From assembly GCA_009701885.1 (NCBI GenBank), contig WLJH01000015.1:29718-93717 (forward strand): a stretch of 64,000 nucleotides of DNA. Reading direction: 5' to 3'. This stretch comes from Actinomycetota bacterium (GTDB taxonomy: Bacteria; Actinomycetota; Actinomycetes; Propionibacteriales; Nocardioidaceae). This document shows positions 1 to 64,000 of this stretch, piece by piece. The notes beneath the pieces were generated by a model, which did not search any database, was not told where the DNA came from, and worked only from the letters and a program-made list of their open reading frames with translations. How positions within the stretch are numbered: the stretch's first letter is position 1; each line of letters begins with the position of its first letter. Position numbers and translations under genes: made by a program.

Positions 1-144
1 GAGCGGCAGGAAGACACCCAGCACCTGCTCGGGGGCCTCGAGGGGTGCGGTCAGGAAGAAGACGGCCAGCGACAGGAGGCCCAGGCCCAGCCCGAGTCCG
101 ACCAGCCCGCCGCGCCGGACCTGTGCGCGACGGGGCGGAGCCAT
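1..144 (-). CDS. Hypothetical membrane protein, N-terminal part only (runs off the window)
   Basis: Reverse-strand ATG at 142-144, open to the window edge: MAPPRRAQVRRGGLVGLGLGLGLLSLAVFFLTAPLEAPEQ..., hydrophobic N-terminus. Confidence 0.5.
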   Translation of the reverse strand, partial: MAPPRRAQVRRGGLVGLGLGLGLLSLAVFFLTAPLEAPEQVLGVFLPL

Positions 145-181
145 GGCCGCACCCTAGGTCGGTGGTCGGAGCAGTGGGTAC

Positions 182-619
182 TCAGCCCGCCAACGGCGCC
201 TGGTGCGCGGCGGCGGCGCCGTGGACGAGCGCGGCCATCTCGGGGAAGCCGCGCAGCAGCGAGTCCAGGTCGCGTGGGGTCATGACGCACACGGTGAGGG
301 GGGTCAGCGCGGTCGCCGACGCCGTACGACGGCGGCGACGGTCGAGGACCGCGAGCTCGCCCACGACCTCGCCGGGGCCGAGCACCGCGAGCAGGTCGCC
401 GTCGTGGCTCACGGCCACCGAGCCCTCGACGAGCAGGAAGGCCTGGGTCTCGTAGGCGCCCTCGGTGGTGAGGGTGGCCCCGGTCGGGAGGGTGACGACG
501 TCCATGAGGGACGCCATGCGGCGCAGCTGTCGGGACGAGCAGCCGGCGAGCGCGGGGATGCTGCGCAGCAGGTGCTCCGTGGTGCGGGCCGTGCCGGAGG
601 CCTGGGTGTGCTGTGCCAT
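182..619 (-). CDS. Cyclic nucleotide-binding (CNB/Crp-like sensor) domain protein
   Basis: MAQHTQASGTARTTEHLLRSIPALAGCSSRQLRRMASLMDVVTLPTGATLTTEG...GELAVLDRRRRRTASATALTPL; CNB fold pattern, no obvious HTH. Confidence 0.8.
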   Translation of the reverse strand: MAQHTQASGTARTTEHLLRSIPALAGCSSRQLRRMASLMDVVTLPTGATLTTEGAYETQAFLLVEGSVAVSHDGDLLAVLGPGEVVGELAVLDRRRRRTASATALTPLTVCVMTPRDLDSLLRGFPEMAALVHGAAAAHQAPLAG

Positions 620-648
620 GGGGACTCCTGGGGTGGGGGAGTGATGAC

Positions 649-686
649 CGTACTGACGGTATGTGTCGAACGTACTCCTGGTATGT
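649..686. promoter_or_regulatory. Tandem operator-like direct repeat upstream of the CNB gene
   Basis: CGTACTGACGGTATG and CGTACTCCTGGTATG, starts 22 nt apart; each a CGTAC-N5-GTATG inverted repeat. Confidence 0.4.
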
Positions 687-786
687 GAACTCTCAACTCC
701 ATCGGGGTGAGCGAGGAGGTGACCTGCCTCGCACCCTGTGGAGGAGGACGCCGGCGCCGTCGGCGGGCACTGGTAGACACGCACCC

Positions 787-2916
<2,130 letters not shown>

Positions 2917-2963
2917 GGCGGCTGCGGGCGCCGGTGACCCCGCAGCGGCGGTACCGTCGCGGC

Positions 2964-3644
2964 ATGGCTCGGGACCGACGTACGACGACCGTGCTCGCGC
3001 TCGTGGCGCTGCTGCTGGGCGGGGTGACCGGCTGCTCCGACGACGCCGTCGACGCCGAGGAGGCGACCCCGCAGTCGCTGGCAGCGGCGGCGCTCGCGCA
3101 CTACGACGAGCCGCTGGCGGCCGTGGCGCCGATCTTCGGCGACGAGCGGTTGCGGCGCGGCGACCTGGCCGTCGAGCTGGCCTTCGACCGGCCCGAGGGC
3201 GACAACACCCACGTGCGCGTGGTGGTCTCCGACCGGCTTCCGTACGGCCGCGACGACGAGGACCCCTGCGCCGGGCCGTGGAAGTGCCAGGACGTCGGCA
3301 CCGACGAGGTCGCGGGGACCCTCCTCTACGAGGCGGGCTACCCCGAGGAGGACCCGGGGGTGGTCCTCGCCTGGTCCGAGCGCGGGGACGAGGTCGTGTG
3401 GGCCTACGCCTACGGCCCCTTCATCGCACCCGACGACGAGGGCGGCCCGGACGAGGAGGCCTCGGCCCTGGGCGACGCGCTCGCGGCGATCGTCACCGAC
3501 CCGGCGGTCGGCCGGCGCACGAGCGAGGCCTACGCCGAGGCCGGGCAGGAGCTGTGCGGCGGCGGGGACTGGCTGGAGTGGTACGGCCAGGGCAACGGCT
3601 CGCCGCGGCCGGAGGACTTCCGCGACTGGTGCGCGGAGGACTAG
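2964..3644 (+). CDS. Putative lipoprotein
   Basis: MARDRRTTTVLALVALLLGGVTGCSDDA lipobox-like signal peptide. Confidence 0.7.
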   Translation: MARDRRTTTVLALVALLLGGVTGCSDDAVDAEEATPQSLAAAALAHYDEPLAAVAPIFGDERLRRGDLAVELAFDRPEGDNTHVRVVVSDRLPYGRDDEDPCAGPWKCQDVGTDEVAGTLLYEAGYPEEDPGVVLAWSERGDEVVWAYAYGPFIAPDDEGGPDEEASALGDALAAIVTDPAVGRRTSEAYAEAGQELCGGGDWLEWYGQGNGSPRPEDFRDWCAED

Positions 3645-3656
3645 AACACGTTCTAG
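3641..3656. promoter_or_regulatory. KstR-like operator palindrome
   Basis: CTAGAACACGTTCTAG, matches TNNAACNNGTTNNA; 20 nt upstream of the 3677 start codon. Confidence 0.55.
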
Positions 3657-3676
3657 CGGGCCGCTAGCCTCCCGGC

Positions 3677-4732
3677 ATGACGCCTGCGCACCGCGACACC
3701 CCGATCCGGGTCCTGCAGTGGACCACCGGCAACATCGGGCGCCGCTCGCTGCACGCGATCCTGGCCCGGCCCGACCTGGAGCTCGCCGGGGTCTTCGCCT
3801 TCGGCGGTGACAAGGTCGGTCGCGACGCCGCCGAGCTGTGCGGCTGGCCCGGGCCGACGGGCGTCCTGGCCACCGACGACGTGGACGCCCTGCTCTCGAC
3901 CGGCGCGGACGCGTGCGTCTACAACCCGCTCTGGCCCGACCTCGACCACCTGTGCGCGCTGCTCGCCGCCGGCATCGACGTGTGCACCAGCGCCGCCTGG
4001 ATCACCGGCGGCAAGCAGTCCCCGGCCGACCTGGCGCGGATCCGGGCCGCGTGCGAGGCGGGTGGGTCGACGATCTTCGGCAGCGGCGCGCACCCCGGCA
4101 TGACCAACATGGTCGCGATGGTGCTCTCGGGCGCCTGCGAGCGGGTCGAGGAGGTGCGGATCACCGAGAGCGTCGACTGCTCGACGTACGAGAGCGCCGG
4201 CACTCAGAGCGCGATGGGCTTCGGTCGGCCGCTGGACACCCCCGGGCTGGAGGAGTCGGTGCGGGTCGAGTCGGAGGTCTTCGCCGAGTCCGCGGCGATG
4301 ATGGCCGACGCGATGGGCGTGACCCTCGACCGCCTGACCTTCGACGTCACCTTCACCGAGGCCACCGGCCACACCGACCTGGGGTTCATGGAGATCCCCG
4401 AGGGCACCGTCGGGGGCGTGATGGGCTACCACCGCGGCTGGCTCGGGGAGCGCAACGTGGTGAGCGTCGGCTTCAACTGGACCATGGGCGACCACGTCGT
4501 CCCGCCCAAGCCCCTGGCCCACGGGCACGTCGTCCAGGTGTTCGGCGTGCCCAACATGCGCACCGTCATCTCCTGCCTGCCGCCGCGCGACTGGGCCGAG
4601 GAGGGGTTCATGGGGCTCGGGATGATCTACACCGCGATGCCGGTGGTCAACGCGCTGCCGCTGGTCGTCGCGGCGGCGCCGGGGATCGTGACGCTGGCCG
4701 ACCTGCCGCCGGTGACGGGACGCGTCTACTGA
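3677..4732 (+). CDS. Dihydrodipicolinate reductase-like NAD(P)-binding protein (2,4-diaminopentanoate dehydrogenase-like family)
   Basis: IRVLQWTTGNIGRRSLHAILARPDLELAGVFAFGGDKVGRDAAELCG. Confidence 0.75.
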   Translation: MTPAHRDTPIRVLQWTTGNIGRRSLHAILARPDLELAGVFAFGGDKVGRDAAELCGWPGPTGVLATDDVDALLSTGADACVYNPLWPDLDHLCALLAAGIDVCTSAAWITGGKQSPADLARIRAACEAGGSTIFGSGAHPGMTNMVAMVLSGACERVEEVRITESVDCSTYESAGTQSAMGFGRPLDTPGLEESVRVESEVFAESAAMMADAMGVTLDRLTFDVTFTEATGHTDLGFMEIPEGTVGGVMGYHRGWLGERNVVSVGFNWTMGDHVVPPKPLAHGHVVQVFGVPNMRTVISCLPPRDWAEEGFMGLGMIYTAMPVVNALPLVVAAAPGIVTLADLPPVTGRVY

Positions 4733-4744
4733 CCTCCGACCTGC

Positions 4745-4864
4745 GGACGTCATCCGCAGCGCAGAAGCGGACATCCCGTCCGTATGACGTCCCCGGCGGG
4801 GCGGGCTGGGACGTCATACGCCCCGCAGTGAGGGACCTCCCGCCCGCATGACGTCCCCGGCGGG
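4745..4864. repeat. Intergenic palindromic repeat family A, two tandem copies between convergent genes
   Basis: GGACGTCATCCGC...CGTCCGTATGACGTCC and GGGACGTCATACG...CCCGCATGACGTCC; shared with 18520-18570 and 20651-20780. Confidence 0.75.
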
Positions 4865-4870
4865 CCGGTG

Positions 4871-5368
4871 TCAGGCGCCGACGACCTGCTCGATCGCGGT
4901 GACCAGGCGCGGGTCCTGCGGCTCCACGCCGGGACGGAAGCGGGAGATGACCGAGCCGTCGGCGGCGAGGAGGAACTTCTCGAAGTTCCACTGCACGTCC
5001 CCGGCCTCGCCCTGCTCGTCGGGGGTGCCGGTCAGCTCGGCGTAGAGCGGGTGGCGGCCGTCCCCGTTGACCTCGATCTTCTCGGTCATCGGGAACGTGA
5101 CGCCGTACGTCGCGGAGCAGAACTCCTGGATCTCCTCCGCGCTGCCCGGCTCCTGGCCCATGAACTGGTTGCAGGGCAGGCCGACGACGGTGAAGCCGCG
5201 CTCGCCGTAGGTCTCCTGGAGCTGCTCGAGCCCGGTGTACTGCGGGGTCAGGCCGCACTTGGAGGCGACGTTGACCAGCAGGGCCGGCTTGCCGCCGGTG
5301 ATCTCGCCGAGGGTGGCGGGGGTGCCGTCGAGTCGTGCGATCGGCAGGTCGAGTAGTTCAGTGCCCAT
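4871..5368 (-). CDS. Glutathione peroxidase family protein (Cys type)
   Basis: LLVNVASKCGLTPQYTGLEQLQETY...VVGLPCNQFMGQEPG...QWNFEKFLL. Confidence 0.92.
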   Translation of the reverse strand: MGTELLDLPIARLDGTPATLGEITGGKPALLVNVASKCGLTPQYTGLEQLQETYGERGFTVVGLPCNQFMGQEPGSAEEIQEFCSATYGVTFPMTEKIEVNGDGRHPLYAELTGTPDEQGEAGDVQWNFEKFLLAADGSVISRFRPGVEPQDPRLVTAIEQVVGA

Positions 5369-5445
5369 GGCCGTGAGCGTAGCCACGCCCTGCCAGCCCG
5401 GGGGGCGGGGTGTGCAGGCACGCTCGTGCGGGCAGGACACCGCCC

Positions 5446-6828
5446 ATGATCGACGTGCTCTGGGGTGTCGGGGGGATGGCGGCGCTGCTGCTCATCGCCG
5501 TGCTGTGCTCGAGCGACCGCCGCGCCATCCGGCCGCGCACCGTGCTCGCCGCGCTGCTGCTGCAGGTCGGCTTCGGCATCCTCGTCCTGTCGTGGTCGGT
5601 CGGCGGCCGGGCCCTCGAGGCGACCTCGAGCGGCGTGCAGGCGGTGATCGACTCCTCCGGGGAGGGCATCGGCTTCCTCTTCGGGCCGGTGCTGCCCGCC
5701 GAGGACCAGGGCACGGTCGTGGCCTTCCAGGTGCTGCCGGTGATCATCTTCTTCGCCTCGCTGACCGCGGTGCTCTACCACCTCGGCGTGCTGCAGCGCG
5801 TCGTCCAGGTGCTCGGCGGGGGCCTCGGCCGGCTGCTCGGCACCGGCCGCGAGGAGTCGGTCAACGCCGCGGCCAACATCTTCGTCGGCCAGACCGAGGC
5901 GCCCCTGGTCATCAAGCCGTACGTCGCCGGGCTGTCGCGCTCGGCGCTCTTCGCCGTCATGGTCGGCGGGCTCTCCACCGTCGCCGGCTCGGTGCTCGTG
6001 GGCTACTCGCTGCTCGGCGCCGAGCTGGACTACCTCATCGCCGCGTCCTTCATGGCCGCGCCCGGGGCGCTGCTGATGGCCAAGATCATCCTGCCCGAGC
6101 CGCGGGGGGAGGAGGCTGGCGCTGGGTCTGCTTCAGGGTCCGCGGCTGGGTCCGCCGCTGGGTCTGCCGCGCCCGAGCGCGAGGTCGCGGCCGGCTGGGA
6201 GGCTGCCGTGGCACCCGCCGACGGGTCCCGCGGGGAGGCGGCCGCTCCCCGCGGCGGGTCGACGACGTCGTACGACGAGGGCGACCCGGTCGGGGAGGAG
6301 TCGCCGGAGCGGGCGCGCAACGTCATCGACGCCGCCGCGAACGGAGCGGCCGACGGGCTGCGGCTGGCGCTGACGATCGGCGCGATGCTGCTGGCCTTCA
6401 TCTCCCTCATCGCGCTCGTGAACCTGCTGGTCGGCGGGATCGGCGGCTGGTTCGGCGCCGAGGACCTGACGGTCGAGCAGGTGCTGGGCTACGTCTTCGC
6501 GCCGGTGATGGCGCTGATCGGCGTGCCGTGGAACGAGGCGGTCGAGGCCGGCAGCTTCGTCGGGCAGAAGATCGTGCTCAACGAGTTCGTGGCGTTCGCC
6601 GACTTCGGGCCGGTGGCCGGGGAGTACTCCGAGAAGACCGCCGCGATCATCACCTTCGCCCTCACCGGCTTCGCCAACCTCGGCTCGCTCGGCATCCTGC
6701 TGGGCGGCCTCGGCGGGATCGCCCCCGAGCGGCGCGGGGACATCGCCTCGCTCGGGTTGCGCGCGATCCTGGCCGCCACGCTGGCGAACCTGATGAGTGC
6801 TGCGATCGCGGGGATCCTGATCGGCTGA
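5446..6828 (+). CDS. CNT/NupC family concentrative nucleoside transporter with an extended Gly/Ala/Ser linker
   Basis: VFQVLPVIIFFASL...EESVNAAANIFVGQTEAPLVIKPY...GFANLGSLGILLGGLG. Confidence 0.92.
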   Translation: MIDVLWGVGGMAALLLIAVLCSSDRRAIRPRTVLAALLLQVGFGILVLSWSVGGRALEATSSGVQAVIDSSGEGIGFLFGPVLPAEDQGTVVAFQVLPVIIFFASLTAVLYHLGVLQRVVQVLGGGLGRLLGTGREESVNAAANIFVGQTEAPLVIKPYVAGLSRSALFAVMVGGLSTVAGSVLVGYSLLGAELDYLIAASFMAAPGALLMAKIILPEPRGEEAGAGSASGSAAGSAAGSAAPEREVAAGWEAAVAPADGSRGEAAAPRGGSTTSYDEGDPVGEESPERARNVIDAAANGAADGLRLALTIGAMLLAFISLIALVNLLVGGIGGWFGAEDLTVEQVLGYVFAPVMALIGVPWNEAVEAGSFVGQKIVLNEFVAFADFGPVAGEYSEKTAAIITFALTGFANLGSLGILLGGLGGIAPERRGDIASLGLRAILAATLANLMSAAIAGILIG

Positions 6829-6840
6829 GGGGTCGAGGTC

Positions 6841-6906
6841 GGGGTAGTCCGAACTCGATTTCACCCTCAGCTCGAGTCGAGGGTGAGATCTCGTGCGGAG
6901 TACCCC
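6841..6906. repeat. Intergenic palindromic repeat family B
   Basis: GGGGTAGTCCGAACTCGATTTCACCCTCAGCTCGAGTCGAGGGTGAGATCTCGTGCGGAGTACCCC. Confidence 0.75.
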
Positions 6907-7000
6907 GGCGCCGACGGCCCCGGGAACGTCCTGTCGGCGCGGGTCGTTAGCGTCGGGTCAGCCTCCGCCCGGGGGCGGCTGGGATCGAGGGAGGTCGCCC

Positions 7001-9879
<2,879 letters not shown>

Positions 9880-9883
<4 letters not shown>

Positions 9884-10596
9884 CGGGCGTGAGCGGGGAG
9901 CCGGTCGCCGTCACCCACCCCCGGCTGCCCCCGCGCACCCGCACGGCTCGCGCCACGAGCTGGTGGGGGCGCGCCTGGGTGCGGGGCGTCGAGGAGGCGG
10001 CGTACGCCGAGGAGGACCTGGTCGCCGCGCGCAGGCTGGCCCGCGCCGGGAAGGTCGGCGGGATCCGGGTCGAGCAGGGTCGGGCCTGGGCCGCGGTCGA
10101 GGACACCGGCGGGCTCTGGGCGGCCGACGTCGTCGTACCCGTGCTCGACGACGACCTCGCCGACGCCCTCGTCGAGACCGTCGCCGCCGCTGCCGGGCGG
10201 ATCACCTCGCTGCTGGCCGGCGACCTCCCGCACGAGCTGGTCGAGCACGCGGAGGAGGCCGGCGTCGAGCTCCTGCCGTACGGCGGTGAGCTGGTCGCCT
10301 CGTGCACCTGTGACGCCTGGGTCGACCCCTGCGTCCATGCGCTGGCGCTGCTCCAACAGGTCGGGTGGCTGCTGGAGGCCGACCCGTTCGTGCTGCTGCA
10401 CCTGCGGGGGCTGCCGCGCGAGGAGCTGCTCGCCCGGCTGCACGCGCTCGGGCCCGGCTCGGCCGGCGGCCGCGCTCCCGAGCCCGCTGCCCCGGAGGAC
10501 CCGGACCTCGACGCAGCCCTCGACGCCGCTGCCCGCGCAGCCCGGTTCCTCGAGCGGCTCGAGGCCGGGGATCCGGCGGTCGAGCACCTGCTGTGA
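9880..10596 (+). CDS. SWIM zinc-finger domain protein
   Basis: GTG start overlapping the SNF2 stop; SCTCDAWVDPCVHALALLQQVG (CxC...CxH). Confidence 0.85.
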
Positions 10597-10631
10597 CGGG
10601 TGGTGCTGGTGAGAGGTGTGTGGGGGGTGGA

Positions 10632-10846
10632 GGTGTGAGGTTCAGCGGGGGGCCGCTGGACCTCACGGTCCGCCGCTGCACCTGCGTGCGGGTGCCGTGA
10701 GTTTCAGCGGGGGGCCGCTGAACCTTCGGCGCGGGGCGCCCCGGGGTGTGTGAGTTTCAGCGGGGGGCCGCTGGACCTCACGGTCCGCCGGTGCACCTGC
10801 GTGCGGGTGCCGTGAGTTTCAGCGGGGGGGCGCTGAACCTCACACC
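10632..10846. repeat. Intergenic repeat family C: duplicated units with GGTTCAGCGG/CCGCTGAACC arms
   Basis: TGAGKTTCAGCGGGGGGCCGCTGGACCTCACGGTCCGCCG.TGCACCTGCGTGCGGGTGCCGTGAGTTTCAGCGGGGG occurs twice; related copy at 27885-27980. Confidence 0.8.
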
Positions 10847-10861
10847 CGTACCGTGGTGGGG

Positions 10862-12360
10862 ATGACCCTCCACCTCGACCACCGCTTCGCCGACGCCCTC
10901 CCCGAGCTGGCGCTGGACTGGCGTGCGGAGGCCGCACCTGACCCCCGGCTGCTGGCGCTGGACGAGGACCTCGCGAGGGAGATCGGCCTCGACCGGCCGC
11001 GCTCCGGACCCCCGACGGGCTGCGGCTGCTCACCGGCGAGCAGCCGCCGGAGGGCGCGCGGCCGGTGGCCCAGGGGTACGCCGGGCACCAGTTCGGCGGG
11101 TACTCCCCGCGCCTCGGCGACGGCCGCGCCCTGCTCCTCGGCGAGCTCACTGCTCCCGACGGCCGGCTGCTCGACCTGCACCTCAAGGGCTCCGGCCGCA
11201 CCCCGTGGTCGCGCGGCGGCGACGGGCTGGCCGTGGTCGGGCCGATGCTGCGCGAGCACCTGGTCAGCGCCGCGATGCACGCGCTCGGCGTCCCGACTAC
11301 CCGCAGCCTCGGCGTGGTCGGCACCGGCCGGGTCGTGCAGCGCGACACCCCCATGCCCGGCGCGGTCCTCGCGCGGGTCGCGGCCAGCCACCTGCGGGTC
11401 GGGACGGTGCAGTACGCCGCGGCGCACTACGCCCAGCGCGCGGCCGCGGCCGGCACGGACCCCGGTGACGACTGCCTCCTCGCCCGGGTCGTCACCCACG
11501 CCGCCGAGCGCCACCACCCCGAGGTGCTCGAGGCCGAGGTGCCGGCACTGGCGCTGCTCGAGCGAGTCGTGGAGGTGCAGGCCCGGCTGGTCGCGCGGTG
11601 GATGTCGGTCGGCTTCGTCCACGGCGTCATGAACACCGACAACGTGACGCTCTCCGGCGAGACCATCGACTACGGCCCGTGCGCGTTCCTCGACGGGTTC
11701 GACCAGGCCGCGGTCTTCAGCTCCATCGACACCCGGGGCCGCTACGCCTTCGGCCAGCAGCCCGCGGTCATGCAGTGGAACCTCACCCGTCTCGCCGAGG
11801 GCCTGCTGCCGCTCGTCACGGCGGCGACCGGCGACCAGGACAAGGCGATCGCGCGGTGCGTGGAGGTCCTGGAGCGCTTCCCGGCGCTCTACGGCGAGGA
11901 GTACGCCGCCCTGCTGGCCGCCAAGATCGGGCTGCCGCCCGCCGTCTCGGCCGGGCTCGACCCGGTCACCCGCACCGACCTCGTCGGCGACCTGCTCTCG
12001 GTCATGGCCGGGGCCCGGGTCGACCACACCGGCTTCTTCCGCGACCTCGCCCGGGAGCTGCGCGGCCGGGGGGCCCCCGCGCGCGACCGGGTGCTCGACC
12101 TGCCGGCGTACGACGCCTGGGCCGGGCGGTGGCGCGCCCTCGGCCCCGACCCGGACGCGATGGACCGGGTCAACCCCGTCCACGTCCCTCGCAACCACCT
12201 GCTCCAGGCCGCGCTCGACGCCGCCGACGCCGGTGACCTCGCGCCGTTCGATCGCATGCTCGAGGTCGTCACCCACCCGTACGACGAGCGTCCGGAGTGG
12301 GCGGAGTACGCGCTGCCCGATCCCGCGGGCGGGCCGTTCGTGACGTACTGCGGCACGTGA
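10862..12360 (+). pseudogene. selO: SelO/YdiU family protein adenylyltransferase, disrupted by an apparent -1 frameshift near 11000
   Basis: N-terminus [20 protein letters not shown]...[12 protein letters not shown] in frame 2; [43 protein letters not shown]...FVTYCGT in frame 1. Confidence 0.7.
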
Positions 12361-12362
12361 GC

Positions 12363-12430
12363 CGGGGTACTCCGAATCATTTCTGATGCTGGGCACGCGG
12401 CGAGCATCACTTCTGATTCGGACTACCCGG
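12363..12430. repeat. Intergenic palindromic repeat family B, between convergent genes
   Basis: CGGGGTACTCCGAATCATTTCTGATGCTGGGCACGCGGCGAGCATCACTTCTGATTCGGACTACCCGG. Confidence 0.75.
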
Positions 12431-12995
12431 CCGCAGCCCCCGCCCCCACCGGTACCCCCAGCGCCCCGAGCGCCATGGAGCGCAGCACCTCGCGCATCTG
12501 GTCGTCGGGGAGCAGGCCGGAGTGGGGGGTGGAGTTGATCAGGCCGAAGGCGACGTGGGCCATCGAGCGGGCCCGGTCGAGGCCGAGGTCGGGGTGGAGC
12601 AGCCGGAGCTGGTCGGCCCAGACGTCGACGTAGGCGCGCTGGGTGCGGCGGACCTCCTCGCGCGCCTCGGCGGGGAGCGAGGACCAGTCGCGGTCCTGCA
12701 CGACGATGAGCGGGCGGTGCCCGAGGGCGAAGCCGACGTGGTGGTCGACCAGCGCGGCTAGCGCGGCGGCCGGGTCGGGGGCCGCGGCCACGCACGCCCG
12801 GCCGCCGTCGAGCAGCCAGCGGCTGATCGAGACCAGCATCTCCGCGAGCAGGGCGTCCTTGGACGGGAAGTGCTTGTAGAGCGCCGGCCCGGAGATCCCG
12901 CAGGCAGCACCGAGGTCCGCCACCGAGACGCCGTGGAAACCCCGCGCGGCGAAGAGCTCCGCCGCGGTGTCGAGGATCTGCTGGCGCCTGCTCAC
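12423..12995 (-). CDS. TetR family transcriptional regulator
   Basis: RRQQILDTAAELFAARGFHGVSVADLGAACGISGPALYKHFPSKDALLAEML; GTG start. Confidence 0.93.
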   Translation of the reverse strand: MSRRQQILDTAAELFAARGFHGVSVADLGAACGISGPALYKHFPSKDALLAEMLVSISRWLLDGGRACVAAAPDPAAALAALVDHHVGFALGHRPLIVVQDRDWSSLPAEAREEVRRTQRAYVDVWADQLRLLHPDLGLDRARSMAHVAFGLINSTPHSGLLPDDQMREVLRSMALGALGVPVGAGAAAG

Positions 12996-13016
12996 CGGCC
13001 CAGACTAGGACGCGGG

Positions 13017-13032
13017 GTTAGCGGTCGCTAAC
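13017..13032. promoter_or_regulatory. Putative TetR operator
   Basis: GTTAGCGGTCGCTAAC, 7-bp perfect arms, upstream of the TetR start; near-identical GTTAACGATCGCTAAC at 14904-14919. Confidence 0.65.
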
Positions 13033-13130
13033 CGATCCGGGTCGCGGTCGGTCGGCGCGTCGTCGCCGAACGCCTCGCGCGCCGGCGGCACGAAGCCGCG
13101 CCCCGGCAGCGCCACCGCGGAGAACGCCGC

Positions 13131-13472
13131 GCCCAGCGGGTCTGCTTCGCCGCGCCGCCCGAGGTGGTGCTGGCCGGTGGTCCGGCGTACGCCGGGACCG
13201 AGCACCCCGCGGACCCGGCTGCCGCGGCCCAGGCCGCCCCCCACCTCGACGCGGACCCGTTCGCGGTGCTCAACCGGGCCCTCGACGACCTCGTCGACGG
13301 CGGCTGGCTCCCGGAGGAGCGGCGCCCGGGCGCGGAGGTCCTGTGCTGGTCGGTCGTCCACGGCTTCGCGACCCTGCACCTCGACGGCCCCCTCGCCGGC
13401 ACCGCCGCCCCCGACCGCGAGCAGGCCCTGGCCGCCGCCCTCGCCCACGTCTCGCGCGCGCTCGGTCCCTGA
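13131..13472 (+). pseudogene. C-terminal fragment resembling a TetR/WHG-type regulator, no HTH N-terminus
   Basis: VCFAAPPEVVLAGGPAYAGTEHPAD...HLDADPFAVLNRALDDLVDGGWLPEERRPGAEVLCWSVVHGFATLHLDGPL; no HTH visible upstream; start uncertain. Confidence 0.5.
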
Positions 13473-13567
13473 GCCGACCGGCCCGGCAGGAGCCCGCGAG
13501 CGGGGGACTACCCCGCCGCCGCAGCCGAACCGCTGCCGATCCTTGCGGGATCGCGGATCATGGACCC

Positions 13568-14818
13568 ATGTCCGGGGGGAGCAGGAGGTCCCGGCGTGCG
13601 TCGGCGCTGATCGCCACGTGCGCCGCCCTCGCCGCGACCGGTGGCTGGCACGCGGCCCGGACCGCGGGCGCCGAGGAGGCGTCGCCGGGCCCCTCGGGTA
13701 CAACGCCGGCGGCCCGCCCCGTCGCGACGGCGTCTCCCTGGCCGAGCGCCGACCCGTCCTCGACCGCGCCGACGTTCCCCGCCACCGGGCCGACCGCTGT
13801 CTCCTCCAGCGCCCCCGCCCGCACCTGCACCCCCGAGGTGCCCCCCGTCGACCCCGACGCGACGCCCGCCGCCCGGTGCGCGGCCGAGACCCTCGACCGC
13901 TGGCTGGCCGAGGGGGCGACCGCGGTCGGGCAACAGGTCAACATCTCCAACGACCGCTGGAGCGCCCCGCTGCGCGCGTGGCGGACCGGCTCACCCGCGG
14001 TGGTCGGCTTCGACCTCGACGAGCTGGTCGACGCCGCCCGTCGTGGCCAGGACCGCACCGAGGACCTCGCCCTGCTCGCCGAGGACGGGGCGCTGCTCAC
14101 CGCCTCCTGGCACGCCCACAACCCGTGGACCGGCGGGGACTCCTTCGACCGCACCGGCGCGGAGCGGCTGGCCGAGCTCCTGGACCCGACGACGCCTGCC
14201 GCGCGCCGGTTCGCCGCGGACTGGGCCGAGGCGCTGGCCCTGCTGGCCCCGCTCCAGGAGCGCGGGGTGGCCGTCGTGCTGCGCCCGCTGCACGAGGCCG
14301 GCGGGGGCTGGTTCTGGTGGGGCCGCCCCGACCCGACGACGTACCGCGCCCTCTTCGCGCGGCTCCAGCAGCAGGCCGCCGACGCCGGGCTGCACCACTT
14401 CCTGTGGTCCTACGGCGCGGCGGTGCGCACCTGGGAGGGGGTCGACGAGCCGCGCTCGTTGCTGCCGGACGCCGTCGACCTCGTGGGCCTGGACACCTAC
14501 GACTGCGAGAGCGTCCACCCCGACTGCGGCGGCCGCGGCGCCGAGCAGCTGGCCGTCGACGAGGTCGACCTCACGGGGTACGCCGAGCTGGCCGCCGCTG
14601 CCCCGCGCGCCGCGCTGACCGAGGTCGGCCCGGCGCACTCGCCCGACGGCGACTGGGACCCCGCCGTCATCACCAGCACCCTGCGCGCGCAGGGGCTGCC
14701 CGCGGCGTACGCGCTGCTGTGGTTCGACGACGCTGCCGGGCGCAAGCAGCTCTCCTCGCTGCGGGGTGGTCGGGAGTGGCTGGGCTCGTGCCCGGACGGG
14801 GTGTGCTCGGTGCGCTGA
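13568..14818 (+). CDS. Secreted glycoside hydrolase family 26-like (beta-mannanase-like) protein
   Basis: Signal peptide; VVLRPLHEAGGGWFWWGRPDPTTYRALFARL; TEVGPAHS near the C-terminus. Confidence 0.75.
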   Translation: MSGGSRRSRRASALIATCAALAATGGWHAARTAGAEEASPGPSGTTPAARPVATASPWPSADPSSTAPTFPATGPTAVSSSAPARTCTPEVPPVDPDATPAARCAAETLDRWLAEGATAVGQQVNISNDRWSAPLRAWRTGSPAVVGFDLDELVDAARRGQDRTEDLALLAEDGALLTASWHAHNPWTGGDSFDRTGAERLAELLDPTTPAARRFAADWAEALALLAPLQERGVAVVLRPLHEAGGGWFWWGRPDPTTYRALFARLQQQAADAGLHHFLWSYGAAVRTWEGVDEPRSLLPDAVDLVGLDTYDCESVHPDCGGRGAEQLAVDEVDLTGYAELAAAAPRAALTEVGPAHSPDGDWDPAVITSTLRAQGLPAAYALLWFDDAAGRKQLSSLRGGREWLGSCPDGVCSVR

Positions 14819-14819
14819 G

Positions 14820-14886
14820 TCCGGATACTCCGCATCAGAATTGATGCCGAGCGCGCGCCGAGCATCAGATCTTATTCGGACTACCG
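14820..14886. repeat. Intergenic palindromic repeat family B
   Basis: TCCGGATACTCCGCATCAGAATTGATGCCGAGCGCGCGCCGAGCATCAGATCTTATTCGGACTACCGCG. Confidence 0.7.
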
Positions 14887-14903
14887 CGCGCCTGGCGCCC
14901 CCG

Positions 14904-14919
14904 GTTAACGATCGCTAAC
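14904..14919. promoter_or_regulatory. Putative TetR operator upstream of the acyl-CoA carboxylase operon
   Basis: GTTAACGATCGCTAAC; compare GTTAGCGGTCGCTAAC at 13017-13032. Confidence 0.65.
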
Positions 14920-14927
14920 CTGGCGCG

Positions 14928-16481
14928 GTGAGCACTCAGACAGCCCCGCCGGACCTGAGGAGCCTGGTCGCGCAGCTGCGCGAGCGGCTGGCGCAGGTGC
15001 GCCTGGGCGGCAGCGAGGCCGCGCGCGAGAAGCACACCAGCCGCGGGAAGCTGCTGGTCCGCGACCGGGTCGACCGGCTGCTGGACCCGGGCAGCCCGTT
15101 CCTCGAGCTGAGCCCGCTGGCGGCGTACGGGATGTACGGCGCGCCGGGGGAGACCCCCGTGCCCAGCGCCGGGGTGGTCGGCGGCATCGGTCGCATCCAC
15201 GGCCGCGAGTGCGTGGTCGTCGCCAACGACGCGACCGTCAAGGGCGGCACCTACTACCCGATGACGGTCAAGAAGCACCTGCGGGCGCAGACGATCGCGG
15301 CCGAGAACAACCTGCCGTGCATCTACCTCGTCGACTCCGGCGGGGCGTTCCTCCCGATGCAGGACGAGGTCTTCCCCGACCGCGAGCACTTCGGCCGGAT
15401 CTTCTTCAACCAGGCCACCATGTCCGCCCGCGGCATCCCGCAGATCGCCAGCGTCATGGGCTCGTGCACCGCCGGCGGCGCCTACGTGCCGGCGATGTCC
15501 GACGAGACGGTGATCGTCAAGGAGCAGGGCACGATCTTCCTCGGCGGCCCGCCCCTGGTGAAGGCCGCGACCGGCGAGGTCGTCACCGCCGAGGAGCTCG
15601 GTGGCGGCGAGGTGCACGCCCGCCGCTCCGGGGTCGTCGACCACCTGGCGGAGGACGACGCGCACGCGCTGGCGATCGTCCGCGGGATCGTCGACACCCT
15701 CAGCTGGCCGCGCACGACGGCGCCCTGGCAGGTCCGCGACGTCGAGGACCCGCTGGAGGACCCGGAGACGGTCTACGACGTCGTCCCCGCCGACGTGCGC
15801 ACGCCGTACGACGTGCGCGACGTCATCCGCCGCGTCGTCGACGGCAGCCGGTTCACCGAGTTCAAGGCGCTCTACGGCGAGACGCTGGTCTGCGGCTTCG
15901 CGCACGTGTGGGGCCACCCCGTCGGCATCGTCGCCAACAACGGGATCCTGTTCAGCGAGTCCGCGCTCAAGGGCGCGCACTTCGTCGAGCTGTGCAACCA
16001 GCGCGGCATCCCGCTGGTGTTCCTGCAGAACATCTCCGGCTTCATGGTGGGTCGGGAGTACGAGAACAACGGCATCGCCCGCGACGGCGCCAAGCTCGTC
16101 ACCGCGGTCGCCTGCTCGGTGGTGCCGAAGCTGACGGTGGTGATCGGCGGCTCGTACGGCGCCGGCAACTACGGCATGTGCGGGCGTGCCTACGACCCTC
16201 GCTTCCTGTGGATGTGGCCCAACGCCCGGATCTCGGTGATGGGCGGCGAGCAGGCGGCCTCCGTCCTCGCGACGGTGGCGAACCGGCCCGACGACGAAGA
16301 GTTCAAGGCCCCGATCCGCGCCCAGTACGAGGAGCAGGGCTCGCCCTACTACGCCACCGCGCGGCTCTGGGACGACGGGATCATCGACCCCGCCGACACC
16401 CGCCGGGTGCTGGGCATGGCGCTGGCCACCTGCGCCAACGCACCCGTGCCCGAGCCCTCCTACGGCATCTTCCGGATGTGA
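14928..16481 (+). CDS. Acyl-CoA carboxylase carboxyltransferase subunit (probable 3-methylcrotonyl-CoA carboxylase beta)
   Basis: [50 protein letters not shown] start. Confidence 0.92.
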
Positions 16482-16549
16482 ACTCACCCCATGACCTTCT
16501 TCGCTCCCCCGCTCCGCTCCTCCGCGAACAACGCCACGGGGACCCCGAG

Positions 16550-18499
16550 ATGAGCGCGATGATCCAGATCCGCACCCTCCTCATCGCCAACCGCGGCGAG
16601 ATCGCCCTGCGCGTCATGCGCACCGCGGCCCGCCTCGGCATCCGCACGGTCGCGGTCTTCACCGAGCCCGACGCCCACGCGCTGCACGTGCGCGCGGCCG
16701 ACGACGCGGTCCAGGTGCCGTCCTACCTCGACGTCGAGGCGATCGTCGCCGCCGCCGTGGCGAGCGGCGCCCAGGCCGTCCACCCCGGCTACGGCTTCCT
16801 CTCCGAGCGCGCACCCTTCGCCCGCGCCCTGGAGGCGGCCGGGGTCCGGCTGGTCGGACCGAGCGCGGAGGTCATCGACCTCATGGGGCGCAAGGACGCC
16901 GCCCGCGAGGTCGCCGAGCGCGCGGGGGTGCCGGTCGTGCCGTCGTACGACCCCGAGGCCGACCCGACCACCTTCGCCTTTCCCGTGCTGGTGAAGGCCG
17001 CGGCCGGCGGCGGCGGCAAGGGCATGCGGGTGGTCCGCGACGCGGGGGAGTACGCCGAGGCGATCGCCGCCGCCCGCCGCGAGGCCGCCAAGGCGTTCGG
17101 CGACGACGCCATGCTCGTGGAGCGGTACGTCGAGCGCGGCCGCCACGTCGAGGTCCAGGTCGTCGGTGACGACCACGGCGACGTGGTGCACCTCTTCGAG
17201 CGCGACTGCTCGGCCCAGCGCCGGCACCAGAAGGTCCTCGAGGAGGCACCCGCGCCCGGCATCACGGCCGAGCTGCGGCACCGGATCACCAGCGCGGCCG
17301 TCGACCTGGCGAAGGAGGTCGGCTACTCCGGCGCCGGCACCGTCGAGTTCCTGCTCGACACCCGCTCCGACGACTTCTACTTCCTGGAGATGAACACCCG
17401 CCTCCAGGTCGAGCACCCCGTCACCGAGGCGATCTGCGGCGGCGTGGACCTGGTCGAGGAGCAGCTGCGCGTCGCCGAGGGCCACCCCTTGTCGCTCGAG
17501 CAGGGCGACCTGGTGATCCACGGCCACGCCATCGAGGCCCGCGTCTACGCCGAGGACCCGTACGCCGGGTTCCTGCCGCAGGCCGGCACCGCCTCGATCG
17601 TGCGCTGGCCGAGCGGCGCCGGCGTCCGCGTCGACCACGCCCTGGAGTCCGGCCAGGTCGTCTCCACGAGCTTCGACCCGATGCTCGGCAAGGTCGTCGT
17701 GCACGGCCCGGACCGCGAGGCCGCACGGCTGGCCCTGGTCGACGCGCTCGACCGCACGTCGGTGCTCGGCCTGACCACCAACACCGGCTTCCTGCGCGCC
17801 CTCGCCGCCAGCGACGCCTTCCGCGACGTCGGAGCCCCCGGCGGCCTGGACACCGCGTGGCTGGACCGGGTCGACATCCCGGCCGAGCTGCCGGCGCCGA
17901 CCGACGACCTCCCGCGCGTCCTCGCCGCCTGGACCGCCGCGATGGTGCGCGCCTCCGACGGCCACGGCACGGCGTACGTCGCCGACGGGTTCCGCCTCGG
18001 CGCCGACCCGGCCCCGACGACCGTCGAGCTCGACCGGCCGGTCGTGGTCCACCGGCGACCCGACGGCACCGGCACGGTCGACGGGCTCGAGGTGCGCCAG
18101 CTCTCGGCCGCCGAAGACGTGCTCGACCTGGTCGTCGACGGGCAGCGCGTCCGCGCGGTCGTCAACGCCCGGCTCGGCCTGGACGGCCGCGGGTTCGTCG
18201 AGGTCGCCCACCGCGGCCAGCTCTTCCGCTTCACCCCGCCCGACCGGCTCGCCGGCCACGCCGACGACCACGACGGCGACCTGCTCGCCCCCATGCCCGG
18301 CACCGTGCTCGACGTCCGGGTCGAGGCCGGCCAGCAGGTCGAGGAGGGCCAGGTGCTCGGGGTGCTGGAGGCGATGAAGATGGAGCTCGCGATGAAGGCG
18401 CCGTACGCCGGCACCGTCACCATCGTCGACGCGGCCGTGGGGCGGCAGGTGCCCCTGGGGCACGTGTTGTTCCACGTGGAACAGGAGGGATCGGAGTGA
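16550..18499 (+). CDS. Biotin carboxylase/biotin carrier subunit (probable 3-methylcrotonyl-CoA carboxylase alpha)
   Basis: IQIRTLLIANRGEIALRVMRTAARLGI; PVLVKAAAGGGGKGMRVV; C-terminal GVLEAMKMELAMKAP. Confidence 0.95.
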   Translation: MSAMIQIRTLLIANRGEIALRVMRTAARLGIRTVAVFTEPDAHALHVRAADDAVQVPSYLDVEAIVAAAVASGAQAVHPGYGFLSERAPFARALEAAGVRLVGPSAEVIDLMGRKDAAREVAERAGVPVVPSYDPEADPTTFAFPVLVKAAAGGGGKGMRVVRDAGEYAEAIAAARREAAKAFGDDAMLVERYVERGRHVEVQVVGDDHGDVVHLFERDCSAQRRHQKVLEEAPAPGITAELRHRITSAAVDLAKEVGYSGAGTVEFLLDTRSDDFYFLEMNTRLQVEHPVTEAICGGVDLVEEQLRVAEGHPLSLEQGDLVIHGHAIEARVYAEDPYAGFLPQAGTASIVRWPSGAGVRVDHALESGQVVSTSFDPMLGKVVVHGPDREAARLALVDALDRTSVLGLTTNTGFLRALAASDAFRDVGAPGGLDTAWLDRVDIPAELPAPTDDLPRVLAAWTAAMVRASDGHGTAYVADGFRLGADPAPTTVELDRPVVVHRRPDGTGTVDGLEVRQLSAAEDVLDLVVDGQRVRAVVNARLGLDGRGFVEVAHRGQLFRFTPPDRLAGHADDHDGDLLAPMPGTVLDVRVEAGQQVEEGQVLGVLEAMKMELAMKAPYAGTVTIVDAAVGRQVPLGHVLFHVEQEGSE

Positions 18500-18519
18500 C
18501 CACCGCGACCCGGACCTTC

Positions 18520-18570
18520 GGGACGTCATCCGGACGGGACGTCCCCCACCACCGAACGCATGACGTCCCG
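18520..18570. repeat. Intergenic palindromic repeat family A
   Basis: GGGACGTCATCCGGACGGGACGTCCCCCACCACCGAACGCATGACGTCCCG. Confidence 0.7.
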
Positions 18571-18584
18571 CGAGGGGCTGCCGC

Positions 18585-19529
18585 GTGACCGGGGTGATCC
18601 GCCACGCGATCCCGGTCCCTGCCGCCGGGATGCCGGACCGCGTCACGATCTACGAGGTCGGACCCCGCGACGGCCTGCAGAACGAGCAGGCGGTCGTCCC
18701 GGTCGCGGTGAAGGAGGAGTTCGTCCGCCGGCTGCTGGCCGCCGGGCTCCCCGTCGTCGAGGCCACGAGCTTCGTGCACCCCAGGTGGGTCCCGCAGCTG
18801 GCCGACGCCGCCGACCTGATGACCCGTCTCGGCCCCGACGGCCTCGACTGCCCCGTGCTGGTGCCCAACGAGCGCGGCCTCGACCGCGCGCTCGAGCTCG
18901 GCCTGCGCCACGTCGCGGTCTTCGCCAGCGCCACCGAGGCCTTCGCCGCCAAGAACCTCAACCGCACCCTCAAGACCCAGCTCGCGATGTTCGAGCCGAC
19001 CGTCGAGCGCGCCCTGGCGGCCGGCCTGGACGTCCGCGCCTACGTCTCCATGTGCTTCGGCGACCCCTGGGAGGGCCCCGTGGCCCCCGAGCAGGTCGTC
19101 ACCGTCGGGCAGCGACTGCTGGACATGGGCGCCACCCAGCTCAGCCTCGGCGACACGATCGGCGTCGGCACCGCCGGCCACGTCACCGCGCTCGTCGAGG
19201 CGTTCACCGCCGCGGGCACCCCGCTCGATCGGCTCGCGCTGCACTTCCACGACACCTACGGCCAGGCCCTCTCCAACGTCCAGGCCGGCCTGCGCGCCGG
19301 CGTGACGACGTACGACGCCAGCGCGGGCGGCCTCGGCGGCTGCCCCTACGCCGAGAGCGCGACCGGCAACCTCGCGACCGAGGACCTGGTCTGGCTGCTC
19401 GACGGCCTGGGCATCGAGCACGGGGTCGACCTCGACGCCCTCGTGGCGACCAGTGCGTGGATGGCTCGGCAGCTCGGTCGGCCCAGCCCCTCCGCGGTGG
19501 TCCGGGCGCTGGCACAATCCACCTCGTGA
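18585..19529 (+). CDS. Hydroxymethylglutaryl-CoA lyase
   Basis: VTIYEVGPRDGLQNEQAVVPVAVKEEFVRRLLAAGLPVVEATSFVHPRWVPQLADA; GLGGCPYAESATGNLATEDLVWLLDGLGI. Confidence 0.95.
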   Translation: MTGVIRHAIPVPAAGMPDRVTIYEVGPRDGLQNEQAVVPVAVKEEFVRRLLAAGLPVVEATSFVHPRWVPQLADAADLMTRLGPDGLDCPVLVPNERGLDRALELGLRHVAVFASATEAFAAKNLNRTLKTQLAMFEPTVERALAAGLDVRAYVSMCFGDPWEGPVAPEQVVTVGQRLLDMGATQLSLGDTIGVGTAGHVTALVEAFTAAGTPLDRLALHFHDTYGQALSNVQAGLRAGVTTYDASAGGLGGCPYAESATGNLATEDLVWLLDGLGIEHGVDLDALVATSAWMARQLGRPSPSAVVRALAQSTS

Positions 19530-20623
19530 CATCCCAGCGTCGGGTCTACCTGCACATCGGTGCGCCGAAGACCGGCACCACCTACGTGCAGGACCGGCTC
19601 AGCCGCAACGCCAAGACGCTGGCCCAGCACGGCGTGCACTTCCCGAGCCGCTCCCCGCTGGTGAGCCCCGGGATGTTCCAGTTCCGCGCAGCGCTCGACC
19701 TGCTCGGCCAGGACTGGGGCGGCGACCCCGGCCACGCCGACGGCAACTGGGACGCCCTCGTGCGGCGGGTGCGGCGCACCCGCGGCAGCGTCATCGTCAG
19801 CCACGAGATCCTCGCCCCCGCACCCGCCGAGGCCGTCGCCCGGGCCAAGGCCGAGCTCGGTGCCGGCGACGACCTGCACGTCGTCTACGGCGTGCGCGAC
19901 CTGGCCCGACAGCTCCCCGCGGCGTGGCAGGAGAGCATCAAGCAGGGCCGCAAGTGGACCTACCGCGGGTTCCTGCGCAAGGTCCGCACGGGCAAGCCGT
20001 GGTTCTACCGCGCCTTCGACGTGCCGGCCGTGCTCAGCACCTGGTCGGCCGGCCTGCCGCCGGAGAACGTCCACGTCGTCACCGTCCCGCAGTCCGGCAC
20101 CGCCGGCCCCGACGAGCTGTGGCACCGCTTCTGCCGCGCCGTCTCCATCGACCCGGCCTGGGCGCCGGAGGAGTCCCGGCGCACCAACCCCTCGCTGGGG
20201 GTCGCCGAGGCCGCACTCATCCGCCGGCTCAACAAGCGGCTGGGCCGCACGGTGCGCCGCGACGCGACGTACGACGACCTGGTCCGCGGCCTGCTCGCCG
20301 AGCAGGAGCTCGCCGGCCGCGAGAGCGCCAAGCTGCTGCTCCCCCCGGGCATGCACGACTGGGTCGAGGCCGAGTCCGCGCGCTGGGTCGAGTGGCTGGA
20401 GCAGAGCGGGGTCGACGTCATCGGCGACCTCGAGGACCTCCGCCCCCTCCCGACCCGCCGTGTCGACTACACCAACCCCGACAAGGTCACCTCCAAGGCC
20501 CAGCTCGCCGCCGCGCTCGACGCCCTCACCGTCATGACCCAGGAGGCGGCGCGGCGCGAGGACCCCGAGCAGCAGCTCACCCACCGCCTGCGCTCCGGCG
20601 TACGCCGGCTGCGCGAGTCGTGA
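19526..20623 (+). CDS. P-loop sulfotransferase-like protein (paralogue 1)
   Basis: RRVYLHIGAPKTGTTYVQDRLSRNAKTLAQHGVHFP; VHVVTVPQSG; GTG start overlapping the preceding stop. Confidence 0.8.
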   Translation: MTSQRRVYLHIGAPKTGTTYVQDRLSRNAKTLAQHGVHFPSRSPLVSPGMFQFRAALDLLGQDWGGDPGHADGNWDALVRRVRRTRGSVIVSHEILAPAPAEAVARAKAELGAGDDLHVVYGVRDLARQLPAAWQESIKQGRKWTYRGFLRKVRTGKPWFYRAFDVPAVLSTWSAGLPPENVHVVTVPQSGTAGPDELWHRFCRAVSIDPAWAPEESRRTNPSLGVAEAALIRRLNKRLGRTVRRDATYDDLVRGLLAEQELAGRESAKLLLPPGMHDWVEAESARWVEWLEQSGVDVIGDLEDLRPLPTRRVDYTNPDKVTSKAQLAAALDALTVMTQEAARREDPEQQLTHRLRSGVRRLRES

Positions 20624-20650
20624 CCGGGGCGACCGGGCTGTCCCCGGGCC

Positions 20651-20780
20651 GCGGGACGTCATACGGACGGGACGTCCGCCCGTGCCGAGCGCATGACGTC
20701 CCGCGACGGGCGACCCGCCCCCGTCCGGAGACGTCATACGGCGGGCACGTCCGCCCGTGCCGAGCGCATGACGTCCCGTC
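20651..20780. repeat. Intergenic palindromic repeat family A, two tandem copies
   Basis: GGGACGTCATACGGACGGGACGTCCGCCCGTGCCGAGCGCATGACGTCCCG followed by GAGACGTCATACGGCGGGCACGTCCGCCCGTGCCGAGCGCATGACGTCCCG. Confidence 0.8.
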
Positions 20781-20792
20781 GTCGAGGCCCCA

Positions 20793-22049
20793 GTGAGCGC
20801 CCCGGATCCCGGCGCCGCGCGCGCGACCGCCTGGGTCGCGCACCTGCGTGCCGGCGGCACCACCCCGTGGGCGGCATGGACCGGCACCACCGACGGCCCG
20901 GCGCCGCGGGTGCTGCCCGGCGCCCAGCAGCTGGAGCTCCTGCGCCGGCTCAACGAGGTCGGCCCGGTGCCGGGGGACCTCACCGAGCGGGTGCTGGCGG
21001 CGAGCGCCGCCGGTCGCGGCCGCCCCGACCAGGAGCTGGTCGGCTCGCGGCCGCCCTCGGAGTTCGGCCCGCCGCCGGTCGACCCGGCCGACCTGCCGGC
21101 CGAGGAGCTGCTGCGCGTCGCCGCGCTGCTGCTGGCCGAGGACCTCGCAGCCGCGGACACCGGCGCCCCGGAGGACGACGACCTCCGTCGGCTCGCGGCG
21201 GACGCCGCCCGCCGGGTGCGCCGCCGCGCCGCGTGGCACCGGCCCTGGCGCACCCGCTACCGCCTCGTCGGCGACCCCTGGCGCGCGGACGTCCTGCGCC
21301 GCGACCTGGTCGCGCGGGGCCGACCTCCCGGTGGCCGGGGGGCGCTGGTGCTGGTGGTGGCCGACGACCTGGCCACGATGCTCGCCGACCTCTGGACCGA
21401 CCGCTGCTTCTCCACCGGTGTCGCCGTGCCCGCGTGGGGCGCCTGGCTGGACTCGCTGGCCGGCGCACGCCGGGTCGCCCGTGGAGCGGACCCCGCCGCC
21501 GTCGCGGCCCGCTGGGCGCCGGGCGTCGGGCGGGACCGGATCCGCATCGTCCTGGACGACCGTGCGCTGGCCGACCTGCTCGGCGTGGACGAGGTCGCCG
21601 CCCGACCGGTGCTGCCCGCGCACGCCGTCGAGCTCGCCCGGCTGGTCTCCGGTGCCCTCGGGCTGCTCGTCACCCCCGAGCCCGGCCGGAGGCTGATGCG
21701 GGAGGTGCTGCTGCCACGGCTCCTGGAGCAGGCGGCCCGCACGGGTGGCCCGCCCCTCGGCGTCCCCCCCGAGCACCACCGGTGGGTGCACCGTCGCTCG
21801 CTGCGGCTGCGAGATGCCGTGCGCGCCGGTGACTACCCTGTGCTCGGCCAGGTCGAGGACCTGGTCAGCCGGCCGCGCGTCCTCGCCGCCCGCGCCCCCG
21901 CGCCCGCCGCGGTCGCGGACGATCGGGTGCTCGCGCTCGCGGCCGACCTGCTGCTGGGTCGGACCGGGCCGGACGGGACAGCACAGGGGCAGGCAGCAGC
22001 ACAGGGCCAGGCGGGGCCGGGTCGGGCACGACGAGAGGAGCAGGCGTGA
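20793..22049 (+). CDS. Uncharacterised protein between two sulfotransferase-like paralogues
   Basis: 418-aa ORF; stop overlaps the next start (GTGA); no family recognised. Confidence 0.7.
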   Translation: MSAPDPGAARATAWVAHLRAGGTTPWAAWTGTTDGPAPRVLPGAQQLELLRRLNEVGPVPGDLTERVLAASAAGRGRPDQELVGSRPPSEFGPPPVDPADLPAEELLRVAALLLAEDLAAADTGAPEDDDLRRLAADAARRVRRRAAWHRPWRTRYRLVGDPWRADVLRRDLVARGRPPGGRGALVLVVADDLATMLADLWTDRCFSTGVAVPAWGAWLDSLAGARRVARGADPAAVAARWAPGVGRDRIRIVLDDRALADLLGVDEVAARPVLPAHAVELARLVSGALGLLVTPEPGRRLMREVLLPRLLEQAARTGGPPLGVPPEHHRWVHRRSLRLRDAVRAGDYPVLGQVEDLVSRPRVLAARAPAPAAVADDRVLALAADLLLGRTGPDGTAQGQAAAQGQAGPGRARREEQA

Positions 22050-23260
22050 GCGCGAAGGTCCTGCTGCACGTCGGCACCCCCAAGACCGGCACGTCCCACC
22101 TCCAGGACGTCCTCTTCCGCAACCGCGAGCGGCTCGAGCGGCACGGCGTGCTCTACCCCGCCGACCGGTTCGACGCGCACTTCCTCGCCGCACTCGACCT
22201 GATGGCACTGCCCTGGGGCGGCCTCCAGGCCGAGGCGATCGGCCGCTGGGACGCCCTGGCCGAGCAGGTCCGACGCCACGGCGGCACCTCGATCATCAGC
22301 CACGAGATCCTCGCCACCGCCTCGCGCAGCCAGGTCGGTCGGGCGCTGTCCTCGCTGGCCCGGGACGACGGCACCGAGGTGCACCTGGTGCTCTCGGTGC
22401 GCGACCTCGTGCGCCAGATCCCCGCGGAGTGGCAGGAGAACGTCAAGCACCGCAGCACCGTCTCCTACGAGGAGTTCCTCGCCCAGCTGCGCGACCCGGC
22501 GCGCTCGAGCCGGATCGCCAGCTGGTTCTGGGGCGTGCAGGAGATCCCCGACATCCTCGACCGGTGGGGCCACGACCTGCCGCCCGAGAACGTCCACCTC
22601 GTCACCGTCCCGGCCCCCGGCGGCCCGCCGGACGTGCTGTGGCAGCGCTTCAGCGCTGCGTTCGGCCTCGACGGCCTCGACCTCGACCTCGAGGCCGAGC
22701 GGGCCAACCCCTCGCTCGGGGTGCCCGAGACCGCGCTGCTGCGGCGGATCAACAAGGCGGTCAACCCCGTCCTGGACCCGCCCGACTACCGCCCCCTGGT
22801 CCGGGAGCTGCTCGCCCACCAGACGCTGTCGCGGCGCACCCGCACGCCCCGGCTCGCGCTGCCCCCGGACCTCCACGAGTGGGCCCGCGACCTGGGCCAG
22901 CGGTGGAGCGAGGAGGTGCGCCGCCGCGGGTACGACGTCGTCGGGGACCTCGCCGACCTCGAGCCCGGCCCGCCGCCCGAGCACTGGGCCGACCCGGACT
23001 CGCCCCGCGAGTCACAGGTCGCCGGCGCGGCCGTCGAGGCGATCCGTGCGTTGCTGGTAGAGAACGCCCGCATCCGCTCCGAGGAGCAGCGGCTGGCCCA
23101 CGAGCTGCACGAGGCCCGGGCCGCGCTGGACCGCGCGTACCTGCGTCCGGCGTACCGCGTCCGCGAGAAGCTCCTGCGCGGGGTGCGCCGCACCGCCGTC
23201 GGGCGCGGGCTGCACCGGGTCTACCGGCTGGCGCGCGGGCGGAGCTCGCGGCCGGCGTAA
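22046..23260 (+). CDS. P-loop sulfotransferase-like protein (paralogue 2)
   Basis: AKVLLHVGTPKTGTSHLQDVLFRNRERLERHGVLYP...IISHEIL...LPPENVHLVTVPAPGG, parallels paralogue 1. Confidence 0.8.
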   Translation: MSAKVLLHVGTPKTGTSHLQDVLFRNRERLERHGVLYPADRFDAHFLAALDLMALPWGGLQAEAIGRWDALAEQVRRHGGTSIISHEILATASRSQVGRALSSLARDDGTEVHLVLSVRDLVRQIPAEWQENVKHRSTVSYEEFLAQLRDPARSSRIASWFWGVQEIPDILDRWGHDLPPENVHLVTVPAPGGPPDVLWQRFSAAFGLDGLDLDLEAERANPSLGVPETALLRRINKAVNPVLDPPDYRPLVRELLAHQTLSRRTRTPRLALPPDLHEWARDLGQRWSEEVRRRGYDVVGDLADLEPGPPPEHWADPDSPRESQVAGAAVEAIRALLVENARIRSEEQRLAHELHEARAALDRAYLRPAYRVREKLLRGVRRTAVGRGLHRVYRLARGRSSRPA

Positions 23261-23913
23261 CGGCCGATCTTCCAGGTGGCGTAGCCGTCGGCGCCCATGC
23301 CGACCACGCCGCCGACGACCGGGACCCGGCGGCCCACGGTGACCGCGAGCCGCTTGCCGGTCATCCGCGCGACGATCTCGGTGCCGACCTGCGTGGCGAT
23401 CGTGCGGTGCAGCGTCGGGTCGACGACCGGGGCGGTGGCCAGGGCCATCGGGGGCGCGGGCAGGGTGCCCCGCTTGAGCAGGTCGTCGACCTGGTCGGCG
23501 CCCAGCAGGCAGGCCATGATCGCGTTGCGCACCCGCGGGTCGGCCAGGTCGTAGCCGCGCAGGTGGGCGATGCCGGCGATCATGCGGCACTGCACCAGCG
23601 CGAGGCCGGTGATGTTGGCGGGGATGGCCACCGCCGCGGTCACCACGCCGCCGATGTTGGTGAGGAAGCCCTGCGCGCCGGCGTACCGCACGTGGTTCTC
23701 GACCACCTCGTGCACCGCCTTCTCGACGTCTCCGCCCTGCTCGCGCAGCTGGGTCTCGGCGGCCTGCGCTGCACCGGGCAGTGGCCCGACGCCGCGGATG
23801 GCGCGCTCGAGGGCCTCGCGGACGAAGGTCTCGGTGATCCCGGGGGCGGCGCCGGCCACCCTGGGCGCCAGCTGGCGGCCCACCAGACCGGCGACGCTGC
23901 GGCTCCTGCTCAC
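23221..23913 (-). CDS. EcsC family protein
   Basis: VGPLPGAAQAAETQLREQGGDVEKAVHEVVENHVRYAGAQGFLTNIGGVVTAAVAIPANITGLALVQCRMIAGIAHLRGYDL. Confidence 0.8.
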   Translation of the reverse strand: MSRSRSVAGLVGRQLAPRVAGAAPGITETFVREALERAIRGVGPLPGAAQAAETQLREQGGDVEKAVHEVVENHVRYAGAQGFLTNIGGVVTAAVAIPANITGLALVQCRMIAGIAHLRGYDLADPRVRNAIMACLLGADQVDDLLKRGTLPAPPMALATAPVVDPTLHRTIATQVGTEIVARMTGKRLAVTVGRRVPVVGGVVGMGADGYATWKIGRYAGRELRPRASR

Positions 23914-23952
23914 GGACCCTCCTGCTGGTGATCGACCGCGGTGAGGAGCGCG

Positions 23953-23985
23953 GTGTGCTCGTGGTGTGCTCGTCGTGTGCTCGTG
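23953..23985. repeat. Short tandem repeat, 3 x 11 nt (GTGTGCTCGTS)
   Basis: GTGTGCTCGTG GTGTGCTCGTC GTGTGCTCGTG. Confidence 0.6.
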
Positions 23986-24089
23986 CGGGGAGGGGGTGCT
24001 GCCCCTGCGGACGATCCTACGAAGGGTGCGCTCACCCCCCGGGTCCGAGGGTGTGCCGCCGCGGCGCCAAGAGGCGTACGTTCACGGGA

Positions 24090-24767
24090 ATGCCCGTCGA
24101 GCCCCCTGCTACCGCGTGGACGTTCAGCGACCCCCGGGGATTCGACGCGCTCGACGACCTGGTCGGCATCGGTGCGGACCTGGAGCCGGGGACCCTGCTG
24201 GCGGCCTACCGGCGTGGGCTGTTCCCGATGCCCTCGGGGCACCCCGGGGACCCGATGTACTGGTTCTGCCCGGTGCTGCGCGGCGTCCTGCCCCTCGACG
24301 GGCTGCACGTCTCGCGCTCGCTGCGGCGCTCCACCCGCGACTTCGAGTCGCGTGTCGACACCGCTTTCGAGGAGGTCGTCGCGGCCTGCGCGGACCCGAG
24401 TCGCGAGCAGGGCTGGATCGACGACGACATCCGCGAGGCCTACTGCGAGCTGCACCGCCTCGGCTGGGCGCACTCCGTGGAGACCTGGCAGGACGGCCGG
24501 CTGGTCGGCGGGCTGTACGGCGTGGCCATCGGTGGCCTCTTCGCCGGCGAGTCGATGTTCCACCGGGTCACCGACGCCTCCAAGTCCGCGCTCGTCTCCC
24601 TCGTGGGGCTGCTCCGGGACGAGCACGCCTCCGAGCGGCTCATCGACGTCCAGTGGCGCACCGAGCACCTGGCCAGCCTCGGGGTCGTCGAGGTGCCCCG
24701 GGTGGCCTACCTCGCACGGCTCGAGGTGGCCATCGGGCTCCCGCTGCCCGCCGTCTTCGCCGGCTGA
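24090..24767 (+). CDS. aat: Leucyl/phenylalanyl-tRNA--protein transferase
   Basis: GIGADLEPGTLLAAYRRGLFPMPSG...MYWFCPVLRGVLPL...GGLFAGESMFHRVTDASKSALVSL. Confidence 0.96.
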   Translation: MPVEPPATAWTFSDPRGFDALDDLVGIGADLEPGTLLAAYRRGLFPMPSGHPGDPMYWFCPVLRGVLPLDGLHVSRSLRRSTRDFESRVDTAFEEVVAACADPSREQGWIDDDIREAYCELHRLGWAHSVETWQDGRLVGGLYGVAIGGLFAGESMFHRVTDASKSALVSLVGLLRDEHASERLIDVQWRTEHLASLGVVEVPRVAYLARLEVAIGLPLPAVFAG

Positions 24768-24773
24768 CCCCCA

Positions 24774-24861
24774 CCGCCGAACCGTCAGTTGTGAACCGCC
24801 GAGCCGTCACTTCTGAACCGCCGAGCCGTCGGATCTGGACCCCCGGAGCGTCGGTTGCGCC
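24774..24861 (+). repeat. 22-nt-period tandem repeat family D, four units
   Basis: CCGCCGAACCGTCAGTTGTGAA / CCGCCGAGCCGTCACTTCTGAA / CCGCCGAGCCGTCGGATCTGGA / CCCCCGGAGCGTCGGTTGCGCC. Confidence 0.8.
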
Positions 24862-24977
24862 CCGCCGAGGCGTGTCCCTCGCGTCGGCGGGGCCGCCGTC
24901 CCAGGGCGTTCAGGTGCCTCTTGGGTCGGGATGGCACCGTCAGGGCCGCACCCGATGCACCCGACGGAAGGTCCCCC

Positions 24978-25448
24978 GTGAAGCTCGCCCTCGTCCCGAT
25001 CGCCCTGGTCCTCGGCCTGTCCCTGGCAGCCTGCGGCGCCGGCGACCCCGACGACGCCGGGCAGTCCTCGCTCGGCTCCGGCACCGTCAGCCCCGGGATC
25101 GACTCGGAGGAGGAGGCCACCTCGGTCGCCCCCTTCTGCGAGGCGCTCCTGGCGACCGCGAGCGTGGGCGACGGCCAGGACGTGGCCGACCTGCGCGACA
25201 GCCTCGCCGAGGCCGGGCTCCCCGAGGAGGCGGGCGAGGACGCGCAGGCGGGGCTCGCGGTCTACCTCGACGTGCTCGACCGGGTCGAGCCCGACGCCAC
25301 GGCGCGCGACCTCGCCACCCTGGAGGACCCGGACCTGACCCCGCGCGAGCAGGCGCAGGTCGACGCGATGGTCGGCTACGCCACGACCGCGTGCGCCGCG
25401 GGGGCCGGGCAGGACCCGGAGGTGCCGGAGTCGCCGTCGGCCGAGTGA
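24978..25448 (+). CDS. Putative lipoprotein
   Basis: GTG start; MKLALVPIALVLGLSLAACGAGDPDD lipobox. Confidence 0.7.
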   Translation: MKLALVPIALVLGLSLAACGAGDPDDAGQSSLGSGTVSPGIDSEEEATSVAPFCEALLATASVGDGQDVADLRDSLAEAGLPEEAGEDAQAGLAVYLDVLDRVEPDATARDLATLEDPDLTPREQAQVDAMVGYATTACAAGAGQDPEVPESPSAE

Positions 25449-25506
25449 GGTCGCACGGGGCGGCCGCCGTCGCCGTACGTCGTCGGGCTGCCGTCGTACG
25501 CCGATG

Positions 25507-26118
25507 TCAGCCCAGCAGGGCCCGCATCCGCTCGATCTCCGCGGTCTGGCCCGCCACGACGTCCTCGGCCAGCTCGACGGCCGGGCGGTAGGTGCCCTCG
25601 GCGGCCTGCTCCTCGGCCATCGCCACGGCCCCCTCGTGGTGGGCGATCATCAGCTCCAGCCAGAGGTCCTCGAACTCCGCGTCGCCCGCCTCCTCGAGCC
25701 CGCGGAGCTGCTCGGCGGTGAGCATGCCGGGCATGTCGCTCCCGCCCGTGCCTTCCATGCCTTCCATCGCGTCGGCCGCGGAGTGGTCGCCATGGCCGGC
25801 GTTGGAGTGGTCGCGCATGGTCGCGGGCACGTCCTCGTCCCAGTCGACCAGCCAGTCCGTCATCAGCTCGATCTCCGGCGCCTGGGCGTCCCGGACCTCC
25901 TCGGCCAGTGCCGCGACCTCGGGGTCCAGCGGGCGGCCGCGGGTGAGGTCGACCATCGAGAGCGCCTGCGCGTGGTGCTGGACCATGTCGGTGGCGAAGG
26001 CGACGTCCTGCTGGCTGTGCTCGGTGTCGGAGAGCACCTGGTCGGCCTCGTCGCTTCCGCAGCCGGCGAGCGCGAGCGCGGGAAGGAGGACGAGCATCGT
26101 GGCGATTCGGTCGAGCAT
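25507..26118 (-). CDS. DUF305 family lipoprotein
   Basis: DVAFATDMVQHHAQALSMVDL...LWLELMIAHHEGAVAMAEEQ; lipobox ALAGC. Confidence 0.9.
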   Translation of the reverse strand: MLDRIATMLVLLPALALAGCGSDEADQVLSDTEHSQQDVAFATDMVQHHAQALSMVDLTRGRPLDPEVAALAEEVRDAQAPEIELMTDWLVDWDEDVPATMRDHSNAGHGDHSAADAMEGMEGTGGSDMPGMLTAEQLRGLEEAGDAEFEDLWLELMIAHHEGAVAMAEEQAAEGTYRPAVELAEDVVAGQTAEIERMRALLG

Positions 26119-26128
26119 GTGTGGAATA

Positions 26129-26143
26129 TACCCCGGTGGGGTA
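26129..26143. promoter_or_regulatory. CsoR-like operator in a divergent promoter region
   Basis: TACCCCGGTGGGGTA palindrome (6-bp arms) between divergent DUF305 and DUF4396 genes. Confidence 0.5.
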
Positions 26144-26157
26144 CCTGTTCCCACCCT

Positions 26158-26817
26158 ATGGACCACAGCACCCATGCCCACGAGGGCCACACCGCACACG
26201 CGCAGGACCACGCCGGTCACTCCGGTCATGACATGGCCTCGAACCGGATGGCGGTCTCCGCCACGCTCCACTGCCTCACCGGTTGCGCCATCGGTGAGGT
26301 GCTCGGCCTGATCATCGGCACCGCCCTGGGCCTGTCGACGATCGCCACGATCGCCCTGGCCGTCTCGCTGGCCTTCTTCTTCGGCTACACCCTGTCGACC
26401 CTGCCGCTGCTGCGCGCCGGTCTGGGCGTCGGCACGGCGCTCAGCGTCGTCCTGGCCGCGGACACCCTGTCCATCGCGGTCATGGAGGTCGTCGACAACG
26501 CCGTGATGGCGCTGGTCCCCGGCGCCATGGAGGCCGGACTGGTGAACCCGGTCTTCTGGCTCTCGATGCCGCTCGCGCTCACGATCGCCTTCTTCGCCGC
26601 GCTGCCCGTCAACAAGTGGCTGCTCGCCCGGGGCAAGGGCCACGCGCTGACCCACGAGTTCCACGGCGCCGACGTCGTCCGCCCCTGGATCCCTGCCCTG
26701 CAGACGCCGGTGCTGGTCGCCGCGATCGCCGCGTTCTTCGTGGGCGGTCTGGTCGTCTCGGTGGCCGACGAGGTCGGAGCGGGTGAGTCGGGCAGCCACG
26801 CCTCGGCCCTGCGCTGA
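26158..26817 (+). CDS. DUF4396-like membrane protein with His-rich N-terminus
   Basis: MDHSTHAHEGHTAHAQDHAGHSGHDMASNRMAVSATLHCLTGCAIGEVLGLIIGTALGLS. Confidence 0.8.
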   Translation: MDHSTHAHEGHTAHAQDHAGHSGHDMASNRMAVSATLHCLTGCAIGEVLGLIIGTALGLSTIATIALAVSLAFFFGYTLSTLPLLRAGLGVGTALSVVLAADTLSIAVMEVVDNAVMALVPGAMEAGLVNPVFWLSMPLALTIAFFAALPVNKWLLARGKGHALTHEFHGADVVRPWIPALQTPVLVAAIAAFFVGGLVVSVADEVGAGESGSHASALR

Positions 26818-26921
26818 CCCCTGGGTCTCCCAGCCCGACCGTTTCCCGCGGGCCGAGCCGGCGCACAGTTCCGGAAGGATGCGCCGGCTCGGCCCCCGAC
26901 ATGCGCCCCCCGGCGCCGTCG

Positions 26922-27803
26922 CTACTTCAGCAGCCGCGACATCCGGCGGTCGGCGAGCGGCTTGCCGCCGGTCTGGCAGGTGGGGCAGTACTGCAGGCTG
27001 GAGTCGGCGAAGGACACCTCGCGCACGACATCTCCGCACACCGGGCACGGCTGGCCGGTGCGGCCGTGCACGGCCAGGTTGCTCTTCTTCTCGCCCTTGA
27101 GCTCGCTGGCCGCCAGCCCGCGCGAGCGCTCGACGGCCTCGCCGAGGGTGGTGCGCAGCGCGGCGTACAGCGTGGTCAGCTCCTCGGGCTCCAGCGTGCC
27201 GGCCGGCTTGTACGGCGACATGCGGGCCGCGTGCAGGATCTCGTCGGAGTAGGCGTTGCCGATGCCGGCGATCGTGCCCTGGTGGCGCAGCACCCCCTTG
27301 AGCTGCTTGCGTCCCTCGGCGGCCAGGATCGAGCCCAGCACCTCCTCGGTGAACTCCGGCGCCAGCGGGTCCGGGCCGAGGGAGGCGATCCCGGGGACGT
27401 CGAGGGGGTCGCGCACGACGTACATCGCCAGGCTCTTGCGGGTGCCGGCCTCGGTGACGTCGAGCCCGGGGGAGACCCCGGTGCCGTCGTCGTCGAGCAC
27501 GATCCGCACCGCCAGGGTCGACTTGCTCGACGGCTTCGGCGGGATCGTCGGCACCTCGTCACGCCACCGCACCCACCCGGCCCGCGCGAGGTGCAGCACG
27601 AGGTGGGTCCCGGAGCAGTCGAGGTCGAGGAACTTGCCGTGCCGTCGTACGCCGTCGACGAGCGTGCCGTGCAGCGCCGAGATCGGCGGGTCGAAGGTCT
27701 TGAGCGCCGCGAACTGCGGCACGTGGACCGTCACGATCGCGCGCCCCGCCAGCCGGCCGGTCAGGTCCTGGGCCAGCGCCTCCACCTCGGGCAGCTCGGG
27801 CAT
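26922..27803 (-). CDS. Fpg/Nei family DNA glycosylase
   Basis: MPELPEVEALAQDLTGRLAGR; C-terminal zinc finger CPVCGDVVREVSFADSSLQYCPTCQTGGKPLADRRMSRLLK. Confidence 0.95.
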   Translation of the reverse strand: MPELPEVEALAQDLTGRLAGRAIVTVHVPQFAALKTFDPPISALHGTLVDGVRRHGKFLDLDCSGTHLVLHLARAGWVRWRDEVPTIPPKPSSKSTLAVRIVLDDDGTGVSPGLDVTEAGTRKSLAMYVVRDPLDVPGIASLGPDPLAPEFTEEVLGSILAAEGRKQLKGVLRHQGTIAGIGNAYSDEILHAARMSPYKPAGTLEPEELTTLYAALRTTLGEAVERSRGLAASELKGEKKSNLAVHGRTGQPCPVCGDVVREVSFADSSLQYCPTCQTGGKPLADRRMSRLLK

Positions 27804-27884
27804 GGGCCGATCCTAGGGCGGTCGCGGCACCCGGCCGGGTCCGTCGGCGATCTCGTGCCGGCGGGCCGGGGCCGGGGCGCCGTC

Positions 27885-27980
27885 CGGAAGGTTCAGCGGC
27901 CCCCCGCTGAACCTGACGGGCCCGGGGCGCAGGTGCATCGGTGCGCCGGAAGGTCCAGCGGCGCCCCGCTGAACCTCACG
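27885..27980. repeat. Intergenic repeat family C
   Basis: GGAAGGTTCAGCGGCCCCCCGCTGAACC...GGAAGGTCCAGCGGCGCCCCGCTGAACCTCACG. Confidence 0.7.
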
Positions 27981-28037
27981 CCGGCCGCGCCGCACGGAAT
28001 CTCAGGATTTCCCTAGACACCCCGATACCGTCCGATC

Positions 28038-29234
28038 GTGGACCCGGTACGCAACCCCTATGCCCCCGGCGCCGGTCAGCGCCCGCCCGAGCTGGCGGGC
28101 CGCGACGAGCAGCTGGCCGCCTTCGACGTGGTGCTCGAGCGGGTGGCGCGAGGCAGGGCCGAGCGCAGCCTGGTGCTGACCGGCCTGCGCGGGGTCGGCA
28201 AGACGGTGCTGCTCAACGCCCTGCGCGGCGCGGCGGTCCGCCGCGGCTGGGGCACCGGCAAGCTCGAGGCCCGCCCCGACCAGCCGCTGCGCCGGCCGCT
28301 GTCGAGCGCGCTGCACCAGGCGGTCCGCGAGCTCGGTCACCCCGAGGAGGACCAGCGCGACCAGGTGCTCGGCGTGCTGCGCGCCTTCGCCGAGCGCGAC
28401 GCCGGTCGCGACGCGAAGCTGCGCGACCGCTGGAGCCCGGGCATCGACGTGCCGCCCGCGCGCGGGCGCGCCGACTCTGGTGACATCGAGATCGACCTGG
28501 TCGAGCTGCTCGGCGACGTCGGCGGCCTGGCGCAGGACGTCGGCAAGGGCGTCGCGGTCTTCATCGACGAGATGCAGGACCTCGGCCCGGCTGACGTGAG
28601 CGCCCTGTGCGCCGCCTGCCACGAGATCAGCCAGTCCGGCCTGCCCGTGATCGTCGTCGGCGCCGGCCTCCCGCACCTGCCGGCGGTGCTCAGCGCCAGC
28701 AAGTCCTACTCCGAGCGGCTCTTCTCCTACCAGCGCATCGACCGGCTCTCACGCGACGCCGCCGACCGCGCGCTCGCCGCCCCGGCCGCCGAGGAGGACG
28801 CCGAGTTCACCCCCGAGGGCCTCGAGGCGATGTACGCCGCCACCGGCGGCTACCCCTACTTCATCCAGGCCTACGGCAAGACCGTCTGGGACCTCGCCCC
28901 GCGCAGCCCGATCACGGCCGAGGACGTCGAGGTCGCCGCTCCCGAGGCCGAGCGCGAGCTGGCCGTCGGGTTCTTCGGCTCCCGCTACGAGCGCGCCACC
29001 CCCGCCGAGCGCGACTACCTCCGCGCCATGGCCGACGCCGCCCTCGGGCAGGAGACCGACGCGGTCGGGGCCGTCGCCACCGCCGACGTCGCCGCCGTGC
29101 TCGGAAAGAAGCCGCAGTCGCTGTCGCCTGCCCGCGACGCCCTGCTCAAGAAGGGCCTCATCTACTCCGGCGAGCGCGGGCGGATCGCCTTCACGGTGCC
29201 GCACTTCGGCCGCTACCTGCTCGGCCAGGAGTAG
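28038..29234 (+). CDS. AAA family ATPase
   Basis: LVLTGLRGVGKTVLLNALR (Walker A); GVAVFIDEMQDL (Walker B). Confidence 0.85.
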   Translation: MDPVRNPYAPGAGQRPPELAGRDEQLAAFDVVLERVARGRAERSLVLTGLRGVGKTVLLNALRGAAVRRGWGTGKLEARPDQPLRRPLSSALHQAVRELGHPEEDQRDQVLGVLRAFAERDAGRDAKLRDRWSPGIDVPPARGRADSGDIEIDLVELLGDVGGLAQDVGKGVAVFIDEMQDLGPADVSALCAACHEISQSGLPVIVVGAGLPHLPAVLSASKSYSERLFSYQRIDRLSRDAADRALAAPAAEEDAEFTPEGLEAMYAATGGYPYFIQAYGKTVWDLAPRSPITAEDVEVAAPEAERELAVGFFGSRYERATPAERDYLRAMADAALGQETDAVGAVATADVAAVLGKKPQSLSPARDALLKKGLIYSGERGRIAFTVPHFGRYLLGQE

Positions 29235-29332
29235 CCGGCCGTACGCCGTACGCCGGCGGCCGGACGCACGCGGAGAGCAACCCGCTCGACCGGGTGGTGT
29301 CCGGGCGCTCGGCCGCGGGCACGGTCGGGGTC

Positions 29333-29557
29333 ATGGACCACGCGAACCCCGACAGCCAGGGCGACCGGACCACGGTGGTGCTCGAGCGCACCATCCGGCA
29401 CGTGGAGGACGAGCTGCGCGGAGCCCCGGAGGAGGAGGTCGTGGCGCGGCTGCGCGCCGAGCTGCCGGCCGACGTCGACGTGCCCGAGCACAACCTGCTG
29501 GCTGCGGCCCGCGCCATCGCCGAGGGACGACGCGAGGACGGCACGCCGGAGCGCTGA
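29333..29557 (+). CDS. Small uncharacterised protein (74 aa)
   Basis: MDHANPDSQGDRTTVVLERTIRHVEDELRGAPEEEVVARLRAELPADVDVPEHNLLAAARAIAEGRREDGTPER. Confidence 0.6.
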   Translation: MDHANPDSQGDRTTVVLERTIRHVEDELRGAPEEEVVARLRAELPADVDVPEHNLLAAARAIAEGRREDGTPER

Positions 29558-29597
29558 TCGCTCACCCGGACGGGCGACCTGGCCCCATCATGGAGCC

Positions 29598-30401
29598 ATG
29601 CAGGACCGGCCCCTCGTGCTCGCCCACCGCGGAGCCAGCCACGACCACGCCGAGCACACCCTCGGCGCCTACCTCGCGGCGCTGGAGGCCGGTGCCGACG
29701 GCGTGGAGTGCGACGTGCGGCTGACCGCCGACGGGCACCTGGTGTGCGTGCACGACCGCGACCTGCGCCGCACCGCCTCCACGCGCGGGATCGTCTCGAC
29801 GATGGACCTCGCCGAGCTGAGCGAGCTGGACTTCTCCAGCTGGAAGCACCCCTGGGCCGACCTCGACGACGAGCGGCCCGACCTGGTCGAGGAGCACGGG
29901 CGGGTGCTGACCCTGCGCAAGCTCTTCGAGGTGTGCGCCGACTTCGACCGACGGATCGAGATCGCGGTCGAGACCAAGCACCCCACGAGGTACGGCGGGC
30001 TGGTGGAGCGCCGGGTGGCCGACCTGCTGCAGGACTTCGGCTGGGACAGGCCCGGCGGACCGGCGCGGGTGATGTCGTTCTCGCACACCGCGTTGCAGCG
30101 GATGGAGCGGATCGCGCCGGGCGTGCAGGTGGTGCAGCTGGTCGAGCACATCCCCTACTGGCCGGTGCTGCGCCGCATCGTGGGCCGTGACTGGCTGATC
30201 GGCCCGGGGGTCAAGCTGCTCCACGAGAGCCCCAGGCTGGGCCGCAGCATCACCGCCGCGGGCCACGACATGCACGTCTGGACGGTCAACACCGACGACG
30301 ACCTGCGGGTCTGCCAGGAGCTCGGCGTGAAGGCCGTGATCAGCGACCGACCGGCGTACCTCCTCGACCTGCTGGACGGGCAGTCGGACCAGGCCGGGTA
30401 G
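29598..30401 (+). CDS. Glycerophosphodiester phosphodiesterase
   Basis: PLVLAHRGASHDHAEHTLGAYLAALEAGADGVECDVRLTADGHLVCVHD. Confidence 0.95.
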   Translation: MQDRPLVLAHRGASHDHAEHTLGAYLAALEAGADGVECDVRLTADGHLVCVHDRDLRRTASTRGIVSTMDLAELSELDFSSWKHPWADLDDERPDLVEEHGRVLTLRKLFEVCADFDRRIEIAVETKHPTRYGGLVERRVADLLQDFGWDRPGGPARVMSFSHTALQRMERIAPGVQVVQLVEHIPYWPVLRRIVGRDWLIGPGVKLLHESPRLGRSITAAGHDMHVWTVNTDDDLRVCQELGVKAVISDRPAYLLDLLDGQSDQAG

Positions 30402-30411
30402 TTTCACCGCC

Positions 30412-31266
30412 ATGGCCAAGAAGAACCGCACCAAGGGCAAGCCCAAGAAGACGATGCCCGCCTTCGTGAAGCGTCCCTTCGAGGGGCTGCCCTCGGAGTG
30501 CGACGTGATCGCGCTGCGCGAGCTGGTCCCGGCCGGTACGGCGCCGCTGACCCTCGAGGGGTCCGACCGCGAGGTCGTGCTCTGCTCGCTGCTGCCGATG
30601 GCGGCCCCGGCGATGGTGCGCGAGTCCGGTGCGATCTGGCTCGGCATGCAGGTGCAGCACCACTTCGGCGACCCCGCCCGCGACCTCGGTGCGGTGCTCC
30701 GGAAGGCGGTCGCCCAGGCCGAGGCCAGTGAGCCCGGCATCGTCGGGCTGACCGAGCTGCCCGAGGACGCCCCCCGCCTGCAGGACCTCGTCACCGGCGA
30801 CTCCCTCGACGTGACCGTGCACGAGGGCTTCGACTTCTGGCTCGCCGACGTCGAGGACAAGGACGACCTCGCCGGCGCCCTCGACCAGGCCAACGCCGCG
30901 GCCGTCCCGACCTCGCGCCTGAGCGGCGTCGAGGCGGCGTACTGGACCAACATCGGCACCAAGGAGCACCTGCGCTGGGTCATGCCGCACCCCGAGGACG
31001 CGCTGCTCACCGCCCTCGCCCGCCTGCACGCCGCCGGCAAGGACGTCCTGGTGCCCGGTGCCCGCTTCGTCGGGATGTTCCGCGCCCACGGGCTGCTCGC
31101 CCCGGTGTGGGACCTCGAGGTCGGCACCGGTGCCGACGCGCTCGAGGAGCCGGCCGCCGCGTTCCAGCAGGAGCTCGAGGCCGCGCTCGCCGACGACTCC
31201 GACCTGACCCAGGAGGAGCGCTCGGCCCGCAACGGGCTGGCCAACCGCCAGGTCACGCTGCGCTGA
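30412..31266 (+). CDS. DUF5926 family protein
   Basis: MAKKNRTKGKPKKTMPAFVKRPFEGLPSECDVIALRELVPAGTAPL. Confidence 0.75.
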   Translation: MAKKNRTKGKPKKTMPAFVKRPFEGLPSECDVIALRELVPAGTAPLTLEGSDREVVLCSLLPMAAPAMVRESGAIWLGMQVQHHFGDPARDLGAVLRKAVAQAEASEPGIVGLTELPEDAPRLQDLVTGDSLDVTVHEGFDFWLADVEDKDDLAGALDQANAAAVPTSRLSGVEAAYWTNIGTKEHLRWVMPHPEDALLTALARLHAAGKDVLVPGARFVGMFRAHGLLAPVWDLEVGTGADALEEPAAAFQQELEAALADDSDLTQEERSARNGLANRQVTLR

Positions 31267-31299
31267 CCGCCTGGCGCTGAGGCTCGCGGGCCGGCGAGC

Positions 31300-31366
31300 G
31301 GGGTTACTCCGAACTCTTTTTCACCCTCAGCTCGAGCTGAGGGTGAAAAAGAGTTCGGACTACCCC
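31300..31366. repeat. Intergenic palindromic repeat family B with a perfect 52-bp palindrome (31308-31359)
   Basis: TCCGAACTCTTTTTCACCCTCAGCTC|GAGCTGAGGGTGAAAAAGAGTTCGGA. Confidence 0.85.
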
Positions 31367-32652
31367 GCCGCGACCGCCTGCCCCGGCGCCCCCACCCGCA
31401 CCAGGTGCCGCTCGGCGGCCCGGGCCGCGGGGGCGATGGCGGCTGCTGCGAGGACGACGAGGGCGCCGATGGTGATCCAGCCCCAGGTGCCGACCTCCAT
31501 GGCGAGGAAGGTGTAGGCGGCGGGCGCCCAGACCGAGCCGAGGATGAACCCCAGCTGCGAGACGCCCTGGTACTCCCCGCGGCGGTCGGGGTCGGACAGC
31601 TCGGCCTGCAGGCCCCACGCACCGGCGGAGTCGTAGAGCTCGGCGAAGGTCACCGTGATGTGCCCGATCCACATCAGCGCGATGGTGACCCAGCCGATCG
31701 TGTCGTGGGTGACGAGCAGGATGCCGCACGAGAGCACGAAGAAGAACGCCCCCCGGCGCACCGCCCGCAGCGACGTGCCCACGTCGGACACCCCGCGCGC
31801 GGTGGCCACCTGCAGCGCCACGGCCATGACGGTGTTGGTGCCGAAGAGCCACGCCAGCAGCACTCGCGGGGCGTCGGTCTCCGCGACCAGCCACAGCGGC
31901 ACCACGACGTTGAGCAGCACCTGGTGGGTCGACAGGATCCCGCTGAGGGTCGAGGTGAGGATGAAGGGCCGGTTCCGCAGCGCGGCGCGCGGGTCGCTGC
32001 GCCGGCTGCCCGCCACCGCCGCCTCGAGGGCGGTGTCCCCGGCCTCGGCGTGCGCCTCCGCCTCGCGCGAGAGCCGCGGCATCCGGGTGATCCACGCGGT
32101 GTTGAGCAGCAGGATCACCGCGGTCACCAGCGGGATCGCCATGATCGGTCCGTCGGAGCCGGCGGCCAGTGCGAGGCCGCCCGCGCCGGCGCCGAGGGTG
32201 TAGCCGACGTTGCGCGAGGCCCGCATGTAGGCCAGCGACCGCACGCGCGTCTCCCGCGGGAACACCTCGAACCGGTAGGCGTTGCGCCCCGACCGCATCC
32301 ACGAGGCGGCCAGCTCCAGGGCGATGGTGACGGCGACGTACGCCGCGAACCCCTCGACCAGGAACCACGAGCCGAAGAGCAGCGCCTCGAGGAGCGAGCC
32401 CAGGATCCAGGTACGCCGGGTGCCGACCGCGTCCGCGAGCCGGCCGAGCGGCACCGAGGCGCAGAAGACCACGACGCCGCCGATGGTCAGGCCCAGGCCG
32501 ACCTGCGCAGGGGAGAGCCCGACGATCTGCGTGAAGTAGACCGCCGACCCGGTGAGGAACGCGCCCTCGCCGAAGGCCGACAGCACCGACTGGTAGGACA
32601 TCGAGCGGATGAGCGGGTCGTCGGAGAGCACCTTCGTCATCAGCCGGGTCAC
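31360..32652 (-). CDS. MFS transporter
   Basis: Multiple TM segments; VPLGRLADAVGTRRTWILGSLLEA loop. Confidence 0.88.
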   Translation of the reverse strand: MTRLMTKVLSDDPLIRSMSYQSVLSAFGEGAFLTGSAVYFTQIVGLSPAQVGLGLTIGGVVVFCASVPLGRLADAVGTRRTWILGSLLEALLFGSWFLVEGFAAYVAVTIALELAASWMRSGRNAYRFEVFPRETRVRSLAYMRASRNVGYTLGAGAGGLALAAGSDGPIMAIPLVTAVILLLNTAWITRMPRLSREAEAHAEAGDTALEAAVAGSRRSDPRAALRNRPFILTSTLSGILSTHQVLLNVVVPLWLVAETDAPRVLLAWLFGTNTVMAVALQVATARGVSDVGTSLRAVRRGAFFFVLSCGILLVTHDTIGWVTIALMWIGHITVTFAELYDSAGAWGLQAELSDPDRRGEYQGVSQLGFILGSVWAPAAYTFLAMEVGTWGWITIGALVVLAAAAIAPAARAAERHLVRVGAPGQAVAAG

Positions 32653-32759
32653 CGGCGCATCCTAGGTAAAGGGCCGGGCCCCGGCGTACTCGATACTGGC
32701 GGGTCCCGCGTCGCCGCGTCGTCGGCGTACGACGGCAGGCGCTGGGCCGGGGGCACGGG

Positions 32760-33704
32760 TCAGCCCGAGCGGTCGCCGTCGTCCTCGCGCCGGCGCAGCG
32801 CCCACGGCCGCAGCGAGGAGTAGCCCTTCACCGAGGTCCGCGGCACCCGGCGCAGCGACCACGTCGGGTCGTCCCCGAGCTGCTCGCGCATGCCGTCGTC
32901 GACCAGCACGGTGCCGTCGCGGGCGATGCCGGTGAGGCGGGCAGCGATGTTGACGGTCGGGCCGAGCACGTCTCCGAGGCGGGTCACGACGTCGCCGTAC
33001 GCGATGCCGGCGCGCACCTGCGGGAACGGGTCGTCCTCGTCGGAGCCCATCGCCACCAACGTCAGCGCGATCCGCGCGGCCGCGGCGGGGTCGTCGGCGA
33101 CGAGCAGCACCTCGTCCCCAATGTTCTTGATGACCCGGCCGCCGTGGTCGACGACGACCTCGGTGGTGCGGGCCTCGAAGGTCTCGATCCACGCGACCAG
33201 CTCGGCGTCGCGCATCGAGCGGGAGCGGGAGGTGAAGCCGACGATGTCGCAGAAGCAGACCGCCTGCGGGGTCGTCCCGGCCGTGGCCCCGGTCTCGTCG
33301 GACTCCGTGCCGGCCATCAGCCGACCGGAGGCGCCGGCGAGGTGCCGGCGCCAGACGTAGGACTGCAGCCGTTCGACCCGGGGGAGGACCTCACCGGTCA
33401 GCACCCGGAGCCGCTCGACCGGGTCGGCGTCGGGGTCGGCGGCCGCGACCCGGGCCAGCAGCGTGGTCTGCCACTCCGCGAGCCGGGCGAAGGAGCGGCC
33501 CCAGGTGCGCACCAGCGCCGCCTGGGAGTCCTCGCCGAGGATGCCGAGCCCCACGAGGTCCCCGGCCAGCTGCAGCGCCTCGACGTCGGCGGCGGTGAAG
33601 GCCGGGTCGTCGTCGGCGGTGGCCGCGAAGCCGAGCAGGCGCCACAGCTCGCGCGCGACCTCGAGGGGGACGCCGGCGGCGGCCGCGACCTCGAGCCGGG
33701 TCAA
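32760..33704 (-). CDS. Class III adenylate/guanylate cyclase (start uncertain, may extend upstream toward 33860)
   Basis: AVCFCDIVGFTSRSRSM...IKNIGDEVLLVADD...VRAGIAYGDVVTRLGDVLGPTVNIAARLTGIA. Confidence 0.92.
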   Translation of the reverse strand: MTRLEVAAAAGVPLEVARELWRLLGFAATADDDPAFTAADVEALQLAGDLVGLGILGEDSQAALVRTWGRSFARLAEWQTTLLARVAAADPDADPVERLRVLTGEVLPRVERLQSYVWRRHLAGASGRLMAGTESDETGATAGTTPQAVCFCDIVGFTSRSRSMRDAELVAWIETFEARTTEVVVDHGGRVIKNIGDEVLLVADDPAAAARIALTLVAMGSDEDDPFPQVRAGIAYGDVVTRLGDVLGPTVNIAARLTGIARDGTVLVDDGMREQLGDDPTWSLRRVPRTSVKGYSSLRPWALRRREDDGDRSG

Positions 33705-33870
33705 CGAGGGGCGCTCGCCGAGCAGCAGCTCCTCGACCGACCCCTCGTCGTCGAGGTCGGGTGCGGGGTCAGGTACTGGGTCGGGCGCGGGCGGCGGGGC
33801 GCCGGGACCGGCCGGGTCCTCGGGCCGTCCGGGCTGCTCGGGGGTGCTCAGCGCGGGGCTCCGGACCGGG

Positions 33871-34251
33871 TCAGGACTGCTCGCCGCCCCCGGCGAAGCG
33901 TTCCTTGGCCACCGCTTCGAGCTGCTCGCCGAACTTCGGCATCTCGACCGCGAGCCGGTTGAGCTGGTCGGCGGTGAAGTGGATGAGCTCCAGCGGGGTC
34001 AGCGCCACGATGCTGGCCGAGCGCAGCGAGTGGTTGAGGATCGCGGCCTCGCCGACGATGTCACCCTCCCCGACCTGGGCGATCTCCTTGCCGTGCTGAC
34101 GCACCGAGACCGTGCCGGACAAGATGATGTAGGCCTTGTCGGCGCCGGTGCGCTCCGAGATCGGGGCCCAGCCCTCCGGCAGGGTCACGCGGGTGCCGGC
34201 CGAGCTGATCTTCGCGATCTCCTGAGGAGTGAACGCGCTGAAGAACGACAT
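33871..34251 (-). CDS. Cyclic nucleotide-binding domain protein
   Basis: AYIILSGTVSVRQHGKEIAQVGEGDIVGEAAILNHSLRSASIVALTPLELIHF. Confidence 0.85.
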   Translation of the reverse strand: MSFFSAFTPQEIAKISSAGTRVTLPEGWAPISERTGADKAYIILSGTVSVRQHGKEIAQVGEGDIVGEAAILNHSLRSASIVALTPLELIHFTADQLNRLAVEMPKFGEQLEAVAKERFAGGGEQS

Positions 34252-34345
34252 GGGGGTCCTTTCCGCCGGTCGTGGGTCCTCCCGGCCGCATCCTCGCGGA
34301 CGCGTGTCAGAGGTGTAAAGGAAGCGTCTCGCGGGTCACAGCAGG

Positions 34346-35563
34346 TCAGAGCGGGTCGCGGGTGATCGGGCAGCTCATGCAGCGCGGGCCGCCGCGGCCC
34401 GAGCCGAGCTCGGATCCGGCGATCCGCACGACCTCGATCCCGGCCTCCTCGAGCCGGTCGTTGGTCTCGTCGTTGCGCTCGTAGGCGACCGCGACCCGGG
34501 GTGCCAGCGCCAGGGTGTTGTTGCCGTCGTCCCACTGCTCGCGTTCGGCGGTGACCGGGTCCAGGCCGGTGTCGATCTGGTGCAGCTGGTCGATGCCCAT
34601 CGCGCGCGCCGCCGCCACGAGGAACGGCTCGGGCTCGGCGACGCTGAGGGTCAGCGTGGCCTCGTCGCCCTGCTCGGTCATGGTCACGGCGTGGGCGACG
34701 AGGGAGTCGGCGACGTTGGGGTACATCACGACCTTGTCGACGTCGACGAGCGTGCAGATCGTGTCCAGGTGCATCGTGGCCCGCTCCTGGGCGATCGGCA
34801 CCGCCAGCACCGTGCGCGCGAGCCCGGCGTGGAAGACCTGGCGGGCGAAGCGCTCGACACCGGCCGGCGTCGTACGCTCCCCGACGCCGACGGCGATCAC
34901 GCCCGGCGCGAGGTGCAGGACGTCGCCGCCCTCGACGTGCTCGGAGTGCCAGCCGTGGATCTTGCGGGTGCCGCGGAAGCGGGGGTGCTCGGTGTAGATC
35001 AGCTCGGTCAGCTGGGTCTCGCGCGAGCGCGCCGGCATGGCCAGCGAGGTGATGGCGACCCGGTCGCGCACCCACACGCTGGAGTCGCGGGTGAAGAGCA
35101 GGTTGGGCAGCGGGTCGACCAGGAAGTCGTACGGCGAGAGCAGGCTCGTGACCAGGCCGAACCCACCGCGCACCTCGTCGTTGCGGATGCCGGCCGTGAG
35201 GTAGGCCGTCAGCTCCTCGGGCGAGGCGTCGTGGAGGAAGTGCGCGAGGTAGGTGCGCAGGGTGTCGCCGAGGTGCAGCCCCGAGAGGGCGGAGGTGACC
35301 GCGTGGTTGCGGGCGATCTCGTCCTGCAGGGTCTCGGTGAGCAGCTCGGTCAGGTAGAGCACCTCGACGTCGCGGTCGCGCAGCGCCTGGGCGAAGGCGT
35401 CGTGCTCCTCCTGCGCGCGGGCCACCCAGGGGATGCCGTCGAAGAGCAGCCGGTCGTTGTTGCGCGGGGTCAGCCGCTTCAGCTCGTTGCCGGGCCGGTG
35501 CAGCATGACCGTGCGGAGACGACCGACCTCGCTGTCGGCGTACGGGGCGGGGCGCTCGCTCAT
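34346..35563 (-). CDS. arcA: Arginine deiminase
   Basis: [46 protein letters not shown]...FTRDSSVWV...[16 protein letters not shown]. Confidence 0.95.
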
Positions 35564-35619
35564 GGACCGCACCCTAGTGAACGCGGGCCTAGTCCCCGGC
35601 CACCCGTGAGGTCCGGACG

Positions 35620-35663
35620 GCCGAGCAGTCAGTTCCTCGCCCTCGAGCAGTCAGTCGCCTGCC
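35620..35663 (+). repeat. 22-nt-period tandem repeat family D, two units
   Basis: GCCGAGCAGTCAGTTCCTCGCC / CTCGAGCAGTCAGTCGCCTGCC. Confidence 0.75.
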
Positions 35664-35676
35664 GCCGCGTGCGAGG

Positions 35677-36522
35677 TCAGGCCTGCGCGCGGAACGGGTC
35701 GGCCGGGTAGACCCCGAGGATCGTGATGTCGGTGGTGAAGAAGGCCAGCTCCTCCAGCGCATTGCGCAGCGGCGTCTCCTCGGGGTGCCCGTCGACCTCG
35801 GCGAGGAACTGCGTCGCGGTGAACTGCCCGTCGACCATGTAGCTCTCCAGCTTGGTCATGTTCACGCCGTTGGTCGCGAAGCCCCCCAGCGCCTTGTAGA
35901 GCGCGGCCGGCAGGTTGCGCACGTTGAAGACGAAGCTGGTCACCACGGGGCCGTTGCCCGGCGGGGCCTGCACGAAGTCGCGGCTGAGCACGACGAACCG
36001 GGTCGTGTTGTGGTCCTCGTCCTCGACGTCGGCGGCGAGCACCTCCAGGCCGTAGATCTCCGCGGCCAGCGGCGGGCTGATCGAGGCCTGGGTGGGGTCC
36101 TTGGCCTCCGCGACCTCCCGGGCGGCGCCGGCGGTGTCGCCCGAGATGAGCGGGGTCAGGCCGTGCTCGCGGATGATCCGGCGGCACTGGCCCAGGGCGT
36201 GCACGTGGCTGTGCACGGTGCGGATCGTGTCCAGGCTCGCGCCCGGCACGGCCATCAGGTGGAACCGGATCCGCAGGAAGTGCTCGGCCACGATGTGCAG
36301 CCCGCTGCCGGGCAGGAAGTGGTGGATGTCGGCGACCCGGCCGGCGATGGAGTTGTCGATCGGGATCATCGCCAGCTCGGCCTCACCGCCCGCCACCGCG
36401 GCGAACACGTCCTCGAAGGAGGCGCACGGCAGGGCCTCCAGGTCGGGGTAGTGCTCCTGGCACACGATGTGGGAGTTGGCGCCCGGCTCTCCCTGGTAGG
36501 CGATGCGTCGCGGATCCGGCAC
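35677..36522 (-). CDS. pheA: Prephenate dehydratase
   Basis: RIAYQGEPGANSHIVCQEHYPDLEALPCASFEDVFAAVAGGEAELAMIPIDNSIAGRVADIHHFLP; C-terminal ACT-like domain. Confidence 0.95.
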   Translation of the reverse strand: MPDPRRIAYQGEPGANSHIVCQEHYPDLEALPCASFEDVFAAVAGGEAELAMIPIDNSIAGRVADIHHFLPGSGLHIVAEHFLRIRFHLMAVPGASLDTIRTVHSHVHALGQCRRIIREHGLTPLISGDTAGAAREVAEAKDPTQASISPPLAAEIYGLEVLAADVEDEDHNTTRFVVLSRDFVQAPPGNGPVVTSFVFNVRNLPAALYKALGGFATNGVNMTKLESYMVDGQFTATQFLAEVDGHPEETPLRNALEELAFFTTDITILGVYPADPFRAQA

Positions 36523-36551
36523 CCGCGCAGTCTAGGCCGCGGCCGCCGCCC

Positions 36552-36680
36552 GTCGCCGTCGCGAGCGGCGCCAGACGCGTGGCCTGGCAAGGCGCCGATG
36601 CGAAGGCCCACTCGTTCGTTCGTCGAGCGTCGGCAACGCAGACAGGGCGCGCGGATGGTGTCGCGTAGCAGGCGACGGGC
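36552..36680 (+). repeat. Dispersed ~130-nt intergenic element, copy 1
   Basis: CGCCGTCGCGAGCGGCG...GGCAAGGCGC...GCGAAGGC...CGTCGAG.GTC.GCAACGC...GTCGCG.AGCAGGCGA, shared with the reverse complement of 39750-39886. Confidence 0.75.
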
Positions 36681-36706
36681 GGTGGCCGCGGGCTAGGTTC
36701 GCTGCC

Positions 36707-37105
36707 GTGGAGATCCTGGTCGTGCTCACCCTGGTGGTCGCCCTCGCCGCGCTGGCCTGTGCCGTGCAGGCCCTGCGGACCGTCCGGGCGGGCGCCCGAC
36801 GCGACTCGGTCGAGGCGCTGCCCGAGGACGTCCTGGGTCTGCGCCAGGAGGTCGCCGCGCTCCGCGCCGAGGGCCGTGATGCCCTGCGGCACCTGGCCGC
36901 GGTCCGCTACGACGCCTTCGGCGACATGGGCGGGCACCTCTCCTGGTCGGTGGCCCTGCTCGACGACGGCGGCAACGGCGTGGTGCTCACCTCGATCCAC
37001 GGCCGCTCCGAGGCCCGCACCTACGCCAAGTCGATCGCCTCTTGGCGCTGCGACCTGCAGCTCTCGCCCGAGGAGTCCGAGGCCGTCGAGGCGGCGCGTC
37101 CGTAG
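36707..37105 (+). CDS. DUF4446 family protein
   Basis: LRHLAAVRYDAFGDMGGHLSWSVALLDDGGNGVVLTSIHGRSEARTYAKSI. Confidence 0.88.
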   Translation: MEILVVLTLVVALAALACAVQALRTVRAGARRDSVEALPEDVLGLRQEVAALRAEGRDALRHLAAVRYDAFGDMGGHLSWSVALLDDGGNGVVLTSIHGRSEARTYAKSIASWRCDLQLSPEESEAVEAARP

Positions 37106-37230
37106 GGGCTGGCCCGCGGAAGGTTCGGCTGGTGCCGGCTGGACCTTTCGGTCCACGGGCGAAGGTCCAGCCGTACGCCGAAAGTTCTGACCCAGCCGCC
37201 GTCCCGCCGCCGTACGCCGCCGCGCCCGGC

Positions 37231-37971
37231 TCAGAGCAGGCTGAGCGCCCCGACGACGGCGAGCCCCACCGCGGCGACCGCGGCCACCTTCGTCACGATC
37301 CCGGCCGTCCGGGCCGATCCCGCGGCTGACTCCACCAGCTGCTCCTCGGTGCGCGTGGTGATCACGAGGTCGCCCTTGGCCGGTGCTCCCACGACCAGCC
37401 GGCCGTCCCGCTCGCTGACCTCCCCGCGCACGAACAGCCGCGTGCCGGGCTCCAGCACCCACTCCTCGTGCTCGAACCCGATCGTGTCCCGTCCGCCACC
37501 GCGACGACCCTCGCGGAACTCCGACACGGTCCGCCGCGCCCCGTCGACCCCCGAGGTCGGCTCGACGAGCACCTCGCCGGTGGCGTCGCGCAGCACGAAG
37601 GCCGACTCCGAGCTCTCCGAGGTGACGGTCTCCTCCGCGGTCGAGGAGGTCCGGTTGCCCTGGGCGTCCTTGCTGACCTTCGTGTAGCGCCGGGTCACCA
37701 CCTGGCGGTGCCACACGCACGGCGTACCCGTCTCCGGGGACCGCAGCGGACCACCGGGCCCGGGCGCCGCCTCGCCGGAGAGCTCGACGACCTCGCGGTA
37801 GGACCCGGCCCCGGCTGCCGCCGAGGCGGCCGCCGCGAGCTCGCGCAGCGTCGCGACCGTGGAGGTCTCGGTCGCCAGCATCGCCCCGCGTCGCCGCTCG
37901 GCCGACCGGCCCATCCACCAGGCCACGCCCGCGACCGCCGCCGCCACTGCCGCCGCCACCAGGAATCCCAT
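37231..37971 (-). CDS. GIDE domain-containing membrane protein
   Basis: N- and C-terminal TM segments; EDGE-like region TGTPCVWHRQVVTRRYTK...FVLRDATGEVLVEP...LVVGAPAKGDLVITTRTEEQL. Confidence 0.7.
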   Translation of the reverse strand: MGFLVAAAVAAAVAGVAWWMGRSAERRRGAMLATETSTVATLRELAAAASAAAGAGSYREVVELSGEAAPGPGGPLRSPETGTPCVWHRQVVTRRYTKVSKDAQGNRTSSTAEETVTSESSESAFVLRDATGEVLVEPTSGVDGARRTVSEFREGRRGGGRDTIGFEHEEWVLEPGTRLFVRGEVSERDGRLVVGAPAKGDLVITTRTEEQLVESAAGSARTAGIVTKVAAVAAVGLAVVGALSLL

Positions 37972-38035
37972 GCTGTGCTCCTCGACCCGTCCGTCCCGAG
38001 AGTCGGGGTCAGCCTGGCAGAGCGGGGCCCCGCAG

Positions 38036-38101
38036 TGCGAGGAAGTGACCGGTCGACCGCGAGCAACTGACCGTTCGGCCCCAAGAACCTGACTGCTCGG
38101 C
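38036..38101 (-). repeat. 22-nt-period tandem repeat family D, three units
   Basis: Reverse strand: GCCGAGCAGTCAGGTTCTTGGG / GCCGAACGGTCAGTTGCTCGCG / GTCGACCGGTCACTTCCTCGCA. Confidence 0.75.
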
Positions 38102-38106
38102 GGTCC

Positions 38107-39699
38107 TCAGCGGGGGACGCGGACGAGCACCCGGCCGTGCACGCAGCGCATCGACAGCTCCCGGCCGGGGCCGATGGAGTCGCCGTCGAGCTGGCGCGGG
38201 GTGTCGGTGGCGGCGCGGACGACGACGGTCGAGCCGGTGCGGCGGTCGATGAGCGCGTCGGTGTGCGGCCGCTTGAGCAGCACCCGCCAGGCCAGGGGGA
38301 TCCAGGCCAGGAAGTTCTTCGGGTGCAGGATCACCACGTCGAGCGTGCCGTCGTCGATGGCGGCGTCGGGCAGCAGCGGCATCCCGGCCTGGAGGAACCC
38401 GACGTTGCCGACCACGACGGTGCGCGCGCGGTGCTTGGTGAACTCTCCGCCGTCGACGGAGATCTCGACCTTGACCGCGGGGAACATCAGCGACTTCAGG
38501 CCCGAGATGACGTAGGCGATCCAGCCGACCCGCTTCTTGATGTCCTCGTTGACGCCCTCCATGATCGCGGCGTCGAAGCCCATGCCGGCCATGACCATGA
38601 AGTAGCTGTCCTCGATGCCGTCGCCGGAGACCTCGACCATGTCGATGGCCCGGTCCTGGCCGGTCAGTGCGACGTCGATGGCGGCGCGGAGGTAGAGCGG
38701 GATGTCGAGGTTGCGGGCCAGCAGGTTGCCCGTGCCGGCGGGGACGATCCCGACGGGGATGCCGGTGCCGGCGAGCTCGGCGCACACCTCGCGCACGGTG
38801 CCGTCGCCGCCGCACACCAGCACCAGGTCGGCACCGGCCACGGAGGCCTCCTCGGCCATGCCGGTGCCGGGGTCCTCGACGGTGGTCAGGTGCCAGGTCG
38901 GGTCGGCCCAGCCGGCCTCGCGGGCCATCCCGGTCACGACCGTCTGGAACTGCCGGACGTCCTCGACCTTGATCGGGTTCAGCACGACGGCCAGCCGCTT
39001 GGTGCCGGGGATGGCCACCGGCAGCGGCTCGGCCTTGACGGCGTGGCTGCGCGGCAGCGGGGAGTACGCCGCCACGACGGTCAGCAGGATGGCCGCACCG
39101 AGCAGCACGCCGGCCACGACGTCGCTGGGGTAGTGCCGGCCCAGCAGCACGCGGTCCAGGCAGATCGCCACGACCACGAGCCCGACGGCGACGTACGCCG
39201 TGCGCCGCATGCTCGCCCGACGCACCAGCATCAGCACCAGCACGCAGACGACGCCGCCGAGCGCGGCGGCGGAGGAGGCGTGGCCGGAGGGGAAGGAGTT
39301 GGTCGACAGCAGCGCCTCGGGGTCCTGCCACGGGGGTCGCTCGCGGCCCAGCCACACCTTCATGCCTGTGGTGGCGGCCGCGGTCAGCCCCGGGACGAGG
39401 GCGGCGACGAGGGCCGCGCGGCGGTAGCCCTTGGCGAGCATCAGGCCCGCCACCACGACGGTGAGGACCGTCATGCCGATCGTGCCGAAGGTCAGCTCCA
39501 CCCACCGGAGCAGGTCGTAGGCGGGGGAGCCGGCATCGACGTACGGCGTCTCCGGGCCCGAGCTGCCGCGGGCATCGACGTCGGCCAGCGGGCCCCACCC
39601 CTGGACGACGGCCACGGCGAGCAGCGCGAGGCCGGCCCAGCACAGCAGCGCCCAGGCGAGCAGCAGGGAACGGGAGCGGTCGAGCACGGGCGACAGCAT
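38107..39699 (-). CDS. Bifunctional PAP2-type phosphatase/diacylglycerol kinase family protein
   Basis: PAP2 motifs KVWLGRERPP, FPSGHASSAAALGG, LLGRHYPSDVVAG; DAGK VLVCGGDGTVREVCAEL, GIVPAGTGNLLARNL. Confidence 0.93.
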   Translation of the reverse strand: MLSPVLDRSRSLLLAWALLCWAGLALLAVAVVQGWGPLADVDARGSSGPETPYVDAGSPAYDLLRWVELTFGTIGMTVLTVVVAGLMLAKGYRRAALVAALVPGLTAAATTGMKVWLGRERPPWQDPEALLSTNSFPSGHASSAAALGGVVCVLVLMLVRRASMRRTAYVAVGLVVVAICLDRVLLGRHYPSDVVAGVLLGAAILLTVVAAYSPLPRSHAVKAEPLPVAIPGTKRLAVVLNPIKVEDVRQFQTVVTGMAREAGWADPTWHLTTVEDPGTGMAEEASVAGADLVLVCGGDGTVREVCAELAGTGIPVGIVPAGTGNLLARNLDIPLYLRAAIDVALTGQDRAIDMVEVSGDGIEDSYFMVMAGMGFDAAIMEGVNEDIKKRVGWIAYVISGLKSLMFPAVKVEISVDGGEFTKHRARTVVVGNVGFLQAGMPLLPDAAIDDGTLDVVILHPKNFLAWIPLAWRVLLKRPHTDALIDRRTGSTVVVRAATDTPRQLDGDSIGPGRELSMRCVHGRVLVRVPR

Positions 39700-39749
39700 G
39701 GCAGAGGGGAGGCGGCCACCAACTGGGGTGAGCCGGGGCCAGGCCCGGC

Positions 39750-39886
39750 CCGCCCGCGCTCGCCTGCTGCGCGACGCCAGGCGGGCGCGATGGCGGCGTT
39801 GCGGACGACTCGACGGGCCTGGCGGCCCGCCTTCGCGCCCGCGCCTTGCCCTCACACCCGCCTGACGCCGCTCGCGACGGCGATCG
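39750..39886 (-). repeat. Dispersed ~130-nt intergenic element, copy 2 (inverted relative to copy 1)
   Basis: Reverse complement matches 36552-36680 in several conserved blocks. Confidence 0.75.
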
Positions 39887-39922
39887 CAGACGGCCCGGGC
39901 CGCCCCGGATAGCCTGCTCTGC

Positions 39923-41200
39923 ATGATCGACCCCAAGGTCCTGCGGGACGACCCCGACCGCGTCCGTGCCGCGCTCGCCAAGCGCGGGCTGTCCGACGAG
40001 GTCGTCTCCCGCTCCCTGGAGGCCGACGCCACCCGCCGGGCCGCCATCGCGACCTTCGAGGCCAAGCGCGCGGAGCAGAAGCAGCTCGGCGCCCTCATCC
40101 CGAAGGCGCAGGGTGAGGAGAAGCAGGCCCTGCTCGCGCAGACCAAGACCCTGGCAGCGGAGGTCAAGGAGGCCGAGGCCGCCCGGATCGCCGCCGACGA
40201 GACCTGGGACGCGGCGCTGAAGGAGATCCCCAACCTCGCTGCGCCCGAGGCGCCCGAGGGCGGCGAGGACGACTTCGTCGTGCTCGAGACCGTCGGGACC
40301 CCGCGCGACTTCGCCGCCGAGGGCTTCGAGCCCCGCGACCACATCGAGCTCGGCAAGCTGCTCGGCGCCATCGACATCGAGCGCGGCGCGAAGGTGTCGG
40401 GCTCGCGCTTCTACTTCCTCACCGGCGTCGGCGCGCAGCTGGAGCTGGCGCTGGTCAACCTCGCGATGGAGCAGGCCCGCGAGGCCGGCTTCACGCAGGT
40501 CATCGCGCCCTCGCTGGTCCGCCCGCGGGCCATGGACGGCACCGGCTTCCTCGGCCAGGCCGCCGACGACGTCTACCGGATCGAGGGCGAGGACCTCTAC
40601 CTCGTCGGCACCTCCGAGGTGCCGATGGCGGCCTACCACTCCGACGAGATCCTCGACCCCGCGACGCTGCCGCTGCGGTACGCCGCGTTCAGCCCCTGCT
40701 TCCGCAAGGAGGCCGGCTCGCACGGCAAGGACACCAAGGGGATCATCCGCGTCCACTGGTTCGACAAGGTCGAGATGTTCGTCTACACGACCCTCGAGGA
40801 GTCCTACGCCGAGCACGAGCGGCTGCTGCAGTGGGAGCGTGACTTCCTCGACAAGCTCGAGCTGGCCTACCGCGTCATCGACGTCGCCGCCGGCGACCTG
40901 GGGCTCTCGGCGATCCGCAAGTTCGACTGCGAGGCGTGGATCCCCACGCAGGGCAAGTACCGCGAGCTCACCTCGACCTCCAACTGCACCGAGTTCCAGA
41001 GCCGTCGCCTCGACATCAGGGGTCGGTTCGAGGACGGCACCAAGCCGCTGGCCACGCTCAACGGCACGCTCTGCGCGATGACGCGGACCATCGTGGCGAT
41101 CCTCGAGACCCACCAGCAGGCTGACGGCTCGGTGAGGGTCCCGAAGGCCCTGCAGCCGCACATGGGCGGCCTCGAGGTGCTCAGGCCGCTCGGTGGCTGA
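39923..41200 (+). CDS. serS: Serine--tRNA ligase
   Basis: [22 protein letters not shown]...[17 protein letters not shown]...[31 protein letters not shown]. Confidence 0.98.
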
Positions 41201-42047
41201 CCCCGGCGTGGGCCCTCGGGAGGGCTGGGTCCCCAAGCTGGTCGCCCTCGACATCGACGGCACCCTCCTGCGCTGGGTCGAGGGAGCCGGCATGACGCAC
41301 GCCGACGTCGCGCCCGCGGTCCGCGACGCCGTACGCCGGGCGCAGGACGCCGGCGCCCACGTGGTGCTGGCCAGCGGCCGCTCCCCGCACGGCATGACCC
41401 CGGTCGCCGACATGCTCGACCTCCACGCCGGGCCCGACGGCGAGGTCGAACCCGTGTGGGTCGTGGCCTCCAACGGTGCCGTCGTCTTCCGCTACCCGAC
41501 CCTCGAAGTCGTGCACGAGGAGACCTTCGACGCCCGCGCCGCGGTGGCCGCCGTGCTCGAGGAGCACCCGGGTGCGCTGGTCGGGGTCGAGGAGCGCGGC
41601 CGCGGCTACCGCGTCAACAAGCCCTTCCCCGACGGCGAGCTGTCGGGGGAGATGATCCCGACGCCGCTGGAGGAGATGGTCGCCGAGCCGGTCAGCCGTG
41701 TGATCATCCGCGACCCCGAGGCCACCGCCGAGGACTTCGTGGCGCTCGCGGAGCGGCTGGGCCTGCACGGCACCGACTACGTCGTGGGCTGGACGGCGTG
41801 GATGGACCTCGCACCCGTCGGCGTCTCCAAGGCCTCGGGGCTGCAGTTGGTCTGCGACCGCCTCGGCGTCTCGGCCGAGGACGCGCTGGCGATCGGCGAC
41901 GGCCGCAACGACCTGGAGATGCTGGCCTGGGCCGGGCGCGGCGTCGCGATGGGCCAGGCGATCGAGGAGGTCCGCGCCGCTGCCGACGACGTCACCGCAC
42001 CGGTCGACGAGGACGGCGCGGCACTCGAGCTGGGGCGGTACTTCTGA
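41193..42047 (+). CDS. HAD superfamily (Cof-type) hydrolase
   Basis: [12 protein letters not shown]...[11 protein letters not shown]...[33 protein letters not shown]. Confidence 0.93.
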
Positions 42048-42067
42048 GCACGCCCGCCCCTGCCCCC

Positions 42068-42553
42068 GTGCTCACCACCGAGCGCCTCGTCCTGCCGCTG
42101 TGGTCCTCCGACGTGGTCGCCGACCTCCGCGCCGGTCGCCGCCGCCCGGAGTGGCACCGCGACTTCCCGCGCACCGACGACCTCGACGCCGCGACGCTCT
42201 GGACCGACGGTGACCCGTGGGGTCCGCGCAGCATCGTGCGCGGCACCACCGTGCTGGGCTCGATCGGCTGCTTCGGCCCGCCCTCGCTCGCGCCGGACGA
42301 GGTGCTGGAGACCGAGGTCGGCTACGGGCTGGTCCCCGAGGCGCGCGGCTGGGGCTTCGCCACCGAGGCGCTCGCCGCGGTGCTGGCCGCCGCCGACGCC
42401 GCCGGGGTCCGGCTGCGCGCGAACGTCGAGCCCGACAACGCCGCCGGCCTCCGCGTGCTCGCGAAGAGCGGTTTCACCAGCCTGCGTGGTGCCGACGAGG
42501 AGGGCCGGCTCGTGATGGCCCGCCCGCTGCCGCCGGAGGTCTCCCGTGGCTGA
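42068..42553 (+). CDS. GNAT family N-acetyltransferase
   Basis: LTTERLVLPLW...EVGYGLVPEARGWGFATEALAAVL; GTG start. Confidence 0.88.
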   Translation: MLTTERLVLPLWSSDVVADLRAGRRRPEWHRDFPRTDDLDAATLWTDGDPWGPRSIVRGTTVLGSIGCFGPPSLAPDEVLETEVGYGLVPEARGWGFATEALAAVLAAADAAGVRLRANVEPDNAAGLRVLAKSGFTSLRGADEEGRLVMARPLPPEVSRG

Positions 42554-43349
42554 GCACCCCCGCCCCCGCCTGGTCGCCACCGACCTCGACGGCACCCTGG
42601 TCGACCGCGACGGCAACGTCTCCGAGTACACGCGCGAGGTCCTGCTGGAGGTCGAGCGCCTCGGGGTCCCGGTCGTCTTCGTGACCGGCCGCCCCCTGCG
42701 CTGGGCCCGCGACGTCTTCGAGCACGTCGGCTCCCACGGCCTCGCGGTGATCTCCAACGGTGCGGCCGTCTGGGACGTGGCCGCCGACCGTGCGCGGCTC
42801 GAGCGCCCGATCACCCCCGAGGCCGGGCGCGAGTTCGCCCGCCTGCTGCGCGAGGCGGTGCCGGGCACGGCGTACGCCGTCGAGACCCTGGCCGGCATCG
42901 AGCTGGAGCCGGGGTTCATGGAGCGCTACCCGATCCCCGACGTCGTGCGGCGCGCGCACGTCGACGAGCTGCTCGACGCCGGCGCCTGGAAGCTCCTGGC
43001 GCGGCACGAGGAGCTGTCACCGCAGGAGTTCTGGGACCGTGCGGAGGCGGCGACCGGCGACCGCCTGACCATCACCTGGTCGAGCTCCACCACGCTGCTG
43101 GAGATCAGCGCCGCGCAGGTCACGAAGGCCTCGACGCTGGCGATGGTCTGCGCCGACCTGGGGATCGGCCCGGAGGAGGTCATCGCGTTCGGCGACATGC
43201 CCAACGACATCCCGATGCTCTCGTGGGCCGGCCGCTCGTGGGCGATGGCCGACGCCCACCCGACGGTGGTCGAGGTCGCCGACGAGGTCGCGCCGAGCCA
43301 TCACGAGGACGGCGTGGCCCGGGTCCTGGCTGGTGTCTTCGACCTGTGA
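42546..43349 (+). CDS. HAD superfamily (Cof-type) hydrolase
   Basis: RLVATDLDGTLVDRDGNVSEYTREVLLEVERLGVPVVFVTGRPLRW...VIAFGDMPNDIPMLSWAGRSWAMADAHP. Confidence 0.93.
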   Translation: MAEHPRPRLVATDLDGTLVDRDGNVSEYTREVLLEVERLGVPVVFVTGRPLRWARDVFEHVGSHGLAVISNGAAVWDVAADRARLERPITPEAGREFARLLREAVPGTAYAVETLAGIELEPGFMERYPIPDVVRRAHVDELLDAGAWKLLARHEELSPQEFWDRAEAATGDRLTITWSSSTTLLEISAAQVTKASTLAMVCADLGIGPEEVIAFGDMPNDIPMLSWAGRSWAMADAHPTVVEVADEVAPSHHEDGVARVLAGVFDL

Positions 43350-43366
43350 CCTGCTTCCATGGCCCG

Positions 43367-44020
43367 GTGCTGACGACCGCCCGCATCCTCGCCGCGACGC
43401 TGCTCACCAGCGCGCTGGCCGGGGCCGGTGCCGTCACCCTGGTGGCCGGCCCGCCGGCGTACGCCGCCCCGGAGCCGTCCTGCACCGACGTCGGCGTGCC
43501 CACCCAGACCCGCCAGGCGCAGGCCGTCTTCACCGGCGAGGTCCGCTCGGTCACGACCAGCCCGGTCGAGGGCGACCGTCGCGGGGTGGAGCTCGTGCAC
43601 GAGGTCACCGTCGAGGCCGTCTACAAGGCCGCGCGGGTCGACGTCCCCGCCGAGCTGCAGGTCCTCACCACCCGCGGCGTGCCCGGCGCCTGCAACCTCG
43701 GACGCCTCGCGGAGGGCGAGCAGGTCGTGTTCTTCGTGCGTGCGCAGACCGACGAGGAGGGCCAGGTCGCCGAGCCGCTGGTCTTCGTCGCCTCCGGTGA
43801 CTCCGGCACCGCCGCCGCCGACGCCGACCTGCTCGACGCTGTCGAGCGCATCCTGCCCAACCCCTCGCCGCCGGTCCCCGCGGACCCGGCACAGGCGGAG
43901 TTCGAGCCGCTCCCGGTCGACGAGCCCGCCCCGCTCAGCCGCGCCGTGGCCCCGGGCGCCGCGCTCGTCGTCGCCGGGCTGCTCGGGCTCTTCGTCGTAC
44001 GCCGGCTCAACCGCCGCTGA
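43367..44020 (+). CDS. Secreted/membrane-anchored hypothetical protein
   Basis: Signal peptide, NTR/TIMP-like QAQAVFTGEVRSV..., C-terminal TM ALVVAGLLGLFVVRRLNRR; GTG start. Confidence 0.7.
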   Translation: MLTTARILAATLLTSALAGAGAVTLVAGPPAYAAPEPSCTDVGVPTQTRQAQAVFTGEVRSVTTSPVEGDRRGVELVHEVTVEAVYKAARVDVPAELQVLTTRGVPGACNLGRLAEGEQVVFFVRAQTDEEGQVAEPLVFVASGDSGTAAADADLLDAVERILPNPSPPVPADPAQAEFEPLPVDEPAPLSRAVAPGAALVVAGLLGLFVVRRLNRR

Positions 44021-44026
44021 GGCCGG

Positions 44027-44164
44027 TCGGGCCGGGTTCGTCGGCTACCCGACAAACCTTGCGTCCGCGCCGGGCCGGGTTCGTCGGCTCCCCGACAAAC
44101 CCGGAAGTCCCACGACAGAACTTCGTCGTGGGACTTCCGGGTATCGACGTCACCCGACAAATCT
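44027..44164. repeat. Intergenic inverted-repeat cluster (family F)
   Basis: GGTTCGTCGGCTACCCGACAAACC, GGTTCGTCGGCTCCCCGACAAACC, and a 16-bp hairpin CCGGAAGTCCCACGAC-N8-GTCGTGGGACTTCCGG (44101-44140). Confidence 0.75.
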
Positions 44165-44268
44165 CGCGGCGCGCCCCATCGGCGCAGGACCGTACTGAGC
44201 CGCCCCGGCCCACGAGGCGAGTGGAGTGCGTACGACGCGGCAGCCGCGTCATGCGCACTCCGGTCGGG

Positions 44269-44895
44269 TCAGAGGTACATGCCCCCGGAGTCGCCCGGCG
44301 CGTGCGGCGCCTCGGCGCCGGGCTGCGGGGCCGCCCCGCCCGGACCGACCGGCAGCCCGCGGCGCATCTGCTCGAACTGCGCCCGCGCCGCCATCTGCTG
44401 GGCGTAGATCGCGGTCTGCAGGCCGTGGAACAGTCCCTCGAGCCAGCCGACCAGCTGGGCCTGGGCGATGCGGAGCTCCCCCTCGGACGGGGTGACGTCC
44501 TCGGTGAAGGGCAGCGAGAGCCGGTGCAGCTCCTCGACCAGCTCGGGGGCAAGGCCGGCCTCGAGCTCGGTGATGGAGGCGGCGTGGATGTCGCGGAGGC
44601 GGTTGCGGCTGGCCTCGTCGAGGGGGGCCGCCTTCACCTCCTCGAGGAGCTGGCGGATCATCCCGCCGATCCGCATGACCTTCGCCGGCTGCTCCACCAG
44701 CTCGGTGATGTGCCGCTCGTCGTCGTCCTCGTCGTCCTCGGACTGCCCCGCCGCTGCGGCGGCCAGGGCCTGCGCCTGCGCGGCGGGGATGGTGCCGAGG
44801 GGCTGACCGTCAGGACCGACGACGACCACGACCTGCTCGCCGTCGGCGTCGGGACCGCCCTGCTGGTCGGCCGGGGCCTGCTGCTGCTCGCTCAT
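44269..44895 (-). CDS. bpa: Bacterial proteasome activator (Bpa/PafE) family protein
   Basis: VEQPAKVMRIGGMIRQLLEEVKAAPLDEASRNRLRDIHAASITELEAGLAPELVEELHRLSLPF; C-terminus ...GGMYL. Confidence 0.9.
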   Translation of the reverse strand: MSEQQQAPADQQGGPDADGEQVVVVVGPDGQPLGTIPAAQAQALAAAAAGQSEDDEDDDERHITELVEQPAKVMRIGGMIRQLLEEVKAAPLDEASRNRLRDIHAASITELEAGLAPELVEELHRLSLPFTEDVTPSEGELRIAQAQLVGWLEGLFHGLQTAIYAQQMAARAQFEQMRRGLPVGPGGAAPQPGAEAPHAPGDSGGMYL

Positions 44896-44909
44896 GTCGC
44901 CCACCGTAG

Positions 44910-45893
44910 TCACGCCCCGGTGGTGAGCAGGATCTTGCCCGTGTGGGCGCCGGACTCCATCAGCTCGTGGGCCGCGACTGCCTCCTCCAGCGGCATCGTG
45001 GTGTGCACGACCGGGCGCACGCTGCCGTCGGCGACCAGCGGCCAGACGTGCTCCACGACGCCTGCGCAGATCGCCGACTTTCCCTCCACCGGACGCGAGC
45101 GCAGCGACGTCGCGATCACGGCGCCGCGCTTGCGCAGCAGGGCGTTGATGTCGAGCTCGGCCTTCGAGCCGCCCTGCATGCCGATCACGACCAGCCGGCC
45201 CTCGAGCGCCAGGACGTCGACGTTGCGGGAGAGGTACTTCGCGCCCATGTTGTCCAGCACCACGTCGGCGCCATGGCCGCCGGTGGCCTCGCGCACGACC
45301 TCCACGAAGTCCTGCTCGCGGTAGTCGATCGTGATGTCGGCGCCCAGCGAGCGGCAGAACGCCAGCTTCTCCGCGGTCCCACCGGTCGTGGCCACCCGCG
45401 CCCCCAGGGCGTGGGCGAGCTGGATCGCGAACGTCCCGATCCCGCCCGCGCCGCCGTGCACGAGCAGCGTCTCGTCGGGGCGCAGGCCGGCCACCATGAA
45501 GACGTTGGACCACACGGTCGCCGCGACCTCCGGCAGCGCGGCGGCCGTCAGCAGGTCGACCCCGGCGGGCACCGGCATGACCTGCCCCGCGGGCACGGCC
45601 ACCTTCTCGGCGTACCCGCCTCCCGCGAGCAGCGCGCACACCTCCTGGCCCGTCTCGAGCCCGGTCACGCCCTCGCCGAGCGCCAGCACCCGGCCCGAGC
45701 ACTCCATCCCGATGATCTCCGAGGCGCCCGGGGGCGGGGGGTAGAAGCCGCGGCGCTGCAGCAGGTCGGCCCGGTTGAGCCCCGCGGCGACCACCTCGAG
45801 CAGCACCTCGCCGGCTCCGGCGACAGGATCGGGTACGTCGGTGACGGACAGGACCTCGGGACCACCGGTCCCCTGGGCGACGACGGCACGCAT
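44910..45893 (-). CDS. NAD(P)H-quinone oxidoreductase, zinc-binding dehydrogenase family (PIG3-like)
   Basis: MRAVVAQGTGGPEVLSVTDVPDPVAGAGEVLLEVVAAGLNRADLLQRRGFYPPPPGASEIIGMECSGRV. Confidence 0.95.
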   Translation of the reverse strand: MRAVVAQGTGGPEVLSVTDVPDPVAGAGEVLLEVVAAGLNRADLLQRRGFYPPPPGASEIIGMECSGRVLALGEGVTGLETGQEVCALLAGGGYAEKVAVPAGQVMPVPAGVDLLTAAALPEVAATVWSNVFMVAGLRPDETLLVHGGAGGIGTFAIQLAHALGARVATTGGTAEKLAFCRSLGADITIDYREQDFVEVVREATGGHGADVVLDNMGAKYLSRNVDVLALEGRLVVIGMQGGSKAELDINALLRKRGAVIATSLRSRPVEGKSAICAGVVEHVWPLVADGSVRPVVHTTMPLEEAVAAHELMESGAHTGKILLTTGA

Positions 45894-46034
45894 GGCCGCG
45901 ACGCTACCCAGCCGCCCGGGTGCCGGCCTCGCCCGCCCGGGGTGGCTCGCCCGCTCGGGGTGCTGGGCCCGCGTGCGTCGCCGGTGACCGGGGGTGCCGA
46001 CAGCCGGTCCGACCGTGCCCGCCGTGCCCGCCGG

Positions 46035-46082
46035 GGTCGAGGTGCGGGTCGAGGTGCGAGTCGAGGTGCGAGTCGAGGTGCG
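46035..46082 (+). repeat. Tandem repeat, 4 x 12 nt (RGTCGAGGTGCG)
   Basis: GGTCGAGGTGCG x2, AGTCGAGGTGCG x2. Confidence 0.85.
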
Positions 46083-46105
46083 GGGACGCGCAGGAGCGCG
46101 TCCTC

Positions 46106-46141
46106 AGGCCTCGACCCAGGCCTCGACCCAGGCCTCGACCC
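46106..46141 (+). repeat. Tandem repeat, 3 x 12 nt (AGGCCTCGACCC)
   Basis: AGGCCTCGACCC x3; complementary in part to the upstream array. Confidence 0.85.
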
Positions 46142-46242
46142 GAGAGGGGCTGTCCCGCTGGTGGAGCTGCGCCGGGCTGTCCCGGTGGTCGAGGTGCGGG
46201 CGGAGCGAGCCACGAGACCCGCCCGCGCCGTACGCCGGCGGC

Positions 46243-46572
46243 TCAGGCGTCCTCGAGGTCCCGCACGTCCGCGGTGTGGTCCACGGCGCTGTCGTCGGGG
46301 ACCTCGACGTCCACCTTCGGCTCGTCGGCACCGCGCGGCCGGTCCCAGGACTCGGCGAGGGCGCGGGCGCGGCCGGCCAGCTCCTCGACCTTCTCGGGGT
46401 CGGCGCCCTGGCGCCCGGCGGCCAGGCCGAGCAGGAACGTCGAGATCGGCGCCGCGGGACGCGTGACGTTGTGCGCGGCGACCCTGGCCAGGTCCAGCAC
46501 GAGGCCCTCGTCGACCTCGGCGTCGAGGTCCAGCGCGTCGCAGAGCTCGTCGATCCAGTCGTGCAGGTTCAC
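46243..46572 (-). CDS. DUF6457-like small protein downstream of mobA
   Basis: MNLHDWIDELCDALDLDAEVDEGLVLDLARVAAHNVTRPAAPISTFLLGLAAGRQG. Confidence 0.75.
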   Translation of the reverse strand: MNLHDWIDELCDALDLDAEVDEGLVLDLARVAAHNVTRPAAPISTFLLGLAAGRQGADPEKVEELAGRARALAESWDRPRGADEPKVDVEVPDDSAVDHTADVRDLEDA

Positions 46573-46784
46573 TCGGCCCACTATCCGCGGGGCCACCACG
46601 GGCGACAAGCCCCCGGCAGGGTCCGGGCGCGTCGCGGGCCCGACCCTGGGCGTGCCGTCTGGTCGCGCGGGCTCGTCAGACGACGTACACAAGCGCCTCG
46701 CGCCGGCCACGCCCCCGGGGGACGGGCCCGCCGCACCTGACTTCGGTACGTCGGTTGACGAGCGGCCCGGTCGCCGCCGCGGAC

Positions 46785-47411
46785 TCAGTCCTCCGCGAGG
46801 TCCCGCAGGTCCTCCCAGGTGTCCACGTCGCGGTGCTCGTCCCCGACCGTCGGCACCTCGGCCAGCCGCAGGGGCGCGAGCAGCGCCCGCAGCGCCATGC
46901 CGTGCTGCCCCTCCCGGTCGGGCCGTACGCCGTCGAGCCGGTCGGTCCGCAGCACCAGCGCCAGGGGGTGCCGGCCTCCGGGGTCGAGCAGGCGGGCCCC
47001 GTCGGCGTCGTCGACCCCGGCCCGCAGCCGGTCGAAGGTCGCGGGCGTGACCCGGGGCATGTCGACGGCCAGCACCGCCAGGAGCGGCGGCGGCCGCAGC
47101 AGCGCGTCGCGACCGGTGAGCAGGCCGGCGACCGGACCGCCGTGCCGCGGGTCCTCCCGGACGAAGGTCACGGGGCGGTCGGTCGGCACCTCGTCGCCGA
47201 CCACCACCACCTCGCGGGCGTCCAGCACCGCCTCGAGCGCGTGCGCCAGCAGCGTGCGGCCGCCGAGCTCGACGGAGGCCTTGTCGATCCCGCCCATCCG
47301 CGCAGCGGTGCCACCCGCGAGGACGACCGCGGAGAAGGCCCCCAGCGCGGAGGGCGACGACGGGACGGGCGGCGGTGAGGACGGGCTCGGGCTCACGGGC
47401 AGCACTCTCAC
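46785..47411 (-). CDS. mobA: Molybdenum cofactor guanylyltransferase family protein
   Basis: FSAVVLAGGTAARMGGIDKASVELGGRTLLAHAL...VDMPRVTP. Confidence 0.88.
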   Translation of the reverse strand: MRVLPVSPSPSSPPPVPSSPSALGAFSAVVLAGGTAARMGGIDKASVELGGRTLLAHALEAVLDAREVVVVGDEVPTDRPVTFVREDPRHGGPVAGLLTGRDALLRPPPLLAVLAVDMPRVTPATFDRLRAGVDDADGARLLDPGGRHPLALVLRTDRLDGVRPDREGQHGMALRALLAPLRLAEVPTVGDEHRDVDTWEDLRDLAED

Positions 47412-47443
47412 AGACCCCGGGGCCGGGGTGGGAGGGTGGAGAC

Positions 47444-48226
47444 ATGACTCACCCCGTGCTCCGGGTCGCGCTGGTCCAGGTCGCCTCCGACCGCGACCCG
47501 GCCCGCAACCGCGAGCGCCTGGCCGAGCTGGTCCCCGAGGGTGCGGACCTGGTGGTCCTGCCGGAGGCGTTCGCCCGTGACTTCGGTCCGGTCGACGACG
47601 ACCTCGCCCCGGCGGGAGAGGAGCAGGGCGGGCCCTTCGACACCGAGCTCTCCCGGGTCGCGGCCGCCCGCGGCACGACCGTCGTCGCGGGTTCCTTCGA
47701 GCGCAGCGACGACCCGACCCGCCCGTTCAACACCCTGCTCGTGCGGGGCGGTGCGGTGGCGGCGTACCGCAAGATCCACCTCTACGACTCCTTCGGCTAC
47801 CGCGAGTCCGACCGGCTCACGGCCGGTCCCACCACCCCGGTCACCGTCGAGGTCGGTGGACTCGTCGTCGGCCTGATGACCTGCTACGACCTGCGGTTCC
47901 CCGAGCACGCCCGCGCCCTGGTCGACGCGGGCGCCCAGCTGCTCGTGGTGCCGGCGGCGTGGGTCGCCGGGGAGCGCAAGGTCGACCACTGGCGCACCCT
48001 CGTGCGGGCGCGCGCGATCGAGAACACCGTCTTCGTCGCCGCCTGCGCCCAGCCCGCCCCGCGCTACAGCGGGCACTCGATGGTCGTCGACCCGCTCGGC
48101 GACGTGCTCGCGGAGGCCGGTCCCGGCAGCGCTGACGAGGTCGAGGTCGTGCGGGCCGAGGTGGGCCTCACACGCCTGCTCGAGGCCCGTCGGACCAACC
48201 CCTCCCTGGCCAACCGACGGTTGTAA
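47444..48226 (+). CDS. Carbon-nitrogen hydrolase (nitrilase/omega-amidase family)
   Basis: VVLPEAFARDFG...YRKIHLYDSFGYRES...VGLMTCYDLRFPEHARAL. Confidence 0.93.
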   Translation: MTHPVLRVALVQVASDRDPARNRERLAELVPEGADLVVLPEAFARDFGPVDDDLAPAGEEQGGPFDTELSRVAAARGTTVVAGSFERSDDPTRPFNTLLVRGGAVAAYRKIHLYDSFGYRESDRLTAGPTTPVTVEVGGLVVGLMTCYDLRFPEHARALVDAGAQLLVVPAAWVAGERKVDHWRTLVRARAIENTVFVAACAQPAPRYSGHSMVVDPLGDVLAEAGPGSADEVEVVRAEVGLTRLLEARRTNPSLANRRL

Positions 48227-48237
48227 GGTCCTTCGGC

Positions 48238-49530
48238 GTGTCCCGAGCCGCCCCCCGACGTCGCGCCGAGAAGCCGCGCCGCGTCCGCCGGGGTCGCGAC
48301 CGGGCCCCCGTGGCGCCCGCCTCGCTGGCCGTCGGCCCCGTCGTACGTCGGGTGTCCGACGAGCCCGCACCGGCCCCCGCCGCCGAGGCCCCCGCCGCCG
48401 ACGTCCCCGCCGCCCCCAAGCCCACCCCGCCCGCCGCGCCCGCAGCAGTCGCGGCACCGCCGTCCACCGCCGTCGCTGGCCAGGACAGCCCCGACAGCCC
48501 CGCACGCCCCGACCAGCCCTCCGCCCGCGCCACCGCCTGGCGCGAGCGCCTGACCCGCCTCCGCCGCTCCCGCGTCCCGCAGGTCGCCTGGTGGCTGACC
48601 GTCCTGACCGGCACCGCGCTGCTCGTGTGCGGCGCCGTGCCGGTCGGCCCGTCGTGGCTGGGCGGGGCCGGCTCGGTGGCGGTCGTGACGGCCTACACCT
48701 GGGCGCTCGCCGCCCGCACCGGCGGCCGGCCCGCGGTCTTCGGCACCCTGGCCCTGGTGGTGGGCGTGCTCGTGCTGCTCATCGACGACGACCGCGGTCG
48801 CACCGGTGCCGCCGTGATGACCTGCGCGATCGCCGCGGTGCTGGCGGTCATGACGACGGTCCCGGCGAAGCGGTTCCGCGAGGCGGCGCGCGAGTGCACC
48901 CTCGCGGTGGCCGTCGCCTCGGTCGGAGCGCTGGCGACCGTCGGGTTCGCCCCGGCACTGACCGTCGTGCGTTTCCAGTACGTCACCCTCGGCCTGGCCC
49001 TCGTCGGCGCCTTCCTGCTCGTGCACCGCCTCGGCGCCGGCTTCCACGGCCTCGGGCGCCGCGGCCTGCTCGCCACCGTCGGGGGCGGCGCGGTGCTGCT
49101 CGCCTTCGTCGGGTACGCCGAGCTGCTGCGCACCTACGGCCCCAGCGACCTGGTCGCCACCCTGCTCGACGGCGTGCGCTGGTGCCGGGAGAACCTCGGC
49201 GCCTTCCCGCGCCCCCTCGAGACCGTCCTCGGCGTGCCCGCCCTCGCGTGGGGCTGCCACATGCGCGCCCGCCGCCGCCAGGGCTGGTGGGTCTGCGCGT
49301 TCGGCGCCGCCGGCACCGCCTCGGTCGCCAACGCCCTCACCGACCCCTCGGTCGCGCTGCTCGAGAGCGGCCTCTCCGTGCTCTACGGGCTCGTCCTCGG
49401 CCTGGTCCTGGGGTACGCCGTCATCCGGGTCGACCTGCGCCTCACCGGCTCCCGCGGCCGCCGTGCCCGCCGCGACGAGCAGGACTCCGCCGAGCGCCCC
49501 GAGCCCGCCCGCAGCCGCGCCCTGTTCTGA
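48238..49530 (+). CDS. Multi-spanning membrane protein of unknown function
   Basis: Pro/Ala-rich N-terminus followed by many TM segments. Confidence 0.7.
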   Translation: MSRAAPRRRAEKPRRVRRGRDRAPVAPASLAVGPVVRRVSDEPAPAPAAEAPAADVPAAPKPTPPAAPAAVAAPPSTAVAGQDSPDSPARPDQPSARATAWRERLTRLRRSRVPQVAWWLTVLTGTALLVCGAVPVGPSWLGGAGSVAVVTAYTWALAARTGGRPAVFGTLALVVGVLVLLIDDDRGRTGAAVMTCAIAAVLAVMTTVPAKRFREAARECTLAVAVASVGALATVGFAPALTVVRFQYVTLGLALVGAFLLVHRLGAGFHGLGRRGLLATVGGGAVLLAFVGYAELLRTYGPSDLVATLLDGVRWCRENLGAFPRPLETVLGVPALAWGCHMRARRRQGWWVCAFGAAGTASVANALTDPSVALLESGLSVLYGLVLGLVLGYAVIRVDLRLTGSRGRRARRDEQDSAERPEPARSRALF

Positions 49531-49557
49531 GGGCGGGGACCGCTCACGCGGCACTGC

Positions 49558-49601
49558 CTCGAGCGCGACTCGGCACGGGTTCGAGCGCGACTCCCCGGCG
49601 C
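49558..49601 (+). repeat. Two further 22-nt-spaced repeat units, possibly related to family D
   Basis: CTCGAGCGCGACTCGGCACGGG / TTCGAGCGCGACTCCCCGGCGC. Confidence 0.5.
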
Positions 49602-49649
49602 CGGGCCGAGCGAATCGGGGTACGCACCGGTAACCCTTAGGTTCGATCC

Positions 49650-49880
49650 GTGCCCCGCGAACAGCTGATCGACATCGTGGCCGAGATGGTCGCCAACGTG
49701 CTCGAGGTGACGGTGGCCCCGGGCGCGGAGGTCGCCGCCGGGCAGACCGTGGCGCTGCTGGAGTCGATGAAGATGGAGATCCCGGTGATCTCCGAGCACG
49801 CCGGCACCGTCACCGCGGTGACGGTCACGCCGGGCGACGTCGTCCAGGAGGGCGACGTGCTGCTCACCCTCCGCGCCTGA
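49650..49880 (+). CDS. Biotin/lipoyl attachment domain protein (stand-alone carrier)
   Basis: VALLESMKMEIPVISEHAGTVTAVTVTPGDVVQEGDVLLTL; GTG start. Confidence 0.93.
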   Translation: MPREQLIDIVAEMVANVLEVTVAPGAEVAAGQTVALLESMKMEIPVISEHAGTVTAVTVTPGDVVQEGDVLLTLRA

Positions 49881-49920
49881 GCGCCTCCTGAGCGCCCCGG
49901 GGACGCTCCCGGCCAGCCGG

Positions 49921-50005
49921 CAGAGAGGGCGGGATTCGAACCCGCGGTAGCTCTCGCTACGACCGCTTTCAAGGCGGTTCCGATCGGCCACTCCGGCACC
50001 TCTCC
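49921..50005 (-). tRNA. tRNA-Ser(UGA)
   Basis: GGAGAGGTGCCGGAGTGGCCGATCGGAACCGCCTTGAAAGCGG...GGGTTCGAATCCCGCCCTCTCTG; anticodon TGA, long variable arm. Confidence 0.95.
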
Positions 50006-50164
50006 TCGGCCCGCCGCCGCAGTGCCGGACCACCGCCAGCCTAGGAGACGCTCCCCGTGCCCCCGCTGTCCGCCCCTGCGCCGGACGGTGGTGCGCCGCA
50101 CACGCCTCGACCGCGGCCGACCCGGCCCGCCGCCCGGTTGCACCCCGCTTGAGAGGATGGCGCC

Positions 50165-50632
50165 ATGTCGACGCTGCCCACGCCGTACACCTACCGCCTG
50201 GCGCCCGCCCTCGCCGCCCGGCTGGTCGGGCCGGCGCTGGTGCTGCTGGCGGTCCTCGTCCTGGGCCTCACCGCCCTCGTGGCCGCCGCCGACCTCTCCC
50301 CGGACCTCCTCGTCCTCGGCGCGGCCCTCGGCCTGCTGGCCGTCCTGGGCCTCGGCTGGTGGCTGCGCACGCGGGCGTGGGTGCTTCGCGTCGACGAGGA
50401 CGGGTACGCCGTCGGGCTGGTGCGCGGCGCCGGCACCCGCCGCGCGCGCTGGACCGACGTGGCGCAGGCGGCGACCGCGAGCCCGCGCGGCATCCCGTGC
50501 TTCGTGCTGCACCTCAAGGACGGCACCGCCACCACGATCCCGGTGCAGGCCCTGGCGGTGGACCGCGAGGACTTCGTGCGGGAGATGCAGCGCCGGCTCG
50601 CCGCCGGCCAGAAGCTCCGCCCGCTCTCCTGA
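50165..50632 (+). CDS. Small membrane protein with PH-like C-terminal domain
   Basis: Two TM segments then WVLRVDEDGYAVGLVRGAGTRRARWTDVAQAATASPRGIPCFVLHLKDG. Confidence 0.75.
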   Translation: MSTLPTPYTYRLAPALAARLVGPALVLLAVLVLGLTALVAAADLSPDLLVLGAALGLLAVLGLGWWLRTRAWVLRVDEDGYAVGLVRGAGTRRARWTDVAQAATASPRGIPCFVLHLKDGTATTIPVQALAVDREDFVREMQRRLAAGQKLRPLS

Positions 50633-50725
50633 CGCCCGCCCGGCCGACCGGGTGCGGTCCCGGCCATCCGCAGGGCGATTCGGCGGGCGCGCCGCGCTGC
50701 TAGTAGCCTGTCGGCGCTGTCGCGA

Positions 50726-50819
50726 GGAGGCGTCGCCTAGTCAGGTCTATGGCGCCCGCCTGCTAAGCGGGTTTGGGGCTACAACCCCATCGAGGGTTCA
50801 AATCCCTCCGCCTCCGCCA
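50726..50819 (+). tRNA. tRNA-Ser(GCU), encoded CCA
   Basis: GGAGGCGTCGCCTAGTCAGGTCTATGGCGCCCGCCTGCTAAGCGGGTTTGGGG...GAGGGTTCAAATCCCTCCGCCTCCGCCA; anticodon GCT. Confidence 0.95.
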
Positions 50820-50890
50820 GCCTCGGCCCCCGTCCGCCAGGTCGGGGGCCGAGCCGTCTGCCCCGGGGCTCGCCCTCGGGTGTCGCCTCA

Positions 50891-50910
50891 GTTGCAGGTT
50901 TCTGCATTGC
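50891..50910. promoter_or_regulatory. Putative LuxR-regulator operator upstream of the peptide gene
   Basis: GTTGCAGGTTTCTGCATTGC; 15/20 identical to the site at 52364-52383 on the opposite strand. Confidence 0.65.
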
Positions 50911-51014
50911 ACAGAGGTGAGCCAGCGCAGCCGTGGGGATCCCCGCGGGCCCGACGCATGATGGGTGCCGAGGGCCGTTCCGTGGGCCCGCAGCCACGAG
51001 GGAGACCACACCGC

Positions 51015-51149
51015 ATGACCATCCTCCGCAAGGCCGGCGTCGTCCTGGCCACCTCGATCATGTCCCTGGGCGTCCTCGGCGCCGTCTCGCCCGCCGAGGC
51101 CAAGGACACCAGCTGGGGCTGCGGCGGTTTCTGCCGCACCGCTCCCTGA
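51015..51149 (+). CDS. Small secreted Cys-containing peptide (candidate signalling or antimicrobial peptide precursor)
   Basis: MTILRKAGVVLATSIMSLGVLGAVSPAEAKDTSWGCGGFCRTAP; AGGGAG-type RBS; Sec signal peptide with a probable site after AEA. Confidence 0.7.
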   Translation: MTILRKAGVVLATSIMSLGVLGAVSPAEAKDTSWGCGGFCRTAP

Positions 51150-51227
51150 CCCTCCGCTCCACCCGCAGACCCGGCCGACCACCCTCTCGGCCGAGGTGGC
51201 CACCCACCCCCCTGGGCCACCGACACC

Positions 51228-51263
51228 TGACCCGGCGCCCGGACGTCCCCCGGCGCCGGGTCA
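51228..51263. terminator. Strong hairpin between convergent peptide and regulator genes
   Basis: TGACCCGGCGCC-N12-GGCGCCGGGTCA, 12-bp perfect stem; includes the regulator stop codon. Confidence 0.7.
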
Positions 51264-52325
51264 GTCTTCTGTGCTGGGGCTGCCAGCGCCGCCGGCGCCG
51301 CCCGGTACGCCGCCGGGCGACGGCTCCTCGCCGGGTCGCTCGCTCCCGGTGATGCCGAGCCGTCCCATCGCGTAGCCGATCTGGAAGCGGGTCTGCACCC
51401 CGAACTCGGCCTTGAGGTCAGCCACGTAGCCGGCGTACGTGCGCGGGCTGACGCCCAGCCGCTTGGCCGAGACCGGGTCGGCGTGACCCTCGATGAGCAT
51501 CCGGATGGTCATGGCGCGCTGCTCGGCGGCGATGTCCTTGAGCATCGAGGTCTCACGGTCGCCGAACGGTCGCCCGCGCTCCCAGGCCCGCTCGAAGACG
51601 TCGACGAGGTAGGCGATGATCGACGGCTCGCGCACGGCGACCGCGACCCTGAGGTCCTCGGCGCCGGGGATCAGCGCGACCCGGCGGTCGACGATGATCA
51701 TCCGGTTGAAGAACTCGTCCAGCGTGCGCACCTCCGCGCCGCGGGCGGTCACGTCGGCGACGTACTTGTGGGTGACCGAGGACCGTCGCGCGGAGTGCTG
51801 GTAGAGCGTGCGGATCTTCACCCCGCGCTCGAGGGCGGCGACGTCGCGCAGGGCGGCGGCGGCCAGCGTCTGCGGGTCGCGGCCGGCCTGCGGCTGCGCG
51901 GTGAGGATCTCGGTCTCGACCTCGGCGACCAGTCCGGCGAGGAAGGTGCCGATGGCCTCGTCGCGCAGGTAGGTGAACGGGCCGCGGGCGTCGGAGCGGG
52001 GAGCGCGGCGCCAGGCGGTCGTGACGCCCGTGAACGCCTCGGCCCAGTCGCCGGACTCCTGCAGCAGCCGGGCGCTCTCGCTGGCCAGCGGGGAGACCAC
52101 GCGCGACTGGGCGCGGGCGGGGTCCTCGGGCAGCCAGCGGTCGGCGCCGGGGTCGAGCAGGAGCAGCCCGAGGCTGCTCAGCAGCTCCAGCGCCGCCCGG
52201 TCGGGACCGCCCTCGGCGATCCGCTCGTCGTCGACGGCGATGCCGTCCTCCTCGAGGACCCGTTCGAAGAACGCCAGGCCCTCGGACTCCAGCAGGGCCC
52301 GCTGCTCCGGCCCGTACGTCGACAC
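51261..52325 (-). CDS. LuxR-HTH transcriptional regulator with TrmB/PLD-like N-terminal region
   Basis: C-terminal HTH DPVSAKRLGVSPRTYAGYVADLKAEFGVQTRFQIGYAMGRLG; middle GVKIRTLYQHSARRSSVTHKYVADVTARGAEVRTLDEFFNRMIIVDRRVALI; GTG start. Confidence 0.85.
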   Translation of the reverse strand: MSTYGPEQRALLESEGLAFFERVLEEDGIAVDDERIAEGGPDRAALELLSSLGLLLLDPGADRWLPEDPARAQSRVVSPLASESARLLQESGDWAEAFTGVTTAWRRAPRSDARGPFTYLRDEAIGTFLAGLVAEVETEILTAQPQAGRDPQTLAAAALRDVAALERGVKIRTLYQHSARRSSVTHKYVADVTARGAEVRTLDEFFNRMIIVDRRVALIPGAEDLRVAVAVREPSIIAYLVDVFERAWERGRPFGDRETSMLKDIAAEQRAMTIRMLIEGHADPVSAKRLGVSPRTYAGYVADLKAEFGVQTRFQIGYAMGRLGITGSERPGEEPSPGGVPGGAGGAGSPSTED

Positions 52326-52363
52326 CGGGCGCTCCCTTCGTCGATCCGTCCCGAGGTGGCCAA

Positions 52364-52383
52364 GCGTTGCACATTCCTGCAAC
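52364..52383. promoter_or_regulatory. Putative autoregulatory operator upstream of the LuxR-HTH regulator
   Basis: Reverse strand GTTGCAGGAATGTGCAACGC; TTGCA-N6-TGCAA perfect inverted repeat. Confidence 0.65.
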
Positions 52384-52410
52384 TGGCCGGTCCTGCCCCC
52401 ATCACGCAGC

Positions 52411-52440
52411 GAGCCCGCCCCGGACGACCGGGACGGGCTC
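52411..52440 (-). terminator. Hairpin downstream of pckG
   Basis: GAGCCCGCCCCGG-ACGA-CCGGGACGGGCTC, 13-bp stem with one mismatch. Confidence 0.65.
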
Positions 52441-52466
52441 GCTGAGGCTCCAACGGAGCGAAGGAC

Positions 52467-54293
52467 TCACATGCCCAGGCGCGCCTTGAGGCCGTCGAGC
52501 TCGGACCACAGGACGGTCGGGAGGTCGTCGCCGAACTTCTCGAACCACTCCTGGATCTGCGGCACCTCGGCCTTCCACTCCTCCACGTCGACGTGCAGGG
52601 CGGCGGCCAGCGCCTCCTCGGTCATGTCGAGGCCGTCGGTGTCGAGCGAGCCCGGCGCCGGGACGTGGCCGATGGGGGTCTCGACCGCGGCGGCCTGGCC
52701 GTCGAGGCGCTCCACGACCCACTTCAGGACGCGGGAGTTCTCGCCGAAGCCCGGCCACAGGAAGCCGCCGTCCTCGTCGCGGCGGAACCAGTTGACGTAG
52801 AAGATCTTCGGCAGCTTGAACTCGTCGTTGTCCTTGCCCATCGAGATCCAGTGGCTGAAGTAGTCACCGGCGTTGTAGCCGATGAAGGGCAGCATCGCCA
52901 TCGGGTCGCGGCGCACGACGCCGGTCGCGCCGATCGCCGCGGCGGTCGTCTCCGAGGAGAGCGTCGCGCCGAGGAAGGTGCCATGGGTCCAGTCGCGGGC
53001 CTCGAAGAGCAGCGGGATCGTGGTCTTGCGGCGGCCACCGAAGAGGATCGCGTCGATCGGGACGCCCCGCGGGTCGTCGAACTCCGGCGCCAGGATGTCG
53101 CACTGCTTGATCGGGGTGCAGTAGCGGCTGTTGGGGTGGCTGGAGAGCTCCTCGGACTCCGGCGTCCAGGGCTCGCCCTTCCAGGAGGTCGCCTTGGCCG
53201 GCGGGTTCTCCAGGCCCTCCCACCACACGTCGCCGTCCTCGGTGAGGGCGACGTTGGTGAAGACCGAGTTGCCCTTGTTGATGGTGGCCATCGCGTGCGG
53301 GTTGGTGTGCTCGTTGGTGCCGGGGGCGACGCCGAAGAAGCCGTACTCGGGGTTGACCGCCCACAGGCGCCCGTCCTCGCCGATGCGCATCCAGGCGATG
53401 TCGTCGCCGATGGACTCGACCTTCCAGCCGGGGATGGTCGGCTTGAGCATGGCGAGGTTGGTCTTGCCGCAGGCGCTCGGGAAGGCCGCGGCGACGTACT
53501 TGACGACGCCCTGGGGGCTGGTGAGCTTGAGGATCAGCATGTGCTCGGCCAGCCAGCCCTCGTCGCGCGCCATCACCGACGCGATCCGCAGCGCGTAGCA
53601 CTTCTTGCCGAGCAGCGCGTTGCCGCCGTACCCGGAGCCGAACGACCAGATCGCGCGCTCCTCGGGGAACTGCACGATGTACTTGGTGTCGTTGCACGGC
53701 CACGCGACGTCGGCCTGGCCCTCGGCCAGCGGCATGCCGACGGAGTGGATCGCCTGCACGTAGTCGGCGTTCGTCTCGGTCATCTTGTCGAGGACCGGGG
53801 TGCCCATGCGGGCCATGACGCGCATGGAGGCGGTGACGTACGCCGAGTCGGTGAGCTCGACGCCGAACATCGGGCGCTCGGCCTCGAGGTGGCCCATGAC
53901 GAAGGGGATGACGTACATCGTGCGGCCCTTCATGCACCCCTCGTAGAGGCCGCGCATGATGCCCTTCATCTGCTCGGGGTCCATCCAGTTGTTGGTGGGC
54001 CCGCAGTCCTTCTCGTCGACCGAGCAGATGTAGGTGCGGTCCTCCACGCGCGCGACGTCGATCGGGTCGCTGGCGGCGTAGAAGGAGTTCGGCTTGATCT
54101 GGGGGTTGAGCCGGGTGAACGTGCCCGTGGCCTCGAGCGCCTCGGTCAGCATGACCCACTCCTCGTCGGAGCCGGTGCACCAGTGGATGGCGTCGGGCTG
54201 GGTCAGCGCGGCCACCTCGCGGACGAAGGACAGGATGCCTTCGTGCGTGGTGGGGGCGTCGCTGAGGTCGAGGGAGTCCTGCGTGACGGTCAT
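52467..54293 (-). CDS. pckG: Phosphoenolpyruvate carboxykinase (GTP)
   Basis: [41 protein letters not shown]...[16 protein letters not shown]...[15 protein letters not shown]. Confidence 0.98.
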
Positions 54294-54584
54294 CTGGCCT
54301 CTTCGGGTCTCGCCTGGATGGGGATCGAGGTGGACCTCTGGCGCCGTTGCCGGCCACGCTCGCGATGCCGGGCCCACCGCTCGAGACGAGGGCTCCGCCC
54401 GGCTGGCGTGACCCTAACTTCGGACGCTCGCGTCCGCATATTGGATCGAGCCAAGACTCGTGGGCCAGGTCACAAGGCTGGTCCGCGGCGTCCGGGCTAG
54501 TGCGCCGCGCCCGCCTCCGAGCGGGGGCCGGGACCATTCCGGAGGGTGTCGCGACGTCCGACCGCAAGCGGCAGCCTCGGCCGC

Positions 54585-55838
54585 ATGGACGACCTGCGGA
54601 TCGACGTGCTCGTGGTGGCGGTCGCCGTGCTCGGGCTGGCGGTGGCAAGCCTCTCCGCACGCATCGACCGGCTGCCGCTGTCGGAGCCCCTCGTCGCCAC
54701 CGGGGTCGGCGTCGCCGTGGGACCGCAGGCACTGGACCTCCTGGGATTGCCGCCGCTCGACGGCAGCGGTTCCGGTGCCGGGGCACAGGTCCTCGGCGAG
54801 GTCGCCGTCGTGCTGTTGTCGCTGTCGATGATGGCGATCGTCCTGCGCTACCCCTGGCCGGACGTACGCCGCGCGGCCCGCTCGGCCGGGGTCCTCGTCG
54901 GGGTCGCGATGCCCCTGATGGCCCTCGTCTCGGCCGGCGTCGCCTGGCTGGTGCTCGGTCCCGCGGCGGGGCTCGGTGCCGCGGCTGCGCTGCTGCTCGG
55001 GGCCGCCGTCTGCCCGACCGATCCCGTGCTGTCCTCGAGCGTGGTGACCGGCGAACTCGCGGAGCGCGACGTCGACGGGCGTGCGCGCCGCCTGCTCTCC
55101 CTGGAGTCCGGCGCCAACGACGCCCTGGCCCTGCCGCTGGTGGTCGTCGCGGTCGCGGTCGCCGGCCCACTGGCCGCCGGGGACGCGGCGGTCGAGGTGG
55201 TGCGCGGGGTGCTCGGGGGACTCGCGCTCGGGCTGGCGGTCGGGTACGTCGCCGCGCGTGCCGTGCGGCTCGGCGAGAGCCACGGTGCGACCGAGCCGGG
55301 CCCCGTCGTCGTCTTCACCCTCGTCCTCGCGGTGGGCGTGCTCGCCGCCGCCCACCTGCTGAAGGTCGCGGAGGTGCTCGCGGTCCTGGTGGCCGGTCTC
55401 GCCCTCAATGCCGGCTGGTCGGGGCACGACCGCGTCCGCGGCGCCACCCTCGACGAGGCACTCAACCGCTACGCCGTGCTGCCGTTCTTCGTCCTCCTCG
55501 GTGCGGCCCTGCCCTGGTCTGCCTGGGCGGAGACCGGCTGGGTGCTGGTGCCGCTGGTGGTGGGCGTGCTGGTCCTGCGGCGGCTGCCGGTCCTGCTGCT
55601 GCTCGCCCGACCGCTGCGGCTGCCCGTCAGGGACGCGGTCTTCCTGGGCTGGTTCGGCCCGATCGGCGTCTCCGGCCTCTACTACCTGCTCGAGGTGGCA
55701 CACCGTGTCCCCGGCTCGGCACTCGTCGTCACGACCGGCGTCGCCGTCGTCGCTGCCAGCACCGTCGTGCACGGGCTCACCGGCAGTCCCGGCCGCGTCC
55801 TGTACCGCCGATTCGGCAGCACCGCGGGCGTTCGCTAG
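54585..55838 (+). CDS. Cation:proton antiporter (CPA family)
   Basis: GAAVCPTDPVLSSSVVTGELAERDVDGRARRLLSLESGANDALALPLV. Confidence 0.9.
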   Translation: MDDLRIDVLVVAVAVLGLAVASLSARIDRLPLSEPLVATGVGVAVGPQALDLLGLPPLDGSGSGAGAQVLGEVAVVLLSLSMMAIVLRYPWPDVRRAARSAGVLVGVAMPLMALVSAGVAWLVLGPAAGLGAAAALLLGAAVCPTDPVLSSSVVTGELAERDVDGRARRLLSLESGANDALALPLVVVAVAVAGPLAAGDAAVEVVRGVLGGLALGLAVGYVAARAVRLGESHGATEPGPVVVFTLVLAVGVLAAAHLLKVAEVLAVLVAGLALNAGWSGHDRVRGATLDEALNRYAVLPFFVLLGAALPWSAWAETGWVLVPLVVGVLVLRRLPVLLLLARPLRLPVRDAVFLGWFGPIGVSGLYYLLEVAHRVPGSALVVTTGVAVVAASTVVHGLTGSPGRVLYRRFGSTAGVR

Positions 55839-55875
55839 TATCAACCAGTCCTCGCGGCAGCCCCGCGCAGGATGG

Positions 55876-55948
55876 GCGCCTGTAGCTCAACGGATAGAGC
55901 ATCTGACTACGGATCAGAAGGTTTGGGGTTCGAATCCCTACAGGCGCG
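55876..55948 (+). tRNA. tRNA-Arg(ACG)
   Basis: GCGCCTGTAGCTCAACGGATAGAGCATCTGACTACGGATCAGAAGGTTTGGGGTTCGAATCCCTACAGGCGCG; anticodon ACG. Confidence 0.95.
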
Positions 55949-55961
55949 CAGATCGATCAAG

Positions 55962-55991
55962 CCGCAGGTCAGCCCGCTGACCTGCGGTTTT
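55962..55991 (+). terminator. Rho-independent terminator after tRNA-Arg
   Basis: CCGCAGGTCAG-CCCG-CTGACCTGCGG-TTTT. Confidence 0.85.
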
Positions 55992-56247
55992 GTCGTTTCT
56001 GAGGTCGCCAGAACCGCTCGTTGAACCCGCAAGCAACGGGCCCAAGACCGGCTCCGGGCACTGTGCGGGCACACTCCGGGCACAGTTGCCTCTCGGCAGA
56101 GGGCTTCTGACGCCCGTCAGAGAGGCCCGTCCCCGGGCCCGCTGAGGTCGCCAAGAGGTGATCCGCGGCCGACCTTCCACGCCGTTGTCGGAGGCCTCCG
56201 ACATCCTGCTCGGCTGCCCGGAAGGACCGGCCGGCAGGAGGTCCTCC

Positions 56248-57744
56248 ATGTCCACGCCCACTGGCGCTGCGGTCACTAAGGTAAATCCCGTGATCACGGG
56301 TGAGTTGAAGAGCAAGATCGACCGCGTCTGGGACTCCTTCTGGTCCGGCGGCATCAGCAACCCGCTCGAGGTCATCGAGCAGATCACCTACCTGCTCTTC
56401 ATCCGCCGCCTCGACGACATCCAGACGCTGGCCGAGAAGAAGGCCCGGGTCACGGGAGCCGCCGTCGAGAATTCCGTCTTCCTGCCCGGCCAGGTGCACC
56501 TGCGGTGGAGCCAGTTCAAGAACACCTCGCCCGAGGTGATGCACAAGACGATCGCCGACGAGGTGTTCCCGTTCCTGCGCGGCCTGGGCGACGGCAGCAC
56601 CTACAGCGAGCACATGAAGGACGCCCGGTTCACCATCCCGACGCCGGCGCTGCTGTCCAAGGTCGTCGACATGCTCGACGACATCCCGATGGCCGACCGC
56701 GACACCAATGGCGACCTCTACGAGTACCTGCTCTCCAAGATCGCCTCAGCCGGCGTCAATGGTCAGTTCCGCACCCCACGCCACATCATCGATTTGATGG
56801 TGCAGATGACCGCGCCCCAGCCGGGGGACGAGATCTGTGACCCCGCGTGCGGCACGGGCGGCTTCCTCGTCGCCGCGAGCGAGTACGTCCGCGACAGGCA
56901 CGCCGACGCGCTGCTCGACCAGGCGCAGCGCAAGCACTTCCACGCTTCGATGTTCCACGGCTACGACTTCGACTCCACCATGCTTCGCATCGGCAGCATG
57001 AACATGCTGCTGCACGGGATCGAGACCCCTGACATCCGCTACCGCGACTCCCTCTCCGAGGGAGCGGCCGGGGACGCCGACAAGTACACCCTCATCCTCG
57101 CCAATCCGCCCTTCGCCGGATCGCTCGACTACGAGTCGACAGCCAAGGACCTCCAGCGGATCGTCAAGACCAAGAAGACCGAACTCCTCTTCCTTGCACT
57201 GCTACTCAAGCTGCTCAAGCCGGGCGGCCGCGCAGCAGTGATCGTTCCCGACGGCGTCCTCTTCGGTTCCAGCACTGCGCACAAAGCACTGCGCAAGATG
57301 CTGGTGGAGGAGCAGAAGCTCGATGCGGTGGTGAAGTTGCCCTCCGGTGTCTTCCGTCCGTATGCCGGCGTGTCGACGGCGATCCTCTTTTTCACCAAGA
57401 CCAACTCCGGCGGCACCGACGACGTCTGGTTCTACGACGTTCGCGCCGACGGCTTCTCCCTCGATGACAAGCGCAGCCTCGTTGAGGCCAACGACCTGCC
57501 CGACGTGCTCAGTCGCTGGCAGCGCCGCGACGTTGAGAAGAGCCGCGCCCGCACCGAGCAGTCGTTCCTCGTACCCAAGACCGACATCGTCGCCCAGGAC
57601 TACGACCTCTCGCTGAACCGCTACAAGGAGGTCGTTCAAGACGAGGTCGAGCACCGCGCGCCGTTGGAGATCATCGCCGACATGGAGACGCTTGAGGACG
57701 AGATCGCCAAGGGTCTCACCGAACTCAAGGCGATGCTCTCGTGA
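56248..57744 (+). CDS. hsdM: Type I restriction-modification system DNA methyltransferase (M subunit)
   Basis: GQFRTPRHIIDLMVQMTAPQPGDEICDPACGTGGFLVAASEYV...LILANPPFAGSLD. Confidence 0.97.
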   Translation: MSTPTGAAVTKVNPVITGELKSKIDRVWDSFWSGGISNPLEVIEQITYLLFIRRLDDIQTLAEKKARVTGAAVENSVFLPGQVHLRWSQFKNTSPEVMHKTIADEVFPFLRGLGDGSTYSEHMKDARFTIPTPALLSKVVDMLDDIPMADRDTNGDLYEYLLSKIASAGVNGQFRTPRHIIDLMVQMTAPQPGDEICDPACGTGGFLVAASEYVRDRHADALLDQAQRKHFHASMFHGYDFDSTMLRIGSMNMLLHGIETPDIRYRDSLSEGAAGDADKYTLILANPPFAGSLDYESTAKDLQRIVKTKKTELLFLALLLKLLKPGGRAAVIVPDGVLFGSSTAHKALRKMLVEEQKLDAVVKLPSGVFRPYAGVSTAILFFTKTNSGGTDDVWFYDVRADGFSLDDKRSLVEANDLPDVLSRWQRRDVEKSRARTEQSFLVPKTDIVAQDYDLSLNRYKEVVQDEVEHRAPLEIIADMETLEDEIAKGLTELKAMLS

Positions 57745-58820
57745 CGGCGGTCGGCGACATCCTGGAACTCTCGTACGGGAAGGCGCTCAAAAAGGCCGAC
57801 AGGGACGGCGGAGACGTGCCGGTGGTCGGTTCCGGAGGCGTCGTCGGAGGGCACTCCAGCGGCATCACCGATGCACCGACCATCGTCGTCGGACGTAAGG
57901 GCAGCATCGGCAGCGTCACGTGGGTCGATGGTCCTGCCTGGCCCATCGATACTGCGTACTTCGTGAAACCGAAGGGGGATGACCTCGACCGACGTTGGGC
58001 CTACTGGATGCTCCGGTCGCTCCACCTGGAGACGATGAACAAGTCCGCCGCGGTGCCTGGCCTGAATCGCGATGACGTCTACCGACTTAACGTGACTGTC
58101 CCACCGGTCGCCGAGCAGCGCCGCATCGCAGCGATCCTCGACCACGCCGACGCCCTGCGCAGTAAGCGCCAGCAGGTTCTCACTCACCTCGACGTTCTGG
58201 CGGAATCAATCTTCGACGAGTTCTTCGCAGAACCGCCGAGTCGGTGGTGGCCACTGAACGACCTAGCGGAGAAGGTGGTCGTTGGACACGTTGGGCCGAC
58301 CAGCGAGTTCTTCCGTCCTACAGGGGTTCCCTTCCTGCGGACCGGGAACGTAGGCAAGGGGCGACTCGTTCGTGATGGCTTGGCCCATGTCACGACCGAA
58401 TTTCACGAACGTTTGCAGAAGAGCCAGATTCGCAAGGGCGACGTCCTTATCTCGCGAGTCATAACCGACGAGGTGCGTGCCGCAGTAACGCCACCTGAGT
58501 TCGATGGAGCCAACTGCGCGAACATCATCGTCGTCCGCCCGAGTGATCGTCTGCTGCCCAGCACAGTTCTTGGCTACATCAGTCGCGGCGGGACCCAGCG
58601 ACGACTTGTCGGGCGACGAGTTGGATCCGCTCAAGGAGTCGTCAACACAACTGTCCTAAAGGAGCTGCCGATGCCGCTCTACCCGGTGGAAGCCCAACGG
58701 CGTCTCGCAGATCGGGTAGAAAGGATGACAGTGCAAGGCGTCGCCGTCCAGCGCGCTCTCGAAGCCAACGACAGCCTCTTTGCCTCACTCCAGTCACGCG
58801 CATTCCGAGGGGAATTGTGA
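57741..58820 (+). CDS. hsdS: Type I restriction-modification specificity subunit
   Basis: Two target-recognition half domains; VPPVAEQRRIAAILDHADALRSKRQQ; overlaps hsdM stop. Confidence 0.92.
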   Translation: MTAVGDILELSYGKALKKADRDGGDVPVVGSGGVVGGHSSGITDAPTIVVGRKGSIGSVTWVDGPAWPIDTAYFVKPKGDDLDRRWAYWMLRSLHLETMNKSAAVPGLNRDDVYRLNVTVPPVAEQRRIAAILDHADALRSKRQQVLTHLDVLAESIFDEFFAEPPSRWWPLNDLAEKVVVGHVGPTSEFFRPTGVPFLRTGNVGKGRLVRDGLAHVTTEFHERLQKSQIRKGDVLISRVITDEVRAAVTPPEFDGANCANIIVVRPSDRLLPSTVLGYISRGGTQRRLVGRRVGSAQGVVNTTVLKELPMPLYPVEAQRRLADRVERMTVQGVAVQRALEANDSLFASLQSRAFRGEL

Positions 58821-58823
58821 CCG

Positions 58824-59903
58824 ATGCCCGTTGAGATGAGGATGTGGCGCATCGATGGCGACGAGCCAAAGCCGTTAACAACGTCGGTACTGCCCGCTGA
58901 GAAAGATCTGCACGAGTTCCTCAAGCGTGACCCGTCACTGCTGGGCGAGCGGCTGCTCGTGATCGGCAGCGAGGTCATCACGCCGTACGGCCCGCGCCTC
59001 GACCTGCTGGCGATCGATGCCGAGGGCAATCTCAACCTGCTCGAGCTCAAGCGTGACAAGACTCCCCGCGAAGTCGTGGCCCAGGTGCTCGATTACGGCT
59101 CGTGGGCCTCGACTCTGTCTCGTGAGGACGTCATCGACATCGCCACCAAACACCTTGATCAGCCGTTCGAGGCGGCCTTCGAGGATGTGTTCGGTAGCGC
59201 ACCACCTGATGAGCTCAACGGCGATCTTCGCCTCACCATCGTGGCGGCTGAACTCGACGCCAGTTCCGAGCGCATTGTGAACTACCTGCGCGACTTCGGG
59301 GTCCCGGTCAACGCGGTGTTCTTCTCCTACTTGGAGGACGACGACCGTCGCTACCTCGCCCGCTCGTGGCTGGCGGCGTCCGATGAGGACGCTCTTGCGG
59401 CGCCCAGCCTCAGCAAAAAGAGCAAGAAGGCGCAGTGGAACGGCATCGACTGGTACGTCTCCTATGGAGGTCACCGTGTCTGGGAGGACGGCCGCACGTT
59501 CAACTTCATCTCGGCGGGCGCAGGCAAGTTCTACTCCCAGACCATCCGTTCGCTGCCCGAGGGCGCCCGCGTCTGGGTCAACGTCCCGGGCACCGGCTTC
59601 GTGGCCGTGGGCAGGACCCTGGGACCTGCTGCTCGGTTCGAAACGGCCGAGGTGCTGATCAATGGTGAGTGGACGCCGCTGGCGGACAAGCCACTCGCGA
59701 CGGATTATGCGTTCGCTGTCGCCGACCTTCACGACGATGACGCGGAATGGGTCGTGCCGGTGGAGTGGCTCGATGCCCGACCGCAGGGCGAGGCGTTCTG
59801 GGAGAAGGGCATGTTCGCCAGCCAGCACAGTGCCTGCAAGCTCCGCCAGGAGTTCACCCTCGAGCGCCTGGCCGACCACTTCGATATCGACGAGGGCGAG
59901 TAG
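58824..59903 (+). CDS. NucS/DUF91-like PD-(D/E)XK nuclease domain protein within the R-M operon
   Basis: VITPYGPRLDLLAIDAEGNLNLLELKRDKTPREVVAQVLDYGSWASTL. Confidence 0.82.
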   Translation: MPVEMRMWRIDGDEPKPLTTSVLPAEKDLHEFLKRDPSLLGERLLVIGSEVITPYGPRLDLLAIDAEGNLNLLELKRDKTPREVVAQVLDYGSWASTLSREDVIDIATKHLDQPFEAAFEDVFGSAPPDELNGDLRLTIVAAELDASSERIVNYLRDFGVPVNAVFFSYLEDDDRRYLARSWLAASDEDALAAPSLSKKSKKAQWNGIDWYVSYGGHRVWEDGRTFNFISAGAGKFYSQTIRSLPEGARVWVNVPGTGFVAVGRTLGPAARFETAEVLINGEWTPLADKPLATDYAFAVADLHDDDAEWVVPVEWLDARPQGEAFWEKGMFASQHSACKLRQEFTLERLADHFDIDEGE

Positions 59904-59909
59904 TCGACG

Positions 59910-62900
59910 ATGGGGAACTTCGACTTCGTCCGCCAGACGCTGCCGTCACTGCACGATGACTGCGCGCGGGCCGAGTCGTACCTGTCCTCCGACCCGAGGT
60001 CGGCCTGCTTCTACAGCCGCCGGGTGGTCGAGGAGTTGGTCGGCTACCTCTACGACGTCCTAGCCCTGCCCATCCCGTACCGCGACGATCTGGCGGCGAA
60101 GATCGGCGACGCCGCGTTCAAGTCGCAGGTTCCCCAAGGCATCACGCAGAAGCTGACCGCGATCCGTCGTATCGCCAACACCGCGGTGCACGAGAATCGG
60201 CAGATTCGCCCTGACGTGTCGTTGGCGGTGCTGCGCGAGCTGTTCAACGTCGTCGTGTGGACCTCGTACCACCACTCCCCGGCGCCGACCGCGGTGCCGT
60301 TGCAGGCGCAGTTCGACCCGGCCCTGGCCGCCAAGGCTGCGCCGCTGTCGCGTGAAGACGTCGCGCGCCTCGCGGCGAAGTTCAAGGAGCAGGACGAGGC
60401 CCACTCCCGTGCGCTGGCCGAGAAGGACGACCTCGTAGCGGCACGCGATGCGGAGATCGCGGAGCTGCAGGCTCAGATCGCCGCCGCCCAAGCGGAGGCC
60501 GCGCCCGACACGCGTGACTACGACGAGGCCGCCGCCCGCGACCTGTTCATCGATGTCCTCCTCCACGAGGCCGGATGGAAGCTCGACGAGGAGCGCGACC
60601 GCGAGTACCCCGTCACCGGCATGCCGAATGCCGAGGGCCACGGCTTCGTCGACTACGTCCTCTGGGGGGCCGACGGTCTCCCGCTGGCAGTGGTCGAGGC
60701 GAAGCGGACGTCGAAGTCGCCAGAGATCGGCCAGCAGCAGGCCAAGCTGTACGCCGACTGCCTCGAGAAGCAGTTCGGTCGGCGACCCGTCATCTTCTAC
60801 ACCAACGGCTACGAGCACCGGATCTGGGACGACGCCGGCGGCTACCCGCCACGCGAGACCCAGGGCTTCTACACCCGCGACGAGCTGGAGCTGCTGATCC
60901 AGCGCCGCCAGACCAAGCTCCCGTTGTCCTCGGCGCAGGCGAACACCGACATCGCCGGACGCCCCTACCAGGTGCGGGCCATCAAGGCCGTGGGCGATGC
61001 GTTCGACCGCAAGCAGCGCGAGGCCCTGCTGGTGATGGCCACCGGGTCCGGGAAGACCCGCACCACCATCGCGCTCGTAGATCTGCTGCAGAAGGCGAAC
61101 TGGGTCAAGCGGGTGCTGTTCCTGGCCGATCGGACTGCTCTGGTCAACCAGGCAGCCAACGCCTTCAAGCAGCACTTGCCTGGCTCGACCACCGTCAACC
61201 TCGTGACCGAGAAGGCCATCGAGGGACGCGTCTACGTCTCGACGTACCCCACGATGATGAACCTCATCAACGAGATCGACGACGGCCAGCGCCGCTTCGG
61301 GCCGGGCTACTTCGACCTCATCGTGATCGACGAGGCCCACCGCTCGGTGTATGCCAAATACGGCGCGATCTTCGACTACTTCGACTCATTGCTCGTCGGG
61401 CTCACCGCGACGCCCAAGGACGAGGTCGACCACAACACCTACCGGCTCTTCCACCTCGAGGACGGCGTCCCCACCGACAACTACTCCCTCGACGAAGCAG
61501 TCGACGCCGGCTACCTCGTGCCCCCTAAGGGCATCAGCGTCGGAACCCAGTTCCTGCGCTCCGGCATCACCTACGACGACCTCACCGAAGAGGAGAAGGA
61601 TCAGTGGGACAGCCTCGACTGGGGCGAGGACGGTCCGCCCGACGAGGTCGGCGCCGAGGAGATCAACCGCTTCCTCTTCAACGAAGACACCGTCGACAAG
61701 GTCCTCGAGACCCTGATGCTGCAGGGCTACAAGGTCGCCGGCGGCGACCGGCTGGGCAAGACGATCGTCTTCGCCAAGTCCCAGAAGCACGCTGAGTTCA
61801 TCGAGAAGCGCTTCAACCTCGCCTACCCCGAGCTCGCCGGCCACTTCGCCCGGGTGATCACCCACGGCACGCCCTACGCCCAGTCGCTGATCGACGACTT
61901 CTCCATCCACGACAAGGCGCCGCACATCGCGATCAGCGTCGACATGCTCGACACCGGTATCGACGTGCCCGAGGTCGTCAACCTCGTCTTCTTCAAGATG
62001 GTCCGCTCGAAGTCGAAGTTCTGGCAGATGATCGGCCGCGGCACCCGCCTGTGCCCCGACCTCTTCGGCCCCGGGGAGGACAAGCAGGACTTCCTCGTCT
62101 TCGACTTCTGCGGCAACCTCGAGTACTTCAGCCAGGACCTCCCCGGATCCCAGGGACAGACCCAGAAGTCGCTCTCCCAGCGTCTCTTCGAGGCAAGGCT
62201 CGGACTCGTCACCGGACTCGGCGACGAAGAACCCGACCTGCGCTGGACCACCGCCGCGACGCTGCATGAGGTCGTCGCTGGCATGAACCTCGACAACTTC
62301 GTCGTCCGCCCCCACCGCCGGGCCGTCGAGAAGTACGCGGATGCAGACGCGTGGAACCGCATCGAGCCCGAGGACTCGGAGGCGCTGCTCACACTCGCCG
62401 GGCTTCCCTCCTCGGTCCGCGATGACGACGAGGACGCCAAGCGCTTCGACCTCCTCGTCCTGCGACGCCAGCTCGCCCAGCTCGACGGCGACGCTGTGCT
62501 TGCCGAGCGACTCCGCGAGCCCATCCAGCACATCGCAGCCGCGCTGCTCGGCAAGACCACCATCCCGTCCGTCGCCGAGCAGGCCGTGCTGCTGGAGTCG
62601 GTGGCCGGCGACGAGTGGTGGATCGACGTAACCCTGCCGATGCTGGAGTTAGCGCGCCTCCGCATCCGCGGTCTCGCACGGTTCATCGAGAAGACGGCAC
62701 GCAACCCCGTCTACACCGACTTCGAGGACACGATCGGTGAGGGCGTCGAGGTGGTGCTTCCACGAGTCACGCCCGGGACGAACTTCGAGCGCTTCCGCGC
62801 CAAGGCCGAGGCGTACCTCCGCGAGCACCTCGACAACCTCGCCCTGCAACGGCTCCGCCGTAACAAACAGCTCACCGCAGCAGACCTGACCGAGCTGGAG

Positions 62901-63257
62901 CAGATGCTCGTCGCTTCCGGTGGACAGCAGGTCGACATCACCTGGGCAACTGAGCAGGGCGGGCTCGGGCTCTTCGTTCGCGGTCTCGTCGGCCTCGACC
63001 GCACCGCGGCGGCGGAGGCCTTCGAGAACTACCTGGACGGCACCAGGTTCTCCGCCGACCAGGTCCGCTTCATCAGCCTCATCGTCGACGAGTTGACCAG
63101 GAACGGCGTCATGGAGCCGGCCCGCCTCTTCGAGTCCCCCTACACCGACCACGCCCCCACGGGACCCGACTACGTCTTCCCGGACGCCGATGTAGACGCC
63201 ATCGTTGCGACCCTGCATCAGATCAAGCAGACCGCTCTCCCAGAGGACGTCGCCTGA
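59910..63257 (+). CDS. hsdR: Type I restriction endonuclease R subunit with N-terminal DUF4145-like domain
   Basis: ACFYSRRVVEELVGYLYD...; LAVVEAKRTSKSPEIGQQQAKLYADCLE; LLVMATGSGKTRTTIALVDLL; VIDEAHRSVYAKYGAIFDYFD. Confidence 0.96.
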   Translation: MGNFDFVRQTLPSLHDDCARAESYLSSDPRSACFYSRRVVEELVGYLYDVLALPIPYRDDLAAKIGDAAFKSQVPQGITQKLTAIRRIANTAVHENRQIRPDVSLAVLRELFNVVVWTSYHHSPAPTAVPLQAQFDPALAAKAAPLSREDVARLAAKFKEQDEAHSRALAEKDDLVAARDAEIAELQAQIAAAQAEAAPDTRDYDEAAARDLFIDVLLHEAGWKLDEERDREYPVTGMPNAEGHGFVDYVLWGADGLPLAVVEAKRTSKSPEIGQQQAKLYADCLEKQFGRRPVIFYTNGYEHRIWDDAGGYPPRETQGFYTRDELELLIQRRQTKLPLSSAQANTDIAGRPYQVRAIKAVGDAFDRKQREALLVMATGSGKTRTTIALVDLLQKANWVKRVLFLADRTALVNQAANAFKQHLPGSTTVNLVTEKAIEGRVYVSTYPTMMNLINEIDDGQRRFGPGYFDLIVIDEAHRSVYAKYGAIFDYFDSLLVGLTATPKDEVDHNTYRLFHLEDGVPTDNYSLDEAVDAGYLVPPKGISVGTQFLRSGITYDDLTEEEKDQWDSLDWGEDGPPDEVGAEEINRFLFNEDTVDKVLETLMLQGYKVAGGDRLGKTIVFAKSQKHAEFIEKRFNLAYPELAGHFARVITHGTPYAQSLIDDFSIHDKAPHIAISVDMLDTGIDVPEVVNLVFFKMVRSKSKFWQMIGRGTRLCPDLFGPGEDKQDFLVFDFCGNLEYFSQDLPGSQGQTQKSLSQRLFEARLGLVTGLGDEEPDLRWTTAATLHEVVAGMNLDNFVVRPHRRAVEKYADADAWNRIEPEDSEALLTLAGLPSSVRDDDEDAKRFDLLVLRRQLAQLDGDAVLAERLREPIQHIAAALLGKTTIPSVAEQAVLLESVAGDEWWIDVTLPMLELARLRIRGLARFIEKTARNPVYTDFEDTIGEGVEVVLPRVTPGTNFERFRAKAEAYLREHLDNLALQRLRRNKQLTAADLTELEQMLVASGGQQVDITWATEQGGLGLFVRGLVGLDRTAAAEAFENYLDGTRFSADQVRFISLIVDELTRNGVMEPARLFESPYTDHAPTGPDYVFPDADVDAIVATLHQIKQTALPEDVA

Positions 63258-63320
63258 AGAGGGCGTCAGCGTGGGTTGGGCTCGGTTCAACCGCGACAAA
63301 GCCCAACCCCGGCGCAGGCC

Positions 63321-63725
63321 TCACGTGGCGAAGATGTACTCGTCCCAGGGCATGCTGACAAGGACGGCGTACCCATCAAAGGTGCCCCAAGAGTCAGAGA
63401 CGACAGCACTCGCGCGACCCTCGGCGATGTAGGCGCGGCACATGGTCAGCGCTTCCAGCCATGTGTCGAACCAGACCGCGGGACCTTGCGTGAAGCCGCT
63501 CGCGGACCGAAGGACGTTACGCAGAGACTGCTGCATAGACAGCCACTCGGAAGCGTTCGCTGACTGCTCTACTACGGCCCCGTGCAAGCAGAGGATCTCG
63601 AGTCTTTCGCCCTGGAAGAGGAGGTCAGCCTTGAAAGCGCGGGTCGAGGCCCACTTCATGTCGCTGACGGTCAAGGGGCCGCCGACAATGCCGGGAATGG
63701 GGTGAGGAAGGGAGTTGGTGCTCAT
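63321..63725 (-). CDS. Uncharacterised protein (134 aa)
   Basis: MSTNSLPHPIPGIVGGPLTVSDMKWASTRAFKADLLFQGERLEILCLHG...; upstream inverted repeat. Confidence 0.65.
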   Translation of the reverse strand: MSTNSLPHPIPGIVGGPLTVSDMKWASTRAFKADLLFQGERLEILCLHGAVVEQSANASEWLSMQQSLRNVLRSASGFTQGPAVWFDTWLEALTMCRAYIAEGRASAVVSDSWGTFDGYAVLVSMPWDEYIFAT

Positions 63726-63743
63726 TGCGGGAGTCCTTTCGAA

Positions 63744-63770
63744 CTGTGAGACCGACTCTCGGTCTCACAG
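63744..63770. promoter_or_regulatory. Perfect inverted repeat upstream of the 63321-63725 gene
   Basis: CTGTGAGACCGA-CTC-TCGGTCTCACAG, 12-bp perfect arms. Confidence 0.6.
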
Positions 63771-63868
63771 CCGCAATCGGACGGCACCAGTCGCCTGAAG
63801 AGATTTCCTGTACAGCATTTCTGGAGGTGGTGAAGGAGTCCGGCGATCCGGCTGTCAAGGGACAGTAG

Positions 63869-63946
63869 GAACTGCCCAGTGGCGGACATAAGACCTGCCC
63901 GCTGACGGTCACGAGAACTGCCCGGTGGTGGCCATGGGATCTGCCC
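63869..63946 (+). repeat. Four GANCTGCCC units at exact 23-nt spacing (possible IS multiple terminal repeats)
   Basis: GAACTGCCC 63869, GACCTGCCC 63892, GAACTGCCC 63915, GATCTGCCC 63938, with GGYGGYCA-like spacers. Confidence 0.7.
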
Positions 63947-64000
63947 AAAGGGGGCGGCGGCCACCACCGACCAGGTCGGTCAGCTCAAGGGGCTCACCCC

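Follow-up and report, generated by a model that had tools for sequence, protein, structure and literature searches.

We consider it highly probable that two intergenic sites in the window (the whole stretch of 64,000 nucleotides analyzed here) are insertions of a single MITE family, which would be moved in trans by IS5 and IS1380 transposases, carry a structured core that is kept for one strand and most likely works as a folded RNA, and switch between transposon partners. The elements are short (157 bp), have a hairpin core and lack a transposase gene. They are bounded by terminal inverted repeats (TIRs) and a target site duplication, and their ends are common to autonomous elements of the IS5 family (genomes G101 and G152) and the IS1380 family (G047 and G157). 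On this basis they qualify as a MITE family, undescribed until now; a search of the literature on such repeats, with many subscription papers outside its reach, returned no description of it.

Bacterial MITEs are usually read as decayed insertion sequence (IS) ends around disposable filler. Here the conserved part is the ‘filler’, which has a one-strand fold, is distributed across an actinobacterial order and is common to two transposase families. This makes two questions directly accessible to experiment: whether a structured module can travel with DNA transposons as a passenger that switches partners, and what service it renders to them.

Anatomy and insertion sites of the window copies

Copies A and B represent one dispersed element. 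The blocks that they share, inverted at one site relative to the other but unchanged in order, can be seen in the sequence, and the covariance model built for the family confirms both sites with scores of 116.2 bits for copy A (36553-36675, plus strand) and 99.8 bits for copy B (39760-39883, minus strand). The next-best score in the window is 19.4 bits. When used as an exact pattern, the first two shared blocks match only copies A and B in the 3.96-Mb genome (reversed control, 0 matches).

An earlier note on this DNA had proposed an element of about 130 nt with blocks in the same order and spacing. The element is real and the order holds, but the spacing is similar rather than identical and the true unit is wider. 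Copy A measures 157 bp (36536-36692), with TIRs of 19-20 bp and a 4-bp CTAG direct repeat on either side, and the complete unit forms a single long hairpin. This is the layout of the family: approximately 157-160 bp, of which a conserved core of about 120 nt lies within an inverted repeat of about 20 bp. The core starts with GCCGTCGCGAGCG, finishes with GCGYAGCAGGC and contains the conserved inner motifs GGCAAGGCG, GCGAAGGC, GTCGAG and CAACGC. In copy B, this core lies on the minus strand (39762-39881) between older, imperfect arms; its target duplication was not recovered. The features of both sites are as follows.

36529-36534, minus strand: putative -10 box TAGACT of a near-leaderless pheA promoter; shares the left-edge CTAG; several relatives retain TANNCT at the empty site
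36532-36535, no strand: left target duplication CTAG of copy A, from empty sites in relatives
36536-36555, plus strand: left TIR of copy A (GCCGCGGCCGCCGCCCGTCG)
36555-36673, plus strand (the strand with the more stable fold): conserved structured core of copy A, from its score of 116.2 bits, covariation and strand asymmetry
36674-36692, plus strand: right TIR of copy A
36693-36696, no strand: right target duplication CTAG of copy A, from empty sites in relatives
36694-36699, plus strand: putative -10 box TAGGTT of a near-leaderless DUF4446 promoter; shares the right-edge CTAG, with TAGGGT/TAGGTT kept in relatives
39741-39761, minus strand: outer arm of copy B (degenerate inverted repeat), PAP2-DAGK side
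39762-39881, minus strand (the strand with the more stable fold): conserved structured core of copy B, from its score of 99.8 bits
39882-39903, minus strand: outer arm of copy B (degenerate inverted repeat), serS side
39910-39915, plus strand: TAGCCT, putative -10 box for serS, conserved in relatives that lack the element; the copy B insertion lies immediately upstream

Close relatives lack both of these insertions, as shown by the comparison of empty sites that the earlier note had suggested. Copy A is missing from all 29 of the other loci scanned in the genus; in relatives this position has, for example, CAGCCTAGGGTTTGGCCCGTG or AGTCTAGGGTCGG, as against CAGTCTAG-element-CTAGGTTCGCTGCCGTG in the window. 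Copy B has no counterpart in G052 and other relatives. Gene and promoter positions being predictions, the CTAG of the empty copy A site lies where two divergent -10 boxes overlap, TAGGGT for DUF4446 and TAGACT for pheA, a few bases from predicted near-leaderless starts. Judging by the aligned sites, duplication of the CTAG left each gene a full putative -10 box, with 157 bp now between them. Copy A would thereby have split the overlapping boxes and would now supply the upstream DNA of both genes. We infer that this splitting affects expression of pheA and DUF4446. The divergent-promoter setting described earlier is correct for copies A and B, but it is no general rule; most other copies lie at stop codons or elsewhere between genes.

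The surrounding region contains additional repeats. A second strong palindrome (37108-37190, -58.5 kcal/mol) lies just downstream of DUF4446 in the window; it recurs in G052 (L217), where the substitutions are paired, and is possibly a terminator or another small element. In G008 (L235), the pheA/DUF4446 intergenic region contains a different inverted repeat (GGTTCACCAAGGGATGAGG...CATCCCTTGGTGAACC).

Distribution of the family

The genome that contains the window is rich in the element. A BLASTN search of this genome with copy A recovers copy B with E = 1e-15, along with about 14 other strong copies, several of which lie at contig ends. Six of the approximately 16 strong copies have identical cores, and six contigs (C10, C12, C28, C34, C66 and C70 of G000; L003-L008) start in or at such copies. 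The family therefore probably limits the assembly by breaking it, and was probably mobile recently.

The covariance model detects copies in 113 of 150 Nocardioides genomes, many of which contain at least 23. An order-wide scan with the same model identified the family in 81 of 198 genomes, representing 11 of the 29 sampled genera and four families. Named loci confirmed by the model include those of Nocardioides, Kribbella antiqua and Propionibacteriaceae. Two metagenome-assembled genomes (MAGs) labelled Acidimicrobiales and Pseudonocardiales also score, which may reflect mis-binning. Matches in Burkholderia, Pseudomonas, Rhizobium and others from a pattern scan of named genomes were rejected, as the covariance model did not confirm them. 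When 47 loci, almost all from other taxa, were rechecked with the model, those that scored were exclusively actinobacterial, apart from one marginal unclassified MAG. BLASTN against plasmids and phages gave no match to the element. Likewise, the family belongs to no known Rfam family: copy A had no match at the gathering threshold or at E<=1, and the matches for another copy were, beyond tRNAs, chance-level miRNAs only.

Pairing of the core is kept for one strand

The earlier note had favored a structured RNA or a mobile element over coding sequence, and the copies have the marks of both: two-sided covariation on one strand on the RNA side, and on the mobile side TIRs, duplicated target sites, an empty site and partner ISs whose ends are identical. 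In an alignment of 36 sequences, 23 of the 34 core pairs show two-sided changes. This rises to 27 of 34 among 101 copies, with the signal lost when partners are slid, and 97.8% of the pair cells are paired compared with 82.6% in shuffles (0 of 500 as high), figures that lean towards structure given that this alignment was fitted to the covariance model. Further copies and covariation, on the absence of which the proposal was to have been abandoned, are thus both present, the covariation being strong, two-sided and confined to one strand. Descent from one duplicated coding gene can be discounted almost entirely: long open frames do cross the element in several frames, as in GC-rich DNA, but two-sided covariation, TIRs and target duplications exclude such remnants, and the copies differ by indels.

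The pairs that depart from Watson-Crick geometry are distributed unevenly between the strands. G-U exceeds A-C by 359:13 in the core, and by 160:13 after mostly-G-U pairs are left out. This asymmetry is informative because symmetry would be expected if only the double-stranded palindrome mattered. In the outer arms the ratio is 180:81, under a scoring that does not favor G-U; these arms of about 20 bp are paired in 159 of 183 unique insertions. With RNA parameters, the same strand, that of the plus-oriented core, folds more stably in 157 of 159 copies (median 19.9 kcal/mol); with DNA parameters it does so in 158 of 159. Core pairing is kept specifically for one strand, which points to a single strand, RNA or DNA, as the functional molecule.

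By its one-strand covariation the core would qualify as a new family of structured RNA. We lean, by a small degree, towards selection on the fold as RNA and a function in that form. The core and the inverted repeats form one long hairpin with pairing maintained for one strand, of which the core would most likely act as a folded RNA. The orientation of the copies counts against such a function. Among tandem genes, the folded strand is antisense in 72 cases and sense in 23 (p = 5e-7), such that few copies would be transcribed on this strand from neighboring genes, which is awkward for an RNA.

The same orientation is easier to reconcile with a substantial, if less probable, alternative, namely that the selected fold is a one-strand hairpin of single-stranded DNA, formed at replication forks or during transposition, which helps the element to move or persist at the DNA level. 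Besides the antisense excess in tandem settings, a bias of the G-U type is compatible with any single-strand fold that is specific to one strand, and DNA parameters select the same strand as RNA parameters. Among the copies listed from three genomes whose coordinate 1 is at dnaA, 21 of 24 also have the folded strand on the leading-strand template, as do 8 of 9 when only convergent or divergent settings are counted, a small and preliminary sample. This bias keeps the single-stranded DNA reading alive. However, the samples are small, the purine-rich internal loops (GAA/GA, CAA) look RNA-like, and no use of folded single-stranded DNA is known for the IS5 and IS1380 families.

Two other explanations dispense with a function of the core for the element, and both appear unlikely. 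In the first, the family is an ordinary MITE with a functionless core; pairing would simply follow from an inverted-repeat ancestry and the repair of palindromes. Arms can be kept complementary by template switching. Moreover, bacterial MITEs in general are long hairpins (PMC2229807). In contrast to an ordinary MITE, though, the core is more conserved than the TIRs across TIR clusters, the G-U bias is strand-specific, and the core is kept elsewhere despite the existence of core-less minimal elements in several genomes. In the second explanation, which we rate slightly lower still, the fold serves the host as a riboregulator, terminator or RNase III site for neighboring genes and is mobile by chance. 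Very stable hairpins occur at gene ends, sense copies are depleted in tandem settings, where the folded strand may be polar, and NEMIS transcripts have been proposed to be cut by RNase III (PMC2229807). Set against this, there is no consistent host gene or orientation, the window copies are lineage-specific, and tandem copies are mostly antisense to their neighbors. A folded RNA of the element itself remains our preferred reading.

Structural variants of the element were also observed. At three loci of G152 (L177, L178 and L179), the core between the same IS5-type ends is a variant whose inner stem is longer (GTTTGCG...CGCAAAC). Mini-elements of 51-66 bp (L062, L170-L176) consist of inverted repeats and remnants of the foot of the core, and are apparent internal deletions.

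Transposon ends, targets and probable partner change

While the outer arms keep a length of about 20 bp and their complementarity, they form approximately 35 unrelated sequence clusters (159 arms), two of which correspond to ends of autonomous ISs and many of which are singletons without a known IS. Direct repeats were recognized at 60 of 183 unique insertions. Of these, 32 are of the YTAR type, including 25 exact repeats, every one of them CTAG, and 28 are of the YTNAR type, including 22 exact repeats; exact repeats of 4 or 5 bp thus number 47 in the 183 insertions. The type of TIR tracks the type of target (p = 7e-10).

Complete insertion sequences with the same or closely similar ends provide candidate partners for both types. 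The 18-bp end GGGCGTGTCTCYYAAGTC bounds MITE copies as well as a 998-bp IS5-family IS in G101 (transposase NF033580, PF13340), with a relative in G152 flanked by CTAG. Likewise, the end AGCCTCGATCCGTGGAA bounds an IS1380-family IS (NF033539) in G047, with CTTAG on its flanks, and a MITE copy with CTGAG on its flanks. G157 contains another IS1380-family IS, which has AGCCCGGATCCACC and AGCCTGAATCCACC as its ends and CTGAG on either side. The element matches these families in its TIRs and target duplications. Unlike them, it has no transposase gene, and in the IS5-family IS that was read from end to end, the inverted repeat is not followed by the core. For the window genome itself, no DUF4096 (IS5), IS630 or IS1380 transposase domain was detected, so the partner is missing there or of another type; no IS was identified for the TIR of copy A. 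Among other candidates, IS630 was considered for the TA-like targets and rejected, as 20 genomes contained only two DDE_3 genes and no matching ends were seen. An outer stem copied from host coding sequence, considered for one copy at the end of a helicase-like gene, was set aside, given the resemblance of the arm to a TIR cluster.

These relations suggest how the family would spread. TIRs of about 17-20 bp would be recognized by DDE transposases of resident or passing ISs, with the IS5 family acting on CTAG-flanked ends and the IS1380 family on CTNAG-flanked ends. Acting in trans, the transposases would mobilize the element, with duplication of a target of 4 or 5 bp; the sequence relations are observed and transposition is deduced from them. 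As far as their ends identify them, elements of two transposase families have the structured core in common. That one core is found between the ends of two unrelated transposon types suggests repeated partner change. In a tree of 60 cores, the IS5 and IS1380 label classes are clustered, with 6 changes compared with about 20 for shuffled labels, and well-supported branches force at least 4 class switches, with weak resolution owing to the short sequences. Within this limited resolution, the tree indicates that the core has changed transposon type no fewer than about four times. Switching perhaps proceeds by fold-back copying of a neighboring IS end onto the other arm, a capture of new ends that the hairpin itself may allow.

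Several known systems resemble the family in part. RUP of Streptococcus pneumoniae, NEMIS/Correia of Neisseria and ERIC are elements of about 100-200 bp with TIRs, TA-containing target duplications and one long hairpin (PMC2229807), and the Nocardioides element is similar in size, TIRs, target duplications and its single long hairpin. RUP has its ends in common with IS630-Spn1 (PMC2229807), and the Nocardioides element likewise borrows IS ends. It differs from all three in combining one core with the ends of two transposase families, in its strand-specific covariation over many species and in its CTAG or CTNAG targets. REP/BIME elements are dispersed intergenic hairpins with strand asymmetry that are mobilized by RAYT (Y1 HUH) transposases without target duplication. 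In contrast, the Nocardioides element is longer and has the TIRs of DDE insertion sequences and exact target duplications, which set it outside the REP/BIME-RAYT group.

A parallel in organization exists with IStrons, in which one RNA structural class, the group I intron, is joined to different IS families in what have been termed multiple symbioses (PMC4227781). The Nocardioides element likewise joins one structured module to several IS families. It is nonetheless no IStron: Rfam finds no group I intron, the unit of about 160 bp holds no IS gene and has no room for any, and self-splicing is not indicated. A tentative extension is that the core is a selfish folding module, as RNA or strand-specific single-stranded DNA, which repeatedly acquires unrelated DDE transposon ends and aids its own mobilization or persistence; this would be an IStron-like symbiosis without a ribozyme.

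The choice of target may also explain where insertions persist. In 151 placed insertions, a stop codon lies within 6 nt of the element edge at 86 of 163 facing gene ends (TGA 38, TAG 31, TAA 17), and TANNNT is found at 27 of 36 nearby starts. CTAG and CTNAG contain TAG, TGA or TAA and fit TANNNT, so insertions can hit stop codons and -10 boxes and survive there, the duplication restoring the signal.

The element may itself serve as a target. In the window genome, an IS110-family transposase gene (L010:1640-3072) directly adjoins the copy on contig C4. The same junction sequence, GGATTCTCAATGACTTTGTCAAGC, follows the copy on contig C68 (L013), and the right inverted repeat is interrupted at the same position in both, as if an IS110 element targets the MITE end.
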